A stretch of DNA of 64,000 bases. It comes from Fretibacterium sp. OH1220_COT-178 (GTDB taxonomy: Bacteria; Synergistota; Synergistia; Synergistales; Aminobacteriaceae). The stretch is taken from assembly GCF_003860125.1 (NCBI RefSeq), contig NZ_RQYL01000022.1, positions 1-64,000 on the forward strand. Reading direction: 5' to 3'. Shown in pieces: positions 1 through 64,000 of this stretch. The stretch's first letter is position 1. Every line of letters begins with the position of its first letter. A program made the position numbers and the translations under genes. The notes under the pieces are model-generated. The model was not told where the DNA came from. It worked only from the letters and a program-made list of their open reading frames with translations, and did not search any database.

Positions 1-249
1 GATCGCTCCCGCTCGCTCTCTCTGCAACACCCAATACAAACGGCATCGCAGCCTACTTCTCTCTTCCCTCTATGGCTCGCCTGTAAATTTGTCAAGTTGC
101 AAAAAACAAAACCAACGTTTTATCAACGCCGGTTTCCGCCCCGACACCGGGACCGGTCGAACCGGCCCGCAACTCGGAGCTCGTGTATATTACCTCAGGG
201 TTTCGGATTTGTAAAGCCCCCCTTTGCAGAAAATCGGCATGAAGGGAGC

Positions 250-1284
250 CTACAGTTTACGAATCGCCTCGATCAGCGCGTCCACATTTTCCGGGCGCGT
301 GGCCCAGCTGGTGCAGAACCGCACCGCGGACCGGCCGCTCCCCATCCTCTGCCACAGTTCGAAGGAAAAGTCCCTCAGGAGCCGGTCGATGTCCCCATCC
401 GGCAGGATCGGAAACTGCTGGTTGGTCACGGACTCGTAGAGGAACGGGACTCCCTTCTCCAAAAACGCCTCCCGGAGGCGCATCGCCTGGCGATCCGCAT
501 GCCGCGCCAGCTCGAAATACAACCCGTCCTCGAACAGGACCTCGAACTGGATGCCCAGCAGCCGCCCCTTGGCGAGCAGGCCGCCCTGTTGCTTGACGAG
601 CGTTCGGAACTGCCGGATGCGCCCGGGGCTCGGTATCACGACCGCCTCGCCGAACAGAGCGCCGACCTTCGTGCCCCCTATGTAGAAGACGTCGCAGAGC
701 CGGGCGACATCGGGCACCGAGAGCTCCGCCCCCTCGGCCATGACCCCATAGCCCAGCCGCGCCCCGTCCAGGAACAGGGGAAGCCCGTACGAGCGGCAGA
801 CCGCGCTCAGCGCCTCGAGCTGTTCCTTCCCATACAGCGTTCCGTTCTCGGTCGGGTGGGAGATGTAGACCATCCCCGGCTGGACCCTGTGCTCGCGGGT
901 GGGATCCGCGCCGAACTCCTCGAGCGCCTCTCGGACCCGCTCCGCGTTCAGGGTCCCGTCCCCGCTCGGGAGCGCCCACACCTTGTGCCCCGTGGCCTCG
1001 ATCGCCCCCGCCTCATGGACGTTGATGTGTCCCGTATCCGCGCACAGGACCCCCTCGCAGGGGCTCAGGAGGGACTTGATGACGGTGGTGTTGGTCTGGG
1101 TTCCGCCGACGAGAAAATGCACCTCGGCCTCCGGGGCCGCGCACGCACCTCGAATCAGCTCCGCGGCGCGCTCGCAGTGAGGGTCGAGCCCGTAGCCCGG
1201 CGTCTGTTCCAGGTTCGTCCCGGCCAGGCGCTCCAGGATCCGGGGATGGCACCCCTCCAGATAATCGCTGTCGAATCGTATCAT
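250..1284 (-). CDS. Threonine aldolase / beta-eliminating lyase family PLP enzyme
   Basis: This is a fold-type-I PLP enzyme of the low-specificity L-threonine aldolase family, which splits L-threonine or allo-threonine into glycine and acetaldehyde. At 344 residues it has the family's usual length. The PLP lysine is K206 in YIGGTKVGAL, and the cofactor-ring aspartate is D173 in FLDGARLGYG. It follows the ABC ATPase gene by 85 bp on the same strand and probably ends the operon that starts near 8527. The substrate could be another beta-hydroxy or beta-substituted amino acid, because family members are hard to separate by sequence. The family call is secure; the substrate is not. Confidence 0.88.
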   Translation of the reverse strand: MIRFDSDYLEGCHPRILERLAGTNLEQTPGYGLDPHCERAAELIRGACAAPEAEVHFLVGGTQTNTTVIKSLLSPCEGVLCADTGHINVHEAGAIEATGHKVWALPSGDGTLNAERVREALEEFGADPTREHRVQPGMVYISHPTENGTLYGKEQLEALSAVCRSYGLPLFLDGARLGYGVMAEGAELSVPDVARLCDVFYIGGTKVGALFGEAVVIPSPGRIRQFRTLVKQQGGLLAKGRLLGIQFEVLFEDGLYFELARHADRQAMRLREAFLEKGVPFLYESVTNQQFPILPDGDIDRLLRDFSFELWQRMGSGRSAVRFCTSWATRPENVDALIEAIRKL

Positions 1285-1369
1285 CGCTGCAGCCTCCTGT
1301 ATGTCGGTTCTCGGGAAATTCGCGCGGCCATGTCCGGCGGTCCGGGGAAAAGGCCCCGGACCCTTCCGC

Positions 1370-2452
1370 TCAGGGGAGCAACACCGCCGCCGCGGAATCG
1401 AAGCCCAGCGTTACGGACTCGCCCTCGCTCCAGATCCGCTTGCCGGGAAGGAAGGGGTCGAAGGAGAGAGCGCTGCGGCCCCCCGGCAGGGCGACCTCGT
1501 ACTCCATGTGCGACCCCAGAAACGTGGCCGCGGCCACGGTGCCCGTGATCCCGTCCGAACCGGAGGCGAGCCCCGGGACGAGCTTCTCGGGCCGGATCAC
1601 CAGCATGGCCTCGCTTCCCGCCGAGAGGGCACAGCCCCTGGCTCCCCGGACGGACGCGACGTGGCCGAAGACGTCGACGGAGAAAACCCCGTTCTCCGTC
1701 CCCAGGACCCTGCAGGGCAGGACGTTTGCCTGGCCGATGAAGTCCGCCACGAACACGGACTGGGGCTCCGCATAGATTTCGTGCGGCGCACCGATCTGCT
1801 CGACCCGGCCCCCGTTCATCACCATGATCCGGTCCGAGAGGGTCAGGGCCTCGCTCTGATCGTGCGTGACGTAGAGGCATGTGATGTCGAGGCTCCTCTG
1901 GATCTTTCGGATCTCGGTGCGCATGTGGATGCGCAGCTTGGCGTCGAGGTTCGACAGGGGTTCGTCCATCAGGAGGACCTCCGGCCGGAGCACCAGGACG
2001 CGCGCCAGCGCCACGCGCTGCTGCTCCCCGCCCGAGAGCTGGCTGGGGAGGCGGCGTTCGGCCCCCGCAAGGCCGACGAGCTCCAGCCCCTCCGTCACCC
2101 TGCGCCGGATCTCGGGCTCGGACAGCCGCTTGACGCGCAGCCCGTAGGCCACGTTCTCGAAGACGCTCATGTGCGGGAAGAGGGCGTAGCTCTGAAAGAC
2201 GAAGCCGATGCCCCTGCGATTGACGGGGACGCCGGTCACGTCGCGTCCCCCGATCAGGATCGCGCCGGCGCTCGGCGTCTCGAAGCCCGCGACCATGCGC
2301 AGCGTGGTGGTCTTGCCGCAGCCGGACGGCCCCAGAAAGGTCACCATCTCGCCGGGCGCGACGGCGATCGAGACGCCATCCACCGCCCGTACGGGCTCTC
2401 CGTCCTTCCAGAAGATCTTGGATACGTCCCTGATTTCGAGGCTAACGGCCAT
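1370..2452 (-). CDS. ABC importer ATP-binding subunit (PotA/FbpC type)
   Basis: This is the cytoplasmic ATPase of an iron(III)/spermidine/putrescine-type importer. The Walker A motif GPSGCGKTT lies near residue 42, the ABC signature [14 protein letters not shown] near 138, and Walker [13 protein letters not shown] follows. The last ~110 residues form a TOBE-like regulatory domain, as in PotA, FbpC and MalK. It overlaps the end of the permease gene by 11 bp, so translation is probably coupled, and a GGAGGGAG Shine-Dalgarno precedes the ATG. It works with the permease at 2442-4148 and the binding protein at 4159-5166. A second, paralogous set lies at 13081-16812. The transported ligand cannot be read from sequence. 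Confidence 0.93.
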
Positions 2453-4148
2453 GGGTCAAGCTCCCTCCTCCGGAGATGCGCCTCGTCATGAGGCGGGTCA
2501 GGCCCGTCAGCACCGCCGTGGCGGCGAACACGAGCAGGATCAGCACGACGGAGAAGGCGCAGGCCTGGGCGAACTGGAGCTCCGTCATGCACTCCAGGAT
2601 CCGCGTGGTCAGCAGGCTCCAGCGCATGGACACCAGAAAAATGGTGGCGCTGATGGCAGTCATGCAGTGGATGAAGAGGTAGCGCATGCCCATGAGCACT
2701 GCGGGGACGACGAGCGGTACGGTCACCCGGAAGAACGTCCGCACCGCGCCCGCCCCCAGACTGGCCGAGGCCTCGTCGAGCGAGGGGTCGATCTGGTGCA
2801 GCGACGCGACCACCGCGCGGATGCCCGCCGCCTGATAGCGGAAGAGATAGGCCGCGACCAGCACGGTCATCGTGCCCGTCAGGACGATGGGCGGCCCGTT
2901 GAAGGCGATGACGTAGGCGATGCCCACCACCGTCCCGGGCAGAGCGTAGTTCAGCATGGAGGAGAACTCCAGAAAGCGGACGCCGAAGAACTTCTTCCTC
3001 TGGACGAGATAGCCGATGAGGACGGCCAGAAGGCCGCCCAGCGGCGTGGCGACCCCCGCGATGATCAGGGTATCGGTCACCGCCTTCTTGCCGTGGGTGA
3101 GGACGTAGCGGAAGTTGTCCCACGTCAGGGTGTTGTCCACGCCCCAGACCTTGACCGCCGAGCCCCAGAAGATGATGGAGTAGAGGTAGAGGATGAAGGC
3201 GACGACCAGGAAACAGGCGAGGAGGACGCCGCCCTCCGCCGCGGGGCCCAGCCGGACGAACTCGCCCCTGCCGCCGGACTTGCCGCTGACGGTGACGTAG
3301 TTCTTCCGCCCCACCCAAAGGCGCTGCAGAAGGTAGACCGTCACGGCGGGGACGAGCAGCAGGAAGGAGAGCGCCGCGCCCCGGCTGAGGTCGTAGAGCC
3401 CGGTGATCTGGAGGTAGGCCTGGGTCGGCAGGACGGGGAATCCGTGTCCCGCCAGCACCAGAGGGGTGGCGAAGTCCGCCAGGGAACTGGCGAAGAGCAG
3501 CAGGGCCGCGTTGGCGATCCCGGGGATGGAGAGCGGCAGCGTGACCGTGCGGAACACCCGCCCCCCGGAGGCCCCCAGGGAGAGGGCCGCGTTCTCCAGG
3601 TTGGGGTCGAGCGCCGAGAGCACGGCCGTCAGGGTCAGGAAGGCCACGGGAAAGTAGGTGAGCGTCTCCGAGATCCAGGTGCCCCAGAAGCCGTAAAAGT
3701 TGAAGGACCCCAAACCGAGCAGCTTGACCAGGGTCCCGTTGGGCCCCAGGGCCAGGGTCAGCGCGATGCTGCCCGTGAAGGGCGGGGAGATGAGGGGCAG
3801 GGTCGTCACCGCCCCGATCAGGCCCTTGGCCCACAAGGGCAGCCGGGTCCGCGTGACGGTGAAGGCGAAAAGGTAGCCCAGAAAGGTGCCCGAAACGGCC
3901 ACCCACCCGGCGAGCCACAGGCTGTTGACGAAGGCCTGCCGATCGTACCCGTCCCCCAGGGCGGCGGACAGGGACGCGAGCGTGAGGCCCCCCTCGGCCC
4001 AGAAGACCTGGGCGAGGAGCCGAAACAGGGGGTAGAGCACGAAGATCCCCAGCGCGATCCAGACGGCGATCAGAGCCGGAAGAAGGGCGGGGTCCCTCAG
4101 GAGAGGGGTGCCCCGCCCGACGCCCGGAGAGTCCGGGAGGCGTCCCAT
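2442..4148 (-). CDS. ABC importer permease, two fused membrane domains (FbpB type)
   Basis: The 568-residue inner-membrane protein carries about twelve hydrophobic segments in two homologous halves, as in FbpB-type iron(III) permeases where one chain forms both halves of the channel. Each half has an EAA-type loop that contacts the ATPase, for example around ENAALSLGASGGRVF and later DEASASLGAGAVRTF. The start follows the binding-protein stop by 10 bp, giving the order binding protein, permease, ATPase. Iron(III), 2-aminoethylphosphonate, polyamine or sugar-phosphate ligands all occur for this architecture, so the substrate is left open. Confidence 0.92.
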   Translation of the reverse strand: MGRLPDSPGVGRGTPLLRDPALLPALIAVWIALGIFVLYPLFRLLAQVFWAEGGLTLASLSAALGDGYDRQAFVNSLWLAGWVAVSGTFLGYLFAFTVTRTRLPLWAKGLIGAVTTLPLISPPFTGSIALTLALGPNGTLVKLLGLGSFNFYGFWGTWISETLTYFPVAFLTLTAVLSALDPNLENAALSLGASGGRVFRTVTLPLSIPGIANAALLLFASSLADFATPLVLAGHGFPVLPTQAYLQITGLYDLSRGAALSFLLLVPAVTVYLLQRLWVGRKNYVTVSGKSGGRGEFVRLGPAAEGGVLLACFLVVAFILYLYSIIFWGSAVKVWGVDNTLTWDNFRYVLTHGKKAVTDTLIIAGVATPLGGLLAVLIGYLVQRKKFFGVRFLEFSSMLNYALPGTVVGIAYVIAFNGPPIVLTGTMTVLVAAYLFRYQAAGIRAVVASLHQIDPSLDEASASLGAGAVRTFFRVTVPLVVPAVLMGMRYLFIHCMTAISATIFLVSMRWSLLTTRILECMTELQFAQACAFSVVLILLVFAATAVLTGLTRLMTRRISGGGSLTHGR

Positions 4149-4158
4149 CGTCGCCGGC

Positions 4159-5166
4159 CTACTTGATGACCTCGTTGATCCAGCGGTCCACGAACCCCTT
4201 GCGGCTGGCTCCCTTCCAGGCCACGTCGGTCTCGATCAGCACGACCTTCGAGACGTCCAGCGCGGGGTTGTCGACCGTCACGTCGGTCCGGGTGGGGATG
4301 TAGTTGATCTTCTTGTCCACGAGCAGCTGGGCGAAGTCCTTGGAGGTGGCCCAGTCGACGAACTTCGCGGCCTCCTCGGGGTGCTTGGCGCCCTTCAGCA
4401 TACCCACGGCCTCGACACCGTAGGAGACGCCCTCGGACGGGTAGCTCAGGACCACGGGATAGCCCTGCTGCTGGATATCCAGCGCATCCACGACGTAGAA
4501 GATCCCGGACGCCGCCTGCCCCGACGCCACGGGAAGCGCCCCGCCCGCACCGCTCTTGGTGTACATCTGGACGTTCTGATGCAGCTTCCTCTGATACTCG
4601 AAGGCCTTGTCCTCGCCCATGATCTTCACGAGGCTGTAAATCCGCTCCGTGGCGGTCCCGGAGGTGCGGGCGTCGGCCATCTGCAGGCCGTTCTTATACG
4701 CGGGGTTCAGCAGGTCCTCCCAGGAACGGGGGGCCTCCAGCCCCTTCTCCTTCAGAAAGTCCGTGTTCGTCAGAAAGACCAGAGGGATGATGCCGACGCC
4801 CGTCCAGTAGTCCTCGGGAGAGCGGTACTTCGCCGGTATGCCGTCCGCGTTGGCCGGCTTGCGGGCCTCGAACACGCCCTCCTTGACGCCGGCCTCGTAG
4901 GTGTCGGCCGGCCCGCCCAGGATGACGTCGGCCTGGGGATTGCCCTTCTCCGCGACCACGCGGGCCAGGGCCTCTCCGGAGGAGAATCGCATGAAGTTCA
5001 CCTTGATCCCCGTCGCCGCCGTGAAGGCCTCGAAGACCTGGGAGGCGTACTTCTCCGGCATGATGGTGTAGGCGTTGAGTTCACCCGCCCCAGCCGCGGG
5101 GACCGCGCCGGCCAGGCACAGGACGAGAAGCAAGAGAGACGAAACGCGCAGCAGATTGAAAGACAT
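4159..5166 (-). CDS. ABC importer periplasmic binding protein (FbpA/AfuA-like)
   Basis: This 335-residue exported binding protein starts with a cleavable signal peptide (hydrophobic LLLLVLCLAGAVPAAGA, cleavage near residue 28). The first domain then reads ELNAYTIMPEKY and later FEAFTAATGIKVNF, typical of the class that includes FbpA, AfuA and PhnS. A good Shine-Dalgarno (AGGAGGAG) lies about 9 bp before the ATG. It sits 44 bp after the BCCT transporter gene and 10 bp before its permease, so the whole block from 8409 down to 250 is probably one transcript. The ligand is unknown. Confidence 0.9.
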   Translation of the reverse strand: MSFNLLRVSSLLLLVLCLAGAVPAAGAGELNAYTIMPEKYASQVFEAFTAATGIKVNFMRFSSGEALARVVAEKGNPQADVILGGPADTYEAGVKEGVFEARKPANADGIPAKYRSPEDYWTGVGIIPLVFLTNTDFLKEKGLEAPRSWEDLLNPAYKNGLQMADARTSGTATERIYSLVKIMGEDKAFEYQRKLHQNVQMYTKSGAGGALPVASGQAASGIFYVVDALDIQQQGYPVVLSYPSEGVSYGVEAVGMLKGAKHPEEAAKFVDWATSKDFAQLLVDKKINYIPTRTDVTVDNPALDVSKVVLIETDVAWKGASRKGFVDRWINEVIK

Positions 5167-5210
5167 GACGAAAAACTCCTCCTCTTGATTTTTTCAGTTT
5201 TACCGCAAGA

Positions 5211-6800
5211 CTATTCCACGATCCTGTCCACAAAGAACGTCCGGATGAAGGCGACGATCTGAAGCGCAAAAATGAAGAGGACCACGAACCCCGCGGCCGC
5301 GGCCAGCGCCTTGACGCCGTCCACCCCCTGAGCTCCCCCGCCGTATGCCGCCATGATGATGGCCACGGTGCCGACGGAGATGCCCCACAGGGCCTTCAGC
5401 TTCGCGGGGGGCTCCGTCCCGATCGGGACGTCCTTCACGCACATGGAGCCGATGTTGGTCAGGGTCGCGTCCGCATTCGTGATGAAGGAGATCAGGATCA
5501 CGAAGATGTTGACCGGCACCACGATGGCCCCGAGGCCGAAGGGCAGGTGCTTCAGGAACTCCCAGAGCGCCATGATGGCGCCGCCGCTGTTGATGGCCCC
5601 GACCAGGTCCGCTCCGCCCGTGGACTGCATGTGGAGCGCACTTCCGCCCCAGATGCCGAACCAGACGAGACCGAAGGCCGACGGCAGGATCCAGTTGACG
5701 ATCATGTACTCGCGCACCGTGCGGCCGTAGGAGATCATGGCGAGGAAGATCCCCGTGACGGGGGCGTAGCCGACCCAGAAGGCCCAGTCGAAGAGCGTCC
5801 AGGACCGGACGAGCGCCTCGCCGCCGATGTCGATGGGGTCGAGGCCCCAGTGCCAGAAGTTGTGGAGCCACTCCGCGAGGCCGGCCGTGAAGAGGCGCAT
5901 GATGTAGACGAAGGGCCCCGTGAAGAGCAGCAGGGCCAGGAGCCCGTAGTAGAACCAGGCGTTGAGGTTCCCCAGTGCTTTGAGCCCACGGTCCATGCCG
6001 ATGTAGGAGGAAAAGGTGAAGGAGACGATCAGCAGGGCGCCGATGGCGACGAAGAGCGGGAGCTCTCCCTGAATGCCGTAGCCGCTCTTGAGCCCCCCCA
6101 TGACCAGGGTGATGCACATGGTCAGGCCCGTCGTCAGGCCGATGGCAAGGGCCAGCATCGAGAGCGTGTCGATCGCCGCGGCGAACCAGCCTCGGGTCAC
6201 GCGCTCCCCGAAGATCGGCTTGAGCGTCGTCGTAACGTGCAGCCTGTCCCTCTTGTTGTAGTAGATGTAGGCCACGAGCAGGCCGCAGAGCGCGTAGATG
6301 GCGTAGGGGACGAACGTCCAGTTGTAGAAGCTGCGCGCCATGGCGAAGATGGCGGCCTTATGCGTGTTGGGCTCGATCCCGATCTGGTTGAGCTCGCCCC
6401 ACACATTGCCGTAGTAGATGAGGGGCTCGTTGACCCCCCAGGTGACGATGCCCGTCGCCACGCCGCCCGTCAGGGTCATGGCGAACCAGGTCCAAAAGCC
6501 GTACTTCGGCTTTGCCTCCCGGCCGCCCAGCCGCAGATTCCCAAGCCGCGAGAAGAACACCACCGCCACCAGGACCACACACGCCATGATCGAGATCTGG
6601 TAGAGCCAGCCGAAGCTGTCCAGGGACCAGAAGAAGAATTCGTTGGCCCCCTTGGTCAGGGCCTCCTTGCTCAGCAGCCCCAGAAGGGCCGCCCCGCCGA
6701 CGACGAAATAGGCCGGGATGAACACCGACCAGCGGATCCGCCTGCCGACGTTCTCCTCCGGGACCCGCGCCGCGTTGCCGTCGTTCCGTTGGTTCTCCAT
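5211..6800 (-). CDS. BCCT family betaine/carnitine/choline-type transporter
   Basis: This secondary transporter of the BCCT family moves trimethylammonium compounds such as glycine betaine, carnitine and choline. About twelve membrane segments are visible. The family signature is clear at residues ~335-365 (LFDWAFWVGYAPVTGIF followed by SYGRTVREY), and the glycine-rich TM3 stretch with NEPLIYY lies near 110-130. I chose the ATG at 6800 because GGGAGG lies 8 bp upstream; an ATG at 6854 is also in frame. It is directly downstream (85 bp) of a lyase that looks like ergothionase. Because ergothioneine is itself a trimethylated betaine, the likely cargo is ergothioneine or a related betaine. That substrate is inference from context. 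Confidence 0.93.
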   Translation of the reverse strand: MENQRNDGNAARVPEENVGRRIRWSVFIPAYFVVGGAALLGLLSKEALTKGANEFFFWSLDSFGWLYQISIMACVVLVAVVFFSRLGNLRLGGREAKPKYGFWTWFAMTLTGGVATGIVTWGVNEPLIYYGNVWGELNQIGIEPNTHKAAIFAMARSFYNWTFVPYAIYALCGLLVAYIYYNKRDRLHVTTTLKPIFGERVTRGWFAAAIDTLSMLALAIGLTTGLTMCITLVMGGLKSGYGIQGELPLFVAIGALLIVSFTFSSYIGMDRGLKALGNLNAWFYYGLLALLLFTGPFVYIMRLFTAGLAEWLHNFWHWGLDPIDIGGEALVRSWTLFDWAFWVGYAPVTGIFLAMISYGRTVREYMIVNWILPSAFGLVWFGIWGGSALHMQSTGGADLVGAINSGGAIMALWEFLKHLPFGLGAIVVPVNIFVILISFITNADATLTNIGSMCVKDVPIGTEPPAKLKALWGISVGTVAIIMAAYGGGAQGVDGVKALAAAAGFVVLFIFALQIVAFIRTFFVDRIVE

Positions 6801-6885
6801 GCCATGACCTCCCGAATCCTGTTTTACGCCCCCCGGTCCGGGGGGTGTCCCCACCTCGAAAAAACGGCCGCATTCCCTTCCGAAC

Positions 6886-8409
6886 TCAGTCCAGGGCCCG
6901 ACGTGCGGCCTCGAGCATCCGGCCGCTCCTCACCACCTCGTAGGCCGACTGAATGTCCGCCGACAGGTTCCGGTCCCGGTCGTACCAGGGCACCGTCCTG
7001 CGGAACTCCTCGTAGGCCGCGGCCGTTCCGCGGCCCAGCCTCAGTTCCGGATTTCCGTTGAGCCTCAGGGTCAGGGCCTGGGCGGCATGGATCATCTCCA
7101 TGCCCAGGACGTACTTGAGGTTGTCGACGATCCGACGCAGGCGCTGCACGACGTGGGGCATGTTCGTCGCATGGTCCTCCATTCCCCCCGCCAGGGAGAA
7201 ATAGTCCGCGGAGGACGGGTTGGAGAGATGGCGGATCTCCGCATCGAGGGCCGTGAAGGTCTTCTGGAGCGCCCCGAACGCATGGACGTGGATCTCCTCG
7301 GGGGTCAGGAACCGGGGCAGCTTCGTCAGCACGGGGTTGGAAAGGCGGATCGAGCGGTAGCAGGACGTCCGCGAGACGTGGCTCAGCATGATGGCCAGCA
7401 TCTCGAACCCCACGGCCAGCGTCGTGACCTCGAAGTTGGAGCAGGAGATGATGCGCCGCTCCTCGAGCAGCATGCAGGGGTTGTCGTCGGAGGTGTTCAT
7501 CTGGATGAGCAGGTAGCGATGCACGTACTCCATGGCGTCCCTCAGGGAGCCGTGGACGTAGGCGCCGGCCCGGAAGCTCACCGGGTCCTGAACCGGACGG
7601 TCGGGGTCGGGGTCCTCGATGAAGCTCCCCGCCACGAACCGGCGCACATTGGCGGTGCTGGCGATCTGCCCCGGCAGCTTGCGCAGGGCGTTGCTCCTCT
7701 CGTTCAGGGGGGAGACGTTCCCGTTAAGTCCCTCCAGCGAGACGGCATAGATCAGGTCCGCCTGATCCGCGAGCTCGAAAAGGTCCGCCAGGACCAGCGC
7801 GCCCTGGGCCGCCGCAAAGGCGTTGCTGCTCACGATCGCCAGACCGTCCTTCGGCCCCAGGACCACGGTCTCGAGGCCGGCCCTTCGGTGGGCCTCCGCG
7901 GAGGACATGCGTTCGCCCCGGTAGACCACGTCCCCCTCGCCGATCATCGCCAGCCCGATGTGGGAGAGCTCCGTGATGTCCCCCTCCCCGATCGAGCCGC
8001 GCTCCGGAATGACCGGGTGCAGACGGTGGTTCAGGAAGTCGGCGTAGCGCCGTGCGATAGCGGGCTGAATGCCCGTATTGCCGTTCAGCAGGCAATTCAG
8101 GCGGATCGCCATCGCCGCCCGCACCTCGGCCTCCGAGGCCTCGGGCCCGACGCCCAGGGTGTGCGAGTGCACGAGGTTCTCGTTGTAGGCCTTGAAATAC
8201 TCCGAGGCGATGTGCCGGTCCTTGTTCCAGCCCACGCCGGTGTTGAATCCATATACGGGAACGTCGCTCTCCGCCAGGTCGTAGACCAGCCGCCTCGAGG
8301 CCTCGAGCCGCTCGAGGCCGTCGGAGGAGATCTCCACCTCCGCCCCCTCGCAGGCAATCCGCCACAGATGGTCGAGAGTCAGGTTGGAGCCGTTCAGCGT
8401 CACCTTCAT
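6886..8409 (-). CDS. MIO-less aromatic amino acid lyase homologue, probable ergothionase
   Basis: The 507-residue protein has the histidine/phenylalanine ammonia-lyase fold: the catalytic Tyr loop PVYGFNTGVGWNKDR (Y53, K63), the GNTGIQPAIA segment and the helical core. It lacks the Ala-Ser-Gly triplet that cyclises into the MIO cofactor. Where ammonia-lyases read GSVGASGDLAPLSH, this protein reads GSIGEGDITELSH at residues 138-150, one residue shorter. As I recall, ergothionase (ergothioneine trimethylamine-lyase, known from Treponema denticola and Burkholderia) is a homologue without MIO, because trimethylamine leaves without electrophilic activation. The next gene is a BCCT transporter, the family that carries trimethylammonium betaines. 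The predicted reaction is ergothioneine to thiolurocanate plus trimethylamine. A plain histidine ammonia-lyase is unlikely without MIO. Confidence 0.8.
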   Translation of the reverse strand: MKVTLNGSNLTLDHLWRIACEGAEVEISSDGLERLEASRRLVYDLAESDVPVYGFNTGVGWNKDRHIASEYFKAYNENLVHSHTLGVGPEASEAEVRAAMAIRLNCLLNGNTGIQPAIARRYADFLNHRLHPVIPERGSIGEGDITELSHIGLAMIGEGDVVYRGERMSSAEAHRRAGLETVVLGPKDGLAIVSSNAFAAAQGALVLADLFELADQADLIYAVSLEGLNGNVSPLNERSNALRKLPGQIASTANVRRFVAGSFIEDPDPDRPVQDPVSFRAGAYVHGSLRDAMEYVHRYLLIQMNTSDDNPCMLLEERRIISCSNFEVTTLAVGFEMLAIMLSHVSRTSCYRSIRLSNPVLTKLPRFLTPEEIHVHAFGALQKTFTALDAEIRHLSNPSSADYFSLAGGMEDHATNMPHVVQRLRRIVDNLKYVLGMEMIHAAQALTLRLNGNPELRLGRGTAAAYEEFRRTVPWYDRDRNLSADIQSAYEVVRSGRMLEAARRALD

Positions 8410-8526
8410 GATTCCGTGCCCTCCGTCCTTGCATGAAACCGAATTGTGTCCGAGAGAAGAGGCGAGGCATTCCGGGGAGGCGTAAAGAAGCGCGACAAGC
8501 GGCCGTCGTACCGCTCGCCTCCGCCA

Positions 8527-8554
8527 ATTATACCATTCCCGTCCTCCCGGATAA
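8527..8554 (-). promoter_or_regulatory. Predicted sigma-70-type promoter of the lyase/BCCT/ABC operon
   Basis: On the minus strand a TATAAT hexamer (8527-8532) is preceded by TG one base upstream (an extended -10). It lies 16 bp from a weak -35, TTATCC (8549-8554). The predicted start is about 110 bp before the lyase ATG. No equally good promoter was seen further down the block to 250. Confidence 0.5.
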
Positions 8555-8628
8555 GGTAAACTCTAGGGGGCGCCAGCCGTTCCGGCCGACGCCAAAAAAC
8601 AACTTTGCTGCGGACGGGAGCGATGAGG

Positions 8629-10032
8629 ATGTCCGAACTTTACGGGTTGATCCTGACTGGGGGAAGCGGGACCAGGCTGTGGCCCCGGTCCCGGGAGGAC
8701 CTGCCGAAGCAGTTCCTGGCTCTGTGCGGAGCGCGGACGCTGTTTCAGGAGACGATCGTGCGGATGCTGCGCATCCTGCCCCCGGAGCGACTGCGGGCGG
8801 TGACCGGAGCCCAGTGGGAATCCCTGGTGGCTCACCAGGCCCGGGAGGTCGCGCACACCCCCGAGGACTTCATCGTCCTGGAGCCGACGATGCGCAACAC
8901 GGCGCCGGCCATCCTGCTGGGATGCGAGGCGCTTCGGGACTCGGGCGCGGGAGAGGACGACGTCGTCGTCGTCACGCCGAGCGACCATATCGTCCGGAAC
9001 CCCGACGCCTTCTCCGAGGCCCTCGAGCGCGCGGTGGAGGCCGCACGGGCCGGATGCCTGGCGACGCTGGGCATCGTACCCGACCGGCCCGATACCGGCT
9101 TCGGGTACATCCGACGGGGGGCGGCACGCGGCCCCTGGTTCGAGGTCGAGGCCTTCGTGGAGAAGCCCGACGCGGCGACCGCCGAGGAGTACCTGAGAAG
9201 CGGCGCCTACCTCTGGAACGGCGGCGTGTTCGTCTTCACCCTGGGGAGCCTCTACCGGGAGCTCGAGCGGACGTCCCCGCCCCTGTTCTCCCTGGCGGGG
9301 AGGGGCGCCGCCGCGCTGCACGGCGAGTTCGAGGGAATCGAGCCCATCTCCTTCGACTACGCCGTCATGGAGCGGGCCCGGAGGGTGGCGGTGGTCCCCC
9401 TGGATGCGGGCTGGTCCGACGTGGGCTCCTGGGACGCGCTGCACGAGGTCTCCGACCGCGACGAGCGCAACAACGCGGCCATCGGCGACGTGACGCTGCG
9501 CAACGCCTCCAACTGCTTCGTGGACTCCAGAAACCGCCTGACGGTGCTGAACGACGTGGAGGACATCGTCGTGGTCGACTCCCCCGACGCCCTCTTCGTG
9601 ACGCGGCGCGGGGCCTCTCAGGGGGTGCGCGACGTCGTCCGGGGCCTGAAGGCCGAGGGGCGCCGCGAGGTCAGCCAGATCTCCGAATGCGCCAGGCCCT
9701 GGGGCGCCTACCGCGTGCTGTGCGAGGCCGAGCGCTTCAAGGTCAAGCGCATGGTCGTCATTCCCGGCAAGGGGCTGCCGCTGCAGTCCCACTGCCATCG
9801 GGTGGAGCACTGGATCGTCGTGCGCGGCACGGCCCGGGTGCGGGTCGGGGACGAGGAGCGCTTCGTCCACGAGGGGGAGGGCGTGTTCGTCCCCAAAAAC
9901 GTTCCCTGTAGTCTCGAGAACTGCGGCCGCATCGAACTCGAGGTGGTGGCGGTCCAGGAGGGGGAGTACCTGGGCGAGGACGACTCCGTCCGTCCGGACG
10001 AGGAACGTCCGCCCGTCCGCGGCGAACAATGA
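8629..10032 (+). CDS. manC: Mannose-1-phosphate guanylyltransferase / mannose-6-phosphate isomerase (type II)
   Basis: This enzyme makes GDP-mannose from mannose-1-phosphate and GTP for polysaccharide or glycan synthesis. The N-terminal nucleotidyltransferase domain has the signature LILTGGSGTRLWP near residue 7 and FVEKPD near 175. The last ~110 residues form a cupin domain of the type II isomerase (GAYRVLCEAERFKVKR, QSHCHRVEHWIVVRG). The length of 467 residues matches AlgA/ManC/CpsB. The ATG at 8629 sits 9 bp after GGGAG; a TTG at 8605 and an ATG at 8623 are also in frame. No other glycan gene is next to it. Confidence 0.93.
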   Translation: MSELYGLILTGGSGTRLWPRSREDLPKQFLALCGARTLFQETIVRMLRILPPERLRAVTGAQWESLVAHQAREVAHTPEDFIVLEPTMRNTAPAILLGCEALRDSGAGEDDVVVVTPSDHIVRNPDAFSEALERAVEAARAGCLATLGIVPDRPDTGFGYIRRGAARGPWFEVEAFVEKPDAATAEEYLRSGAYLWNGGVFVFTLGSLYRELERTSPPLFSLAGRGAAALHGEFEGIEPISFDYAVMERARRVAVVPLDAGWSDVGSWDALHEVSDRDERNNAAIGDVTLRNASNCFVDSRNRLTVLNDVEDIVVVDSPDALFVTRRGASQGVRDVVRGLKAEGRREVSQISECARPWGAYRVLCEAERFKVKRMVVIPGKGLPLQSHCHRVEHWIVVRGTARVRVGDEERFVHEGEGVFVPKNVPCSLENCGRIELEVVAVQEGEYLGEDDSVRPDEERPPVRGEQ

Positions 10033-10044
10033 GTAATCCTGACG

Positions 10045-10073
10045 TTCAAGCCGCCTTTCATCGGTGCTATCAT
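10045..10073 (+). promoter_or_regulatory. Possible promoter of the OmpH/Skp gene
   Basis: A TATCAT hexamer (10068-10073) lies 17 bp downstream of TTCAAG (10045-10050), just after the manC stop and about 60 bp before the start of the chaperone gene. The -35 match is weak, so this is tentative. Confidence 0.35.
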
Positions 10074-10131
10074 GCCCGGTAATCGCATGGGAACGATGTT
10101 CCGTTCTCGAGCTCGTGAGGAGGGATTTATA

Positions 10132-10593
10132 GTGTTTTCCAGAAATTTTCTGCTTCTGAGTGTGATGGCGGCCCTCGTTGTGTTCGCCGCAGGGTCGGCC
10201 GCGAGCGCGGCCGTGGAGTCCGTCGCTGTCATCGACATGTTCGAGGTGACCAATAAGCACCCCAAGATGAACGACGCCAAGGCACAGATGGCCACGATCT
10301 CCCGCCAGAAGGAGAACGAGGCGAAGGCCGCGGCCGACAAGGAGTCCGACCCCGCGAAGAAGGCGCAGATCGTCCAGACCAAGCGGATGGAGCTGGCCCG
10401 CGAGGAACAGAAGATCATGGACCCCATTTTCAGGGACTGTCAGCAGGCCGTTCGTCAGGTGGCGGGGAACAAGAAGCTGACCCTCGTGCTGAACAAGTCC
10501 GTCGTCCTGATCGGCGGAGTGGACATCACGGAGGACGTCATCCAGCAGCTGGCCAAGGGCAGCGCCGCCGCCACAACCCCCAAGAAGAAATAA
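10132..10593 (+). CDS. OmpH/Skp family periplasmic chaperone
   Basis: This small exported coiled-coil protein belongs to the OmpH/Skp family, which escorts outer-membrane proteins across the periplasm. A signal peptide (LLLSVMAALVVFAAGSAASA) is followed by VAVIDMFEVTNKHPKMNDAK and a charged, helical middle (residues ~50-105) typical of the Skp tentacles. It ends with the beta segment KLTLVLNKSVVLIGGVDITEDV. I place the start at the GTG at 10132 because AGGAGGGA lies directly upstream and the signal peptide begins there; an ATG at 10072 would add an unlikely N-terminus. A strong terminator follows. Its presence points to a diderm cell. Confidence 0.88.
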   Translation: MFSRNFLLLSVMAALVVFAAGSAASAAVESVAVIDMFEVTNKHPKMNDAKAQMATISRQKENEAKAAADKESDPAKKAQIVQTKRMELAREEQKIMDPIFRDCQQAVRQVAGNKKLTLVLNKSVVLIGGVDITEDVIQQLAKGSAAATTPKKK

Positions 10594-10615
10594 CGAGGCT
10601 ATCGGCATCGTTCCC

Positions 10616-10647
10616 AAAAGGCTGCGCGAATTGGAGCGCAGCCTTTT
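10616..10647 (+). terminator. Rho-independent terminator after the OmpH gene
   Basis: A perfect 12-bp inverted repeat (AAAAGGCTGCGC with its complement) encloses an 8-nt loop and ends in TTTT, 22 bp after the stop codon. The A/T ends of the stem would let it work in both directions. Confidence 0.85.
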
Positions 10648-10708
10648 GTCCTGTTTTTGCGCCGGTTCGGCGCATCCCAAGGACGAGAAAGGCGGCTCGA
10701 AACACAAC

Positions 10709-11524
10709 ATGAAACTGTTCATCACGGACATCGACGACACGCTGTCGGTCGGCGAGGTGGTCTCGGAGGAGGTCATGAACGCCTGCGCCCGGCTCCGAAG
10801 CGCGGGATGGGACCTGATGGTCGCCACCGGGCGGACCTACAGCGCGGCCCGGAGACACATGGAGGCGATCGGCGTGACCCGCCCCTCGATCCTGTACAAC
10901 GGGGGCCGCATCGTGGAGCCCGGCGGTCGTCCCCTCTACAGCCGCCTGATGGACAGGGACCTGGCACGCCGCGTCCTGGAATACGTCTGGACGCTTCCCC
11001 TGGAGCTCCAGATCTCCGGTGACGAACACATCGGCTGCCGGGAGAAGGACGCGGAGACGCGGCGGTTCTTTGCGGGCGTCGGCCCCATCCGCCTCGTGAC
11101 GGAGCCCGTGGTGACCGAACCCGTGTTCCGCATCTGCCTGTGGATGGATTCCGAGATCATGCCCGAGGTGGAAAGGGATCTGAGGGAGCGGTTCGGCCAC
11201 GAGGCGGAGGTGTGCCCCGGCGGCACGCAGTTCATGGACATCCAGCCCCTGGGGACCTCCAAGGGGACCGCTCTGGATCGCCTCCTGGCGGAGCTTCCCT
11301 CCAGGCCGGAGGTGATCGTCGCCGCGGGGGACCACAGAAACGACCTGGAGCTCCTGCGCCGGGCGGACATCGCAGCCTCGCCCGTCAACGCCCACGAGAC
11401 CCTGCTCCGGGAGGCGGACCTCGTGATCCCGCGCGCGACGGAGCACGGCATAAGCACCCTGATCGACCACATCCTGTCCCCCGATTTCTCCGTGGGAGGC
11501 GCCACAGGTCAACGTCTGCTCTGA
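10709..11524 (+). CDS. HAD superfamily Cof-type phosphatase
   Basis: This is a cytoplasmic haloacid-dehalogenase-type hydrolase of the Cof/YidA subgroup, which acts on sugar phosphates and similar small phosphates. Motif I is DIDDTL at residues 7-12 (nucleophile D7, acid D9), and motif IV is GDHRNDLELL near residue 210. The region between them is a C2-type cap. The protein is 271 residues, normal for the subgroup. The start is the ATG giving MKLFITDIDD; an upstream in-frame ATG at 10631 would lie inside the preceding terminator and add an unrelated leader. Its substrate is not predictable. Confidence 0.88.
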   Translation: MKLFITDIDDTLSVGEVVSEEVMNACARLRSAGWDLMVATGRTYSAARRHMEAIGVTRPSILYNGGRIVEPGGRPLYSRLMDRDLARRVLEYVWTLPLELQISGDEHIGCREKDAETRRFFAGVGPIRLVTEPVVTEPVFRICLWMDSEIMPEVERDLRERFGHEAEVCPGGTQFMDIQPLGTSKGTALDRLLAELPSRPEVIVAAGDHRNDLELLRRADIAASPVNAHETLLREADLVIPRATEHGISTLIDHILSPDFSVGGATGQRLL

Positions 11525-11602
11525 CCCACGGGGCCGCCCGCGGTCGTTTATAATGGACAAGATGGGCAAGGGCGAGACAAATCCAAGGGGGCAGCGGAGT
11601 CC

Positions 11603-12808
11603 ATGCAAAATCTGAGGTGGCTTTCGGGGGTGCTGGTCGCGGCTTTTCTCCTCCCGCTTTTTTCGGGAAAAGCCTTCGTGAGGGAGGCGTCCTGCGCGCA
11701 GCGGGAGCCGAACTGGGTCTGGAACGTCCTCGTCGTCCCCCCGCAGGGCGGATGGGAGAGCGAGTCGGGGCGTTCCATTCGGGCCGCCCTATCCTGGCAC
11801 GAGGAGGAGATCGCGGACAGCGGCACCGGTGCCGGAGGGCACGACCTCCGGTTCGTGTACCTTCCGCCGATGGACGAGGACTCCGTCGCCTCCGCCCCTC
11901 TCTCGGTCGACAGGCGCACGGCAGCCGTAATGAGCTTCGCCTCCCCCGAGGTCGACCGCGGCCTGGCCGGGAAAATGGCGTCGCTCGGCGTCCCCCTTCT
12001 GCTGGCGGGCGGGGAGGACCTGCCCCCCGCTCCGGACGGACGTCCTCTGCCCTTCGTCTTCGCCCTCGATCTCTTCCGCGATTACCGAAGCAAGGCCTTC
12101 GCCGCCTACGCGGCCAGGATCATGACCCCTCAGGAGCATTTGGTCCTCATGGGAAGCCGCTTCACGGTCCATCAGGAACGCGAGGCCAAACTCTGCCAGA
12201 CCCTTCTGGACGACGCCGGCTTCATGCCCATGCCCTACTGGGTGGACGCCTCGGTCTCCGACACCTTCGCGCTCGTCGGGGAGGAGGTCCGGAGCTCCGG
12301 ACAGGGCGTGCTGATCTCCTTCATGGGCGGCATGGCGGTCAAGGAGCTTTGGCGCTCCTTCATGCACGCGCTCACCCCCTGGCGCCTGTGGCACTGCGGC
12401 AGGCCGGACGATTCCTTCCTCTCCTTCCGGGGCATGATCTTCGCCGACCAGAACCTGCTTCTGGACCAGAAGGGCGGTTTTCTGGACCTCAAGCGCCGCC
12501 TCTGGAACACGCGGGCCCTCCGGGTGACGGACGCCGTCGCCGCCGGCCGGGCCGACGCCCTTGCCCAATGGTTGGTCCAGGGACTCGACGCCCTTCCGGA
12601 ATCGATGGAACACCCGGACCCCAAAGCCCTGCTGGACCGGCTGCGCAGGGTGGAGTTCGTCACCTTCGGCAACCAGAAGCTGGAGCTGACCCCCGAACAC
12701 CAACGCCCCCGCTACCGTCAGGTTTACATCGTGGAGATCAGGGACCGCAGCTATTTCCTGCTGGACTCGCTTCCGGTCGAGGGTCCGGCCTACGTCTCCT
12801 ATTATTGA
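11603..12808 (+). CDS. Exported periplasmic-binding-protein-like protein
   Basis: The 401-residue protein has an N-terminal signal peptide (LSGVLVAAFLLPLFSGKAF). The body resembles the type-1 periplasmic binding fold of branched-chain amino-acid receptors: alternating strands such as WNVLVVPPQGG, AAVMSFASPEVD and VPLLLAGGED, then a second lobe starting near EHLVLMGSRFTVHQEREAK. No ABC permease genes are next to it, so it may be an orphan receptor or have drifted to another role. A TATAAT at 11549-11554 could be its -10. I do not recognise a named family, and the fold call is moderate. Confidence 0.6.
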   Translation: MQNLRWLSGVLVAAFLLPLFSGKAFVREASCAQREPNWVWNVLVVPPQGGWESESGRSIRAALSWHEEEIADSGTGAGGHDLRFVYLPPMDEDSVASAPLSVDRRTAAVMSFASPEVDRGLAGKMASLGVPLLLAGGEDLPPAPDGRPLPFVFALDLFRDYRSKAFAAYAARIMTPQEHLVLMGSRFTVHQEREAKLCQTLLDDAGFMPMPYWVDASVSDTFALVGEEVRSSGQGVLISFMGGMAVKELWRSFMHALTPWRLWHCGRPDDSFLSFRGMIFADQNLLLDQKGGFLDLKRRLWNTRALRVTDAVAAGRADALAQWLVQGLDALPESMEHPDPKALLDRLRRVEFVTFGNQKLELTPEHQRPRYRQVYIVEIRDRSYFLLDSLPVEGPAYVSYY

Positions 12809-12863
12809 CCAGCTCCCTCCTCTCCGGGGTCTCGTGATAAAATATCGGGGTTCACGAGGGCGT

Positions 12864-12948
12864 GCGGGGGTGGCGGAACGGCAGACGCGCCAGACTTAGG
12901 ATCTGGTGTCCTTGTGGCGTAGGGGTTCAAGTCCCCTCCTCCGCACCA
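12864..12948 (+). tRNA. tRNA-Leu (anticodon UAG)
   Basis: An 85-nt cloverleaf can be drawn. The acceptor stem GCGGGGG pairs with CCTCCGC, and the anticodon stem CCAGA/TCTGG encloses TAG at 12897-12899. A long variable arm is typical of class II tRNA-Leu, the T-loop is GGTTCAAGTCC, and the CCA end is encoded. It would read CUA and other CUN codons. An extended -10 (TGATAAAAT, 12835-12843) lies about 20 bp upstream. Confidence 0.96.
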
Positions 12949-12974
12949 GAAGTTTCGAAAGACGCTCGATTTCG

Positions 12975-13013
12975 AAAGGGCATCCTCATGGTTCCTTGGA
13001 GGATGCCCTTTTT
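12975..13013 (+). terminator. Terminator after tRNA-Leu
   Basis: A perfect 13-bp inverted repeat (AAAGGGCATCCTC with its complement) around an 11-nt loop ends in TTTTT. It lies 26 bp after the tRNA. Confidence 0.85.
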
Positions 13014-13080
13014 GCCGGCCTCGCCGGCCTCGTCTCCCACTCGTCTCCCAAAAGACGCCCCTTTCGGCGGAGCCCGAGGG

Positions 13081-14109
13081 CTACGCCGGGTTCACCCAGA
13101 CCCGGACGCCGGAGGCCACGGGACTGTCCGACGGGCGATAGGCCCTCAAAATCGTCTCCCCGAAGCGGAGGGTGCAGTGCAGCTCGCGCCCCTGATACTG
13201 GACGTCCTCGACCTCCGCGGGCAGCCCCCTGCCGTCCTCGGACAACGAGACCCGCTCCGGACGGATGGGATAGACGCCCTCGTCCCGCCACACGGCGGCG
13301 CTCCCCTGCCCCATCCAGGCCCAGGAGGCCCCGCCCTCGGCCCCTTCGGGGTAGAAAAGCCGGTCCTCCCAGCGCCCCCGAATCAGGTTGGCCTTCGAGA
13401 CAAACCGGGCCACGAAGGGCGACGTCGGCGTCGTATAGACCTCCGCGGGGGTCCCGACCTGCTCGATCCTCCCGCCGTTCATCACCACGACCCTGTCGGC
13501 CAGGGCCATGGCCTCCTCCTGATCGTGGGTGACGTAGACAAAGGTCGCGCCGTGCTTTCGGTGCAGAGAGGCGATCTCCTGACGCATCTCGATCCGAAGC
13601 TCCGCGTCCAGGGCCGAGAGCGGCTCGTCCATCAGCAGGATGCCGGGGTCTCCGGCGACGGCCCGGGCGAGGGACACGCGCTGGCGCTGTCCTCCGGAGA
13701 GATGGGCCGGGTGCCGGTCCGCCAGGGCGTCGAGCCCCATGGTCCGGAGGATCCTCATGGCCTCGTCCCGGTCGCTCCTCCGCCCCCGGTGCTTCAGGGC
13801 GAAGAGGACGTGCTCCGCCACCGTCATGTGGGGCCACAGGGCGAAGGACTGAAAGACCATCCCGACCCCGCGGGACTCGGGCGGCAGCCGGAAAGCCGCC
13901 GACGAGACCACCCTGCCGTCGAAGAGCACCGTGCCCGAAGTCGGTTTTTCGAAGCCCGCCAGCAGGCGCAGCAGCGTCGTCTTGCCGCAGCCCGAGGGGC
14001 CCAATACGGCGGTGAAGCTCCCCGCCGGAAAGACCGCATCGACGCCGTTCAGGGCTCCGAAGGGTCCGAAATGCTTCTCCAGCTTCGTGATGGAGACGAA
14101 AACGCTCAT
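13081..14109 (-). CDS. ABC importer ATP-binding subunit, second iron-type system
   Basis: This 342-residue ATPase of the PotA/FbpC class has Walker [10 protein letters not shown] near residue 40, signature LSGGQRQRVSLARAV near 135, Walker [13 protein letters not shown], and a C-terminal TOBE-like region. Its ATG overlaps the permease stop as ATGA (14106-14109), so translation is coupled. It pairs with the fused permease and binding protein just upstream and is a paralogue of the system at 1370-5166. The frame stays open far upstream inside the permease gene, but homology starts at this ATG. Confidence 0.93.
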   Translation of the reverse strand: MSVFVSITKLEKHFGPFGALNGVDAVFPAGSFTAVLGPSGCGKTTLLRLLAGFEKPTSGTVLFDGRVVSSAAFRLPPESRGVGMVFQSFALWPHMTVAEHVLFALKHRGRRSDRDEAMRILRTMGLDALADRHPAHLSGGQRQRVSLARAVAGDPGILLMDEPLSALDAELRIEMRQEIASLHRKHGATFVYVTHDQEEAMALADRVVVMNGGRIEQVGTPAEVYTTPTSPFVARFVSKANLIRGRWEDRLFYPEGAEGGASWAWMGQGSAAVWRDEGVYPIRPERVSLSEDGRGLPAEVEDVQYQGRELHCTLRFGETILRAYRPSDSPVASGVRVWVNPA

Positions 14110-15866
14110 AGGGCGTCGCCCTGCCTTTCGTATCGATTGACCCACCGGCGCAGCGCCAGTCCGGCGAGAAGGAGGATGGCGAGCAGCCCGAGGACGAGGA
14201 CCGAAAAGGCGCAGGAGAGCGTGACGTCCCCCGCCTGCTCGAAGTTCAGGACCACCATGCCCACCGTCTCGGCCCCCAGGGCCCCGAGGACCGAGGAGAC
14301 GGTGAGCTCCGTCAGCGCATGGGCCGTCGTCATGAAGAAGCCGGCAAGGAGCCCGGAGGAGATCAGGGGGACGATAACCCGTCGCCAGCAGGCCCAACGG
14401 CCCGCCCCGCACACCCAGGCGGCCTCCTCCACGGACCGGTCCACCTGCTGCAGCGCGCTGGCGCTGGCGCGGAGCTGCAGGACGCTGAAACGCACGACGT
14501 AGGCGATGGCCAGAAGGGTGCCCGTGCCGTAGATCCCGGGGCGCCAGCCCGGCAAAGGCTCCATCCAGGCCAGGATCATGGCGAGGGCGAAGACGGTTCC
14601 GGGCAGGACGAAGGGCAGCGAAAAGGCGGCCTCGGCGAACCGGAACGTGAGCCCCGGACGCCGCACCCTGCCCCACGCGACGTAGGAACCGATGACGAGC
14701 GCGCTCCCCCCGGTGAACAGGGCCAGCCGAAAACTGTTCCCCAGGGCCCCGAGGGCCTTCGGGCTGCCGAGGAGAAAGGCGAAATTCTGCAGGGAGAGGT
14801 TCGCCGCCTCGAGGGGCAGCCCCCAGGCTTTCAGCAGGGACGCCGCCAGCATGGAGAGGAGCGGCAGCAGCGAGGTGACGGCGACGAACCCCCAGAGGGC
14901 CCCCTCGACCCACGGACGGAGACGGCCAAGCTCGCAGCGGGGCTGCCTGTCGGCCGTGACGCTCTCCAGGACTCCGCCACCGCGCAGAAGACGCCACAGG
15001 ACGGCACAGCTCAGGAGGGCGATCCCGCCCAGCACCACGGAGAGGGCCGCGGCGCGGCCGAAGGCCGAGGGGCCGAAGCCGACGACCTCCTGATAGATAA
15101 GGGTGCTGAGGACGTTGATGTTCCTCCGTGCCCCCAGAAAGGCGGGGATCCCGAAGTTGTCGAGCCCCGCGAGGACCACGGTCATGGCCCCGCCCACGAT
15201 GCCGGGCAGGGCACAGGGAACGGTGGCCGCCCAGAAGGTCCTCCACGGACCGGCTCCGGAGCAGCGGGCCGCCCATTCGGCCTCGCGCGGGACCTTACGC
15301 AGCGCGTTGAGGCAGAACAAAAAGGCCAGGGGAGCGTGGCAGATCCCCATCACCGCGACGATCCCCCACCAGCTGTAGGCCGAGGGCACGTTCCAGCCCG
15401 TGATCTGGGCCAGGAAGCCGCCGGGGCCGGTGAAGCGCGCCCAGGCCAGGGAGGTGATATAGGACGGGATGACGAAGGGCATGACGAAAAGCCCCTCCAG
15501 AAGCCTCTTGCCTCGGATGTCGGTGTGGGCGATGAGCCAGGCCTGGAGGAGTCCGAGGGCCGAGGCCAGCAACGTCGAGGCCCCCACGATGCCGACGGTG
15601 TTGAGGATGCCCGAGCGCACCCGGGCCGAGGCCAGGAGCTCCGCGTAGAGGCCCGGGCTGAGCCGCCCGTCGACCCACAGGCTCAGCAGGGCAAGGCGCA
15701 AGAAGGGCAGCACGAAGAAAAAGAAGACGGCCACCAGAAAAACGGCGTTCCATCCCCCGATGAAACGCCGCGGCCCCAACGGACCCCGCCCCTCCTGCAC
15801 CATGTGCTTCCCCGATACGGCCCCGGGCTCAGTGTCCGAAAAGCTCCGAGAACCGGCTTTTGTCAT
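14106..15866 (-). CDS. ABC importer permease with two fused membrane domains, second iron-type system
   Basis: The 586-residue inner-membrane protein has two homologous permease halves of about six membrane segments each, as in FbpB. EAA-type coupling loops are visible around REAEWAARCSGAGPWRTF and later DRSVEEAAWVCGAGRWACW. The GTP-like loop VMPFVIPSYITSLAWARF lies in the first half. The start at 15866 overlaps the binding-protein gene by 38 bp and has GGGGGAG 7 bp upstream. An alternative ATG at 15803, 26 bp after the binding-protein stop, also has a usable GGGG site. The ligand is unknown. Confidence 0.92.
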   Translation of the reverse strand: MTKAGSRSFSDTEPGAVSGKHMVQEGRGPLGPRRFIGGWNAVFLVAVFFFFVLPFLRLALLSLWVDGRLSPGLYAELLASARVRSGILNTVGIVGASTLLASALGLLQAWLIAHTDIRGKRLLEGLFVMPFVIPSYITSLAWARFTGPGGFLAQITGWNVPSAYSWWGIVAVMGICHAPLAFLFCLNALRKVPREAEWAARCSGAGPWRTFWAATVPCALPGIVGGAMTVVLAGLDNFGIPAFLGARRNINVLSTLIYQEVVGFGPSAFGRAAALSVVLGGIALLSCAVLWRLLRGGGVLESVTADRQPRCELGRLRPWVEGALWGFVAVTSLLPLLSMLAASLLKAWGLPLEAANLSLQNFAFLLGSPKALGALGNSFRLALFTGGSALVIGSYVAWGRVRRPGLTFRFAEAAFSLPFVLPGTVFALAMILAWMEPLPGWRPGIYGTGTLLAIAYVVRFSVLQLRASASALQQVDRSVEEAAWVCGAGRWACWRRVIVPLISSGLLAGFFMTTAHALTELTVSSVLGALGAETVGMVVLNFEQAGDVTLSCAFSVLVLGLLAILLLAGLALRRWVNRYERQGDAL

Positions 15867-16812
15867 GTTCGCGCTCCCCCGTCAGAACGGCGACGTCCGC
15901 ACTCAAAATCCTCACCCGGTCGATCCCATGCAGCCCTTCGGGGACGGGGACCCCCTTTCGCACGGGCACGTAGCCCATCTCGGAGAACAGCGCCTGCCCC
16001 CTCTCGGACAGGACGAAGTCCACAAAGCGCCTCGCATCGTCCCGGGGCCCGTCCTTGGCGACGATGCCGACCGGCTCCGTGATGATGGGGGACCCCTCCT
16101 CGGGATAGACGTAGTCGACCGGCGAGCCCTTGGCCTTGGCGCGGCGCGCCATGTAGTCGACGACGGGGCCGAAGAACCTCTCCCCGCCCGCCACCGCGGT
16201 GATGATGCTCCCGTTGCCCTTGCCCACCGCGACGCCGTTCCGCTTCAGGGCCTCGTAGAAGCTCCAGCCGAAGCCTTCCGACCGGGTCAGGACGCCCAGC
16301 TGATAGGCCGCCGCCCCCGAGTAGAGCGGGCTGGCCATGATGGCCCTGTCGGCGTTCTCCGCCGCGAGGAGCGCCCTCCAGGAGGGTTCGACCGTTCCGC
16401 CCGCCGCCGTGTTGAAGACCAGGACGGTGGCGAGCATCTTCGTCCCGCAGTAGGCCCCGTCGGGGTCCCTGAAGGCATCGGGCAGCCCCTCGGCCTCGGG
16501 GGAGCGGTAGGGCTCGAGGACGCCCTCGGCCTTCAGGCGTTCGAACGAGATGGCATCGGCGAGCAGCAGGACGTCGGCCTGCACCTCGCCGGTCATCCGC
16601 TCCGCCAGAACCTTGCTGAGGACCTCCTCCGTGCCCGACCGGAACACGCGGACCTCGACCTCCGGATGCAGCTTCCCGAAGGCCTCGAGCAGGACCCGGA
16701 CGTCCTGGTCGGGCTGAGAGGTGTAGAGAAAAAGCGGCGCCGCCTGAGCCGGCACGACGCAAAAAAGCGTCCCCATCAGCAGCGCAGCGAGTTTTGCGAA
16801 CGATCGTCCCAT
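15829..16812 (-). CDS. ABC importer periplasmic binding protein, second iron-type system
   Basis: The 327-residue exported binding protein has a signal peptide (LAALLMGTLFCVVPAQAA). The mature start, PLFLYTSQPDQD, is typical of FbpA/AfuA-type receptors. Other family stretches are VFRSGTEEVLSKVLAE near 55 and VYPEEGSPIITEPVGIV near 235. It is the promoter-proximal gene of the three-gene operon, with a TATAAT -10 about 40 bp upstream. Iron(III) is the commonest ligand of this class, but phosphonates and other anions also occur. Confidence 0.9.
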   Translation of the reverse strand: MGRSFAKLAALLMGTLFCVVPAQAAPLFLYTSQPDQDVRVLLEAFGKLHPEVEVRVFRSGTEEVLSKVLAERMTGEVQADVLLLADAISFERLKAEGVLEPYRSPEAEGLPDAFRDPDGAYCGTKMLATVLVFNTAAGGTVEPSWRALLAAENADRAIMASPLYSGAAAYQLGVLTRSEGFGWSFYEALKRNGVAVGKGNGSIITAVAGGERFFGPVVDYMARRAKAKGSPVDYVYPEEGSPIITEPVGIVAKDGPRDDARRFVDFVLSERGQALFSEMGYVPVRKGVPVPEGLHGIDRVRILSADVAVLTGEREHDKSRFSELFGH

Positions 16813-16849
16813 GAAAAAATTCCCCTCCGTGTCGTCGAGTCACTTCTTA

Positions 16850-16855
16850 ATTATA
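16850..16855 (-). promoter_or_regulatory. -10 element of the second iron-type ABC operon
   Basis: A consensus TATAAT on the minus strand lies about 37 bp before the binding-protein ATG. No good -35 was found at the usual distance, which would fit an activator-dependent promoter. Confidence 0.45.
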
Positions 16856-16901
16856 TCCGTTTTGGGCCGACGAAGTACCGGGTGAATGTTGCAAAAATGA
16901 G

Positions 16902-16934
16902 GCGGGCCCGGAGTAATTTTCCGGACAGGCCCGC
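16902..16934 (-). terminator. Terminator of the AAA+ ATPase gene
   Basis: On the minus strand GCGGGCC and its complement frame an inner TCCGGA-type stem. TTTTT follows shortly (16893-16897). It lies 24 bp after the AAA+ stop codon. Confidence 0.6.
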
Positions 16935-16958
16935 TTGGGCGTACTGCAAGGCTCCCCC

Positions 16959-18977
16959 CTACGCAAAGCCAAGTTTTGGGGATTTGGCCTCCTCAACCCT
17001 TTCCGGAGCCTCCAGGTCCTCGGGCAGGAAGGTTTGGATCGCCAGGTCCGTGACGGAATCCGGAGGAAGATCGAGCAGGCGATCGGCCTGGCGCATCTCG
17101 GCCCGCTCCACCAGGTTTCGAACAAAACGTCCGTTGCCGAAGTCCGGTTCACCCGCCGCCCTCTCCAGAAGAACCCGAGCTCGCTCCAGGGTCTCCGGCC
17201 CGGCCCTGCGGCCCCTCTTCTTCAGGATGAGGCCGAAGATCTCCAGGAGCTCGTCCGGCGTGTAGTCGGGGAAATCGACGTGGAAGGCCACACGGCTCTT
17301 CAGCCCCGGATTGCGCTCCACGAACTCCCTCATGCGGTCCGGGTACCCGGCGAAGACCACCACCGTGTCGTCCCGGGCGTTCTCCATCTCCTGGACGATC
17401 GTGTTGATGGCCTCGTCCCCGTAGAGCCCCCCGCGCTCGTCCACCAGGGAGTACGCCTCGTCGATGAAGAGGACCGAGCCCTTGGCCTCCCTGAACTTCT
17501 TCTTGACGATCTGCGCGGTCCAACCCACGTACTTGCCCACCAGGTCGGCCCGGCCGACCTCCACCAGGCCTCCCACGGAGAGCAGCCCGTTGTCCTTCAT
17601 GATCTGCGCCATGAGGCGGGCGACGGTCGTCTTGGCCGTGCCGGGGTTCCCGGCGAAGACCATGTGCATCGACGGCCTTTTGGTGCCGATCCCCCGATCC
17701 GCAAACAGCTTTTGAGCTTTGTGGAACCGAACGGCCTGCAGGATGACCTCCTTGACGGGCCGGAGCCCCGCCATCTCCATCAGGTCCCTGTAGGCGTCCC
17801 CCTTGGGTTTGGACACCCTCTTGGTGCCCTCGGTGGCCAGGTTGCGGTACTGGACGTGGAGCTCGGTTTTGAGATAGCTGTCGTACCATTTATCGAACAG
17901 CGTGTTGAGGCCGGTGGTGAGGTGGCCGGAGTCCGGCCGGGGCAGGGCCTTGAGGAGGGACGTGCAGTCCTTGACGCCGTTCTTTCCGGCCAGCCGCCTC
18001 AGGTATCCCCGGGCCGCACGATTGAAGACGATCTCCTCGTCCAACCTGACAAAGGTGATATTGGGGAGCTCCTCCATCAGTCGATGGTACAGCCGCTCGT
18101 CCGACCGCCGCATCTCCAGGATGGTGAGGGTGTCGCGGCGAAATTCGGCCACCTTCTCGCCCAGGGATGCGACAAACTCGAAAGAGGCGCTGGCATACTG
18201 CGACTCTTCTGCAAACTCTCCCGTAAGGGACAGCACCAGAGCACACCCCTTTTGGGACTGATAGATGTCGTTCAGTTTCCTTGCGTAATAGCTGCTGTCG
18301 GGGCTCAGGTTCAGGACACAGTACCGTTTGCCCAGCAGGCGACGCCTTTGGAGCAGGGCCCCCAGCAGTAGTTCCCGCATGGAGTGGCGGACTTTAGGGT
18401 CGTCCGAGGCCAGGACGTAATGAACCGGGTTTCCCACGAAGTTCTTTGGGGCACGAGGGTCGAAGATCCGCTCGATCTCCGGCCTGAAGGAGGCACCGCA
18501 GAGCAGGCGGCTCGCTTCGGTGAGGGCCGCTCTCTTCGTGAGTGGCTCGGGAATCAGCATCTCGCTGCATTCGCTGCAGCGACAGCCATCGATAAAATCC
18601 ATGTCGAGGTCTGACTTGTACCCGTCATCGTCCTCGATGTAATCCCTCCTGTCGGCGCCATACAACATCCTGGAGAACTCCCTTATAGTGGTCTCCTCGA
18701 AGTCGGTAATCCTGCCCTGGAGCTCTATCTTCCTGCAGAAGTGAGCCAACCCCCTCATCAGGTCGAACCACTCCGCGGTACTGGCCTCCACAAACACCGC
18801 AGCCCCGATAGAGACCTTCCGGTCCTGGATCTCGGACACGAAAAAGTTCATCTCTCCCCTGAATCTCTCGTTGGCCTCCACAGTCCCTTCCTTGATCCTG
18901 GCCCTGGTTTTCCTCATCTTTTGCTCGCTGCTCTCCAATGCCCTGTCGCTCTCCATCTCGATCTTATAGAACAGCAT
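16959..18977 (-). CDS. AAA+ ATPase of the CbxX/CfqX (CbbX-like) clade with unusual N-terminus
   Basis: The C-terminal ~280 residues form an AAA+ module of the CbxX/CfqX clade, whose members remodel target proteins as ring assemblies. Walker A GNPGTAKTT lies at ~443-451, the pore-loop region GKYVGWTAQIVKKKF follows, and Walker B VLFIDEAYS is near 501. The first ~400 residues are not a family I recognise; they hold a CRCSEC cluster near residue 132 and look like a degenerate second nucleotide-binding module (VRHSMRELLLGAL, RYCVLNLSPDSSYYARKL). The ATG at 18977 is favoured because GGGAGG lies 9 bp upstream. The gene shares its leader and promoter-like motif with the ankyrin gene upstream. Targets are unknown; a role in an accessory or defence island is inference. 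Confidence 0.8.
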   Translation of the reverse strand: MLFYKIEMESDRALESSEQKMRKTRARIKEGTVEANERFRGEMNFFVSEIQDRKVSIGAAVFVEASTAEWFDLMRGLAHFCRKIELQGRITDFEETTIREFSRMLYGADRRDYIEDDDGYKSDLDMDFIDGCRCSECSEMLIPEPLTKRAALTEASRLLCGASFRPEIERIFDPRAPKNFVGNPVHYVLASDDPKVRHSMRELLLGALLQRRRLLGKRYCVLNLSPDSSYYARKLNDIYQSQKGCALVLSLTGEFAEESQYASASFEFVASLGEKVAEFRRDTLTILEMRRSDERLYHRLMEELPNITFVRLDEEIVFNRAARGYLRRLAGKNGVKDCTSLLKALPRPDSGHLTTGLNTLFDKWYDSYLKTELHVQYRNLATEGTKRVSKPKGDAYRDLMEMAGLRPVKEVILQAVRFHKAQKLFADRGIGTKRPSMHMVFAGNPGTAKTTVARLMAQIMKDNGLLSVGGLVEVGRADLVGKYVGWTAQIVKKKFREAKGSVLFIDEAYSLVDERGGLYGDEAINTIVQEMENARDDTVVVFAGYPDRMREFVERNPGLKSRVAFHVDFPDYTPDELLEIFGLILKKRGRRAGPETLERARVLLERAAGEPDFGNGRFVRNLVERAEMRQADRLLDLPPDSVTDLAIQTFLPEDLEAPERVEEAKSPKLGFA

Positions 18978-19011
18978 CGTCATCATCCTCCCATTATTCT
19001 CGATAGGAGGA

Positions 19012-19037
19012 AGTATACGGGTCCCCATGCACCGATA
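19012..19037 (-). promoter_or_regulatory. Shared promoter-like motif, copy 1 (AAA+ gene)
   Basis: On the minus strand TATCGGTGC is followed after 11 bp by TATACT, a good -10 hexamer. The same two blocks with the same spacing precede the ankyrin gene (19659-19684) and the small gene at 23991-24275 (24316-24341). Motif start to gene start is about 35-40 bp downstream of the TATACT. Confidence 0.6.
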
Positions 19038-19095
19038 TCAGTACATGGAGAACCCTATCGGTCTTCATTTTTCGGAAAAAAGGGGGGGAAGTTGC

Positions 19096-19624
19096 TTAAA
19101 TGGGACTGGAACGTTCGAGCATCTGAAGGACATCCGTGCCCTCAAGCGCTGTGTTTTCCCTCGCGTAATCGATGGCATGCCACAGAGGACTCATTTCCTC
19201 GATGTCCGCTCCAAATTGGAGCAGCAGCTTGACCGTCTCAAGATCGGTGCCGCGTGAAGCCGCCAATGCCAGGGGTGTCATGGCGCTCAGGTTCTGGATG
19301 TTGACCTTAGCACCGGCTTCAAGCAGTGCCGACACGACCTCGGGAGTATTGTGGACTACCGCCTCGAACAAGGGGGGTGGTGAGGAAACGCATATTCTTG
19401 TTATTTTGGTACAGGAGGACGCCATGGGCGTTGACGTCCGCGCCCTTTTTGATCTGTTCTACGACCTCCTCGAGCGCTCCGTAATGGCAGAGCAGGGCAA
19501 ATTCATTGGGAGGAACCGGAAAAACTTCCTTCCCATCCTTATTGCCCGGCTGCGTTTCCTCCGCCGTCCACTCGCGTCTGTCCCAAACTCCGCCCCCTTC
19601 GGCCTTGTTCCTTGAGTGCACCAT
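19096..19624 (-). pseudogene. Ankyrin-repeat protein gene with a +1 frameshift in a G6/C6 tract
   Basis: Two overlapping frames together encode one ankyrin-repeat protein. The first part (from the ATG at 19624) ends its good homology at CHYGALEEVVEQIKKGADVN and NNKNMRFLTTPL. The second frame then continues with LFEAVVHNTPEVVSALLEAG, KVN, and TPLALAASRGTDLETVKLLL. The frames join at a run of six C (minus strand; G6 at 19372-19377). With five C the protein reads LTTPLFEAVV, a perfect ankyrin helix pair. The intact product would be ~176 residues with about three repeats. The break may be a real mutation, a phase-variable tract or a sequencing error. The start is chosen from GGGAGGG 8 bp upstream, the same layout as in the AAA+ gene. 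Confidence 0.8.
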
Positions 19625-19658
19625 GCCCATCACCCTCCCATGATTTTTGACGAGAGGG

Positions 19659-19684
19659 AGTATACAGAACCCCCCGCACCGATA
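19659..19684 (-). promoter_or_regulatory. Shared promoter-like motif, copy 2 (ankyrin gene)
   Basis: TATCGGTGC, 11 bp, then TATACT on the minus strand, with spacing identical to the copy at 19012-19037. The downstream leader, with ATGGGAGG, TGATG and then ATG, is also shared with the AAA+ gene. Confidence 0.6.
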
Positions 19685-19730
19685 CTGGGGCAGGGGGGTA
19701 ATAAACCTCACCGAAAGAGAAAGCGCAGCT

Positions 19731-20792
19731 TTAAGAACCCAATTTACTCCAGGTCTTTTGTTTGAGCAGTTCGGCAATTTTTTCCGTGCTCTCTGGCAGA
19801 GGTTTTCCAAGAAAATCTGTTAATTTAAAAATCTTTTCGCGTTGAATCCAACTGTCTATTGCTTTAAAATCCGTCTCATAGAAGTTATCGACCAAGAAAA
19901 ACCTTTGAGGTGAGGCCAGAAGATTATGCCCCAATGTCTTGGCTCTATCGATAGCTTTTCGAATACGATTCTTCTCCTCATCCGTTGGTCGATATTCAGG
20001 TTTTTCAGGTTGGAACGCCAATTTCTCCAAGGAGCCGTTCCGCGATTCCACGACCACGATCTTCTCGATTTTGCCTATGGCCCGAACGGCCTTATTGGCA
20101 TAAAGGCCTATGTAGCTTTGCCCTTTCCAGCCTTTATCTGCTCCGTTGTAGTACAGATTCAGTTCTTTATTGAGTTCCATGCTGCTGCCTGAAGTATGCG
20201 CACGCATCCTGTTCTCAGCGTCTGAAATAAGTTCGCTATCATAGCAATACTCTTGATAGTCGTTAATTATTTCTGTTATAAGAGGATCTTTTTCGTCGAC
20301 AACCTCGAAAGCAGCTTCTATCAAATCGTCAAACAGAATGTGTTTGTGTTCAACAAATTCTTTATTTTGATCTTTACAGTTTGTATTGAGTTGTGCATTA
20401 CAATTCCTGATTAGAGTTTCCAACTCTCTTTTCTCGTTATCTGGCATTGGCCCTGAGGATAGAGTCAACAGCCGTTTATATTTGTATCTTTCATTTTCAA
20501 ACCCGTCTAAATGGTTCTCCAGCTGTTTTAAATCAAAGTGATCACCGCGTTTTGTCTCTATAAGGATTTTGAAGCCGGGTTGAGAAATAACGGCGTCTGG
20601 TATGCTTTTTTTATCCTTTTTCTGCAAAGCCAGAGATAATTCAAGGTCCTCGTTTTGAAAGAAACCAAGAGTCCTGAAAAAATTAAAAAATATTCTGGGT
20701 GAAAGATCGTAAAGCCTTGAAATCAGGAGCAGCGTATTCGCCGTAGCCACATTTTCTTTTTGGTGATAGCGTTGAAAATAGTGCACCTTCAT
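19731..20792 (-). CDS. PD-(D/E)XK nuclease-like protein of unknown family
   Basis: The 353-residue cytoplasmic protein has a core matching the PD-(D/E)XK nuclease motif: IPDAVIS with D66, then ILIETKRG with E79 and K81 on the next strand. N-terminal residues 1-50 (TLLLISRLYDLSPRIFFNFF) resemble the leader of restriction-like proteins. The C-terminal half, including QSYIGLYANKAVRAIGKIEK, is unrecognised. The gene is clearly AT-richer than its neighbours and uses A/T-ending codons, a sign of recent transfer. AAGGGGAT precedes the ATG at 20792. It could be a restriction or other defence nuclease; no methyltransferase lies beside it. The nuclease fold is a fairly safe call from the motif, the role is not. 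Confidence 0.6.
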   Translation of the reverse strand: MKVHYFQRYHQKENVATANTLLLISRLYDLSPRIFFNFFRTLGFFQNEDLELSLALQKKDKKSIPDAVISQPGFKILIETKRGDHFDLKQLENHLDGFENERYKYKRLLTLSSGPMPDNEKRELETLIRNCNAQLNTNCKDQNKEFVEHKHILFDDLIEAAFEVVDEKDPLITEIINDYQEYCYDSELISDAENRMRAHTSGSSMELNKELNLYYNGADKGWKGQSYIGLYANKAVRAIGKIEKIVVVESRNGSLEKLAFQPEKPEYRPTDEEKNRIRKAIDRAKTLGHNLLASPQRFFLVDNFYETDFKAIDSWIQREKIFKLTDFLGKPLPESTEKIAELLKQKTWSKLGS

Positions 20793-20879
20793 GACTGATC
20801 CCCTTTACAATTTCCAGTCCAAGATTATTCCTGCGTTCTCCCTCGAAAACTCAACAGCCGCACTGCCATGAGGACTGCG

Positions 20880-22862
20880 TCACGCCTCCTCTCCCAGCAA
20901 ATCCCTCCATCCCTCGTAGAGCATCACCATCGCCAGGGTGTCCAGCTCGCAATACTTCAGCAGAGCGCTGCGAATCTCGCCACGCTCGTAGTCGCCCATT
21001 TCCTCAAACTGCATCCGCGCGTAGGCGGTCAGGGCCGCCCCTCCGTCGCGCAGTTCGTCGTCGTCGCTCAACAGGCGAAGGTCCTTGTCCGAAGCATCCC
21101 GAAACATCCGCGGCAGACGCCTGTAGGGATCCAGGACAATCCCATTCTCCATCTCCACCCAACGCCAATCCTTGAAGTTCAGGCTTCGTATTCCGCCCGC
21201 GGCCCCGTAGATCGGCCGGGAATACTTCTCCTGAAGGAAGCGCGACCGGTTCAGGATGGCGGGCAGAACCTGCTTGATGGAGTTGGAGCCCCCGGTCGCC
21301 GGGTCGTAGTAATAGCGTTTGACCAGTTCCCACAGGTCCACCATGTCGCGTTCGCCCTCCCAGGGCTTTACAGCATTCTTCACGGAATGGGTGATCGATC
21401 GGATGAAGGCACAAAGCTCCTCCCTGTCCGGAATCGAGGCGTCCGCAAGAAGCTGGTTGTGGATCAGGTTCAAGAATGTATTCTCGTGGTTGGAGTAACG
21501 AAAGATGGTCCCGGAGTCCCGATCCAGCTCCTCTCGAAGCCGCCTCAGGAATGCGTAGTTGGGAAAGATACCGCGCTCCGTATTCAGATACTCCCCGCAG
21601 TGCTCCACCGTTCCGTCCCGATGGACCGCATGATGCGAAAATTGGAAGGCTATCCCCTCGTAGGGACGCCGTCCGGCGTTGAAGGGGATAGCGACCATGG
21701 TCGTTTCGAAGTCGATAAAATGGAGGGGAAAACACCAGCCAGCCATCTCCCGACGGAGGTTCTCCCGGTCGATCCAAGCGGATCGGTCACCGTTTCGGTG
21801 CTTCTCCACCTGCATCCACTGGCGCTCACTGGGCGAAAGTCCCGGCTTTCCGTCGGGGTGCGGGGCCACGTCCTCCTTTCCAAGGTCGGTCATCCTCACC
21901 TTGCCGGCCTTGAGCAAGTCGGATTTTCGTCTGAAATTCCAGATGTTCAGCACGGTCTCGGTCTCAAAGTCCTTTGCCTTCCACCCCAGGCAGTCCCGCC
22001 AACACTCTTTTTTCCCATTCTTCAGTCCTGCGGCTTCCTCCTCGGGCGTGGCCTGAAACTCGCAGCCCGCGCAGGCTGTCGATACGGGAACGGAAATTTT
22101 GATGTCGGAGGCGTAGTGATGGGCATAAAAATCCACCATGGCCTCAAACGTCATTTCTTTGTCCGCCTGCGCATATATTTTGTCGCACAGGTCGTCCACG
22201 TTTACATGACAAAGGATGGAGGGGAACAGGTCCGCATCGCTCAGGCCGGGATCGGTCACAACGGACTTCCGGCCGTCCTGGCCCCGCACGACCCGGAATT
22301 TCTGGTTCAATCCGTCCCGCGGGCAGAGCGCGGATTTGTCCGCCATCGTCAGATGGGCTCGCACCGTATATTGCGGCAATGCTCGACAGACGACGTATTT
22401 CTGAAAGGCAACGTCGTAAAGATAGGGTCTCCAGGAGGATGTGATCCCGCCCTGTTTTCCCAGAAAAGGAGAGCTCCCGTACGAATCGAAGGACTTGGCC
22501 TTCACCTCGTAGAGGTCGAGGCGTTCCCCCTTCTTCACCAGAATATCGGCGCGGATAAAGAAATTGTCGACGGCAAAGGCGGCCTCGTAGAGCGTCACCT
22601 GCTCCTTCCGCAGATGCTCGTGGGTCCGAGCCAGAGCCTGCTCGGTGTCCAGAGTATCGATCTCATATCCACCCGGAAAGGAGCGTTTCGCCAGCTCCCC
22701 CACCTGAAAGCCTCCCTCCGCCAGGGCGAGAAGAAAACTGTCGTCCAGGCTTTGGTTGGCGTACTCGGGCTTGCCCGTGTAAAAGAGCTTGGCGGGACAC
22801 TCCAGAGCGAGCTTGAAGCGGGATTTCGTCAGGCAGCGGGTCAATCCGTATCCCTCCGTCAT
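20880..22862 (-). CDS. DUF2779 family protein: RecB/Cas4-like nuclease fused to a DEDD exonuclease-like domain
   Basis: The 660-residue protein belongs to the DUF2779 family. The N-terminal half looks like a RecB/Cas4-type nuclease: a first cysteine in LECPAKLFY (C22), active-site D106 and E119-V-K121 (RADILVKKG, LYEVKAKS), and a likely Fe-S cluster formed by C264, C267, C287 and C291 together with C22. The C-terminal half starts with HFIDFETT (D384, E386), the first motif of DEDD exonucleases, and ends with YCELDTLAMV, which fits motif III. It starts 29 bp after the WYL regulator stop, so the two genes are probably co-transcribed. A nucleic-acid-processing or defence role is likely from domains and context. 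The start lacks a strong Shine-Dalgarno. Confidence 0.8.
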   Translation of the reverse strand: MTEGYGLTRCLTKSRFKLALECPAKLFYTGKPEYANQSLDDSFLLALAEGGFQVGELAKRSFPGGYEIDTLDTEQALARTHEHLRKEQVTLYEAAFAVDNFFIRADILVKKGERLDLYEVKAKSFDSYGSSPFLGKQGGITSSWRPYLYDVAFQKYVVCRALPQYTVRAHLTMADKSALCPRDGLNQKFRVVRGQDGRKSVVTDPGLSDADLFPSILCHVNVDDLCDKIYAQADKEMTFEAMVDFYAHHYASDIKISVPVSTACAGCEFQATPEEEAAGLKNGKKECWRDCLGWKAKDFETETVLNIWNFRRKSDLLKAGKVRMTDLGKEDVAPHPDGKPGLSPSERQWMQVEKHRNGDRSAWIDRENLRREMAGWCFPLHFIDFETTMVAIPFNAGRRPYEGIAFQFSHHAVHRDGTVEHCGEYLNTERGIFPNYAFLRRLREELDRDSGTIFRYSNHENTFLNLIHNQLLADASIPDREELCAFIRSITHSVKNAVKPWEGERDMVDLWELVKRYYYDPATGGSNSIKQVLPAILNRSRFLQEKYSRPIYGAAGGIRSLNFKDWRWVEMENGIVLDPYRRLPRMFRDASDKDLRLLSDDDELRDGGAALTAYARMQFEEMGDYERGEIRSALLKYCELDTLAMVMLYEGWRDLLGEEA

Positions 22863-22890
22863 CAATGCCGCATCGTTTCGCCGTTTCGCA

Positions 22891-23907
22891 TCAGAGGCCG
22901 TAGCGTTCGGCCATCTTTTTGATATCATCCACGACCTGTTCCCGCAGTTTACGCGGGGAGACCACCTCACAGTGGTTGCCGAACTGCAGGGCAAAGAAGC
23001 GCATCCCCTCCAGGGCAGCGGTGACGCGAACCTCCATCCGGTCATCATCGAGCACGCGCATGGCGGCCCGGCTCCCGAAGGCGTCCAGCACGTCGCCCGC
23101 GCAGGAGCGGGACATCCTCAGCACCACCGTCACGGGTTTTCCCCCGAACATGAAGTGGTGTTCCTGGGCGTAGAGCGCCGCGTCGAAGCTCTTGCCGTCC
23201 CGATAGCCCGGAAGGCTTCCGATGGGACGGGCGCCGTCGTCCAGAACCGTGACGTCCGTCATGCGGTCGATCCGGTAATGGGTGAGGTTGTCGTAGCCGC
23301 CGTAGCAGCCGACCAGGTAATATTGGCCGTTGGTGCAGATCATGGCGAAGGGGTGCACGACATAGGGGCGATCGCCCCGGGGTGACAGTTCCCCGTTGAC
23401 TCCGATGGAGTTCAGGACGAAACGGAGCTGTTTTCGGTTTTCTATGGCCGCCTCGATGCGCTCCAGGTTCTCGAAGAACGCCCGGTTTCGATGGTGGGGC
23501 CAGAGGGGCAGGGAGTGGACGTGACGGAGGCGTCCTCTGAAGTGGCGGTTGACCAGGTCGGCCAGCTTTTGGATCAGGATGCCGGCTTCCTCCTGCGGGA
23601 TGTACTTGGAGGACAGCACGCTGTCGATGAGGACCCGCAGCTCGACGTCCGAGAACTCCCGAGTCCGCAGATACGCGCCCCGACCGTTCTCCTCGTAGGT
23701 GCTGATGTCCCAGCCCAGCTCGCACAGCAGCGAGATGTTCCGCCCCACTGCGTTGCGTGCCGCACTCAGGCCGTAATCGGCCTCGAGCTTTTGGATGATC
23801 GCCCCGGAGGTCAGGGGATGTTCCTCGTCGGAATAGTCCTTCTGGACCTGGAGGATGCAGAGGGGTAGCGCGCTCCTCCCCCCAATGCTCCCGCCGGCGC
23901 AGCGCAC
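22891..23907 (-). CDS. WYL-domain transcriptional regulator
   Basis: The ~338-residue regulator has an N-terminal winged helix-turn-helix (LCILQVQKDYSDEEHPLT followed by NAVGRNISLLCELGWDI). A WYL ligand-binding domain is present around PFAMICTNGQYYLVGCYGG and DNLTHYRIDRMTDV, and the usual C-terminal extension follows (LQFGNHCEVVSPRKLREQV). WYL proteins bind nucleotides or nucleic acid and often control defence operons. I favour the GTG at 23907 because GGAGG lies 9 bp upstream and the protein then begins close to the helix-turn-helix; an ATG at 23961 is also possible. It is followed by the DUF2779 nuclease gene, which it likely regulates. Confidence 0.85.
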   Translation of the reverse strand: MRCAGGSIGGRSALPLCILQVQKDYSDEEHPLTSGAIIQKLEADYGLSAARNAVGRNISLLCELGWDISTYEENGRGAYLRTREFSDVELRVLIDSVLSSKYIPQEEAGILIQKLADLVNRHFRGRLRHVHSLPLWPHHRNRAFFENLERIEAAIENRKQLRFVLNSIGVNGELSPRGDRPYVVHPFAMICTNGQYYLVGCYGGYDNLTHYRIDRMTDVTVLDDGARPIGSLPGYRDGKSFDAALYAQEHHFMFGGKPVTVVLRMSRSCAGDVLDAFGSRAAMRVLDDDRMEVRVTAALEGMRFFALQFGNHCEVVSPRKLREQVVDDIKKMAERYGL

Positions 23908-23990
23908 GGGCGACCACCTCCGTGTGGATTTTTCACAAAAGACGGCTTGTATCCCCGACATTTTAGCAGAAGGATCCGCCCATTCGCCAG

Positions 23991-24275
23991 TCAGACCTTG
24001 AGTCCGTACTCCGCAAGATACCGTTCCGTCAGTTCGAACTCGCCTTTGCTGGGTTGGTGGAGTTTTTTACGGCCCGGTGCCGGGGGCAGGGAGAGGCCGG
24101 CCATGGTCAAAAGTGCCCTGATGGGCGCCCAGTCGTCCTCAAAACCCCAGGGATGGATATGGTCGGCAGCTGTATGACTCTCCTGGTCCGCACAGGTGAG
24201 AGTCGCCCGGATCAAGGCCATTTCCGTATTGTTTTTCAGAACGTCCTCAATTGTCCAATCTCTCTTCATCTCCAT
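23991..24275 (-). CDS. Small hypothetical protein
   Basis: The predicted 94-residue acidic soluble protein begins MEMKRDWTIEDVLKNNTEM. It has no signal peptide or membrane segment and no family I recognise. It contains a Trp/His-rich middle (HIHPWGFEDDWAPIRALL) and a basic patch, PGRKKLHQPSKG. GAGGAGG lies 9 bp before the ATG at 24275, and the shared promoter-like motif lies 40 bp upstream. It is 83 bp upstream of the WYL gene on the same strand and may be the first gene of that operon. Shared regulation with the ankyrin and AAA+ genes is inferred from the motif. Confidence 0.6.
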   Translation of the reverse strand: MEMKRDWTIEDVLKNNTEMALIRATLTCADQESHTAADHIHPWGFEDDWAPIRALLTMAGLSLPPAPGRKKLHQPSKGEFELTERYLAEYGLKV

Positions 24276-24315
24276 CACAGCCCGCCTCCTCTGAAGGACC
24301 TTGTCGAACACCCGC

Positions 24316-24341
24316 AGCATACAGCAGGGGCTGCACCGATA
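24316..24341 (-). promoter_or_regulatory. Shared promoter-like motif, copy 3 (small gene / WYL operon)
   Basis: TATCGGTGC, 11 bp, then TATGCT on the minus strand. The first block is identical to the other two copies, the spacing is the same, and one base differs in the -10-like hexamer. It overlaps the hairpin at 24325-24356. Confidence 0.5.
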
Positions 24342-24356
24342 ACGGCGCAGCCCCTG
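24325..24356 (-). other. Perfect 10-bp hairpin, possible terminator of the amidohydrolase gene
   Basis: CAGGGGCTGC and its complement frame a 12-nt loop, 40 bp after the amidohydrolase stop. No U-tract follows on the minus strand, so termination is uncertain. Part of the loop and 3' arm is used by the promoter-like motif. Confidence 0.4.
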
Positions 24357-24395
24357 TCCTTTTATCGACCCCTGCCGAATTTTATCCGGATCCGG

Positions 24396-25649
24396 CTACT
24401 TTCCTGCACAACACTTGACGAAAGCGCCCTCCTTCATGATGACCTCCATCTTCTCCACCGCCACGTTGCGGATGTTCTCCAGCGGGTTGCCGGAGAGCAC
24501 CAGCAGGTCGGCGAACTTTCCGGCCTCGAGCGTACCGGTGACGTCCCCCACCTTCAGCATCTCGGCCCCGATCTTGGTGGCGGCCATCAGGGTGTCCATC
24601 TCGGAGATCCCCGCCTTCTCGACGAAGGAGTACATCTCGCCCAGCGCCGTGATGCCGTAGGGGGTCAGGCTGGAGCAGAAGGAGTCCGATCCGATCGTCA
24701 GGCCGATGCCCTTCTCCTTGGCCTTACGCAGGTTGGCATAGACGCGGTTGAGCTCCTTCTCCGCCACCGTGGCGCCCTCGTACTTGTCGTGGACCTCGGG
24801 AATGTAGGGCGGGGCGTAGGTCTTGAACCACTCGTTCAGGAACTGGATCGTGGGACAGAAGTAGATGCCCTTCTTCGCCATGATGTCCAGGCACTCGTCG
24901 TTGAGGGTCTGACCGTGGATGATCAGGTGAACGCCCGCCTTGGCCGAGTCCAGCGCGCCGCCGTACCCCTCTGCGTGGGACCACACGGGGATGTGCACCA
25001 TGGCGCACTCGTCCACCACCGCCTGAATCTCCTCGAACGTGTAGTGCTGATCCAGCTTCTGGTCCCAGCGCCAGATGCCGCCGCCCGTGGACCAGATCTT
25101 GATCGCGTCAGGATTGTCGCGCAGGCGCCTGCGGACGGCCTTGCGCAGGTCCCAGGGACCGTCCACACGCTCGGCCCAGGGATGGGACTCGTCGTTGTAG
25201 TAGGACGGCAACTTGTGGCTGTCGCCATGGCCGCAGGTGCGGCAGAATCCCAGACCGGTCCCCACTACACGCGGCCCCGTCATGACGCCCGCCTCGATCA
25301 TGTCGCGGATCTGAAGCCCGGATCGGGAGATCTCGCCCACCGTGGTGAGCCCGCGCTCGAGGCACTCGTGCGCCTGCTGCACCGCCACGACCGTCTTCTG
25401 GACGACGTTCTCGAGCACCCAGTCGCTGTCGTCGTCGGTGAGGTTTCCGGAGAAGTGCAGGTGGGCGTCGACCAATCCCGGCATGATCGTCTTACCCGAC
25501 ACGTCGATCTTCTTGTAGTCCCCTCCGACCTCCTTCTTCGGCCCCGCGTACTCGATCCTGCGGTCGTCCACCAAAACCAGGGAATCCTTTACGGGCTGAA
25601 CTCCCGTACCATCGATCAGCAACGCTCCCACAAACGCCGTCTTAGCCAT
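24396..25649 (-). CDS. Amidohydrolase (imidazolonepropionase-like metal-dependent hydrolase)
   Basis: This 417-residue cytoplasmic TIM-barrel amidohydrolase begins with the small beta domain (VGALLIDGTGVQPVKDSLVL). The metal-binding HxH sits in VDAHLHFSG (H63, H65), and later metal-site segments are VWSHAEGY and LTIGSDSFCS. Relatives hydrolyse cyclic amides, imidazolonepropionate or X-Pro dipeptides. A clear GAGGAGGGA precedes the ATG. It lies 90 bp downstream of an APC permease on the same strand, suggesting uptake and hydrolysis of one compound. No other histidine-pathway gene is nearby, so hutI is not supported. Confidence 0.85.
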   Translation of the reverse strand: MAKTAFVGALLIDGTGVQPVKDSLVLVDDRRIEYAGPKKEVGGDYKKIDVSGKTIMPGLVDAHLHFSGNLTDDDSDWVLENVVQKTVVAVQQAHECLERGLTTVGEISRSGLQIRDMIEAGVMTGPRVVGTGLGFCRTCGHGDSHKLPSYYNDESHPWAERVDGPWDLRKAVRRRLRDNPDAIKIWSTGGGIWRWDQKLDQHYTFEEIQAVVDECAMVHIPVWSHAEGYGGALDSAKAGVHLIIHGQTLNDECLDIMAKKGIYFCPTIQFLNEWFKTYAPPYIPEVHDKYEGATVAEKELNRVYANLRKAKEKGIGLTIGSDSFCSSLTPYGITALGEMYSFVEKAGISEMDTLMAATKIGAEMLKVGDVTGTLEAGKFADLLVLSGNPLENIRNVAVEKMEVIMKEGAFVKCCAGK

Positions 25650-25739
25650 GACACAATCCCTCCTCGAGTCTTAGTTAGCGAATTGAATTGTCGACAGCAG
25701 CATCCAAAGCGCGGTGTCCGATACCCAACCGTTTTTCCC

Positions 25740-27158
25740 TCAAGCAGCTCTTCGACCACACAGAAGCCTCAGGATCAGCCCCAGAGCGACCCAGCCCGCA
25801 ACGATGCTCCATTCCACCGAATTGAGCGCCGCAGGACTGTAGGGGACCACCATCAGAAGGACGATGATGCCGCCGGCGCCGCAGGCCGCCAGAATTCCCA
25901 GTTTGCCTCCAGGCACCTTGTAGGGCCTGGGCAGGTCGGGCTCACTGAAGCGCATCTTGAGGCACGCCAAGCTGACCATCATACAAGCGAAGATGAAGGA
26001 CAGGGCGGAGACGTTCGTCAGCGGGACCAACATTTTTTTGCCGAGAAACGGCCCCGCCAGGGTGAAGACGGCCATCAGCACGCAGGCCGTCTTGGGAATT
26101 CCCGTCTTGGGGTCCAGTTTTTGGAAGGCGGCCGGCAGCTGCCCCTTGCGCCCCATGGCCAACATGATGCGCGTGGTGGCACCGAAGAAGGAGTTCATCG
26201 GCCCCATGGGTCCAAGCGTACCAATGCAGAGCATCGCTATGTAGAGCCACATGTTGATGTTGCGCAGGCACGAGAGCGCGGGGACGGGACTCTTCACGAA
26301 CTCGGTCCACGGGATGATCGTCCCGAACGAGTAGATGCAGACCATGTAGAACACGCCGGACGCGAGCAGCGCCATGCTGATGACCTTGCCGAACTTGTTC
26401 CAGTCCAGCCCCTCCGCCGCCTCCTCGGCCTGCTGCGGAACGGTGTCGAACCCGGCGTAGAAGAACGGCGTCATGACGAGCACGGCCAGGACGCCGGCCC
26501 AGAGGCTCACCACCCTGGTGCTCGTCATCGCGCCCTGGACCTGGGTGAAGACCGGCAGAGCGTTCGACGGACCGCCCTTGACGAAGGAGATCCCCATGGC
26601 GAGCAGCATGCCGCAAAGCAGGGCTTTGGCGAGAAACGCCTGAAGCTTGGCCGCCGAGGAGGCCCCTCTGAGGTTCATCATCACCACGTAAGAGGCGAAC
26701 ATCAGGGCGATGAGGGTCGGAAAGAGGTAGACGTCCGCCCCGAGGATCGTATAGAGCTTTACCGACCTCAGGATGGGGAAGAAGTCGCCGAACATGTCGG
26801 AGACCAGCGTGGAGATGGCGATGGCCTCCCACGGACACAGGATGCCGTTGCCCAGGGCGAGGAACCAGCCGGTGATATGGGACATCGTGGGCCCGAAGGT
26901 ACGGTCCACGTACTCGACGATCCCCCCGGAGATCGGGATGGCCGCCGTCAGCTCCCCAAATACCGCGCCGATCGGCAGCAGAAACACCGCACCGATGGCA
27001 AAGGCTATCATGGCGGCAACCGGCCCTCCCCCGATGACCATCCAGTCCCCGACCAGGAGCACCCATCCTGTCCCGATGATGGCCCCAAAACCTATGGTAA
27101 AAAAGTTCCAGTTGGTAAGCGTTTTCTTCATTCCCGGCGCATGTTCCGACTGCGACAT
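25740..27158 (-). CDS. APC superfamily amino acid permease
   Basis: The protein of about 472 residues has twelve predicted membrane segments. The family's N-terminal motif appears as FFTIGFGAIIGTGWVLLVGDW, where GTG marks the unwound TM1 substrate site. Further APC stretches include GGIVEYVDRTFGP and GFDTVPQQAEEAAEGLDWNKFGKV in the TM6-7 region. The start at 27158 follows AGGGGG by about 10 bp; an ATG at 27197 would add 13 residues. It probably forms an operon with the amidohydrolase and is divergent from a LytTR two-component system that could control it. Confidence 0.9.
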   Translation of the reverse strand: MSQSEHAPGMKKTLTNWNFFTIGFGAIIGTGWVLLVGDWMVIGGGPVAAMIAFAIGAVFLLPIGAVFGELTAAIPISGGIVEYVDRTFGPTMSHITGWFLALGNGILCPWEAIAISTLVSDMFGDFFPILRSVKLYTILGADVYLFPTLIALMFASYVVMMNLRGASSAAKLQAFLAKALLCGMLLAMGISFVKGGPSNALPVFTQVQGAMTSTRVVSLWAGVLAVLVMTPFFYAGFDTVPQQAEEAAEGLDWNKFGKVISMALLASGVFYMVCIYSFGTIIPWTEFVKSPVPALSCLRNINMWLYIAMLCIGTLGPMGPMNSFFGATTRIMLAMGRKGQLPAAFQKLDPKTGIPKTACVLMAVFTLAGPFLGKKMLVPLTNVSALSFIFACMMVSLACLKMRFSEPDLPRPYKVPGGKLGILAACGAGGIIVLLMVVPYSPAALNSVEWSIVAGWVALGLILRLLCGRRAA

Positions 27159-27397
27159 TCCCGCATGCCCCCTTTCAGAGATTGACTGCACGGCCAAGGC
27201 CAGAAACTCATGGCCTCAATCGACATCAATTTAATACGGCGCCGCGAGAAGTCCAGCGATTTGTCATCAACAACGGTTTCGGTGCATCGAAACTACGGTA
27301 CGGTCCTGCCGGATCCCACCCAATTTAATGATATACTGCACCTGACGGGGGCTCCAACCGCACGACCGCAAACCGAGAGACTGAGGGGGGATCTACG

Positions 27398-28108
27398 GTG
27401 CATTACGTTGCGATCTGCGATGATAACTCCTGCGATCTGGAACTGCTCGGCGGCTACTTGAAGGAGCTGCGCACCCAAAGCATCAATGTGGGGATCATGC
27501 CTTTCTCCTGCGGACGCAAATTGCTTCAGGCCTATCAGGGCGGTGAGCGTTTCAACCTCGTCGTGCTGGATATGCGTATGGACAACATCAACGGCCTGGA
27601 CACGGCACGCGAGATCCGCAAGCTGGACTCGGAGGTCCCTCTGCTCTTCGTCACGGCCACGGCGGAGTACGCCCTGGAGGGCTACACCGTACAGGCCTAC
27701 CGCTACCTGCTCAAGCCCGTGGACAAGGAGGACTTCCTGCTCAGTGCCGCCCACCTGCTGAGGCTGCGGGACTCCCCGAAGCGTTACTTCACCTTCACGT
27801 GCAGCTCCGGCCTCGTGAAAGTCCCCAACGAATCCATCCTTTACTTCGAATCCTTCAGGCGAACGGTCGTGCTCCACACGGTCAAGGGGGAATACAGCTT
27901 CACCGGGCGTATCGGCGAGATAGCGGAAAAACTGGAGAAACACGGGTTTGTGCGCGTCCACAAGAGCTACGTCACCAACCTGAGCCACGTCGAATGCATC
28001 TATAAGGAGACCGTCCGCCTGGACAACGGCTCCTCGATACCCTTGGGAAGGCAGTACGGAAAGACCGCCCAGACGGCGGTTCTGCGTCACGGACTGGACG
28101 CGCTCTGA
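27398..28108 (+). CDS. LytTR-type response regulator
   Basis: The 236-residue regulator has an N-terminal receiver domain (acidic pocket D8-D9, phosphorylation site D58 in VVLDMRMDNING, conserved K near 105 in RYLLKPVDKEDF). A C-terminal LytTR DNA-binding domain follows (ILYFESFRRTVVLHT, FVRVHKSYVTNLSHVE). The start is a GTG with GAGGGGGG 7 bp upstream. It pairs with the sensor kinase 16 bp downstream. The divergent APC permease/amidohydrolase pair is the nearest candidate target. A TATACT at 27332-27337 may be its -10. Confidence 0.92.
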   Translation: MHYVAICDDNSCDLELLGGYLKELRTQSINVGIMPFSCGRKLLQAYQGGERFNLVVLDMRMDNINGLDTAREIRKLDSEVPLLFVTATAEYALEGYTVQAYRYLLKPVDKEDFLLSAAHLLRLRDSPKRYFTFTCSSGLVKVPNESILYFESFRRTVVLHTVKGEYSFTGRIGEIAEKLEKHGFVRVHKSYVTNLSHVECIYKETVRLDNGSSIPLGRQYGKTAQTAVLRHGLDAL

Positions 28109-28124
28109 CACCGGACCTTCGAAC

Positions 28125-29438
28125 ATGAGCCTTCAGGATCTGACCGCATACCTGGTACTCTCCGCCGGAGAAACCTTCATTTTTCATATGTTCTTCCGGG
28201 CACTCCTGCGGCGCAACGAGCGCCACAGCGTAGTCTATGCCGGAGGGATGGTTATCTATTACCTGTTCCAATTCGCCTCCTACGCCCTGCAGTGCCCACT
28301 GTTCTCCACCGCCCCGCTGTACGCGGCCTTCGCCCTCTCGACCGTCTTCCTCTTCTACCACGGAAGCAACCAGATCCGCGGCGCAGCCGCCTTCGCTTTC
28401 GTCCTGCTCAACTACGTCTGCAAGGTCCTGGCGGTGGCCCTGACCTCGGCCCTCTCGCAAAGTCGTCTTCCCGACATCCCGTTCCGCCTGGTGATGGGAC
28501 CTTTCGACCAGATTCTTTCCTGCTGCTTCGTCGCAGCTGCGGCCTTCATCATCACCCAGCTGCGCAACATCCGGAACCGGCGGCTCAACTGGCTGAGCAA
28601 CTCCCTCCTCTGCATCGTCACTGTCGCCAACAGCCTCCTGGTGCTCTGGCTCTTCTGGAACCACGGAGCGGTCGCAGACAGCCTCCATATTTACGTCGAA
28701 GCCGCGCTGCTGCTGCTCTGCACCACGCTCTTTCTCTTCTTCTTCATCAACAAGGCCCAACAGAGCAACACGCATTACTATCGGACCGAGATGCTCCGCC
28801 AGCAGCTCGAAATGCAGTCCCGCTACTACACACAGATGGGAGCTCATCAAAAGGAGATTCAGGCCATCCGCCACGACATCCAGAACCACATGCTCTGCAT
28901 CAAGTCCATGATCGAGAAGGGCAGTTACGGCTCCGCCTACGAATATGCATCCGGACTCTACAGCCGCATCGTCTCGGCGCGGCACCACAAGTTCTGCGAG
29001 AACAGCGTCGCCGACATCCTCCTCGGCGCAAAATACGACGAGATACGCTCGGCCGGCATCTCCCTGAACGCCCGTATCGAACTGCCCTCCTCCCTCCCCA
29101 TGGACGACCTGGACCTTTGCATCCTGCTGGGGAACCTCCTGGACAACGCCATCGAGGCCTGTCGGCGCATTGAGGAGGAAAAGACGCCGCGGTCGATCTC
29201 CATCCGCGGCGGACTCAAAGGGAGCAATCTTCTCCTCTCCGTCCGGAACACCTACAACGGGGTGCTGCGCCAGAACCACGAGCGCTACGAGTCCCTCAAA
29301 AAGAACCGCAAGATCAGCGGCCTGGGTCTCTTCAACGTCAAAGACGTGGTCGAACGCCACCACGGAACTCTGGACATCCAACACGACCCCAGCATCTTTT
29401 CCGTTTCGGTCCTGCTGCGTCTCGGGGAACCCGCCTGA
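28125..29438 (+). CDS. GHKL-domain sensor histidine kinase (AgrC/LytS-like)
   Basis: The 437-residue membrane kinase has about six N-terminal membrane segments (residues ~1-205), then a coiled linker. The H-box follows with H250 in AIRHDIQNH, and then a GHKL ATPase domain with N337 in LGNLLDNAIEACRR and the G-box SGLGLFNVKDVV. This is the AgrC/CitA-like partner type for LytTR regulators. It sits 16 bp after the regulator gene. The signal is unknown; the polytopic sensor resembles peptide- or metabolite-sensing kinases. Confidence 0.92.
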   Translation: MSLQDLTAYLVLSAGETFIFHMFFRALLRRNERHSVVYAGGMVIYYLFQFASYALQCPLFSTAPLYAAFALSTVFLFYHGSNQIRGAAAFAFVLLNYVCKVLAVALTSALSQSRLPDIPFRLVMGPFDQILSCCFVAAAAFIITQLRNIRNRRLNWLSNSLLCIVTVANSLLVLWLFWNHGAVADSLHIYVEAALLLLCTTLFLFFFINKAQQSNTHYYRTEMLRQQLEMQSRYYTQMGAHQKEIQAIRHDIQNHMLCIKSMIEKGSYGSAYEYASGLYSRIVSARHHKFCENSVADILLGAKYDEIRSAGISLNARIELPSSLPMDDLDLCILLGNLLDNAIEACRRIEEEKTPRSISIRGGLKGSNLLLSVRNTYNGVLRQNHERYESLKKNRKISGLGLFNVKDVVERHHGTLDIQHDPSIFSVSVLLRLGEPA

Positions 29439-29826
29439 TATCCTTTCCCAATCGTCTCTTCGCCGCTTCCTTGCCTGCTGTCTGAAAGCGGCCGGAATGG
29501 GACGCGGCTTTACGCCCGTACCATTCGTTACAACAAATCCGCCTTTCGTGACCCTTCAGCTCAATCCCCATAGGAAAATCCTTCGTTTTGTGGTATGTAT
29601 GAAAGCGTCTTCAGAACAAGCCCGGAGCAGGCGAATTCTTCGGGAGCAAATTTTTCCGGCAAATATGCGCAGCGCCGATTCGGTGCAAACTTGAAACGAT
29701 ACGCTTCTCTCCTGAAAACACCTGTTAGAATAAATGCCTGGCCCGACTTCGGCCGGCACCGCGACCCTACAAACCAGTCTTTCGAGCGGGTCGGGACGGA
29801 TCCAGACTCGGAAAAGAGGGACGATC
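29439..29826 (+). other. Intergenic region before the antiporter operon
   Basis: No gene is supported here. An extended -10 (TGTTAGAAT, 29723-29731) lies about 95 bp before the first antiporter gene, with no convincing -35. The rest is AT-richer than the flanks and shows no clear hairpin. Confidence 0.4.
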
Positions 29827-30300
29827 ATGGCTTTAGTGTACTTTTTGATCTGGCTGACAGTGAACGGCAGGGTCACGGTGGAAACCGTGGTCCTGGGAAT
29901 CGTCGTCTCCATGGTGCTTCAACGATTCTCGCAGCGGGTCTTGGCTGCCCGCCCCGTGTCCTTTTCCTCCGTACTGCACCTCCTGCCGCGCGGCCTGCTC
30001 TACCTTCTCACCCTGCTCGTTGAGATCTTCAAGGCCAATCTGCAGGTCATCAGGCTGGTCCTGTCCCCCGTTATCCATGTGGAGCCCTGTCTGGTGCGTT
30101 TTCGCACCGACCTCAGGACCGACGCCGCCCGCGTGGCGCTGGCAAACTCCATCACCCTGACCCCCGGCACACTCACCGTTTCCCTCGAGGGAGACGTGCT
30201 CCTGGTCCACGCCCTGGATCGAGACATGGCACACGGCCTGGCCGAATCCGTATTCGTCCGGCAGTTGCGCCGCATGGAAGGAGGCGGGACCGATGCCTGA
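29827..30300 (+). CDS. Mrp/Mnh antiporter subunit E
   Basis: The 157-residue small membrane subunit is homologous to MrpE/MnhE (MbhA in archaeal hydrogenases). Two or three membrane segments at the N-terminus include LVYFLIWLTVNGRVTVETVVLG. A cytoplasmic domain follows with VHVEPCLVRFRTDLRTDAARVALANSITLTPGTLTV, the family's most conserved part. The start is the ATG after GAGGGA at 29827. It is the first of ten genes for a multi-subunit cation/proton antiporter and overlaps the next gene by 8 bp. Confidence 0.9.
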   Translation: MALVYFLIWLTVNGRVTVETVVLGIVVSMVLQRFSQRVLAARPVSFSSVLHLLPRGLLYLLTLLVEIFKANLQVIRLVLSPVIHVEPCLVRFRTDLRTDAARVALANSITLTPGTLTVSLEGDVLLVHALDRDMAHGLAESVFVRQLRRMEGGGTDA

Positions 30301-30610
30301 CGTTGCTGTCCTGAGCCGCCTGCTTCTCCTCGGAGGCTCCGTCTTTCTGTCCGTCACCATCTTTTTCTGTCTTCTCCGGGCGGTCCTGGGGCCACGGTTC
30401 ACCGACCGTATCATCGCCGTCAACATCGTGAGCACCAAGGTCATCGTATTGATCTCCATGCTGTCGTTTCATGTCGGCGAACAATACCTGGTCGACATCT
30501 GCCTCATTTACGCCATCATCAGTTTTTTGTCCGTTGTGGTCCTGGCGCGGGCATTTCTCGACCGACAAACCCGAACGGGACGGCCTGAGGGGGGCGGGAG
30601 GACTCCATGA
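30293..30610 (+). CDS. Mrp/Mnh antiporter subunit F
   Basis: The 105-residue protein has three membrane segments and the MrpF/MnhF pattern: VFLSVTIFFCLLRAVLGPRF, then TDRIIAVNIVSTKVIVLI, then YLVDICLIYAIISFLSVVVLAR. It overlaps its neighbours at both ends (8 bp and 4 bp), so translation is coupled within the operon. Confidence 0.9.
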   Translation: MPDVAVLSRLLLLGGSVFLSVTIFFCLLRAVLGPRFTDRIIAVNIVSTKVIVLISMLSFHVGEQYLVDICLIYAIISFLSVVVLARAFLDRQTRTGRPEGGGRTP

Positions 30611-31005
30611 TTCGCCTCGCCATATCCTCCGTTCTGATTCTCAGCGGCCTGTTCGTCCTGGGCATCGCGACGTTTGGAATCTTTCGCTTCGACACGGTTT
30701 TGAACCGAATCCACGTCGCCGCAAAATGCGATACGCTGGGAGCCCTTCTGGTGCTCTCCGGCCTTATTGTCCTCAGCGGACTGGGAGCGTTCTCGCTCAA
30801 GCTGGCGCTCGTCATCGCATTCCTGTGGCTGACCAACCCCGTGGCGAGCCACCTCGTCGCTCGAGCCGAGGTGGCCACAAACGAACGAATCCGTGAGACG
30901 TGCGACCTTCTGGATATCGACGACCTCGATCCCCCTGACGGTTCCTCAGGCGAATCCTCAGGGGCGTCCGATTCCATTTCCGAAACCTTTTCAGGCGGCA
31001 AGTGA
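30607..31005 (+). CDS. Mrp/Mnh antiporter subunit G
   Basis: The 132-residue protein has three membrane segments and the MrpG/MnhG pattern: SGLFVLGIATFGIFRFDTVLNRIHVAAKCDTLG followed by a third helix ending LWLTNPVASHLVARA. A hydrophilic Ser/Asp/Glu-rich tail of ~35 residues is unusual for the family. The start overlaps the F-subunit stop by 4 bp. Confidence 0.9.
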   Translation: MIRLAISSVLILSGLFVLGIATFGIFRFDTVLNRIHVAAKCDTLGALLVLSGLIVLSGLGAFSLKLALVIAFLWLTNPVASHLVARAEVATNERIRETCDLLDIDDLDPPDGSSGESSGASDSISETFSGGK

Positions 31006-31299
31006 GACAGCAAACCGCTGCCCTGCGTTGTCGAACCCGGGCACTCCACATAACATCGATCGAGCCGCAAGAAGAAAGCCGAAGGACTTGGCCGGCCGTG
31101 CCCGCCGCTTCACGGTTTCAACAGCAAGGGGAGTTCCCCGAAGGGGACTCCGTGCGAACCGACCGGCCTCTTCCGTCAAGCATACCCAATACCGCCGGGG
31201 GACGAAAGTTTGTGTGAAGCCAGGAAGAACAAAAACGACGAAGAATGCGAATGGCTTTGCAATCGGAATGCACTGCCCCGGAAAGCGAGGGATTGAACC
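31006..31299 (+). other. 294-bp gap inside the antiporter operon
   Basis: No gene is supported. The gap holds a bulged hairpin at 31130-31151 (GGAGT and CCCC pairing with GGGG and ACTCC) without a T-run, and it ends in an A-rich stretch before the next gene. It could modulate expression of the downstream subunits. Confidence 0.35.
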
Positions 31300-31575
31300 A
31301 TGGAAACGATCGAATGGCTCCTGCTGTCCTTTCTGGTTGTCTGCGCCCTGGCCGTGTCGGTCTCGCGCAACCTCCTGAACTCCGTCATCATCTTCATGGC
31401 CTACAGCCTGGTCATGGCGGTACTGTGGGTCCTTCTTCAGGCGCCGGACTTGGCCGTCACCGAGGCCGCAGTCGGAGCCGGGGTCACCAGCGTGTTGTTC
31501 TTTCTGACGCTCGAGCGTGTGGGGGCCCTGCGCCGGAAGCGTTCGGAGGCTGGGGAGGGGCGCTCCGATGAATGA
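31300..31575 (+). CDS. MbhD/DUF4040-type antiporter subunit
   Basis: The 91-residue membrane protein with three helices matches the C-terminal part of MrpA known as DUF4040 or MbhD: NSVIIFMAYSLVMAVLWVLL, then APDLAVTEAAVGAGVTSVLF. In bacterial Mrp this segment is fused to MrpA; here it is a separate gene, as in archaeal Mbh-type complexes. It overlaps the next gene by 8 bp. Confidence 0.85.
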   Translation: METIEWLLLSFLVVCALAVSVSRNLLNSVIIFMAYSLVMAVLWVLLQAPDLAVTEAAVGAGVTSVLFFLTLERVGALRRKRSEAGEGRSDE

Positions 31576-32515
31576 CGCCTTGAAAATGTTCTGGAAACGT
31601 TTTGTCGACTGGGTGGAGGGCAACGGCCCCTGTCCCGAGGACGAGGTCATGCCTTCCGAGTCCCCCGACCCCTCATTCGGCAAAACAGTTCCCGTTCGCT
31701 CTTTCCGTCATTATGAAAGAGGCTTGAGGGAACGTTACAACGAGTGGGTGGAATATCACGGCCTGCGCCTGTTTTCCATGTTTTACTCGACCATGAGCGT
31801 ACTCGTGTGCGTCGTTCTCGTCGGACTGCTTCTGGCCACCGTATCGGAACTGCCCCGGTTCGGAAACCCCGGAAACCCCGGAAACAACATCGTGGCCCAA
31901 CGCTACGTGGAGTGCGGCCTCGAGGAGACCGGCGCCATAAACATCGTCGCCGGCATGATTCTGGACTATCGCGCCTTCGACACGTTCGGAGAGTCCGCAG
32001 TGCTGTTCACCGCCGCGATCGGAGTTCTCACGCTGCTGAGCGCAGGCGGCGGAAAAACCGCCGCGAAGCCGGCCATAAAACGGCGGCACGAGCGGCACGA
32101 GGACGACTCCATCCTGCGCGGCGTCGCCGCCCTGGCGATACCGGTCATCCTTCTTCTGGGGATCGCAATCGTCGTGAACGGACACCTCTCGCCCGGGGGA
32201 GGTTTTTCGGGCGGGGCCGTCCTGAGTACCGCCCTGATCCTCTGCGCGAATGCCTACGGATTCGAGCGAGTTCGGTGCTTCTTCTCCGCCCGGACGTTCT
32301 CCCTGTCGCTCTGCAGCTCGCTCCTCGTCTACGCGCTGGTCAAAGGCTATTCCTTTTTCACTGGGGCCAACCACCTGGAGTCGGGCATCCCTACCGGCAC
32401 GCCCGGCGCCATCCTGAGTGGAGGCCTGATTCTTCCGCTCAACGTCTGTGTCGGGCTCATCGTCGCCGGGACGCTCTACGGCTTCTACGCGCTCTTCAGC
32501 GAGGGGGAGATCTGA
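31568..32515 (+). CDS. Fused MbhE-MnhB antiporter subunit
   Basis: The 315-residue membrane protein has an N-terminal hydrophilic stretch of ~70 residues, then an MbhE-like part (VVLVGLLLATVSELPRFG, VERYVECGLEETGAINIV-type segment ending in MILDYRAFDTFGESAVLF). An MnhB/MrpB domain follows (VNGHLSPGGGFSGGAVLSTA, PTGTPGAILSGGLILPLNV). The fusion joins what are two genes (mbhE, mbhF) in archaea. The start is the ATG giving MNDALKMFW, which overlaps the previous stop. Confidence 0.85.
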   Translation: MNDALKMFWKRFVDWVEGNGPCPEDEVMPSESPDPSFGKTVPVRSFRHYERGLRERYNEWVEYHGLRLFSMFYSTMSVLVCVVLVGLLLATVSELPRFGNPGNPGNNIVAQRYVECGLEETGAINIVAGMILDYRAFDTFGESAVLFTAAIGVLTLLSAGGGKTAAKPAIKRRHERHEDDSILRGVAALAIPVILLLGIAIVVNGHLSPGGGFSGGAVLSTALILCANAYGFERVRCFFSARTFSLSLCSSLLVYALVKGYSFFTGANHLESGIPTGTPGAILSGGLILPLNVCVGLIVAGTLYGFYALFSEGEI

Positions 32516-32516
32516 G

Positions 32517-32876
32517 ATGATGACGGAAGGGCTGATCGTCAATCATTACGAGGCTGTCGCCGTAATCCTTTCGGGCATCGGTCTGACCAATCTGCTGCTC
32601 CAGAGGAACCTGATCAAGAAGATCATCGGTCTCAATATCATGGACACCGCAGTCTACCTTTTTCTGGCCGCCAAGGGCTACGTGGCGGGGCGCGCCGCGC
32701 CGATCATCCAAAACGGCGTCACGGCGGCCGAAGCCTACGTCAACCCCATTCCGAGCGTCACCGCCTTCGCGCTCTCCCTGACGCTGCGCCTGTACGAGGC
32801 CTACGGGACCTTGAACATCGACGAGGCGTTCGCCCGGATGCGGGCCGAACGGCGTCGGGAGGAGGGGCGGTCATGA
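32517..32876 (+). CDS. Mrp/Mnh antiporter subunit C (NuoK-like)
   Basis: The 119-residue protein has three membrane helices and the MrpC/NuoK pattern: AVILSGIGLTNLLLQRNLIKKIIGLNIMDTAVYLF, then TAFALSLTLRLYEAYGTLN. GGGGGAG lies upstream of the ATG at 32517, one base after the previous stop, and its own stop overlaps the next start by 4 bp. Confidence 0.9.
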   Translation: MMTEGLIVNHYEAVAVILSGIGLTNLLLQRNLIKKIIGLNIMDTAVYLFLAAKGYVAGRAAPIIQNGVTAAEAYVNPIPSVTAFALSLTLRLYEAYGTLNIDEAFARMRAERRREEGRS

Positions 32877-34390
32877 CCGAAATGGTCGGTGCCCTTGCCT
32901 ACAATGTCCCATTTTTCAGCATTTTTTTAGCCTTGCTTGCGGCAATTGCCGCCCCCCTGCTCCCGAGGGCGTCGCGCGCTGCAGAGCGGATGACCTTGGC
33001 CGTCATCCTCCTGGTCGGCGCGATGTCCGCACACCTTCTGGCCGACCTGGCCGCCACGGGCCGGAGCTTCACATTCATGATGGGGCATTTTCCCGCACCG
33101 TGGGGCAACGAGCTGCGTGCAGGGCCTCTCGAGGCTCTATTGGCCTTGGTATTCTGCGTCTCCATGGGGCTGTCCCTGCTGGGCAACACCGGCTCCACCG
33201 AGGAGGACATCTCGAAAGAACGCCGGTACCTCTACTTCGTCATGATCAACCTGCTGCTGAGCTCCCTGCTGGCGCTTGTCTACACCAACGACATCTTCAC
33301 GGCCTACGTCTTCATCGAGATCAACACCATCGCCGCCTGCGCCATCGTTGCAGCAAAGGACTGCAGCGAGACGATCCGGGCCGCGCTGCGCTACCTGGTG
33401 ATGAGCCTGGTCGGTTCCGGGCTGGTCCTCATCTCCATCTGCCTGATCTACGATCTGACGGGACACCTGCTGATGCAGCACATGCACGCCTCCATAGCGG
33501 AGCTCATCTCGGCCGGGCGCCACACCCGTTCCCTCACCGTCTCCCTGGTCCTGATGACGGTCGGACTGGCCATCAAGAGCGCGCTCTACCCCTTCGGCTC
33601 CTGGCTCCCCGACGCACACGGAAACGCAACAAACGCGTCGAGCGCCATTCTGTCCGGGCTGGTGCTGAAGGGGCACATCTTTCTGATCGTCAAGATCTTC
33701 TATCGGGTATTTGGAACGGACGCCGTCCGGCTTCTGCATATAGACAGCGTGCTGTTGATCTTCGGCCTGGCTGCCATGATCATGGGATCGCTGAACGCCC
33801 TGCGCCAAACGAACCTGAAGCGCATGATCGCCTGGTCCTCCGTGGCGCAGGTCGGCTACATCTTCCTGGGAATAGGGCTGAACACCGCCGTCGGCGTCGC
33901 CGCGGCCTGTCTGCACATCATCGTCCACGCCATCGTCAAGCCGATGCTCTTCACCGCAGCGGGGGGGCTGATCAGCGCCTCCATGCACAACAAGGAACTC
34001 CACGCTTTGAAGGGCGCGTTCTACCGAAACCGCTGGGCCGGCGTGGGCCTGATCTCCGGGGTCTGCTCGATGATCGGCATCCCGACCTTTGCTGGTTTTG
34101 CCTCAAAGCTGAGTCTGGCGCTGGCCTCGTTCGAGAGTCCCGCCATTCTTCAAGGGCTGCTGGCTCTGGCCTTAAGCACCCTGCTGAACGCACTCTACTA
34201 CGTCCCGGCGGCAATCACCATCCTGACGCCGCAGGCACAGGCCGCCCCTTCCCTCCGCGCGCCGAAGCCAGCCCATTCTCTCTCCTACAGCGTTGCAATG
34301 ACGGCTTTTCTGGCTTTGAATTTCTTTCTCGGCCTGTTCTACAACCCGGTCATGCGGGTAATCGAACGGGGGCTGTCGGTCCTGGGCTGA
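32873..34390 (+). CDS. Proton-conducting antiporter subunit D, first copy (MnhD/NuoN-like)
   Basis: The 505-residue protein has about 14 membrane helices and belongs to the NuoL/M/N-MrpA/D superfamily. The TM5 glutamate is in YVFIEINTIAACAIV and the TM7 lysine in GLAIKSALYPFGSWLPDAH, both needed for ion translocation in the family. A further channel lysine sits in RQTNLKRMIAWSSVAQVGY. It is the first of four such subunits in this operon and overlaps subunit C by 4 bp. Confidence 0.92.
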   Translation: MTEMVGALAYNVPFFSIFLALLAAIAAPLLPRASRAAERMTLAVILLVGAMSAHLLADLAATGRSFTFMMGHFPAPWGNELRAGPLEALLALVFCVSMGLSLLGNTGSTEEDISKERRYLYFVMINLLLSSLLALVYTNDIFTAYVFIEINTIAACAIVAAKDCSETIRAALRYLVMSLVGSGLVLISICLIYDLTGHLLMQHMHASIAELISAGRHTRSLTVSLVLMTVGLAIKSALYPFGSWLPDAHGNATNASSAILSGLVLKGHIFLIVKIFYRVFGTDAVRLLHIDSVLLIFGLAAMIMGSLNALRQTNLKRMIAWSSVAQVGYIFLGIGLNTAVGVAAACLHIIVHAIVKPMLFTAAGGLISASMHNKELHALKGAFYRNRWAGVGLISGVCSMIGIPTFAGFASKLSLALASFESPAILQGLLALALSTLLNALYYVPAAITILTPQAQAAPSLRAPKPAHSLSYSVAMTAFLALNFFLGLFYNPVMRVIERGLSVLG

Positions 34391-34451
34391 TCCCCATATT
34401 GCTCCCCGACGGAGCGGATTTTCCTCACCAGGCGGTCCGCCCCAAAGGCTT

Positions 34452-34477
34452 AAGGGCCTTTCAGAGGAAAGGTCCTT
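34452..34477 (+). other. Hairpin between the first and second D-type subunit genes
   Basis: AAGGGCCTTTC pairs over 11 bp (one G-U) with GAAAGGTCCTT around an AGAG loop in the 158-bp gap 34391-34548. Only a short T-run follows, so this may be an attenuator or an RNA stability element rather than a full terminator. Confidence 0.4.
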
Positions 34478-34551
34478 TGAAAAACATCCGTTTGGCTCTT
34501 GGACCGTCGGGTCGGTCCGGGGGCCCCTATCTCTAGGGAGGTGAGCCGTTG

Positions 34552-36042
34552 ATGAACATGTCCCTGTTTATGATTTTTCCGATCGTTCTTCCTCTCCTCT
34601 CGGGGATGGCTTTCCTGCTGTTTCGCCCCAGAACGGAGAAGCGCGGGCACCGCGTCGTGACATTCGTCACCCTTGCGAACACCCTGATGGTCCTTACCGC
34701 TGTGTTCTGGGCCGGCGACGGCACCCTGACTTTGTGGCGTGCCACGGGCTCCTTGGCGCTGATGTTCCGCATGGACGTGCTGTCCCGCACCTTCGCCGTC
34801 CTGGTATCCGTGATCTGGCCTCCGGTGACCTTCTACGCCTTCGGCTATCTGAAGCATCGCCCGCCGGAGGAGCGATTTTTCGCCTTCTTTCTGATAACGC
34901 TCGGCATCCTGATCGGCATTGCCTGCGCGGCGAATTTCCTGACGCTCTACCTCTTCTACGAGCTGCTGACCTTCGCGACCCTGCCGCTGGTAATGCACTC
35001 CCAGAGGAAGGAGGCCATACGCGCCGCCATGAAGTACCTTTTCTACTCCATCACGGGCGCCTGCCTGGCTCTCACGGGATTTTTCTTCTTTCATCAGTAC
35101 GGCGTCTCGACGGACTTCACCCCAGGCGGCGTCCTGGATGCGGCCAAGCTCGCCGGACACGAGAACCTGATGCTGACGGCCACCTTGCTGACCCTCATCG
35201 GATTTGGGGCGAAGGCAGGACTCTTTCCCATGCACGCCTGGCTCCCGACGGCGCATCCCGTCGCCCCGACGCCCGCGAGCGCGGTACTGTCCGGGCTCAT
35301 CACCAAGGCGGGGGTCGTCGCCACCGCACGGATCATTTATTTCATGGCCGGCCCTCGGTTTCTACGCGGCACCTGGGTACAGACGACGCTGATCTGCCTC
35401 TCGCTCCTCACCATCTTTATGGGGTCCATGCTGGCCTACATGGAGAAGCACCTGAAAAAACGAATCGCCTACTCGTCCGTCAGCCAAGTGTCCTACATCC
35501 TCTTCGGCCTGATGCTGCTTACCCCGGAGGGCGTGGCCGGAGCGCTGCTGCAGCTTGTGGCTCACGCCTTCGCCAAAAGCTGCCTGTTCCTGGGCGCTGG
35601 GGTCGTCATCTATTTCAGGCTGCCCAACTCGAACTATCATTACGTCGACCAGCTCAGGGGCGTGGGAAAGGAGCTGCCCGTCACCCTTACCTGCTTTACC
35701 CTGGCCTCCATGTCCCTGATCGGCGTCCCCCCCACCGGAGGTTTTGTCAGCAAATGGTACCTTGCGGTCGGGGCGCTCCACCCCGGGCTCGGGCGAATGG
35801 GACTGATCGGGGTGATCGTCCTGCTGATCAGCGCAATACTCACGGCGGGCTATCTGCTGCCCATCGTCACCAGCGCTTTTTTCCCCGGCAAGGACTATGA
35901 CTACAGCAAGCCGATGCCTCCCAGACCGCCTCTCAAGATGCAGATTCCTCTGATCCTCTTCAGCGCCGCCACCTTGGCGACGGGCATGTTCGCAGGCCCT
36001 CTGCTGCGATACTTCCAGCGGTTCACAGCAACCATCTTCTAA
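34552..36042 (+). CDS. Proton-conducting antiporter subunit, second copy (NuoM/MnhD-like)
   Basis: The 496-residue protein has ~14 membrane helices. The TM5 glutamate is in LYLFYELLTFATLPLVMH, the TM7 lysine in GFGAKAGLFPMHAWLPTAH, and a later lysine pair in HLKKRIAYSSVSQVSYILFG. It is closer to the third copy than to the first, which suggests an internal duplication. GGGAGG precedes the start with an ATG at 34549 or 34552. It follows the first copy after a 160-bp gap holding a hairpin. Confidence 0.92.
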   Translation: MNMSLFMIFPIVLPLLSGMAFLLFRPRTEKRGHRVVTFVTLANTLMVLTAVFWAGDGTLTLWRATGSLALMFRMDVLSRTFAVLVSVIWPPVTFYAFGYLKHRPPEERFFAFFLITLGILIGIACAANFLTLYLFYELLTFATLPLVMHSQRKEAIRAAMKYLFYSITGACLALTGFFFFHQYGVSTDFTPGGVLDAAKLAGHENLMLTATLLTLIGFGAKAGLFPMHAWLPTAHPVAPTPASAVLSGLITKAGVVATARIIYFMAGPRFLRGTWVQTTLICLSLLTIFMGSMLAYMEKHLKKRIAYSSVSQVSYILFGLMLLTPEGVAGALLQLVAHAFAKSCLFLGAGVVIYFRLPNSNYHYVDQLRGVGKELPVTLTCFTLASMSLIGVPPTGGFVSKWYLAVGALHPGLGRMGLIGVIVLLISAILTAGYLLPIVTSAFFPGKDYDYSKPMPPRPPLKMQIPLILFSAATLATGMFAGPLLRYFQRFTATIF

Positions 36043-36060
36043 AGTTAGAGGACAAGTCCA

Positions 36061-37533
36061 ATGACAGCCTTGTTTCTCCTCCTTCCCATCCTGATTCCGT
36101 TCATCGCCGCTTTGGGCCTGGCCTCAATGAGGCCCCGGTCCCGAACGCGGCTCGCGCTCGTCGCAGGGACCGTCGCGACGGCGAACACGCTGTTCACACT
36201 GCTGATCGTCCGGAACGCCCCTGCGGACACCTTGACCCTCCTTCGCCTCTCCCCTCGGCTGTCGTTCGCTCTGCACCTTGACGGCCTGGGGGCGACTTTT
36301 GCCGTGATCGTGGCTCTGCTCTGGGTGCCGACGACGCTCTACGCCCTCGAGTACATGAAGCACGAAGGACGAGAAAAAGCCTTCTTTGCCTGGTTCACCC
36401 TGACCTACGGCGTGGTGCTCGGTATCGCCTTCTCGGCAAACCTCCTGACCCTCTACTTTTTCTACGAGCTCATGACCCTGACCACGCTGCCGCTCGTGAT
36501 GCACGCCATGGACGACCGGGCTCGGGCCGCAGGGAAAAAGTACCTGACCTACTCCGTGGGGGGGGCCTCCTGCGCCTTCGTCGTTTTGGTTTTTACAGCG
36601 CTGCACGGAGCCGGAGCCCCTTTCGCGATGGGGGGAAACCTCGACGACACGGTCCTGGCCGTGCCCCGCAACACGCTGCTCACTCTCTACTTTCTGGGCT
36701 TCCTGGGGTTCGGCGTCAAGGCCGCGGTCTTCCCGTTCCACGGATGGCTTCCGGCTGCGTCCGTAGCTCCCACGCCGGTCACGGCGCTGCTCCATGCCGT
36801 TGCGGTCGTGAAGGGCGGCGTCTTTGCGATCATCCGCCTGACCCACTTCGTCTTCGGCCCCGGCCTTCTGCTCGGAAGCTGGGCCCAGACCGCCGCTCTG
36901 GCGCTGGTTTGCTTCACGATCGTCTACGGGTCCGCGAAAGCCTTGGCCTCACAGCACCTGAAGCTGCGCTTCGCCTACTCCACCGTCGCCCAGCTTTCCT
37001 ACATTCTTCTGGGAGCAATTCTGCTGACGCCCGAGGGCCTGGTGGGAAGCCTGACCCACATGGCCGGGCACGCGCTGATGAAGATCAACCTCTTCTTCTG
37101 CGCGGGCGCGATCCTGTACAAGACACACCGGGAGTATCTGTACGACATGCGCGGCATAGGGGTGGGGATGCCCAAAACGCTCTTCTGCCTCGCGGTATCG
37201 GGAATGGCCCTCGCCGGCCTGCCGCCCCTGGCGGGATTCGTGGGCAAGTGGCAGATCGGAACCGCGGCCGCCACCGCTCCCTACGGCTACATCGGCATCG
37301 CCGCCCTGATGCTCTCCGCGCTGCTGACGGTGCTCTACATCTTCTCCGTGCTGGGCATCGCCACCATGCCCGGCCGCAACTTCGACTTCGACGCAGCCAA
37401 CAAGGGGGTCGAGGACCCAAACATCCTGATGACGGGACCGATGTTCACCCTGGCCATCGCGGCCATACTGTACGGCTTGTATTCGGAATCCGTGCTCCGC
37501 TTCTTCGGACGGATCGCCGCCGGATTGCTGTAA
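36061..37533 (+). CDS. Proton-conducting antiporter subunit, third copy (NuoM/MnhD-like)
   Basis: The 490-residue protein has ~14 membrane helices. Key residues are retained: the TM5 glutamate in LYFFYELMTLTTLPLVMHA and the TM7 lysine in GFGVKAAVFPFHGWLPAAS. The segment FAYSTVAQLSYILLGAILL matches the second copy closely, including LTPEG after it. It lies 18 bp after the second copy, in the same operon. Confidence 0.92.
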   Translation: MTALFLLLPILIPFIAALGLASMRPRSRTRLALVAGTVATANTLFTLLIVRNAPADTLTLLRLSPRLSFALHLDGLGATFAVIVALLWVPTTLYALEYMKHEGREKAFFAWFTLTYGVVLGIAFSANLLTLYFFYELMTLTTLPLVMHAMDDRARAAGKKYLTYSVGGASCAFVVLVFTALHGAGAPFAMGGNLDDTVLAVPRNTLLTLYFLGFLGFGVKAAVFPFHGWLPAASVAPTPVTALLHAVAVVKGGVFAIIRLTHFVFGPGLLLGSWAQTAALALVCFTIVYGSAKALASQHLKLRFAYSTVAQLSYILLGAILLTPEGLVGSLTHMAGHALMKINLFFCAGAILYKTHREYLYDMRGIGVGMPKTLFCLAVSGMALAGLPPLAGFVGKWQIGTAAATAPYGYIGIAALMLSALLTVLYIFSVLGIATMPGRNFDFDAANKGVEDPNILMTGPMFTLAIAAILYGLYSESVLRFFGRIAAGLL

Positions 37534-37586
37534 GACTCCCCCTCTGGGGGCGGGGCACAGCCCCATTTCATGATCGAGGTGGTCTC

Positions 37587-39692
37587 ATGACTGGAAACCA
37601 TATCCTGCTGTTCCTGATCGTCTGGCCGATGTTGGGAGGATTCATCTCCTTCCTCTCCGGGCGCGCCAGCAAACGGCTCCGCGATTACGTCGCCGACGTC
37701 GTGGCACTCGTGGAGCTCGCTGCGGTCTGTCACTGCGGGTACTTCCTGGGACACCCGGAGGCCTCGTTTCTGCGCATCGAGGGCTTCTGTGCATTGGGCC
37801 TTTCCCTGAAGCTCGACGGCTTCCGGTTCGTCTACGCCGTCGTCATCGCCTTCATGTGGACGGCCACCACCATCTTCTCCCGGGAGTACCTGGCCCACTA
37901 CCGGAACCGGAACCGCTACCACCTGTTCGTCCTCATGACGCTCGGGGCCATCATGGGCGTTTTCCTCTCCGCAAACCTCTACACCACCTTCATCTTCTTC
38001 GAAATCATGTCCCTGACCTCCTACATCATGGTGATCCAGGACGAGACCCGCGCCGCCCTGCGCGCCGCGGAGACTTATCTGGCCATCACCATCATCGGCG
38101 GAATGGTTACCCTCCTGGGGCTTTTCCTGCTCTATATTCAGACCGGAACGCTCGATATGGCCCTGCTTCCCGTGGCTACAGCCAGCATGCTCAACCGCTC
38201 GGAGCTCTATCTCGCGGGAATCCTCATCTTCGTGGGATTCGGGGCCAAGGCGGCCGTCTTCCCCCTCCACGTCTGGCTGCCCACGGCCCATCCCGTGGCC
38301 CCCGCGCCGTCCAGCGCCCTGCTCTCCGGCGTCCTCACAAAGTCGGGTCTGTTCGGCATCCTCGTGCTCAGCACGGGCATCTTCCTCCACAACGCGCTCT
38401 GGGGGCTGCTGCTCCTCGCGCTCGGAATTTGCACCATGGTCGGCGGTGCGGTCCTTGCCCTCTTCTCGGTGGACATCAAGCGGACCCTCGCCTGCTCCTC
38501 CATGTCCCAGATCGGGTTCATCCTCACCGGCATCGCCATGCAGTGCTTTCTCGGCGAGGACAACGCTCTGGCGGTCCGGGGCTCCATGGTCTACATGGTC
38601 AACCACTCGCTGGTCAAGCTGGTGCTCTTCCTGGCCGCTGGCGTCATCCACATGAACCTCGGGAAGCTGAACCTCAACGAGATCCGGGGCTACGGCCGCG
38701 GCAAGCCCCTGCTCCTCTACGTCTTCTCCATGGGCGCTCTGGGACTGACGGGAATGCCCCTCTGGAGCGGGTACGTCGGCAAGACGCTCATCCACGAGAG
38801 CATCGTCGAGCACATCCACCAGCTGCACGCTCCCGAGCATACCGGAGCCCTCTCCGAGCTTCTCCACTCCGGCCTTTTCACTCCGGAAAACGAGGTGTTC
38901 CTGTTCCAGATCGTGGAATGGCTGTTCCTGATCTCGGGCGCCCTGACCGTGGCCTACATGCTCAAGCTCTTCACGGCCCTGTTCCTGACCGAGCCGCCGC
39001 CGCGTCACACGCACTCGAAACGCGCCTACATGAGCGTTCCGAGCGCAGCGGTCCTGTGCCTGTCCGCCTCGATCCTCCCCCTGCTGGGGTTTTTCCCCAA
39101 CCGCCTCATGGACCCGATCGGGGCGATGGGCTCCTCGTTCATGAACGGCTCACCCCACGCCCACCCCGTTCACTATTTCGCCTGGTCCAACCTGAAGGGC
39201 GCGGTTCTGACCCTGACCCTGGGCGCCGCCTTTTATTTCCTGATCGTCTACGCCCGCCTGATGCGGTGCGACTCGGAGGGGCGACGCTACTACGTCGACC
39301 TCTGGCCCAAGTGGCTGGATCTGGAACGCTTTCTCTACCGCCCTTTACTCACCGGCCCCCTGACGTTCCTGGGCGCCCTGTTCGCCCGGTCGGCCGACTT
39401 CCTCTGCGATGGCCTGGGCGTCTGGTGCTTCTCCCGCGGGCTGCCGTTCCTCAGCGCATTGTTCGCCAGGGCCACAAGCTCCCTGCTTGACGGTCCCGTC
39501 TCCTGGATGCTCGCCCGGATCTTAACCAAGCCTCCTTCGCTCCCCTCCAGGAATAGAGGCGAAGGACCTGCCAAGCCGGCCGAAAAGGACTCCCCCGTCT
39601 CCTTCAGGACATTTCTTCCGTCAAGCCTGGCCTACAGCCTGCTGACCTTCAGCCTGGGGTTCCTGTTCGTGCTGTTCTATCTGCTGCTCTGA
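37587..39692 (+). CDS. Large proton-conducting antiporter subunit (NuoL/MrpA/HyfB-like)
   Basis: The 701-residue protein is the largest of the four antiporter-type subunits. It has ~14 core membrane helices (TM5 glutamate in TFIFFEIMSLTSYIMVIQ, TM7 lysine in GFGAKAAVFPLHVWLPTAH), then a C-terminal extension with further helices from ~residue 470 on (LKGAVLTLTLGAAFYFLIVY; LTFSLGFLFVLFYLLL). This resembles NuoL/HyfB more than full MrpA. The start is the ATG at 37587 after GAGGTGG. The coding frame is open well upstream but without homology. It ends the operon. Confidence 0.9.
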   Translation: MTGNHILLFLIVWPMLGGFISFLSGRASKRLRDYVADVVALVELAAVCHCGYFLGHPEASFLRIEGFCALGLSLKLDGFRFVYAVVIAFMWTATTIFSREYLAHYRNRNRYHLFVLMTLGAIMGVFLSANLYTTFIFFEIMSLTSYIMVIQDETRAALRAAETYLAITIIGGMVTLLGLFLLYIQTGTLDMALLPVATASMLNRSELYLAGILIFVGFGAKAAVFPLHVWLPTAHPVAPAPSSALLSGVLTKSGLFGILVLSTGIFLHNALWGLLLLALGICTMVGGAVLALFSVDIKRTLACSSMSQIGFILTGIAMQCFLGEDNALAVRGSMVYMVNHSLVKLVLFLAAGVIHMNLGKLNLNEIRGYGRGKPLLLYVFSMGALGLTGMPLWSGYVGKTLIHESIVEHIHQLHAPEHTGALSELLHSGLFTPENEVFLFQIVEWLFLISGALTVAYMLKLFTALFLTEPPPRHTHSKRAYMSVPSAAVLCLSASILPLLGFFPNRLMDPIGAMGSSFMNGSPHAHPVHYFAWSNLKGAVLTLTLGAAFYFLIVYARLMRCDSEGRRYYVDLWPKWLDLERFLYRPLLTGPLTFLGALFARSADFLCDGLGVWCFSRGLPFLSALFARATSSLLDGPVSWMLARILTKPPSLPSRNRGEGPAKPAEKDSPVSFRTFLPSSLAYSLLTFSLGFLFVLFYLLL

Positions 39693-39819
39693 TCCCATCT
39701 CCCCTGTCGGGCCGTGCCGGGCACGAATACTCCGTCGGACGCTCCGCCCTCGCCTCGAGGCAGGCCAGGGAGCGCCGCAGGGACATCAGACGAAGAACCG
39801 GCTCCTCGGGGCTACCCCC

Positions 39820-40113
39820 CTAAGAGCCGGCTTCCTGTCTGTCGATGCAGTGCAATGCCTGAGCCAGACAGACCATTTTCAGTCGGTAATAGACGTTCTG
39901 CCCCTCCCGGCGATCCTCCAGGATCCCGAGCTGACGCATCACCGCCAGGTGCTTGCTGGTGGTCGTCCGGTCGCAGGAAAAATGCTCCGCGATCTCGCAG
40001 GCGCAGAGCTCCCGCTCCTCCAGCATCTCCGCGATGGCGATGCGCACCGGATGCGCCAGCCCCTTCAGGATCTCCGCCTTGCGGCGCACCCGCTCCTCCC
40101 CGGCCAATCCCAT
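39820..40113 (-). CDS. arsR: ArsR/SmtB family repressor
   Basis: The 97-residue winged-helix repressor is of the arsenic/antimony-sensing type. The recognition region has ELCACEIAEHFSCDRTTTSK, with the CxC pair plus nearby Cys that bind As(III) in ArsR, then HLAVMRQLGILEDRREGQNVYYRL as the wing. I chose the ATG at 40113, just after AAGGGGGGAG; an ATG at 40146 is also in frame. It lies ~60 bp downstream of the methyltransferase gene on the same strand and probably represses the operon through the palindrome at 41014-41029. Confidence 0.88.
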   Translation of the reverse strand: MGLAGEERVRRKAEILKGLAHPVRIAIAEMLEERELCACEIAEHFSCDRTTTSKHLAVMRQLGILEDRREGQNVYYRLKMVCLAQALHCIDRQEAGS

Positions 40114-40174
40114 CCCGCTCCCCCCTTCCGTCGGCCCTCCGTCCATCCCGCCGGCCCCGGCGATCGGGACTCCA

Positions 40175-40969
40175 TCAGGGTCGAAGCGCCGTTATCAGGG
40201 CGCTCGAGGACAAGCCCTTCAGGGCGAGCAACTCCTCCTCGCTCAGCGCGCCCACATCCTGACTCAAGATCTCCGCGTTCACCTCGTGAGGCTTCGTCGG
40301 GACGACGCGCACATCGAAAAAGCCCGCCCTCTCCAGTCCCGCCTTGTACTCCTCCAACGGAAGAGCGCCGGCCAGTCACCCGCTCCAGGCCGAGGGACTC
40401 ATCCTGAGCCTGTCCGGAACCGGCTTCAGCAGCACGACGTCCGAGACGCAGAAACGTCCGCCCGGGGCCAGGACCCGTGCGGCCTCAGAGAAGACCGCGC
40501 CCTTGTCCGGCGAGAGGTTGATGACGCAGTTGGAGATCAGAACGTCCGCGCTGCCGTCGTAGAGCGGCAGTTCCTCGATACACCCCCTCAGGAGCACCAC
40601 GTTCCTCAGCCCCAGGCGCTCGAGGTTCCTCCTCGCCCGCGCCAGCATCCCGGGCGTCATGTCCAGCCCGTAGACCAGCCCCCGCTCTCCGACGGCGCGC
40701 GCCGCCAGGATCAGGTCCAGCCCCGCCCCACAGCCCAGGTCCAGAACGCGCTCCCCGGGGACGAGCCGCGCCGCCTCCACGGGGTTCCCACAGCCGAAGG
40801 AATGCTCCGCCGCCTCCCCCGTTCCCTCGAGTGCCGCGGAATCGTAGTTGCCCCGCGTCATGTCCGTCACCGTATCGGCCACGGAACCCCGACCGGCGGC
40901 GCGGCGCTCTATGGCCGTGCCGTAAGAATCCCGCACCATCCTCCGGATACTCCTCGCTCCCTCCCGCAT
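40175..40969 (-). CDS. arsM: Arsenite methyltransferase-like selenoprotein (ArsM with Sec at UGA 40376-40378)
   Basis: This is a SAM-dependent methyltransferase of the ArsM type, which methylates trivalent arsenic. SAM motif I is VLDLGCGAGLD. Family motifs include SFGCGNPVEAARL, SNCVINLSPDK and RVLAPGGRFCVSDVV. An in-frame TGA at 40376-40378 (residue ~198) interrupts SAWSG-LAGALPLEEY exactly where ArsM proteins carry the arsenic-binding, catalytic Cys (W-x-G-C-x-x-GAL). The same frame then continues with good homology for 66 codons to a TGA at 40175. Directly after the UGA a 7-bp hairpin with a GUU loop fits a bacterial SECIS element. The predicted product is 264 residues with selenocysteine. 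The start at 40969 follows GGAGGGGGGAAG; the ATG at 41020 lies inside the operator. A simple nonsense mutation is the alternative. Confidence 0.8.
40348..40366 (-). promoter_or_regulatory. SECIS-like hairpin downstream of the in-frame UGA
   Basis: On the minus strand CUCUUCC (40365-40359) pairs over 7 bp with GGAGGAG (40355-40349) around a three-base loop GUU. Ten bases separate the UGA from the stem, placing the apical loop 17 nt after the UGA. That distance and a G at the start of the loop agree with bacterial SECIS elements. Confidence 0.6.
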
Positions 40970-41013
40970 CCTCTTCCCCCCTCCGGAACGCAACAAGCCG
41001 TCCCGATCAATAT

Positions 41014-41041
41014 GTGGCATTTATGCCACGTGGCGATTATA
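41014..41041 (-). promoter_or_regulatory. Promoter and probable ArsR operator of the arsM-arsR operon
   Basis: On the minus strand an extended -10 (TGGTATAAT, with TATAAT at 41036-41041) is followed within a few bases by the perfect palindrome GTGGCATAAATGCCAC (41014-41029). This palindrome would cover the transcription start. Such placement suits repression by the ArsR encoded downstream. Confidence 0.65.
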
Positions 41042-41188
41042 CCACACAAGAAAGGAAGATTCGGATGCCTGTCGTCCCGAGGCCCCGGGCTGCGCCGAAC
41101 GACGGACCCCGGCCGCTCCCGCGGGATCCGGGGGATCCCGCGGCGCGCCGGTCCGCCGCCTCGAGCGGGGGATCGAGGAGAATCCGGC

Positions 41189-41992
41189 TCAGGATCGGGG
41201 GCCGGCCGGCAGGGGCTCCACGAACAATTCGGCCCGCGAATAGAGCGCCGCCCGGCCCGCCATCTTCACCCGCTCCCCGTCCAGCCTGCAGTACAGAGTG
41301 CCGCCCCGCCGCGACAGCTGCCGGGCGACCATCGTCTCCTTGCCCAGGCGAGCGGACCAGAACGGGATCAGGTTGCAGTGGGCGGAGCCGCAGACCGGGT
41401 CCTCGTCCACCCCCAGCTTAGGGAAGAAGGCCCGGGAGACGAAGTCGAACTCCGACCCGCGCGCCGTAACGATCACGCCCAGCCCGTCCGCAAGGCGGGT
41501 CAGCCTCGAAAAGTCCGGCTTCAGGTCGCGCACCTGCGCCTCGTCCCGCAGGAGGAACATCAGGTCGCGCCTGAGGTACGTCTCGGTCGGCACCACGCCC
41601 AGAGCCTCGGCCATCGCTTCGGTGGGGGCATGAGGTTCCGGAACGAGACTGGGGAAGTCCAGTTCGTACAGATCCCCCTTCCGGGCGACGGTCAGTTCGC
41701 CGCCCGCGGTCTCGAAACTCAGGGACTCCCGCCCGGGCTCGACGAATCGGTCGATGACGAAGGCCGTCGCCAGAGTGGCGTGCCCGCACAGGTCGATCTC
41801 CCCTCCGGGGGTGAACCAGCGCAGCCGGTAGCGCCCCCCGCCCCCCACGGCAAACGCCGTCTCCGAGAGGTTGTTCTCCGTGGCGATGTTCTGCATGAGC
41901 GCATCGGCCGGCCAGTCCTCCAGGACGCACACCCCCGCGGGGTTCCCCTCGAAGACTCGGTCCGCAAAGGCATCCACGACGTAATACTGCAT
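41189..41992 (-). CDS. PhzF family isomerase/epimerase
   Basis: The 267-residue protein is of the PhzF/YddE family with the diaminopimelate-epimerase fold. The N-terminal motif is YYVVDAFADRVFEGNPAGVCVL. The catalytic Glu lies in NNLSETAFAVGG (E45) and is followed by YRLRWFTPGGEIDLCGHATLA. The second lobe has DPVCGSAHCNLIPFWSARLG. Family members isomerise small metabolites; the best known is trans-2,3-dihydro-3-hydroxyanthranilate, but most are uncharacterised. No phenazine genes are present. It lies 46 bp after the M20 hydrolase gene on the same strand and may share its transcript. Confidence 0.9.
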   Translation of the reverse strand: MQYYVVDAFADRVFEGNPAGVCVLEDWPADALMQNIATENNLSETAFAVGGGGRYRLRWFTPGGEIDLCGHATLATAFVIDRFVEPGRESLSFETAGGELTVARKGDLYELDFPSLVPEPHAPTEAMAEALGVVPTETYLRRDLMFLLRDEAQVRDLKPDFSRLTRLADGLGVIVTARGSEFDFVSRAFFPKLGVDEDPVCGSAHCNLIPFWSARLGKETMVARQLSRRGGTLYCRLDGERVKMAGRAALYSRAELFVEPLPAGPRS

Positions 41993-42038
41993 TCTGCAAG
42001 CCTCCCTTCCGATTGAGCCGGGCCGAAAACGGCCCGCC

Positions 42039-43232
42039 TCAATCGTCCTGCCAGGTCAGGGCGAACTGCGCCATCGTGCCCGTACCGGTCCAGAGCACGT
42101 CCTCGTTCAGGTCGAACTTCGGGTGGTGGTGCGGGTAGTCGCGCCCGCCGCCGAAGGTGGAGGGATGGAAGAAGAACACGCCCGGCGCCTTTTCCAGGAA
42201 GAACGCCATGTCCTCCCCGCCCATGGTCGGCTCGTCGACCTCGCGGACGTGTTCGGGGCCCACCACCGCTCCGGCCGCGCGCAGCAGCTTCGCCGTCATC
42301 TCGGGCGCGTTGGTCGTGGGGGGCGGTCCGTAGTGGAACTCCACGGACGCGCTGCCCCGCATGGCGGAGGCCACCCCCTCGACGATCCCGCGGATCCGGT
42401 CCTGCAGCTCCTTGCGGGTTTCGGCCGTGAGCGCGCGCAGCGTCCCCTTCATCACGCAGTCGGGCGGGACGATGTTGCCCGCCGAGCCGCTCTGGAACGT
42501 CCCGATCGTCAGCACGGCCGGGGCCAGAGGGCTGATCTCGCGGCTCACGATGGTCTGGAGCGTCGTGTAGATCTGGCAGCCGATGGCGATGGGGTCGATC
42601 GTGCGGTGCGGGGTCGCTCCATGGCCGCCCTTGCCCGTGACCGTGATGGTGAACATGTCGGCCGCGGCCATCAGGGGGCCGTTGCTGTAGCCGATCTCGC
42701 CGGCGTCGACCCCGGTCCAGAAGTTGCCCGTGTGGAGCCCGATGAAGGCGTCGACCTTCGGGTTCTCAAGCACCCCGTCCGCGATCATCGCGGGCGCGCC
42801 CGACCCCGTCTCCTCCGAGGGCTGGAAGATCAGCTTGACGGCCCCCTTCAGCTTGTCGCGGTGCGCCGTCAGCAGCCTGGCCGCCCCCAGGAGCATCGCG
42901 GTATGGGCGTCGTGCCCGCAGGCGTGCATGCGCCCGTCCACCGTGGAGGCGAACGGCAGGCCCGTCTCCTCGCGAACGGGAAGGGCGTCCATGTCCGCCC
43001 TCATCCCCAGAACCTTTCCGGGCAGATCGCCCCGGATCACCGCGGCAACGCCGTTTTTGGCGACACCCGTCCGGATCTCCGTCACCCCCATCTCCCCGAG
43101 CCGCTCCACCACAAAGGCCGCCGTCTCGACGGTGTCGAACCCCAACTCCGGGTGCGCGTGCAGGTGGCGGCGCCACTCCACGAGCTGCGCGTTCAGCTTC
43201 CCGGCCTCTTCCCTGATGTTCACGTCCTTCAT
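42039..43232 (-). CDS. M20 family amidohydrolase (N-acyl-amino acid / hippurate hydrolase type)
   Basis: The 397-residue zinc-dependent hydrolase is of the M20D subgroup (hippurate hydrolase, IAA-amino acid hydrolase). The N-terminal RRHLHAHPELGF is typical. Metal-site residues appear in MRADMDALPV, HACGHDAHTAMLLG (C105, H107) and FQPSEETGSGA, and the C-terminal metal ligand in FFHPSTFGGG. The dimerisation domain (ITVTGKGGHGATPHRTID) is present. The start at 43232 is chosen by homology, with GGAGGGAGG 12 bp upstream. It releases an amino acid from an N-acyl derivative, in line with the amino-acid diet suggested by neighbours. Confidence 0.92.
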   Translation of the reverse strand: MKDVNIREEAGKLNAQLVEWRRHLHAHPELGFDTVETAAFVVERLGEMGVTEIRTGVAKNGVAAVIRGDLPGKVLGMRADMDALPVREETGLPFASTVDGRMHACGHDAHTAMLLGAARLLTAHRDKLKGAVKLIFQPSEETGSGAPAMIADGVLENPKVDAFIGLHTGNFWTGVDAGEIGYSNGPLMAAADMFTITVTGKGGHGATPHRTIDPIAIGCQIYTTLQTIVSREISPLAPAVLTIGTFQSGSAGNIVPPDCVMKGTLRALTAETRKELQDRIRGIVEGVASAMRGSASVEFHYGPPPTTNAPEMTAKLLRAAGAVVGPEHVREVDEPTMGGEDMAFFLEKAPGVFFFHPSTFGGGRDYPHHHPKFDLNEDVLWTGTGTMAQFALTWQDD

Positions 43233-43430
43233 TGCAGGCTGGAACCTCCCTCCGAAATCGTGCCGCGGGGCCTTCGGCCCCCCGCGTCCCTGTGCGTTCC
43301 CTCGCGAACGCCGCCTCTTTTGCCTCCGTCTATTGTACTTCCATCCCCCGTTATTTGCCCCCAGGGGCTGCCAAATCATGGCGCGCGGCCGAAACCGTCC
43401 GACTTTTGGACCACAAACCAATTGACGACC

Positions 43431-43459
43431 TTGATTTTCTTTTGCTTTAAGGCTATATT
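43431..43459 (+). promoter_or_regulatory. Predicted promoter of the first TRAP operon
   Basis: TTGATT (43431-43436) and TATATT (43454-43459) are separated by exactly 17 bp. They lie in the 376-bp AT-rich gap 43233-43608 that separates the divergent M20 and TRAP genes. The remaining leader of ~140 nt holds no gene. Confidence 0.6.
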
Positions 43460-43608
43460 ATTCGACAAAACAAAATCGGGCAATCCAGACCCCCGGCAAA
43501 GACATTCCAAATCAGGGTTTTCCCTTTGAGAAACTGGATTCCCGTTCGGCAAGCCAACCCAAGGACCTCGTTCATCAAAAATACTTTTCGAGAAAGAGGC
43601 GAATTGCC

Positions 43609-44145
43609 ATGCGTCCGACACGCACACTCTGGAACCTGATGGGAAGCCTGCAAAACGTCATCATGGTGCTGTCCTCGGTCACCATCGTCGCACTCATCCT
43701 GGTTCAGGTGCTCCTGCGCTACTTCTTCATGATGCCCCTCATGGGCGTCGAAGAACTGGCCTGCCTGTGCGGCTTCTGGCTCTATTTCATCGGGGCCGCC
43801 AACGGCGCGCGCGAACGGAGCCACATCAAGGCCGACCTGCTGAACGTCTTCATCAAGAACGAACGGTGGCTCTCCGCGGCAAAGGCGCTTTCGTCCCTGA
43901 TCCTGCTCGTGCTCGCCACCTTGTTCGTGGAATGGACCTTCAGCTACCTCCGCTGGTCGGTGAAGTCCTGGGAGCGCTCTCCGGCCCTGTCCATCCCCAT
44001 GGTCTACGCCCAGGCAAGCCTCTTGGTCAGCGCAGTTCTCATGCTTTTCTATTTCTTCGTGGAGTTTTTGGACTACGTCAGGCAGGTCCTGGGCTACAGC
44101 CCCTTCAACCCGGAACTCTATCAGAGCGAGCAGGAGTGTGAGTAG
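43609..44145 (+). CDS. TRAP transporter small membrane subunit (DctQ)
   Basis: The 178-residue DctQ-type subunit has four membrane helices and the family pattern VLIQVLLRYFFMMPLMGVEELA-like (here LILVQVLLRYFFMMPLMGVE) followed by GANGARERSHIKADLL. It anchors the large DctM channel, whose gene starts 2 bp after its stop. A GAGGC site precedes the ATG. The complete importer is at 43609-46605. Confidence 0.92.
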   Translation: MRPTRTLWNLMGSLQNVIMVLSSVTIVALILVQVLLRYFFMMPLMGVEELACLCGFWLYFIGAANGARERSHIKADLLNVFIKNERWLSAAKALSSLILLVLATLFVEWTFSYLRWSVKSWERSPALSIPMVYAQASLLVSAVLMLFYFFVEFLDYVRQVLGYSPFNPELYQSEQECE

Positions 44146-44147
44146 CC

Positions 44148-45449
44148 ATGCACATCGTCATCGACCTCGTCATTCTGATCGGCACCATCATCATCGGCAT
44201 TCCCGTTCCGTTCTGCTTCATGGCGGCGGCGCTCTACATGGGCGTCATCTACTTCCCCGACTTCTCCTTCCTGGCCACGGTCGGGTTCCGCGGGCTGAAC
44301 TCCCTGACGCTGCTGTCCATCCCCTTCTTCATCATGGCGGGCTCCCTGATGAGCTCCGCCGGCATAGCCGAACGGCTCACGAACTTCGCCAACTCCATGC
44401 TCGGAAGGATGCGGGGCGGGATGGGGGCCGCAACCATCGTGGCCTGCGCGATCTTCGGGGCGATCTCCGGCACCTGCTCCTCCGCGGTGGCCTGCATCGG
44501 CAGCATCATGATCCCGCGGCTCGAGCAGCTGGGCTACCCCAGAAGCTACAGCACCGCCATGGTGAGCTGCGCCTCCGTCCTCGGGCAGCTGATCCCCCCG
44601 AGCGTCCCCATGATCCTCTACGGATGGGTGACCCAGCAGTCCGTGGCGGCGTGCTTCCTGGCCACGGTCGTTCCCGGCCTTCTGCTCATGACCATTTTCT
44701 GCGTGATCAACTACTTCATGTGCAAGAAAATACCGACGATCCAGGTCGACCCGCCCCTCCCGGCGGCGGAGCGCAACCGGGAGATCCGTCTGGCCTTCAG
44801 AAAGGGGATTTGGAGCCTTCTGATGCCCCTGATCATCCTGGGGGGCATTTACGGCGGCGTCACCACCCCGACCGAGTCGGCCGCGGTCGCCGTGGCCTAT
44901 TCCATCCTGGTGGGCTTCCTGATCCACCGCGAGCTCAAGTTCAAGACGCTCTGGAAGGCCTTCTGCGCCTCCGCGACCACCAGCGGCGTCATCTGCCTCA
45001 TGCTGTTCTTCGTGACCATCCTGGGGCGGGTCTACACCATGCAGCAGGTCCCCATGAAGATCTCCGAGTACCTGATCGGCCTGTCGGACAACAAGTACGT
45101 CATCCTCTTCATGGTCAACATCTTTCTGATCATCATCGGGATGCTCATGGACGACCTCAGCGGGACGATGCTCGTGGCGCCGCTGCTCATGCCCCTGATG
45201 CTGAAGATCGGGGTCCATCCCATCCATTTCGCCGCCATCCTGGGGACCAACCTGGGGCTCGGCAACGTCACCCCTCCCACCGCCCCCATCCTCTACCTCG
45301 GCGGACGGATCGGGAACGTGCCCATCAACGCCTACATCAAGCCCGCCCTGGTCTTCATGATCGTGGGACACCTCCCGGTCATCCTGTTGACCACGTACCT
45401 TCCCGAACTCTCGCTTTGGCTGCCCAGGCTGCTGATGGGCATCCGTTAG
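44148..45449 (+). CDS. TRAP transporter large membrane subunit (DctM)
   Basis: The 433-residue DctM-type channel has ~12 membrane segments. Hallmarks are LLSIPFFIMAGSLMSSAGIAERL, FGAISGTCSSAVACIGSIMIP, QLIPPSVPMILYGW and GLGNVTPPTAPILYLGG. It couples sodium or proton flow to uptake of an organic anion delivered by the DctP protein. It lies between dctQ (2-bp gap) and dctP (130-bp gap). Confidence 0.94.
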   Translation: MHIVIDLVILIGTIIIGIPVPFCFMAAALYMGVIYFPDFSFLATVGFRGLNSLTLLSIPFFIMAGSLMSSAGIAERLTNFANSMLGRMRGGMGAATIVACAIFGAISGTCSSAVACIGSIMIPRLEQLGYPRSYSTAMVSCASVLGQLIPPSVPMILYGWVTQQSVAACFLATVVPGLLLMTIFCVINYFMCKKIPTIQVDPPLPAAERNREIRLAFRKGIWSLLMPLIILGGIYGGVTTPTESAAVAVAYSILVGFLIHRELKFKTLWKAFCASATTSGVICLMLFFVTILGRVYTMQQVPMKISEYLIGLSDNKYVILFMVNIFLIIIGMLMDDLSGTMLVAPLLMPLMLKIGVHPIHFAAILGTNLGLGNVTPPTAPILYLGGRIGNVPINAYIKPALVFMIVGHLPVILLTTYLPELSLWLPRLLMGIR

Positions 45450-45579
45450 GGCGAGAAACCGGGCCGAAGGGGGAGATGAATCCGACGGAAACGCTTTTGT
45501 CCCCATACGCTTCTTTTTGTCGCCGCCCCGCGGGCCTCACCGCACCGTTACGCATTCATCCGGTCAGGAGGGATAACAC

Positions 45580-46605
45580 ATGAAAAACAGTCGCCGTCTT
45601 TTCGTCCTGCTTCTCGCCGCCGCCGTCCTCATGGCATTCTTCTCCGTTCCCGCCGCGGCCGAGCCCGAGTACAAATGGCGCTTGGCCCAGGTCCACCCCG
45701 TCGGCAGCGATTACGACACGCGCGCCAAGGAATTCGCCCGCAAGGTGAGCGAGCGCACCAACGGGCGCATCCACATCGACGTCTTCTCCGGCGGAGTTCT
45801 GGGGGACTGGACCGAGACCTTCGAAATGCTGATGCGCGGGTCCCTCGAGATGAACATGGCCCAGGCGAACGCCAACTTCGACCCCAAGCTGAACCTGGCC
45901 TACTACTTCCCCTATCTGGTGAAGGACATCGAGGAGGCCAAGAAGGTCTACGGCAAGGACGGCTGGGCCTACAAGATCGTCCAGGACCTCTGGGCCGCCC
46001 ACAACATCAAGGCCCTGGCGGTCATTCCGCTGGGCATGGCGGGGGTCTCCCTGAAGAGCAAGCCCGCCAGCTACGCGGATCCGGAGGTCCACAACAACAT
46101 GAAGGTCCGCGTCATGCCGATCAAGCCCTGCGAGATGACCTACGAGGCGATGGGCTACATCGCCACCCCGATCCCCTACGCCGAGACCTACAGCGCCATC
46201 CAGACCGGAATCGCCGACGGACAGATGGGAGGCCCCCCCTTCCAGGCGTGGCAGTTCAAGGACGTGAACAAGGTCTGGATCCAGTACAACGACTTCTTCG
46301 AGCCCTGGTGGATCGCCATCAACCTGGACCTGTGGAACAAGCTGTCCGAGGCGGACCAGGAGATCCTTCAGACGGCGGCCCTCGAGGAGTCGGCCATCCA
46401 GTGGGAGCGCGCGGCGGCCGAGGACGAGAAGTACCGCCAGAAGCTGAAGGACGAGTACGGTTGGGAGATCGTCATCCTCTCCCCCGAGGAACTGGACAGG
46501 ATCGCCTCCCACGTGCGCAAGGCCGTGTGGCCCAAGCTGGAGCCGCTGCTCGGCAAGGAATTGATGGACAGAATCTACCAGGAGTCCGGCATCCCCAGAC
46601 CCTAG
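45580..46605 (+). CDS. TRAP transporter substrate-binding protein (DctP)
   Basis: The 341-residue periplasmic receptor has a signal peptide (LFVLLLAAAVLMAFFSVPAAAE). The mature part starts with YKWRLAQVHPVGSDYDTRAKEFA, and the DctP helix region includes VSERTNGRIHIDVFSGG and VRVMPIKPCEMTYEAMG; the Arg in KVRVMP normally clamps the ligand carboxylate. AGGAGGG precedes the start, and a strong terminator follows. The next gene is an aminotransferase, so an amino- or keto-acid ligand is plausible. Confidence 0.93.
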   Translation: MKNSRRLFVLLLAAAVLMAFFSVPAAAEPEYKWRLAQVHPVGSDYDTRAKEFARKVSERTNGRIHIDVFSGGVLGDWTETFEMLMRGSLEMNMAQANANFDPKLNLAYYFPYLVKDIEEAKKVYGKDGWAYKIVQDLWAAHNIKALAVIPLGMAGVSLKSKPASYADPEVHNNMKVRVMPIKPCEMTYEAMGYIATPIPYAETYSAIQTGIADGQMGGPPFQAWQFKDVNKVWIQYNDFFEPWWIAINLDLWNKLSEADQEILQTAALEESAIQWERAAAEDEKYRQKLKDEYGWEIVILSPEELDRIASHVRKAVWPKLEPLLGKELMDRIYQESGIPRP

Positions 46606-46640
46606 ACACCCCACACCCGGAAGAGCCGAGAGGAGATTCG

Positions 46641-46668
46641 AAAAGGCGGGGGGCGTCCCCGCCTTTTT
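46641..46668 (+). terminator. Rho-independent terminator after the first TRAP operon
   Basis: An 11-bp perfect stem (AAAAGGCGGGG with its complement) encloses a 5-nt loop and ends in TTTTT, 36 bp after the dctP stop. Confidence 0.88.
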
Positions 46669-46716
46669 GAAACTCGGCCGTGCCGGCGGAGCCGACCGAA
46701 AGGAGAACGGATTCGG

Positions 46717-48069
46717 ATGCAGGAAAACAAGCGAAGCATGAAGTTGATCGAGGAGGAAAAGGCCCTTTCCTCCCCCGGAGCGAAGATCCCCTACTACCCC
46801 CTGGCGATCGCCAGGGGCAAGGGCGCGGTCGTGGAGGACCTCGACGGGCGGAGCTACATCGACCTTCTGGCCAGCGCCGGGGCGGTCAACACCGGGCACT
46901 GCCATCCCAAGGTCGTCCAGGCCATCAGGGATCAGGCGGAGAAGCTGATCCTCTACACGCCCGTCTACATGTACCAGGAGCCCGTGGTCCGGCTCTCCAG
47001 GGAGCTCGTGTCCATCGCCCCCGGGCCCCATCCCAAGCGGGTGTTCTACGGCCTCTGCGGTTCGGACGCCAACGACGGCGCCATCAAGATGGCCCGCGTC
47101 GCCACGGGGCGTCCCAAGATCGTCTCCTTCATCCGTTCCTACCACGGGAGCACGTTCGGCGCCATCTCCCTGTCGGCGATCAGCTTGCCGATGACCCGGT
47201 CGATCGGTCCCCTGCTGCCCGAGATCTTTCACGTGCCCTATCCCGACCCCTACCGTCCCCCCGTGGCCGGGATGACGCCGGACCAGGTCTCCGACTACTG
47301 CATGGAGCAGATCCGCATCGCGTTCGAGAGCTCCATCCCGGCCGACGAGGTGGCCGCGTTCATCATCGAGCCCATACAGGGCGACGCCGGCCTGATCGTC
47401 CCCCCCGTCAAGTTCATGGAGGACCTGCGCGCGCTCTGCGACAGGCACGGGATCCTCTTCATCTCGGAGGAGGTGCAGCAGGGGTTCGGGCGCACCGGAA
47501 AGTGGTTCGGCATCGAGAACTTCGGCGTGGTCCCCGACGCGGTGGTCCTGGGCAAGGCCATCGCCTCGGGACTTCCCCTGAGCGCGGTCGTCGCGCGGGC
47601 CGAGCTCATGGAGGGGATGGAGGCCCCCGTGCACCTCTTCACCGCGGCCGGGAATCCCGTCTGCTGCGAGGCCGGCCGGGCCACCATCGAGGTGATCCGC
47701 GAGGAGGGGCTGCTGGAGCACGCCTCCGAGCTCGGAGAACACGTCCTCGGGCGTTTCCGGGAGATGCAGAAGCGCTACGCCTTCATCGGGGACGTGAGGG
47801 GCATCGGCCTCTCCATAGGCGTGGATTTGGTGACGGACCGGGACACGAAGGAACGCCACCGCGTCGCCGCCTCGAAGATCTGCTACCGGGCCTGGGAAAA
47901 GGGGCTGCTGCTGTCGTTCTTCAGCGGGTCCGTGCTTCGCATCCAGCCGCCGCTGGTCATCACCCGCCAGGAGATGGACCGGGCCTTGGATATAATAGAG
48001 GAAAGCATGGAGGAATTCGAACGAGGCCGGATACCCGACTCCGTCCTCGAGTGCGTGAAGGGCTGGTGA
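46717..48069 (+). CDS. Class III aminotransferase (4-aminobutyrate aminotransferase-like)
   Basis: The 450-residue PLP enzyme transfers an amino group, usually from an omega-amino acid, to a keto acid. The PLP lysine is K280 in VVLGKAIASGLPLSAVV. Upstream family motifs are HPKVVQAIRDQAEKL, FIRSYHGSTFGAISLSA and FIIEPIQGDAGLIVPP. It lies 111 bp after the TRAP receptor and before a peptidase gene. 4-Aminobutyrate, beta-alanine or diamines are all possible amino donors. Confidence 0.9.
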   Translation: MQENKRSMKLIEEEKALSSPGAKIPYYPLAIARGKGAVVEDLDGRSYIDLLASAGAVNTGHCHPKVVQAIRDQAEKLILYTPVYMYQEPVVRLSRELVSIAPGPHPKRVFYGLCGSDANDGAIKMARVATGRPKIVSFIRSYHGSTFGAISLSAISLPMTRSIGPLLPEIFHVPYPDPYRPPVAGMTPDQVSDYCMEQIRIAFESSIPADEVAAFIIEPIQGDAGLIVPPVKFMEDLRALCDRHGILFISEEVQQGFGRTGKWFGIENFGVVPDAVVLGKAIASGLPLSAVVARAELMEGMEAPVHLFTAAGNPVCCEAGRATIEVIREEGLLEHASELGEHVLGRFREMQKRYAFIGDVRGIGLSIGVDLVTDRDTKERHRVAASKICYRAWEKGLLLSFFSGSVLRIQPPLVITRQEMDRALDIIEESMEEFERGRIPDSVLECVKGW

Positions 48070-48121
48070 CCTTCCACAACGGAACTCCGTGCCTCACTTT
48101 AGTCCGGTCGAGGTGCAGATG

Positions 48122-49969
48122 ATGATCCACAAGAAGCCCCTGCTCTATGCAAATGCCCCGGCGGGCCCCGCCGGGGCCGTCCCTGAGCGCTCGGAGGTCC
48201 CCGAGCGCGACCGATGGAACCTGGAGGCCATCTATCCCTCCCCCGAGGCCTGGGAGGCGGCCTTCGCCGACCTGTCCCCGCGGATCGACGCCCTGGCGGA
48301 GCACGCGGGGAGCCTGGGGGAGGGGCCGGCCGCGCTCCTGTCCTACCTGAGGGCCGAGGAGGCCGTGTCGCTGGAGCTCGGCAAGCTCTACGTCTACGCC
48401 AACATGAAGAGCCACGAGGACCTGCGCGTCGCGCGCCACATGGAGATGGCCGGCCGGGCCGAGACCCTGGCGACCCGCCACGGCGCCGCCTGCGCCTTCT
48501 TCCGGCCCGAGGTCCTCTCGATCCCCGAGGCCGAACTCAGGCGCTGGATCGCCGAGGACGAGGACCTTCGGCTCTACGACTTTCTGCTCTCCGAGATCCT
48601 CCGGGAGAAGGAGCACGTGCTCTCCGCCTCCGAGGAGGAGCTCCTGGCCCGCACGCGCGAGCTCTCCGCCGTCCCGGAGAACGCCTTCACCCTGCTGACG
48701 GACGCGGACCTGAAGTTCCCCGACGTCCGCGACGAGAAGGGGGACACGGTCGAGCTGACCGAGGAGCGCTACTACCGTCTGAGCCGTTCCCCGGACCGCT
48801 CGGTGCGCCGCGCCGCCTTCCTGGGCATCCACGAGACCTACGCCTCGTTCCGCAACGCCATCGGCACGCTCTACTCGGGCTCCGTGAAGGGCGACCTGTT
48901 CTACGCCCGCGCCCGGCGCCACGAGGACAGCCTGGCCATGGCGCTCTTCGGCGACAACGTCCCGACGCGCGTCTACGACAACGTGGTGGGCACCGCGGAC
49001 CGGTTCGCGCCCCTCATGCACCGCTGCGTCGGCCTGCGCCGGCGCGCCCTGGGGCTCGACGAGCTCCACTACTACGACCTGAACGTCCCGCTGTCGGAGG
49101 AGCCCCTCGCCGACATCCCCTACGAGGAGGCCTGCGACCTGGCGGTCCGGGCCCTGGAGCCCCTGGGGCCGGACTACGTCGCCGCCCTGAAGCGGGGCTT
49201 CTCGGAGCGATGGATCGACGTCCGAGAGAACCAGGGCAAGCGCAAGGGCGCCTACTCCTGGGGGTCCTACGGGACGAACCCCTACGTGCTGCTGAACTAC
49301 AACGGGACCCTGCGCGACGTCTTCACCCTGGTCCACGAGATGGGGCACTCCCTGCACTCGTGGTACTCCCACGCGGCCCAGCCCCAGGTCTACGCCGACT
49401 ACACGATCCTGCTGGCGGAGGTGGCCTCCACCACCAACGAGGCGCTGCTGCTGGGGCACCTGCTGAAGCGGAGCGGGACGGAGTCGGAGAAGAAATGGCT
49501 TCTGAACTACTTCTACGACATGGTCCGGACGACGTTCTTCCGTCAGGCCATGTTCGCGGACTTCGAGCGGCGCACCCACGCCCGGGTCGAGGAGGGCGGC
49601 GCCCTGACGCCGGAGTGGATGAACGAACTCTGGGGGGACCTCAACGCCCGGTACTACGGCCCGGAGCTGACCATCGACCCCGCCCTGCACGCGGAGTGGG
49701 CCCGGATCCCGCACTTCTACTCGGCCTTCTACGTCTACAAGTACGTGACGGGCTTCACGGCCGCGGGCGCCTTTGCGGACTCCATCCTGAAGGGCGAGGA
49801 CGGGGCCCGGGAGCGCTACCTGACGTTCCTGAAAAGCGGCGGCAGCGACCACTCCCTGAACATCCTGAGGCGTGCCGGCGTGGACCTGACGGAGGCGGAG
49901 CCCTTCGAGCGCACCATGAGCCTCTTCGAAAGGAGGCTCGACGAGGGAGAGGAGCTGTGGAAATCATGA
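48122..49969 (+). CDS. pepF: Oligoendopeptidase F (M3B zinc metallopeptidase)
   Basis: The cytoplasmic peptidase of ~615 residues cleaves short peptides. Zinc motif HEMGH lies at residues 405-409 within TLVHEMGHSLHSWYS, followed by the downstream Glu region LLAEVASTTNEALLL. The N-terminal oligoendopeptidase F domain (PERDRWNLEAIYPSPEAWE) is present, and the length is normal. The ATG at 48122 is 6 bp after GAGGTG; a GTG at 48089 would add 11 residues. Its stop overlaps the next start as ATGA, so it is coupled to the ABC importer genes. Confidence 0.93.
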   Translation: MIHKKPLLYANAPAGPAGAVPERSEVPERDRWNLEAIYPSPEAWEAAFADLSPRIDALAEHAGSLGEGPAALLSYLRAEEAVSLELGKLYVYANMKSHEDLRVARHMEMAGRAETLATRHGAACAFFRPEVLSIPEAELRRWIAEDEDLRLYDFLLSEILREKEHVLSASEEELLARTRELSAVPENAFTLLTDADLKFPDVRDEKGDTVELTEERYYRLSRSPDRSVRRAAFLGIHETYASFRNAIGTLYSGSVKGDLFYARARRHEDSLAMALFGDNVPTRVYDNVVGTADRFAPLMHRCVGLRRRALGLDELHYYDLNVPLSEEPLADIPYEEACDLAVRALEPLGPDYVAALKRGFSERWIDVRENQGKRKGAYSWGSYGTNPYVLLNYNGTLRDVFTLVHEMGHSLHSWYSHAAQPQVYADYTILLAEVASTTNEALLLGHLLKRSGTESEKKWLLNYFYDMVRTTFFRQAMFADFERRTHARVEEGGALTPEWMNELWGDLNARYYGPELTIDPALHAEWARIPHFYSAFYVYKYVTGFTAAGAFADSILKGEDGARERYLTFLKSGGSDHSLNILRRAGVDLTEAEPFERTMSLFERRLDEGEELWKS

Positions 49970-51459
49970 CGGAACCGATCGTCCGGCTGGAGCATATCTC
50001 CAAGAGCTTCGCGGGCGTGCCGGCGCTCGCCGACGTCTCGTTCGAGCTGCGCGGGGGGGAGGTCCATGCCCTCCTGGGCGAGAACGGCGCGGGCAAGTCC
50101 ACGCTCATGAAGATCCTGAGCGGCGTCTACCTGCGCGACGAGGGGCGCATGACCGTGCTGGGCAGGGAGGTCGGGGACCTGACCCCCAAGGGGGCCAAGG
50201 AGCTGGGGATCGCCATCATCCACCAGGAGCTGAACCTGTGCACGCACCTGACGGTGGCGGAGAACATCTTTCTGGGCCGCGAGGTCGTCCGGGGCGGCCG
50301 GCTCGCCGACCGGGAGATGAACGACCGGGCCGCGGAGATCCTGGAACGGCTCAACATCGCCATCCCGCCCACGACCCCTGTGGGGGACCTCCCCGTCTCC
50401 AAGCAGCAGATGGTGGAGATCGCCCGGGCGCTGTCCGAGGACGCGCGCATCCTGATCATGGACGAGCCCACCTCCGCGCTCACCTCGCGTGAGATCGACG
50501 ACCTGTTCGCCATCATCCGCACCCTGCGCGCATCCGGGCGGGGCATCGTCTACATCTCCCACCGCCTGGAGGAGCTCAGGCACATCGTGGACCGCGTCAC
50601 GGTGCTGCGCGACGGCCGTTGGATCACGACCCTCGATTTCGCGGACACCTCCTTGCCGGAGCTCATCGCCCACATGGTGGGGCGCGAGATCACGGAGCAG
50701 TTCCCGCGCGTGCGCTGCCCGAAGGGCAAAAAGATCCTGGAGGTCCGCGGGCTCTCCGCGGGCCGGGCGGTGCGCGACGTCGGCTTCGAGCTCCACGAGG
50801 GCGAGATCGTCGGCGTGGCCGGCCTGATGGGCGCGGGCCGAACCGAGATGACCCGCGCGATCTTCGGCGCCGACCCGCGCGACGGCGGGGAGATCCTGCT
50901 GGACGGGGAGCCCGTGAAGATCGAGAAGCCCCTCGACGCCATCGAGGCGGGCATCGTCCTGGCCCCGGAGGACAGGAAGAAGGACGGGCTGTGCACCCGC
51001 CTGAGCGTCCGGGAGAACATCGCCCTGCCCAACCTGGACGCCATGGCCGGAGGCTCGGGCGTCGTCGATCGAGGCAAGGAGCGCCGCACGACGGACGACA
51101 CGGTGCGGTCCCTGCGCGTCCGGCTCGCGAGCCCGGAGCAGGCCGCGGAGAGCCTGTCGGGCGGAAACCAGCAGAAGGTCGTGATCGGCAAGTGGCTGGC
51201 GCGCAACTCCCGCGTGGTGCTGTTCGACGAGCCGACCCGGGGCATCGACGTGGCGGCCAAGACGGAGATCTACAACCTGATGAACGACCTGAAGCAGCGG
51301 GGGATCGGGGTGCTGTTCGTCTCCTCCGAGATGCCGGAGGTCCTGGGGGTGTCCGACCGCGTCCTGGTGATGTGCGGCGGACGCATCACCGGCGACTTCC
51401 CGGTGGAGGAGGCGACGCAGGAGCGGATACTGGAGTGCGCCACCCGCTTCACGGCCTGA
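49966..51459 (+). CDS. Sugar/nucleoside-type ABC importer ATPase with two ABC domains (RbsA-like)
   Basis: The 497-residue ATPase is of the RbsA/MglA/XylG class with two ABC domains in one chain. Domain 1 has ALLGENGAGKSTLMKILSG, VSKQQMVEIARAL and ILIMDEPTSAL. Domain 2 has the degenerate P-loop GLMGAGRTEMTRAIFG and the signature LSGGNQQKVVIGKWL, with VVLFDEPTRGIDV. This asymmetry is usual in the class. Its ATG overlaps the pepF stop (ATGA at 49966-49969). It works with the permease and binding protein downstream; the ligand may be ribose, another sugar, a nucleoside or autoinducer-2. Confidence 0.93.
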   Translation: MTEPIVRLEHISKSFAGVPALADVSFELRGGEVHALLGENGAGKSTLMKILSGVYLRDEGRMTVLGREVGDLTPKGAKELGIAIIHQELNLCTHLTVAENIFLGREVVRGGRLADREMNDRAAEILERLNIAIPPTTPVGDLPVSKQQMVEIARALSEDARILIMDEPTSALTSREIDDLFAIIRTLRASGRGIVYISHRLEELRHIVDRVTVLRDGRWITTLDFADTSLPELIAHMVGREITEQFPRVRCPKGKKILEVRGLSAGRAVRDVGFELHEGEIVGVAGLMGAGRTEMTRAIFGADPRDGGEILLDGEPVKIEKPLDAIEAGIVLAPEDRKKDGLCTRLSVRENIALPNLDAMAGGSGVVDRGKERRTTDDTVRSLRVRLASPEQAAESLSGGNQQKVVIGKWLARNSRVVLFDEPTRGIDVAAKTEIYNLMNDLKQRGIGVLFVSSEMPEVLGVSDRVLVMCGGRITGDFPVEEATQERILECATRFTA

Positions 51460-51480
51460 ATTTCAAATGGGGGATGAACG

Positions 51481-52503
51481 ATGCCGGAAAACGAGCTGTA
51501 CCAGCGTAAGTCCTTTTTGTTGCAGGCCCTGACGGGCCGGGGCATGGGCCAGGTCTGGACGGCCCTGCTGGGCCTGATCCTGCTCTGCGTGGTGTTCAGC
51601 GGGCTCAACCCGGTCTTCCTCTCCAGCCGGAACGTCAGCAACCTGCTGCGCCAGATCGCGCCGATCCTGCTGATCGGCATCGGGCAGTCCTACGTGCTCA
51701 TCACGGGCAACATCGACCTCTCGATCGGCTCCGTGGTCGGGATGAGCTGCATGATCTCCGCCACCCTCATGACCAAGGGGATGAACCCCTGGGCCGCGGT
51801 GGCGGTCACCCTCGTTGCCTGTCTGGCCGTCGGGGTCGCCAACGGCTGGCTGGTGGCGAAGTTCAGGCTTCCGCCCTTCATCGCCACTCTGGGGACCATG
51901 ACCGTGGCGCGCGGCATCGCGCAGATCGTCAACAACAACTACAACACCGACTCCATCGGCAAGGGCGCCCAGATGTTCCGGGACCTCTTCTACTACGGGC
52001 GCACCGGCGGCGTCTACAACACCATCTGGATCGCCGCGGCGCTCTGGCTCGTCTTCAACTTCCTGCTGCGCCGGACGCGGACCGGCCGCCACATCTACGC
52101 CGTGGGCAGCAACGTCGAGGCGGCGCGCCTTTCGGGCGTGGACGTCGTCTCCACGACCACCAAGGCCTACCTGGTCAGCGCGTTCTGCTCCTGCGTCGTG
52201 GGGCTGATCGTCTGCGCCACGAGCGGGATGGGGACCATGGACGCGGGGACGATGTACGAGCTCTACGCCGTCGCGGCCTCCGTCATCGGCGGCGTCAGCA
52301 CGCTGGGCGGACAGGGGCTGCTGCTGGGCACCGTGGTCGGCGCCTCCATCTGGGGCGTGCTCCAGAACGGGCTCCAGTTCGCGGGGGCTCCCGTGGCCAT
52401 CCGCAACATCGCCATCGGGGCGATCGTCGTCGTCTCCGTGCTGCTGGACGTCCTGGTCCGCAGCCGCGGCAAGAGGCGGCGGAGCGGAAAGCAGAAGGAA
52501 TGA
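51481..52503 (+). CDS. Sugar-type ABC importer permease (RbsC-like)
   Basis: The 340-residue permease has 8-10 membrane segments and the RbsC/XylH pattern: GIGQSYVLITGNIDLSIGSVVG, then FRLPPFIATLGTMTVARGI, then GRHIYAVGSNVEAARLSGVDV. It lies 21 bp after the ATPase gene. It is followed by a 207-bp gap before the binding-protein gene, which has its own promoter. Confidence 0.92.
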   Translation: MPENELYQRKSFLLQALTGRGMGQVWTALLGLILLCVVFSGLNPVFLSSRNVSNLLRQIAPILLIGIGQSYVLITGNIDLSIGSVVGMSCMISATLMTKGMNPWAAVAVTLVACLAVGVANGWLVAKFRLPPFIATLGTMTVARGIAQIVNNNYNTDSIGKGAQMFRDLFYYGRTGGVYNTIWIAAALWLVFNFLLRRTRTGRHIYAVGSNVEAARLSGVDVVSTTTKAYLVSAFCSCVVGLIVCATSGMGTMDAGTMYELYAVAASVIGGVSTLGGQGLLLGTVVGASIWGVLQNGLQFAGAPVAIRNIAIGAIVVVSVLLDVLVRSRGKRRRSGKQKE

Positions 52504-52530
52504 CAGAGTCCCGCCTCCGCATTTCGACGC

Positions 52531-52558
52531 TTTACCCCCCCTCCCTTCCGGCTATGAT
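52531..52558 (+). promoter_or_regulatory. Predicted separate promoter of the RbsB-like gene
   Basis: TTTACC (52531-52536) and TATGAT (52553-52558) are 16 bp apart in the gap after the permease gene. A separate promoter would allow the receptor to be made in excess over the membrane parts. Confidence 0.5.
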
Positions 52559-52710
52559 GGGGTGCAGTTTCGGCCCTCTCCTCCGGGAGCGGCGCCAAAA
52601 CGCGGGGCGTTCGTTTTTTGCGGAATTCCTGCGGTGCCCTCGAGGCCGAAGGGGCGCCGTGCGCATCCACGGGATCGGCCGATTCTAAAATTTTCGAGGA
52701 GGCGTTGTAC

Positions 52711-53622
52711 ATGAGGAAAGTTACGGGTTTGCTGCTCTGCTTCACGCTGCTTTTCGGTCTCGCGGCCGCTCCGGCCCTGGCCGCGGACAAGCGCAAGGTG
52801 ACCCTGATCACCATGGACCAGATGGACCAGCACTGGGTCAACGTCGACGCCGGATGCAAGAAGGCGGTCGAGGAGCTGGGGACGATCGACTACACCTGGA
52901 TGGCCCCGGACGTGAAGGACGACGCCAAGCAGATCGAGTGCGTCAACAACGCCGTGGCCGGGGGCGCCGAGGTGCTGCTGGTCGCCGCGAACGGCCCCAC
53001 CGCCATCAGCTCCGCGCTCGAGGCCGCGGCCAAGGAGGGCGTCAAGATCCTCTACGTGGACTCCCCCGCCGACTTCCCCGGGCTCCAGACGCTGGCGACC
53101 GATAACGAGGCGGCCGGCAAGACGGCCGGGACCCAGCTTCTCGAGGCCCTGAAGGCCGCCGGCAAGGCCGAGGGCAGCATCGGGATCATCAACGTCAACG
53201 CGGCCACCGCGTCGACCGTGGCCCGCGAAAAGGGCTTCCGCGCCGCGTTCGAGGGATCGGCCTTCAAGTTGCTGGAGCCCCAGTACTGCGACGGCGACGC
53301 GGCACGCGCCAAGGACATGGCCGCCAACTTCATCACCCAGGGCTGCGTGGGGCTGTTCGGGGCCAACGAGGGTTCCACCGTCGGCGTCGGCAACGCGATC
53401 CAAGAGGCCGGCGGGGCGGTCATCGGCGTGGGCTTCGACAAGTCGGACATGATCCTCGGCCTGATCAAGGACGGGCACCTGCTCTGCACCATGGCCCAGA
53501 ACCCCGTCGTCATGGGATACGAGGGCATGAAGTCCGCGGCCAGGGCACTGGCCGGCGAGGAGCTGTCGCCCAAGATGGTCGACACGGGCGTCTCCGTCCT
53601 GACCAAGGACAAGCTGTTCTAA
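52711..53622 (+). CDS. Sugar-type ABC importer periplasmic binding protein (RbsB-like)
   Basis: The 303-residue receptor of the type-1 periplasmic binding fold has a signal peptide (LLLCFTLLFGLAAAPALA). Mature segments KVTLITMDQMDQHWVNVDAG, VLLVAANGPTAISSALEAA and LYVDSPADFPG match RbsB-like receptors. GAGGAGG lies 9 bp before the ATG. It pairs with the ATPase and permease upstream. It resembles several receptors annotated for ribose or simple sugars in amino-acid-fermenting bacteria, where the true ligand is unknown. Confidence 0.9.
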   Translation: MRKVTGLLLCFTLLFGLAAAPALAADKRKVTLITMDQMDQHWVNVDAGCKKAVEELGTIDYTWMAPDVKDDAKQIECVNNAVAGGAEVLLVAANGPTAISSALEAAAKEGVKILYVDSPADFPGLQTLATDNEAAGKTAGTQLLEALKAAGKAEGSIGIINVNAATASTVAREKGFRAAFEGSAFKLLEPQYCDGDAARAKDMAANFITQGCVGLFGANEGSTVGVGNAIQEAGGAVIGVGFDKSDMILGLIKDGHLLCTMAQNPVVMGYEGMKSAARALAGEELSPKMVDTGVSVLTKDKLF

Positions 53623-53649
53623 CCCGCAAATATTCTTTGCGCAGCAACC

Positions 53650-53687
53650 AAGGAGCCGGCTCCCGCAGATTCGGGAGCCGGCTCCTT
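53650..53687. terminator. Hairpin between convergent operons
   Basis: A perfect 15-bp inverted repeat (AAGGAGCCGGCTCCC with its complement) encloses an 8-nt loop, 27 bp after the RbsB-like stop and 22 bp after the convergent DctM stop. U-tracts are short, but the position fits a shared terminator. Confidence 0.65.
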
Positions 53688-53709
53688 CATGCGTGAAAAG
53701 CCGTTCCGG

Positions 53710-54981
53710 TCACAGGCCCAACAAATTGGGGAGCCACAGGACCGTGGCCGGAATGTACGTGATGATGAGCAGCAGGGCAAGGAGGGGGATGAGCATGACG
53801 ATCAGGTCCTTGAACATCTCCCCAAGGCTGGTCTCCGCGATCTCGCACGAGACGAAGAGGCAGACCCCCAAAGGCGGCGTGCACATTCCGATGGTCAGGT
53901 TGACCGCGACCATGACCCCGAAATGCACGAGATCGATGCCGAAGGTCCTGACCAGAGGCAGGAACAGGGGGACGAATATCGTGATGGCGCTCGTGGTGTC
54001 TATGAACGTCCCCGCAATGAGAAGGATGACGTTCATCGCCATGAGGGCGCCCCACTGGGTATCGATGACCGAGAGGAGGCTCTGGGTGATGGACTGCGGG
54101 ATCATCTTTACGGTCATGAACCAGATGAAGAGGCTCGCCGTCATCAGGACGGTCAGGATGATGCCGGTGGTGACGGCCGCATCCGTGAAGGCTTGGGCGA
54201 TCTTTTTCCAGGAAAGCTCGCGATAGACGAGTCCACCCAGGAGCAGCGCGTAAGCCACGGCGATGGATGCCGATTCCGTTGGGGTAAAAATGCCCCCGAC
54301 GATCCCTCCCACGATGATCACAGGCATGAAAAGAGCCAGGAGGGCATCCCTGAGCCCCTGCCGCACCTCGGACCATTCGGCCTTTTTCGCCCTCCCGACG
54401 TAGCCCCTGCGCTTGCTGATGAGCCAGTTCGCAATCATGAGAAACGCGCCCATCAGGATCCCCGGCACGACCCCGCCCATGAAAAGTTTGGCTATGGAGC
54501 CGCTGACGATGACGCCGTAGACGACCAGAGGGATGCTCGGAGGGATGATGGGCCCGATGGATCCTGACGTGGCAACGAGGGCTGCGGCATAGGGACGAGA
54601 ATACCCCTTGGCGATCATCTCGGAGATGAGAAGAGCCCCGATGGCCGCCGTAGCCGCTATGGCAGAGCCCGTAACGGCGGCGAAGATCATGGAGGCGACG
54701 ATCGCGACCATGCCCAGACCGCCCGGCCAGTGGCCGACCAGCGATTCCGAGAAGGAGGTGATGCGTTTGGATATGCCTCCGACCGCCATCAGGTTTCCGG
54801 CCAGAATGAAGAGGGGGATGGCCACGAAGGCGAAGTTGTCCATTCCGGTGAACATGCGCTGAACGATCACCTCGAGGGGAAGCCCGGTCCCGGCCAGCCC
54901 GACCAAAGTGGTGATGCCCAGGGAAAAGGAAATGGGGATCCCCAGAAGGAAGACTCCAAAAAGCGCCGCTATCCAGAGCAT
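53710..54981 (-). CDS. TRAP transporter large membrane subunit (DctM), second system
   Basis: The 423-residue DctM-type channel carries hallmarks FVAIPLFILAGNLMAVGGISKRI, FAAVTGSAIAATAAIGALLI, GPIIPPSIPLVVYGV and IGMCTPPLGVCLFVSCE. It starts 7 bp after the DctQ stop and is the last gene of the operon that begins with the GntR regulator at 58784. Confidence 0.94.
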   Translation of the reverse strand: MLWIAALFGVFLLGIPISFSLGITTLVGLAGTGLPLEVIVQRMFTGMDNFAFVAIPLFILAGNLMAVGGISKRITSFSESLVGHWPGGLGMVAIVASMIFAAVTGSAIAATAAIGALLISEMIAKGYSRPYAAALVATSGSIGPIIPPSIPLVVYGVIVSGSIAKLFMGGVVPGILMGAFLMIANWLISKRRGYVGRAKKAEWSEVRQGLRDALLALFMPVIIVGGIVGGIFTPTESASIAVAYALLLGGLVYRELSWKKIAQAFTDAAVTTGIILTVLMTASLFIWFMTVKMIPQSITQSLLSVIDTQWGALMAMNVILLIAGTFIDTTSAITIFVPLFLPLVRTFGIDLVHFGVMVAVNLTIGMCTPPLGVCLFVSCEIAETSLGEMFKDLIVMLIPLLALLLIITYIPATVLWLPNLLGL

Positions 54982-54988
54982 GGCGGCC

Positions 54989-55471
54989 TCACCGTCCTTC
55001 GGAGCCCGGGCTTGGGACGAAGAACGACCTCAGAAGCCGCAGGGTGTCGCCGAACAGGAACAGGAGCATGAAGCCGACGGTCACGGGAATCACCGCGTAG
55101 AGCCAGCTCATGGACAGCTGGAGATAGGGGGTGACTTGATCCGCGTTGGCTTTCACGAAGGGGATGCTGAAAAGAAAGACCGCCCCCAGGAAGACGAAGA
55201 CCACGACGTTCGAGAGGAGCTCGAAGCATGGCTTGAGCGGGGCCGGAAAAAGCCGAACCAGGACGTCGATGTTGAGATGGGCTCTGTTGAAGACACCGAC
55301 GGCCATGCCAAAGAAAACCGAATAGGCGAAAAAAATCCGGATGATGTCCGTCGCCCAAGGCATGGGGAGGTTGAATATGTAGCGCTGAACCACCTGCCCC
55401 AGCGTGACGGCGAAGACGACCATCAGACAAAAACCCGACAAGGCGGCGAACAGCCGCCGCAACTTCTGCAT
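54989..55471 (-). CDS. TRAP transporter small membrane subunit (DctQ), second system
   Basis: The 160-residue DctQ-type subunit has four membrane helices, with VTLGQVVQRYIFNLPMPWATDIIRIFF and VGVFNRAHLNIDVLVRL matching the family. The ATG at 55471 has GAGGA 9 bp upstream; a GTG at 55480 is in frame. A hairpin at 55532-55559 separates it from dctP. Confidence 0.92.
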   Translation of the reverse strand: MQKLRRLFAALSGFCLMVVFAVTLGQVVQRYIFNLPMPWATDIIRIFFAYSVFFGMAVGVFNRAHLNIDVLVRLFPAPLKPCFELLSNVVVFVFLGAVFLFSIPFVKANADQVTPYLQLSMSWLYAVIPVTVGFMLLFLFGDTLRLLRSFFVPSPGSEGR

Positions 55472-55531
55472 CGATCTCACTCCTCACCAGCTCCTGTGGA
55501 CATGCCGCGCCCCGCAAGGACGCGACGCTCG

Positions 55532-55559
55532 AAAATGGGGGCCGGTTTCCCGGCCCCCA
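55532..55559 (-). terminator. Intra-operon terminator/attenuator between dctP and dctQ
   Basis: On the minus strand a 10-bp GC-rich stem (TGGGGGCCGG with its complement) with a 4-nt loop is followed by TTTT. It probably lowers expression of the membrane subunits relative to the receptor. Confidence 0.65.
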
Positions 55560-55580
55560 GTGCCAGATGAAGACCAGATC

Positions 55581-56573
55581 TCAGCGTGCTTTGGCGACCT
55601 CGTCCCTGATCCTCTGCACCAGAGCCTCGGGGACCACATCGGAGACGACCTTGTAAAGATCCTTCGTCACCTCGGCAAACGCGGCTTTATCGGGGTTCTC
55701 CTCGATCTCCACGCCGGTCTTCCGGATCGCCTCCAGGCGCTCCTTCTCCAGCTGGGCCAAGGTCTCCCGCTGATAGGCCGCCGTCTTCGCCGCGGCATCC
55801 TTCAGGATCTCCCGATGCTTCGGGTCCAGGCCCTCCAGCCACTTGGCGTTGGCGATCACCAGTGCGGGCTCGTAGGTATGCCCCGTCATGGAAATGTACT
55901 TCTGGACCTCGTAGAACTTCATGGAGTAGATCGTGGCGATGGGGTTTTCCTCCCCATCCGTCACCTTCTGCTGAAGCGCCGTGTAGAGCTCGCCAAAGGG
56001 GATGGGCGTGGCGACGGCGCCCAGGCGCCGCATGAACTCGATCCATATCTTGGACTCCTGCACCCGGATCTTGAGGTCCTTCATGTCCGCGGGGACCTTG
56101 ACGGGACGGACGTTGTTGGTCATGTTCCGGAACCCGACCTCCCAGAAGGAGAGGCTGGCAAAACCCTTCTTCAGCATGTACTCCGCAAGCTCCGACCCGA
56201 TGGAACCGTCGAGAGCGGCGTAGACCTGCTCCCGTCCCGGGAACAGGAAGGGGATGCCGAAGACCTGAAGCTCGGGGACGAAGCCCGCCATGTTGCTCGC
56301 GGCGACGGCCCCTATCTCCACCGTCCCCATACGGACGCTCTCCGCCAGCTCACGCTCTCCCCCAAGCTGTCCCTGCGGGAAGATCGTGATCTGCATCTCG
56401 CCGCCCGAGGCCTCCTCGACCAGCTTCTTGAAATGTTCCGCCCCGATGTTGTACTGGTGCTCCAGACTGCCCGAATGAGCGAACTTGATGTTCACCGGCG
56501 CCGCAAACGCCGCGCTCCCCAACAGAGCGGCCCACATGACAACGAAAAATCCCGCCAACGTGCTCTTCTTCAT
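55581..56573 (-). CDS. TRAP transporter substrate-binding protein (DctP), second system
   Basis: The 330-residue periplasmic receptor has a signal peptide (LAGFFVVMWAALLGSAAFA). The mature start is PVNIKFAHSGSLEHQYNIGA, and the DctP core includes DLKIRVQESKIWIEFMRRLG (conserved Arg) and GEENPIATIYSMKFYEVQ. It lies 7 bp upstream of the intra-operon region and directly after the nitrilase gene, so enzyme and importer are co-transcribed. An amide- or nitrile-derived carboxylate is a reasonable ligand guess. Confidence 0.93.
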   Translation of the reverse strand: MKKSTLAGFFVVMWAALLGSAAFAAPVNIKFAHSGSLEHQYNIGAEHFKKLVEEASGGEMQITIFPQGQLGGERELAESVRMGTVEIGAVAASNMAGFVPELQVFGIPFLFPGREQVYAALDGSIGSELAEYMLKKGFASLSFWEVGFRNMTNNVRPVKVPADMKDLKIRVQESKIWIEFMRRLGAVATPIPFGELYTALQQKVTDGEENPIATIYSMKFYEVQKYISMTGHTYEPALVIANAKWLEGLDPKHREILKDAAAKTAAYQRETLAQLEKERLEAIRKTGVEIEENPDKAAFAEVTKDLYKVVSDVVPEALVQRIRDEVAKAR

Positions 56574-56579
56574 CCGTCC

Positions 56580-57398
56580 TCATCCTTCCTGTTTTTGAGT
56601 CGTCAAAGCGCCGTACGCCTCCGGCGCCCTGTCCTTGAACACCGTAAGGAAACTTCTGGTCCTCGCCACCTCGTCCGTATCGATGGTGACGAAGCCCGCC
56701 TCCTCCCCTTCGCCGGCGCGGAAGAGGGTCTCTCCCTTCGGCCCCAGGATCATGGAGCGGCCGCCGAATCGGGTGCCGTCCGTCGTCCCGCATCGGTTGC
56801 AGGCCACGACGAACATCTGGTTCTCTATGGCCCGGGCCCGCAAAAGGGCCTCCCAATGGTCGATCCTCGAGGCGGGCCACTCCGCGCTGACGAAGAGGAC
56901 CTCCGCCCCCTCGAGCGCGTAGAGCCGGACCCACTCGCAGAAGCGAATGTCGTAGCAAATGACACAACCGGCCCTCACTCCGGCGAGATCGAAGCGGCAC
57001 GTCGTGCGCCCGGGGACGAAATATTTGTCCTCATCCATCAGGCGGATCAGGTGGGCCTTGTCGTAATGTGCCACGAGACGGCCCTGAGGGTCGATGACCT
57101 GCGCACGGTTGGCAAAACCTTCGGATGTGGAGGCCAGAACGGACCCGCCGACGAACCATACTCCGTACTCACGAGCCGCCGAGCCAAGGAACTCCGCCGC
57201 GCCGGCACCCTCCGGATCGGCAAGCTGCCCCGCCCGATCGAGCGCATAACCCACGTCCCAAATTTCAGGGACGGTGACGGCAGTAGGGAGTTCGGAGGGG
57301 ACGAGCGCCGATGAAAGCCAGCGGCGGAGCGTTGCCCGGTTGCGCTCGCGATCTCCCAACGCGATGTCGAACTGCAATACGCCCACGCGGATTTTCAC
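56580..57398 (-). CDS. Carbon-nitrogen hydrolase (nitrilase superfamily, omega-amidase-like)
   Basis: The 272-residue cytoplasmic enzyme has the nitrilase triad E45 (TVPEIWDVGY), K114 (HYDKAHLI) and C148 (GCVICYDIRFCEW). The order and spacing fit short-chain amidases such as omega-amidase and YafV. It hydrolyses an amide to an acid and ammonia. It sits 6 bp upstream of dctP and 9 bp downstream of the DUF2848 gene, so it probably processes the TRAP substrate or its product. Confidence 0.9.
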   Translation of the reverse strand: MKIRVGVLQFDIALGDRERNRATLRRWLSSALVPSELPTAVTVPEIWDVGYALDRAGQLADPEGAGAAEFLGSAAREYGVWFVGGSVLASTSEGFANRAQVIDPQGRLVAHYDKAHLIRLMDEDKYFVPGRTTCRFDLAGVRAGCVICYDIRFCEWVRLYALEGAEVLFVSAEWPASRIDHWEALLRARAIENQMFVVACNRCGTTDGTRFGGRSMILGPKGETLFRAGEGEEAGFVTIDTDEVARTRSFLTVFKDRAPEAYGALTTQKQEG

Positions 57399-57407
57399 GG
57401 TTCCACC

Positions 57408-58091
57408 TCAATTCCTGTCCGGAAGAACCCGGACGGAGTACTCATGACGGATTTCCCGTTCAAGGACGGGGTCCTTCAGAGAAAGCACGTAATGGCTTCC
57501 GTAAATCAACCCCTCGCCCAACACCGGCAGCGTCCCGCTGAAGAGCGCGATGCGCCCGCCCGGCATGGGGGCGTCCCCGCACGCCAGCTCGAAGAGACGC
57601 TCCGGGGGCAGCATTTTTCCCAGGGCCCCCTCCTGATAGAGCTTGCCGTCATTCCAGACCCGCAGCTCTATGGAGTCCCAATGCTCCCTCACGTCATCGA
57701 CCCTCCAGCAGACCGACCCGACGGTCTTGGAGCAGACCTGCTTGGCCTTGGCCACTGAAACGGTCTCAAGGGAACGATCCGTGTGGTCGCTTGCCACCGT
57801 GACATGCAGATTGCCTCCGGCGCAGCGCGCCAGAAAGACCTCGCCCTCACCCGAGGTCGAGCCCCCGACAACCCACAGGAGCCTGGAGGACGCCACGCGC
57901 TCCGGATCCACCCAATACATCGAGGGCACAGATTCCGGCGCGGGAACCCCTATCTTTCGCAGCTCCTCGACATGGGCCCGGACGCTCGCCTGATCCCGGC
58001 CGGTATACCCCGCCGCCACACAGACGTCCCACGTCAGGGCTATTTCGTGGGACGCACCGTCCTTTCGCAACACCACCGACTTCATCCGCAC
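57408..58091 (-). CDS. DUF2848 family protein (fumarylacetoacetase-fold relative)
   Basis: The 227-residue protein matches DUF2848, with family stretches VTVASDHTDRSLETVSVAKA, SKTVGSVCWRVDDVREHWD and GTLPVLGEGLIYGSHY. The family resembles the C-terminal fold of fumarylacetoacetate hydrolases (note ASDHTDR and the late GGRIALFSGT), but no reaction is established. It starts 6 bp after the GntR stop and precedes the nitrilase by 9 bp. In this context it is likely a catabolic enzyme for the compound imported by the TRAP system. Confidence 0.85.
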   Translation of the reverse strand: MRMKSVVLRKDGASHEIALTWDVCVAAGYTGRDQASVRAHVEELRKIGVPAPESVPSMYWVDPERVASSRLLWVVGGSTSGEGEVFLARCAGGNLHVTVASDHTDRSLETVSVAKAKQVCSKTVGSVCWRVDDVREHWDSIELRVWNDGKLYQEGALGKMLPPERLFELACGDAPMPGGRIALFSGTLPVLGEGLIYGSHYVLSLKDPVLEREIRHEYSVRVLPDRN

Positions 58092-58097
58092 ATTCGA

Positions 58098-58784
58098 TCA
58101 CCTCTCCCGTTCTGGGGGCGATGTCACGCCCCTCAGGCACTCCTTGTCGTGGAGCTTCCCTATCAAAATACTCTCCGTGGAATCCAGGTGTGCCCGAATG
58201 GCCGCCTTCACGGCACTCTTCCGTCTTTTCTCCAACGCCCCGAGGATCGCGCCGTGCTCGTCCAGGACGTCGTCGTACCGCTGTTCGTCCATGGCCAGCA
58301 TGCCGAACCAGATCATGTCCTCGCTGACACAGCGCCAGAATTTCTGCAGATACTCGTTTCCAGACACGGCAAAAAAAGTCGAGTGGAAGGACTGATCCGT
58401 CGTAATGAAGGTGAAGAGATCGTCCCTTGCCTTGTGCATCGCGTTGGCAAGGTCCCTCATACGCCGGACCACCGTGCCGTCGAGCCCCCCGGCAAAGGCG
58501 AGGTCCACGGCATCATCCTCCAGCACCCGTCGCGCCAGAAAGAGTTTGCGCAAATTCAAGGTGGAGGCATCGCGCACCTGGATGTTCCTTCTCGCGTTCA
58601 CCGTGAGCCAGCCCTCCTGGGAAAGACGCTGGATCGCCTCGCGGACGGGCGTACGGCTGACGTTGAACTTCTCCGCAAGCTGGCGTTCCTGAAGGATCGC
58701 CCCCGGAGGGTGGACCAGAGAGAGAATGTCCGTTTTTATCCTGGCGTAGACTCCGGAGGCGAGACAATCGTCCTTCATCGGCAA
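58098..58784 (-). CDS. GntR family regulator, FCD subgroup
   Basis: The 228-residue regulator has an N-terminal winged helix-turn-helix (GAILQERQLAEKFNVSRTPV, REAIQRLSQEGWLTV). The FCD ligand domain (DDAVDLAF, then TDQSFHSTFFAVSGN, with metal-binding His and Asp) covers residues ~80-215. It is the first gene of the operon with DUF2848, nitrilase and TRAP genes. The palindrome at 58798-58809, just upstream, matches FCD-type operators, so autoregulation by the imported acid is likely. Confidence 0.92.
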   Translation of the reverse strand: MPMKDDCLASGVYARIKTDILSLVHPPGAILQERQLAEKFNVSRTPVREAIQRLSQEGWLTVNARRNIQVRDASTLNLRKLFLARRVLEDDAVDLAFAGGLDGTVVRRMRDLANAMHKARDDLFTFITTDQSFHSTFFAVSGNEYLQKFWRCVSEDMIWFGMLAMDEQRYDDVLDEHGAILGALEKRRKSAVKAAIRAHLDSTESILIGKLHDKECLRGVTSPPERER

Positions 58785-58797
58785 GCCCTCCGCTCAT

Positions 58798-58809
58798 CTG
58801 GTATACCAG
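58798..58809. promoter_or_regulatory. Probable GntR operator
   Basis: The perfect 12-bp palindrome CTGGTATACCAG lies 14 bp before the GntR start. TGGTATACCA fits the TNGTNNNACNA-type site of FCD regulators. Confidence 0.65.
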
Positions 58810-59013
58810 TTGCCCTCAAGAGTATAAGGGCGACGGACCGAGGGCGTCAAGGGGTTTCATTCCACAAACAGCCGGGAACAGACCGAGCCTCCGCCCCGTC
58901 TCCGGGGCAGGGGGAAGCCGGAAAACAAGAACGACCTTTTGAGGCCCCATTCGTCCGGCACCATGACTGCCCCCGCGCATCCCGACGCTTTTTCCGGCGA
59001 TCCGCCGCGACGA

Positions 59014-59028
59014 TCCCTCCGAAGGACG
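59014..59028 (+). repeat. Left copy of the 15-bp direct repeat flanking the composite transposon
   Basis: TCCCTCCGAAGGACG lies here and again at 61967-61981, immediately outside the outermost IS ends. A target duplication of about this length fits the ISTde1-type branch of the IS1202 family. Confidence 0.7.
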
Positions 59029-59030
59029 CT

Positions 59031-59070
59031 GTCCTTGTTCGTCCTTGTTCGTCCTTGTTCGTCCTTGTTC
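59031..59070 (+). repeat. Four tandem 10-bp repeats at the left IS end
   Basis: GTCCTTGTTC is repeated four times exactly. Copy 2 of the element has no such array at the corresponding place, so the array arose in this copy. It is too short and uniform to be a CRISPR. Confidence 0.9.
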
Positions 59071-59168
59071 AATGATAATTGTAGCTACGCTGAACCTTCG
59101 CTCCACCCTATAAGTGGTCAGTGAAAAGGTCACCCCCCGCAGGACAGGTCTTTTTGGATAATACCGGC

Positions 59169-59555
59169 ATGAAGCAGAAGCGAGCGGCGTTGTCGCAAAA
59201 AGATATCAAGCGCATCAAGGTCTTGGAGCTGGTGGTCAACGGGATGGTGACCAATCAGGAGGCTGCGGAGTCCTTAAAGCTCTGTCGGAGGCAGATCATC
59301 AGACTCGGGAAAAAGTACCTGGAACAAAGCGAAACAGGCATCGTTCACGGCAACAGAGGCAGACATCCTCTGCACAGGATTGGAGAGCACATCCGACTCA
59401 AAGTGCTCGGTCTCTACCGGGAGCGGAAGCTTTTCCTACAGGGGACAAACCTATGCCCCAACCACCCCTGGAAGCGCTCTTTCAGGAAAAACGATCACCC
59501 TATCTCGGGGCTGGGGGAAACAAAGGCGACATTTTCTCTGAACACTTGGAGGTGA
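59169..59555 (+). pseudogene. ISNCY-family transposase remnant, N-terminus joined to C-terminus
   Basis: The reading frame encodes the N-terminal helix-turn-helix region (LSQKDIKRIKVLELVVNGM, TNQEAAESLKLCRRQIIRLG, then the HGNRGRHP linker). It then jumps to the last ~40 residues (KRSFRKNDHPISGLGETKAT), which match copy 2. The DDE catalytic core is deleted. The junction lies near GCGGAAGCTTTTCCTAC, a stretch also present in copy 2 before its tail, which suggests deletion at a short homology. No activity is expected; it could still bind IS ends as a repressor, which is speculation. Confidence 0.8.
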
Positions 59556-59584
59556 CTTTTTCTCTGGCTATTGACATCATACGG

Positions 59585-59637
59585 GTGTAAAGAAAGAGCC
59601 GCTCCTCCAAAAGATGGGAGCGGCTCTTTCTTTACAC
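59585..59637. terminator. Strong terminator of the cargo operon (21-bp perfect inverted repeat)
   Basis: GTGTAAAGAAAGAGCCGCTC plus one more base is repeated inverted at 59617-59637 around an 11-nt loop. It lies 47 bp after the MBL-fold gene stop and just inside IS copy 1. A-rich and T-rich stem ends would terminate transcription from both sides. Confidence 0.85.
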
Positions 59638-59683
59638 ATTGGCGGAGAAAAACGCGCGGTTGCGCGGTTCGATGAGGTCCGTG

Positions 59684-60538
59684 CTACTTGTAGAGGTTGG
59701 CGGCGCTCATCTCCAGATATCCCTCGCCCCGATAGTCGGGAAACGCCTTCTTCATGGCCGCGACAAATTCTTCCTTCGTCCCGGAAGCGGTCAGGATCTC
59801 CTTGGTCTTCTCAAGGTAGGCGATCTTTTTGTCCAGGGCCTCCGGCTTCTCGGGGACATGATGCGAGGTCAGAATCAGCTCGTATCCCTTGCCCTTCATC
59901 TTGCGGAGGGCTTCGGCGAACGCCTCGATATGCCCCGCGCTGCCCAGAATGGAGTGGGTGTCGCCGCCCAGCATATGCAGATAAACGACCTTTGCGGAGG
60001 GGACCGCGATCGTCATGCCGGGCGCCGGGGCCGGGACATCGTCGTACTCCAGGGAAAAATCGATGCCTCCGATGCTGGCGTTCGGCCCCTCGAGGGACTG
60101 GTCGGGAACGACCACCTTTGAATCGAACCCCGGAACGCCCTTGGCGAAATTCTCGAACAGCGCGGCGGCCCTGCCGTCCTTGGCGAACTCCACGGCCGCC
60201 TTGCTGGCGTAGATGGGAATGCCTTTATAGTGGGACAGCCCCGCTCCGTGGTACGATACGATCACTGCCGCGAGGGGCTTGCCCAGCCCGTTGATGTACC
60301 GCTTCAGATCCTTCGCCGACTCCGGCATGGACTGGGGCTCCAGCAGGACGAGCTCCTTCTCCGTCTCGAACACGACGGAACCGTCCAGCATACCCTCCGC
60401 GGAGTTGTACGCGTGTACGGTCAATCCCGGCATCTCGAACTTCCCTATACTGCCCTTATAGCCCTCCGCGGCAAACGCGGTGCCTCCGAGTGCCATCACC
60501 ATTCCTGCTGCCGCCAACACCTTAACGAACTCTACCAT
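59684..60538 (-). CDS. Exported metallo-beta-lactamase-fold protein with degenerate metal site
   Basis: The 284-residue protein has a signal peptide (FVKVLAAAGMVMALGGTAFA). The body follows the MBL-fold order: GSVVFETEKELVLLEPQSMP, then GKPLAAVIVSYHGAGLSHYKGIPIYAS, then VVYLHMLGGDTHSILGSAGH. The family's zinc motif HxHxDH is replaced by SYHGAGLSHY, while GD and a later HH (LTSHHVPEKP) remain. It may therefore bind metal differently or not be a hydrolase. The ATG at 60538 has AAGGAAGG 6 bp upstream. It is co-transcribed with the MarR gene 47 bp upstream and is the cargo of the composite transposon. Confidence 0.7.
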   Translation of the reverse strand: MVEFVKVLAAAGMVMALGGTAFAAEGYKGSIGKFEMPGLTVHAYNSAEGMLDGSVVFETEKELVLLEPQSMPESAKDLKRYINGLGKPLAAVIVSYHGAGLSHYKGIPIYASKAAVEFAKDGRAAALFENFAKGVPGFDSKVVVPDQSLEGPNASIGGIDFSLEYDDVPAPAPGMTIAVPSAKVVYLHMLGGDTHSILGSAGHIEAFAEALRKMKGKGYELILTSHHVPEKPEALDKKIAYLEKTKEILTASGTKEEFVAAMKKAFPDYRGEGYLEMSAANLYK

Positions 60539-60585
60539 AGTCATCCTTCCTTTCTTTTTCCAAAGATTTCTCTTAAACGATGTCC

Positions 60586-61056
60586 TTATGGTGTGTCCGC
60601 CCCGGCGCGTGCCCCGGAAGCGGCCAACTCTATGCGTTTCGTCATCTCCGAAAGCTGCCGGCAGAACGCCTCTTTCTCCCTCTCGGAAGCGTCTCCCCAC
60701 ACCGTACGGCGCAGTTCCTCGGAGATGCGTTCGAACAGCGCCCGAAAAGCGATGCCTTTTTCCGTCAGGCAAAGAATCGTGACCCGGCTGTCGTTCTTAT
60801 CCGCCTCCCTCCTTATATACCCGAGGGACTCGAGCTTGCGCGCCAGGACCGTAAGCGTGCTCTTGTCCCTGTTCACCCGATCGCAAACGGCTTTCATCGG
60901 CTGAGCCCCGCCTTCGTACAGCGCCACCAGCACGGCTCCGTGGGACGGCGCCAACCCTACGACCCCCTCCTCGGTCAAGCGGGCCATAAGGAACGTGTTG
61001 ATGCCATTCCTCAAAAGGGCAATATTGTGTGCGATGTCGTCCCCAATTCTCATCAT
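60586..61056 (-). CDS. MarR family regulator
   Basis: The 156-residue winged-helix regulator has dimerisation helices at both ends, the recognition helix region CDRVNRDKSTLTVLARKLESLGYIRR, and the wing ADKNDSRVTILCLTEKG. It is the first gene of the cargo operon and lies just downstream of a consensus promoter whose spacer is a perfect palindrome. It therefore probably represses itself and the MBL-fold gene until a ligand, often a phenolic or other small aromatic compound in this family, releases it. Confidence 0.9.
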   Translation of the reverse strand: MMRIGDDIAHNIALLRNGINTFLMARLTEEGVVGLAPSHGAVLVALYEGGAQPMKAVCDRVNRDKSTLTVLARKLESLGYIRREADKNDSRVTILCLTEKGIAFRALFERISEELRRTVWGDASEREKEAFCRQLSEMTKRIELAASGARAGADTP

Positions 61057-61062
61057 GAAGTC

Positions 61063-61091
61063 ATTATAGTTTTATATAAAACCAATGTCAA
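61063..61091 (-). promoter_or_regulatory. Consensus hybrid promoter with palindromic operator, -35 supplied by the IS end
   Basis: On the minus strand TTGACA (61086-61091) and TATAAT (61063-61068) are exactly 17 bp apart, a full sigma-70 consensus. The spacer contains the perfect palindrome GTTTTATATAAAAC (61069-61082), a probable MarR site. The TTGACA is the outward-reading tip (TGTCAA) of IS copy 2. Confidence 0.8.
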
Positions 61092-61966
61092 GTCCTTCGA
61101 ATTTTCCTGTTGTTGTTCAGTGATAGTTTTAGCTACGCTCAACCGTCTGTCCATCCTATAAAGTGTTCAGTGAAAAGGTCACCCTCCCCGCACGATGCCC
61201 TCGGCCACGCAAACAGGCTGCAGTCATGCTCCGGCAGACCGATGCCTCAAAGTTCGAGTGGTTCGGCAAGGGGAAGGGCTATGCTGCCCTCCACGCCTAC
61301 ATCGATGACGTCACCGGATGGGTCGTCGGCGCCTGGTTCACCAAGAACGAGAGCACCGCAGGTTATGTCGCCGCTCTCAGCATCGGCCTGGAACGGTATG
61401 GTCTGCCCATGGAGATTTACAGCGACAGGCACACGATTTTCCGTTCCCCTCAGAAATCCTCCGAAGAAGAGGGCGAAGAACGCTCCTTGAGCAACTTCGG
61501 ACAGGGGTTGAAGGACTTTGGCATAGGCCAGATCTTTGCCCTCACCCCGAAGGCAAAGGGGCGCATCGAGCGCCTGTGGAACACCTTGCAGGACAGGCTG
61601 ACCGGGGATCCGAGACTCCTCGGCATCAAAGACATAGATGGAGCCAACCCCCTTCGGGGACTCCGCAAGGTCCTGCCCAAGCTCATCGCAAAGCACAACG
61701 AGAAGTTTGCCGTTCTGCCCGCAGAACAGGAGACCGCCTACGTGAAGCCTGTGGAGAGGATCGATGTCGATTTCCTCTGCGCACGACGCCAAACGCGTAA
61801 AACAGACGGGGGCGGAAGCTTTTCCTACGGAGGACGAACCTATGTCCCCACCACCCCTGAGAAGCGCTCTTTCAGGAAAAACGCTCACCCTATCTCGGAA
61901 CTGGGGGAAACAAAGGCGACATTTTCTCTGAATACTTAGGGGTGACCTTTTCTCTGGCTATTGACA
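61086..61966 (+). mobile_element. IS copy 2, lacking the transposase N-terminus (ISNCY/IS1202-type)
   Basis: The ends match copy 1: left-end region with GTTCAGTGATAG, AGCTACGCT and GTGAAAAGGTCACC, and right end with GGTGACCTTTTCTCTGGCTATTGACA. Both termini begin TGTCAA in the inward direction. The left boundary is inferred; the right boundary is fixed by the direct repeat. Confidence 0.75.
61226..61939 (+). pseudogene. ISNCY-family transposase remnant with intact DDE core but no N-terminus
   Basis: The frame encodes the catalytic part of an ISNCY/IS1202-type transposase. The first Asp is in RQTDASKFEWFGKGKGYAAL, the second in YSDRHTIF, and the Glu in KAKGRIERLWNTLQDRL. The usual C-terminal tail follows (SFSYGGRTYVPTTPEKRSFR). 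About 100 residues with the DNA-binding helix-turn-helix are missing, although the IS end just upstream is present. Together with copy 1 the two fragments would cover the whole protein. It is unlikely to transpose by itself. Confidence 0.8.
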
Positions 61967-61981
61967 TCCCTCCGAAGGACG
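61967..61981 (+). repeat. Right copy of the 15-bp direct repeat flanking the composite transposon
   Basis: TCCCTCCGAAGGACG follows the right IS end (TTGACA, 61961-61966) directly and is identical to 59014-59028. Confidence 0.7.
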
Positions 61982-62044
61982 ATTGCCCCGACGCCCGAAA
62001 AGCGTTATCCTATCCTCGGAAAAACCAACGCCGAGGGGGAAGCC

Positions 62045-63268
62045 ATGGTCCATCTGCTGCTCGCCGTCATCTACCTGTCCTTCATCGGTCTGGGGCTGCC
62101 GGACTCGCTCCTGGGAGCAGCGTGGCCCAGCATGTACGAGGGACTGGCGGTCCCGGTGTCCTGCGCGGGCATCGTCTCCATGCTCATCTCCGGCTGCACC
62201 ATCGTATCCAGCCTGTTCAGCGACCACCTCGTGCGCTCGCTGGGGCCGGGCCGGGTGACCGCTCTCAGCGTCGGCACGACCGCCGCCGCGCTGTTCGGGT
62301 TCGCCTCGTCGCGCACGTTCGCCTCGATCTGTTTCTGGGCCGTTCCCTACGGACTCGGCGCCGGGTCCGTGGATGCCGTGCTGAACAATTTCGTCGCTCT
62401 GCACTACGAGACCCGGCACATGAACTGGCTGCACTGCTTCTGGGGCGTCGGGGCGACGCTCGGCCCCTATGTCATGGGGCTCTGCCTGGCCCAGGGGCTG
62501 GGATGGCCGGGGGGCTACCACGCCGTGGGGCTCATTCAGGTCGCTCTGACCGCGCTCCTGGTCCTCTCGCTCCCCCTCTGGCGGAACGGCTCCGATGGCA
62601 CGCCCCGCGTCCACGAGGACGACGCCGCTCCCCCCGCAGGCCTGCGAGACCTGTTCCGCCTCCCGGGGGCCCGGAGAGCCCTGGCCGCCTTCTTCTGCTA
62701 CTGCTCGCTGGAGCATGTAACGGGACTGTGGGGCAGCAGCTACATGGTCATGGTCAAGGGACTGACCGCGGACCGCGCCGCATCGCTGATCGGACTCTTC
62801 TACTTCGGCATCACCGCCGGGCGCTTCGCAAGCGGGTTTCTGAGCACCCGTTTCGACGACCGCACCATGATTCGGATGGGGCAGGCGCTGGCCCTGACGG
62901 GAGTTCTCGTCCTGCCCCTCGCCGGGGGGCTTGTTCCGCTCCGTGTCGGGTTCGTCCTGATCGGGCTGGGATGCGCACCCATCTATCCCAGCCTGCTCCA
63001 CCGGACCCCGGAGCGGTTCGGAGCGGTCGCCTCCCAGGCGATGATGGGGCTCCAGATGGCCTGCGCCTACCTCGGGAGCACGCTTTCCCCCGTTTTGACC
63101 GGATGGGTCGCGGGACGTTTCGGCATTGCCCCCTACCCGTTTCTGCTGCTGGCCTTCGCCCTCCTGATGACGGGCATGACCGAGGGGGAAAACCGAAGGA
63201 CAACCGTCCCCCGTCCCCTCTCCACCGACACGGCAACGAATGATAGAATTGGTCCGGGTGCCTCGTAA
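62045..63268 (+). CDS. Major facilitator superfamily transporter
   Basis: The 407-residue transporter has twelve predicted membrane segments in two halves. Segments such as YLSFIGLGLPDSLLGAAWPS, MNWLHCFWGVGATLGPYVMG and GLGCAPIYPSLLHRTPERFG resemble the FucP/FHS-like branch of MFS carriers. The ATG at 62045 has GAGGGGGA upstream. The composite transposon sits 63 bp upstream of the start, so its normal promoter region was probably displaced. Substrate unknown. Confidence 0.88.
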   Translation: MVHLLLAVIYLSFIGLGLPDSLLGAAWPSMYEGLAVPVSCAGIVSMLISGCTIVSSLFSDHLVRSLGPGRVTALSVGTTAAALFGFASSRTFASICFWAVPYGLGAGSVDAVLNNFVALHYETRHMNWLHCFWGVGATLGPYVMGLCLAQGLGWPGGYHAVGLIQVALTALLVLSLPLWRNGSDGTPRVHEDDAAPPAGLRDLFRLPGARRALAAFFCYCSLEHVTGLWGSSYMVMVKGLTADRAASLIGLFYFGITAGRFASGFLSTRFDDRTMIRMGQALALTGVLVLPLAGGLVPLRVGFVLIGLGCAPIYPSLLHRTPERFGAVASQAMMGLQMACAYLGSTLSPVLTGWVAGRFGIAPYPFLLLAFALLMTGMTEGENRRTTVPRPLSTDTATNDRIGPGAS

Positions 63269-63321
63269 GACGATTCCTTTGTTGTCCAGCTACTTCTTAT
63301 CCAAATCGGCACGCACTGTGT

Positions 63322-64000
63322 GCCGAATTAAGCTGGTCGCATTATCGTTTGTTGATGCGGATCGATGACCCGCACCGTCGCGAGTTTTACCTGACCGAAA
63401 GTGCGAACACGGGTTGGACGTCACGGCAGTTAGAACGGCAGATCAACTCGTTCTATTACGAGCGTCTGCTTGTTACGCAAAAGGAAAACCGCCCTCAAAT
63501 CGCGGCCGAGGTATTCAAACTGGAACCCAAAACCGATGTGGACCATATTCTCAAAGACCCGTATATCCGGGAGTTTTTGGACTTGAAGGAGAAAACCCAA
63601 TACACCGAAAGCGAGCTGGAACAGGGCTTGATTGACAGGCTGCAGGAGTTCCTGCTCGAACTGGGCAAAGGATTCTCGTTTGTGGCGAGGCAAAAACGCA
63701 TTACCACAGAGCACGGCGAGCATTATTACATTGACCTCGTGTTCTACAACTTCATCCTGAAATGCTTTGTGGTTATCGACCTCAAAGCAGGCAAGCTGAC
63801 CTACCAGGATGTGGGACAGACAGATTTCTATGTCCGCTTGTTTGACGAAAAGATAAAGCAGGCCGACGACAACCCGACCATTGGCATCATCCTCGTGACG
63901 GACAAGGACGAGAGCATCGTCAAATACTCCGTTCTTGCAGAAAATGCAAACCTTTTTGCATCCAAATACAAACTCTACCTACCCTCGGAAGAGGAATTGC
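63322..64000 (+). pseudogene. 5'-truncated YhcG/DUF1016-type PDDEXK nuclease fragment, runs off the window
   Basis: The frame begins in mid-domain with AELSWSHYRLLMRIDDP, which is internal in YhcG/DUF1016 proteins, and about the first hundred residues are missing. It continues with the linker REFYLTESANTGWTSRQLER and the C-terminal PDDEXK nuclease domain: FSFVARQKRITTEHGEHYYI, DLVFYNFILKCFVVIDLKAG (D and D-x-K active-site strands) and VGQTDFYVRLFDEK. An ATG at 63355 could start a shortened protein, but without a clear ribosome site. The sequence is less GC-rich than the MFS gene before it. The 3' end is outside the window. Confidence 0.75.

Follow-up and report, generated by a model that had tools for sequence, protein, structure and literature searches.

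The stretch of DNA analyzed here, referred to as the window, comprises 64,000 nucleotides from Fretibacterium sp. OH1220_COT-178. It carries a gene for an arsenite S-adenosylmethyltransferase (ArsM) with an internal TGA codon, a predicted hairpin behind this codon and, directly downstream of arsM, a gene for an ArsR/SmtB-family repressor (Table 1).

Table 1. Position of arsM, its predicted functional elements and its neighbors in the window.
Feature	Positions	Strand	Basis
arsM, predicted selenoprotein, arsenite S-adenosylmethyltransferase of 264 aa including Sec198	40175..40969	-	NF008823 match, frame, homologues
Internal TGA codon (predicted Sec198), aligned with CmArsM Cys224	40376..40378	-	homologue and CmArsM alignments
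Predicted bacterial SECIS hairpin, 8 bp including G-U, GUU loop	40348..40366	-	folding, homologue conservation
Cys60 codon, CmArsM Cys72 equivalent, SFGCG motif	40790..40792	-	invariant in 30/30 homologues
Cys148 codon, CmArsM Cys174 equivalent, ISNCV motif	40526..40528	-	invariant in 30/30 homologues
arsR, ArsR/SmtB-family repressor, ELCACE motif	39820..40146	-	NF033788 (84.8 bits), PF01022
Imperfect 34-bp palindrome upstream of arsM, TATAAT on the minus strand; possible operator	41013..41046	.	sequence; operator function inferred
PhzF-like protein	41189-41992		neighbor gene
M20 peptidase	42039-43421		neighbor gene
TRAP transporter small subunit	43609-44145		neighbor gene
Two Mrp/NADH-dehydrogenase-type antiporter subunits	34549-37533		neighbor genes

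The arsM gene and its genetic environment

The arsM gene starts with ATG (40969-40967) on the minus strand, and its sole internal in-frame TGA (40378-40376) is codon 198; another 66 sense codons lead up to the terminal TGA (40177-40175). This confirms the preliminary description of the DNA, in which an in-frame TGA followed by 66 codons up to a normal stop had been pointed out. When the TGA is read through, the protein scores 268 bits against NF008823, the NCBIfam profile for arsenite methyltransferase (cut-off 263), and the closest solved structures are those of the arsenite methyltransferases 5evj, 4kw7, and 4fr0. A gene caller without support for selenocysteine (Sec) would cut arsM short at residue 197. 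A longer frame of 402 amino acids, obtained when the terminal TGA is translated as U as well, was rejected because the homologues end at this very point with TAA, TAG, or TGA.

Together with the adjacent arsR, arsM may form a small arsenic-responsive detoxification unit. The palindrome upstream of arsM is a possible candidate for the operator through which ArsR would exert such control, and a scan for sigma-70 promoters gave no match in the region upstream of arsM. An arsR-like gene was detected nearby at only three of the 10 loci for Sec-containing ArsM that are described below. The neighboring genes at 34549-37533 and 41189-44145 include none related to arsenic.

The TGA codon and the arsenic-ligand site

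The internal TGA had initially been placed at the catalytic, arsenic-binding cysteine of the family, and comparison with ArsM from Cyanidioschyzon merolae (CmArsM, PDB 4fr0) bears this out exactly: residue 198 aligns with chain position 224, while Cys60 and Cys148 align with the motifs around CmArsM Cys72 and Cys174. If Sec is allowed at position 224, all three arsenic-ligand positions are therefore kept. The CmArsM mutants C174A and C224A carry out neither of the two methylation steps (PMC3877260). Although CmArsM and 5evj belong to the same family as the protein studied here, CmArsM differs from it by a cysteine at position 224, by the presence of Cys44 and by a longer C-terminal part.

Of 188 searched genomes from the phylum, 50 contained an arsM homologue, and an alignment of 30 genes showed that the catalytic column is occupied by TGA in 10 and by TGC or TGT in the other 20, such that the cysteine and TGA forms sought among related genomes were both found, alternating at one and the same column. 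The 10 TGA genes stem from separate genomes representing eight genera and two families, and they form one clade with a support of 100/100. Among the relatives found outside the phylum there was no Sec form; cysteine is present wherever the match covers the column. For the TGA genes, the mean pN/pS ratio amounts to 0.41 after the TGA versus 0.32 before it, and we therefore conclude that the sequence past the TGA remains under purifying selection at the protein level.

These observations bear on the view that the TGA arose by nonsense mutation or sequencing error and that arsM is a pseudogene or encodes a truncated protein. Draft assemblies often contain such breaks, and without Sec insertion the frame would indeed end at residue 197. 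However, a sequencing error confined to one genome or a nonsense mutation of recent origin can be ruled out, given that 10 genomes have TGA at the same column; the gene is conserved past the TGA and the genome possesses a system for Sec incorporation, all of which makes this explanation very improbable.

The genome bearing arsM contains all four of selA, selB, selC, and selD: the proteins SelA, SelB, and SelD are present, and a tRNA-Sec with the anticodon TCA was detected with 74 bits, above the Rfam cut-off. Furthermore, SelD itself has an in-frame TGA (TSGUAAK site), as has GrdA (CFVUT). The frame of arsM is open on either side of its TGA, as would also be expected if UGA were translated as tryptophan or another residue, be it by an alternative genetic code or by general readthrough. 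We consider this extremely improbable, since TGA terminates arsM as well as many of its homologues, the residue aligned with the internal TGA is always cysteine and never tryptophan, and the tRNA-Sec with its TCA anticodon is encoded in the genome.

A conserved hairpin downstream of the TGA

The hairpin (40366-40348) starts 10 nt past the TGA, consists of 7 bp (8 with the closing G-U pair) and a GUU loop and has a calculated energy of -9.5 kcal/mol. Published limits for bacterial SECIS elements are a loop of 3-9 nt, a stem of 4-16 bp, a G in loop position 1 or 2, a spacing of 16-37 nt, and a minimum free energy of -7.5 or lower (PMC13188914). The arsM hairpin lies within these limits with a spacing of 17 nt and its GUU loop, in agreement with the first account, which had described a 7-bp hairpin of a size and distance typical of a bacterial SECIS. 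The same rule is passed by 71 of the 1661 TGA trinucleotides of the window (4.3%), and a hairpin in a single sequence is therefore weak evidence. Even the terminal TGA of arsM passes. At gathering thresholds, Rfam models matched a single tRNA in the window and nothing at the hairpin.

It is the conservation over 10 genes that makes the predicted SECIS hairpin convincing. Across the TGA genes, 97.5% of the cells in the alignment agree with the pairing, compared with 49-58% when the pairing pattern is slid along the sequence, and the hairpin is not folded by the 20 Cys genes of the phylum. Its conservation among homologues is thus confined to the genes with TGA. The fourth and fifth codons after the TGA, GCT and CTT, are invariant in all 10, even though they are minor codons in these genes (27 of 279 alanine and 35 of 281 leucine codons, respectively). 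Folding energies relative to codon-shuffled sequences point in the same direction, with a mean z of -2.0 for the TGA genes versus -0.2 for the Cys genes; in two of the 10 TGA genes the minimum energy is not below that of the shuffles. Almost no compensatory change was seen across the 10 genes; variation in the hairpin is too scarce for covariation to be informative. In selD of the same genome, the TGA likewise precedes a hairpin whose apex (CC-GGC-GG) is similar in shape to that of the arsM hairpin.

Taken together, the genes for Sec incorporation, the alignment with Cys224, the homologues with TGA or cysteine, and the conservation of the hairpin support the original proposal of a probable Sec-containing ArsM. 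Judging from the sequence, we estimate a probability of about 0.95 that arsM is translated into a complete ArsM with Sec in place of Cys224, inserted at UGA codon 198 under the direction of the hairpin. The codon would be decoded by tRNA-Sec and SelB, with the hairpin located 10 nt downstream acting as the signal. Sec198 would thus stand in for one of the two thiols that are needed for both methylation steps. With Sec198 at the place of Cys224, the ligands of arsenic(III) are probably Cys60, Cys148, and Sec198; we infer an As-Se bond in this complex and S-adenosylmethionine as the donor of the methyl groups. The gene is a clean and checkable case in which selenium would occupy an arsenic-binding site.

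Substrate and relation to known Sec-containing methyltransferases

The enzyme has no cysteine before the SFGCG motif and hence lacks an equivalent of CmArsM Cys44. The same holds true for five of the 10 Sec forms, including the one studied here, versus one of the 20 Cys forms (Fisher p 0.009, calculated with kinship ignored). In human AS3MT the counterpart of Cys44 is the N-terminal Cys32, which only the first methylation step requires (PMC3877260). Cys44 equivalents count among the four conserved ArsM cysteines, at least three of which were required in a previous study (PMC5552862), and for this reason the lack of the N-terminal cysteine was not taken to exclude the protein from the ArsM family. 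The loss of this residue in half of the Sec enzymes is possibly a new detail. Sec-containing ArsM could be a mechanistic variant that dispenses with the Cys44 thiol in catalysis or prefers methylarsenite, a tentative idea that we regard as rather doubtful.

It is also conceivable, albeit unlikely, that the protein is a selenoprotein methyltransferase for a substrate other than inorganic arsenite, such as methylarsenite or another metalloid compound. In addition to the missing Cys44 equivalent, whose human counterpart serves the first methylation, such a role would be in line with an NF008823 score barely above the cut-off (268 vs. 263) and with a search of the genome that detected no acr3. On the other hand, the retention of Cys60, Cys148, and Sec198 at the arsenic-ligand positions and an adjoining gene for an ArsR protein with an ELCACE motif argue for methylation of arsenite by the Sec-containing ArsM as the more probable activity.

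Catalogues of selenoproteins have included members of the ArsM family since about 2007-2008, a point absent from the preliminary description. Such proteins were reported from ocean metagenomes (PMC2398784), one count gave 41 genes from 39 organisms (PMC5029168), and two sources list them among the selenoprotein families, with UxxG as their motif (PMC9312934; PMC13188914, which cites Fomenko et al. 2007); Synergistetes have been described as rich in selenoproteins (PMC5029168). As Sec-containing ArsM with UxxG is already listed, the gene described here is a further member of a known family and not the founder of a new one. It shares the profile family (PRK11873/NF008823, e.g., WP_011987699.1), the single Sec at the catalytic cysteine and the UxxG motif (here ULAG), and compared by description with this family it is known to differ only in sequence detail, having no N-terminal cysteines. 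The ArsM-like fusions NF041536, NF041537, and NF047649, which are listed with a UxxG Sec motif and contain two or three Sec residues, possess a related methyltransferase domain, but our protein reaches only 155-163 bits against their cut-offs of 460-575 and has no fused domain. For ArsM_AhpD_UU, ArsM_DUF2284_UU, and MTase_UXPK_star the scores are 162.8, 155, and 162.2 bits against 510, 575, and 460, respectively, and membership was rejected, a fused second Sec domain being absent.

The occurrence of Cys and Sec forms within one phylum would allow the contribution of selenium to arsenic methylation to be measured. Both types of arsM, Sec and Cys, occur together in genome G036 (L020 on contig C122; contig C69, positions 108-893), a natural pair in which the two forms can be compared.

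A second group of TGA-containing, ArsM-like methyltransferase genes is present in the same phylum (L071 in G110:C2, L072 in G103:C176, L074 in G112:C83, and L075 in G121:C14). These have TGA at the matching site (U-x-GGA), and glycine replaces the Cys174 equivalent (SNGV or TNGV). L071 scored best against NF041536 and NF041537, two families of fusions with several Sec residues, yet stayed below the respective cut-offs. A divergent ArsM-like gene on a long tree branch (L073 in G114:C1, frame 1721-2729) has a TGA at the same site (HGTUVGGAI), possibly the result of a separate change from cysteine to Sec. Finally, one arsM homologue (L076, G175:C1:380605-381328) is distributed over two frames, a split that is possibly due to a frameshift or an assembly error.
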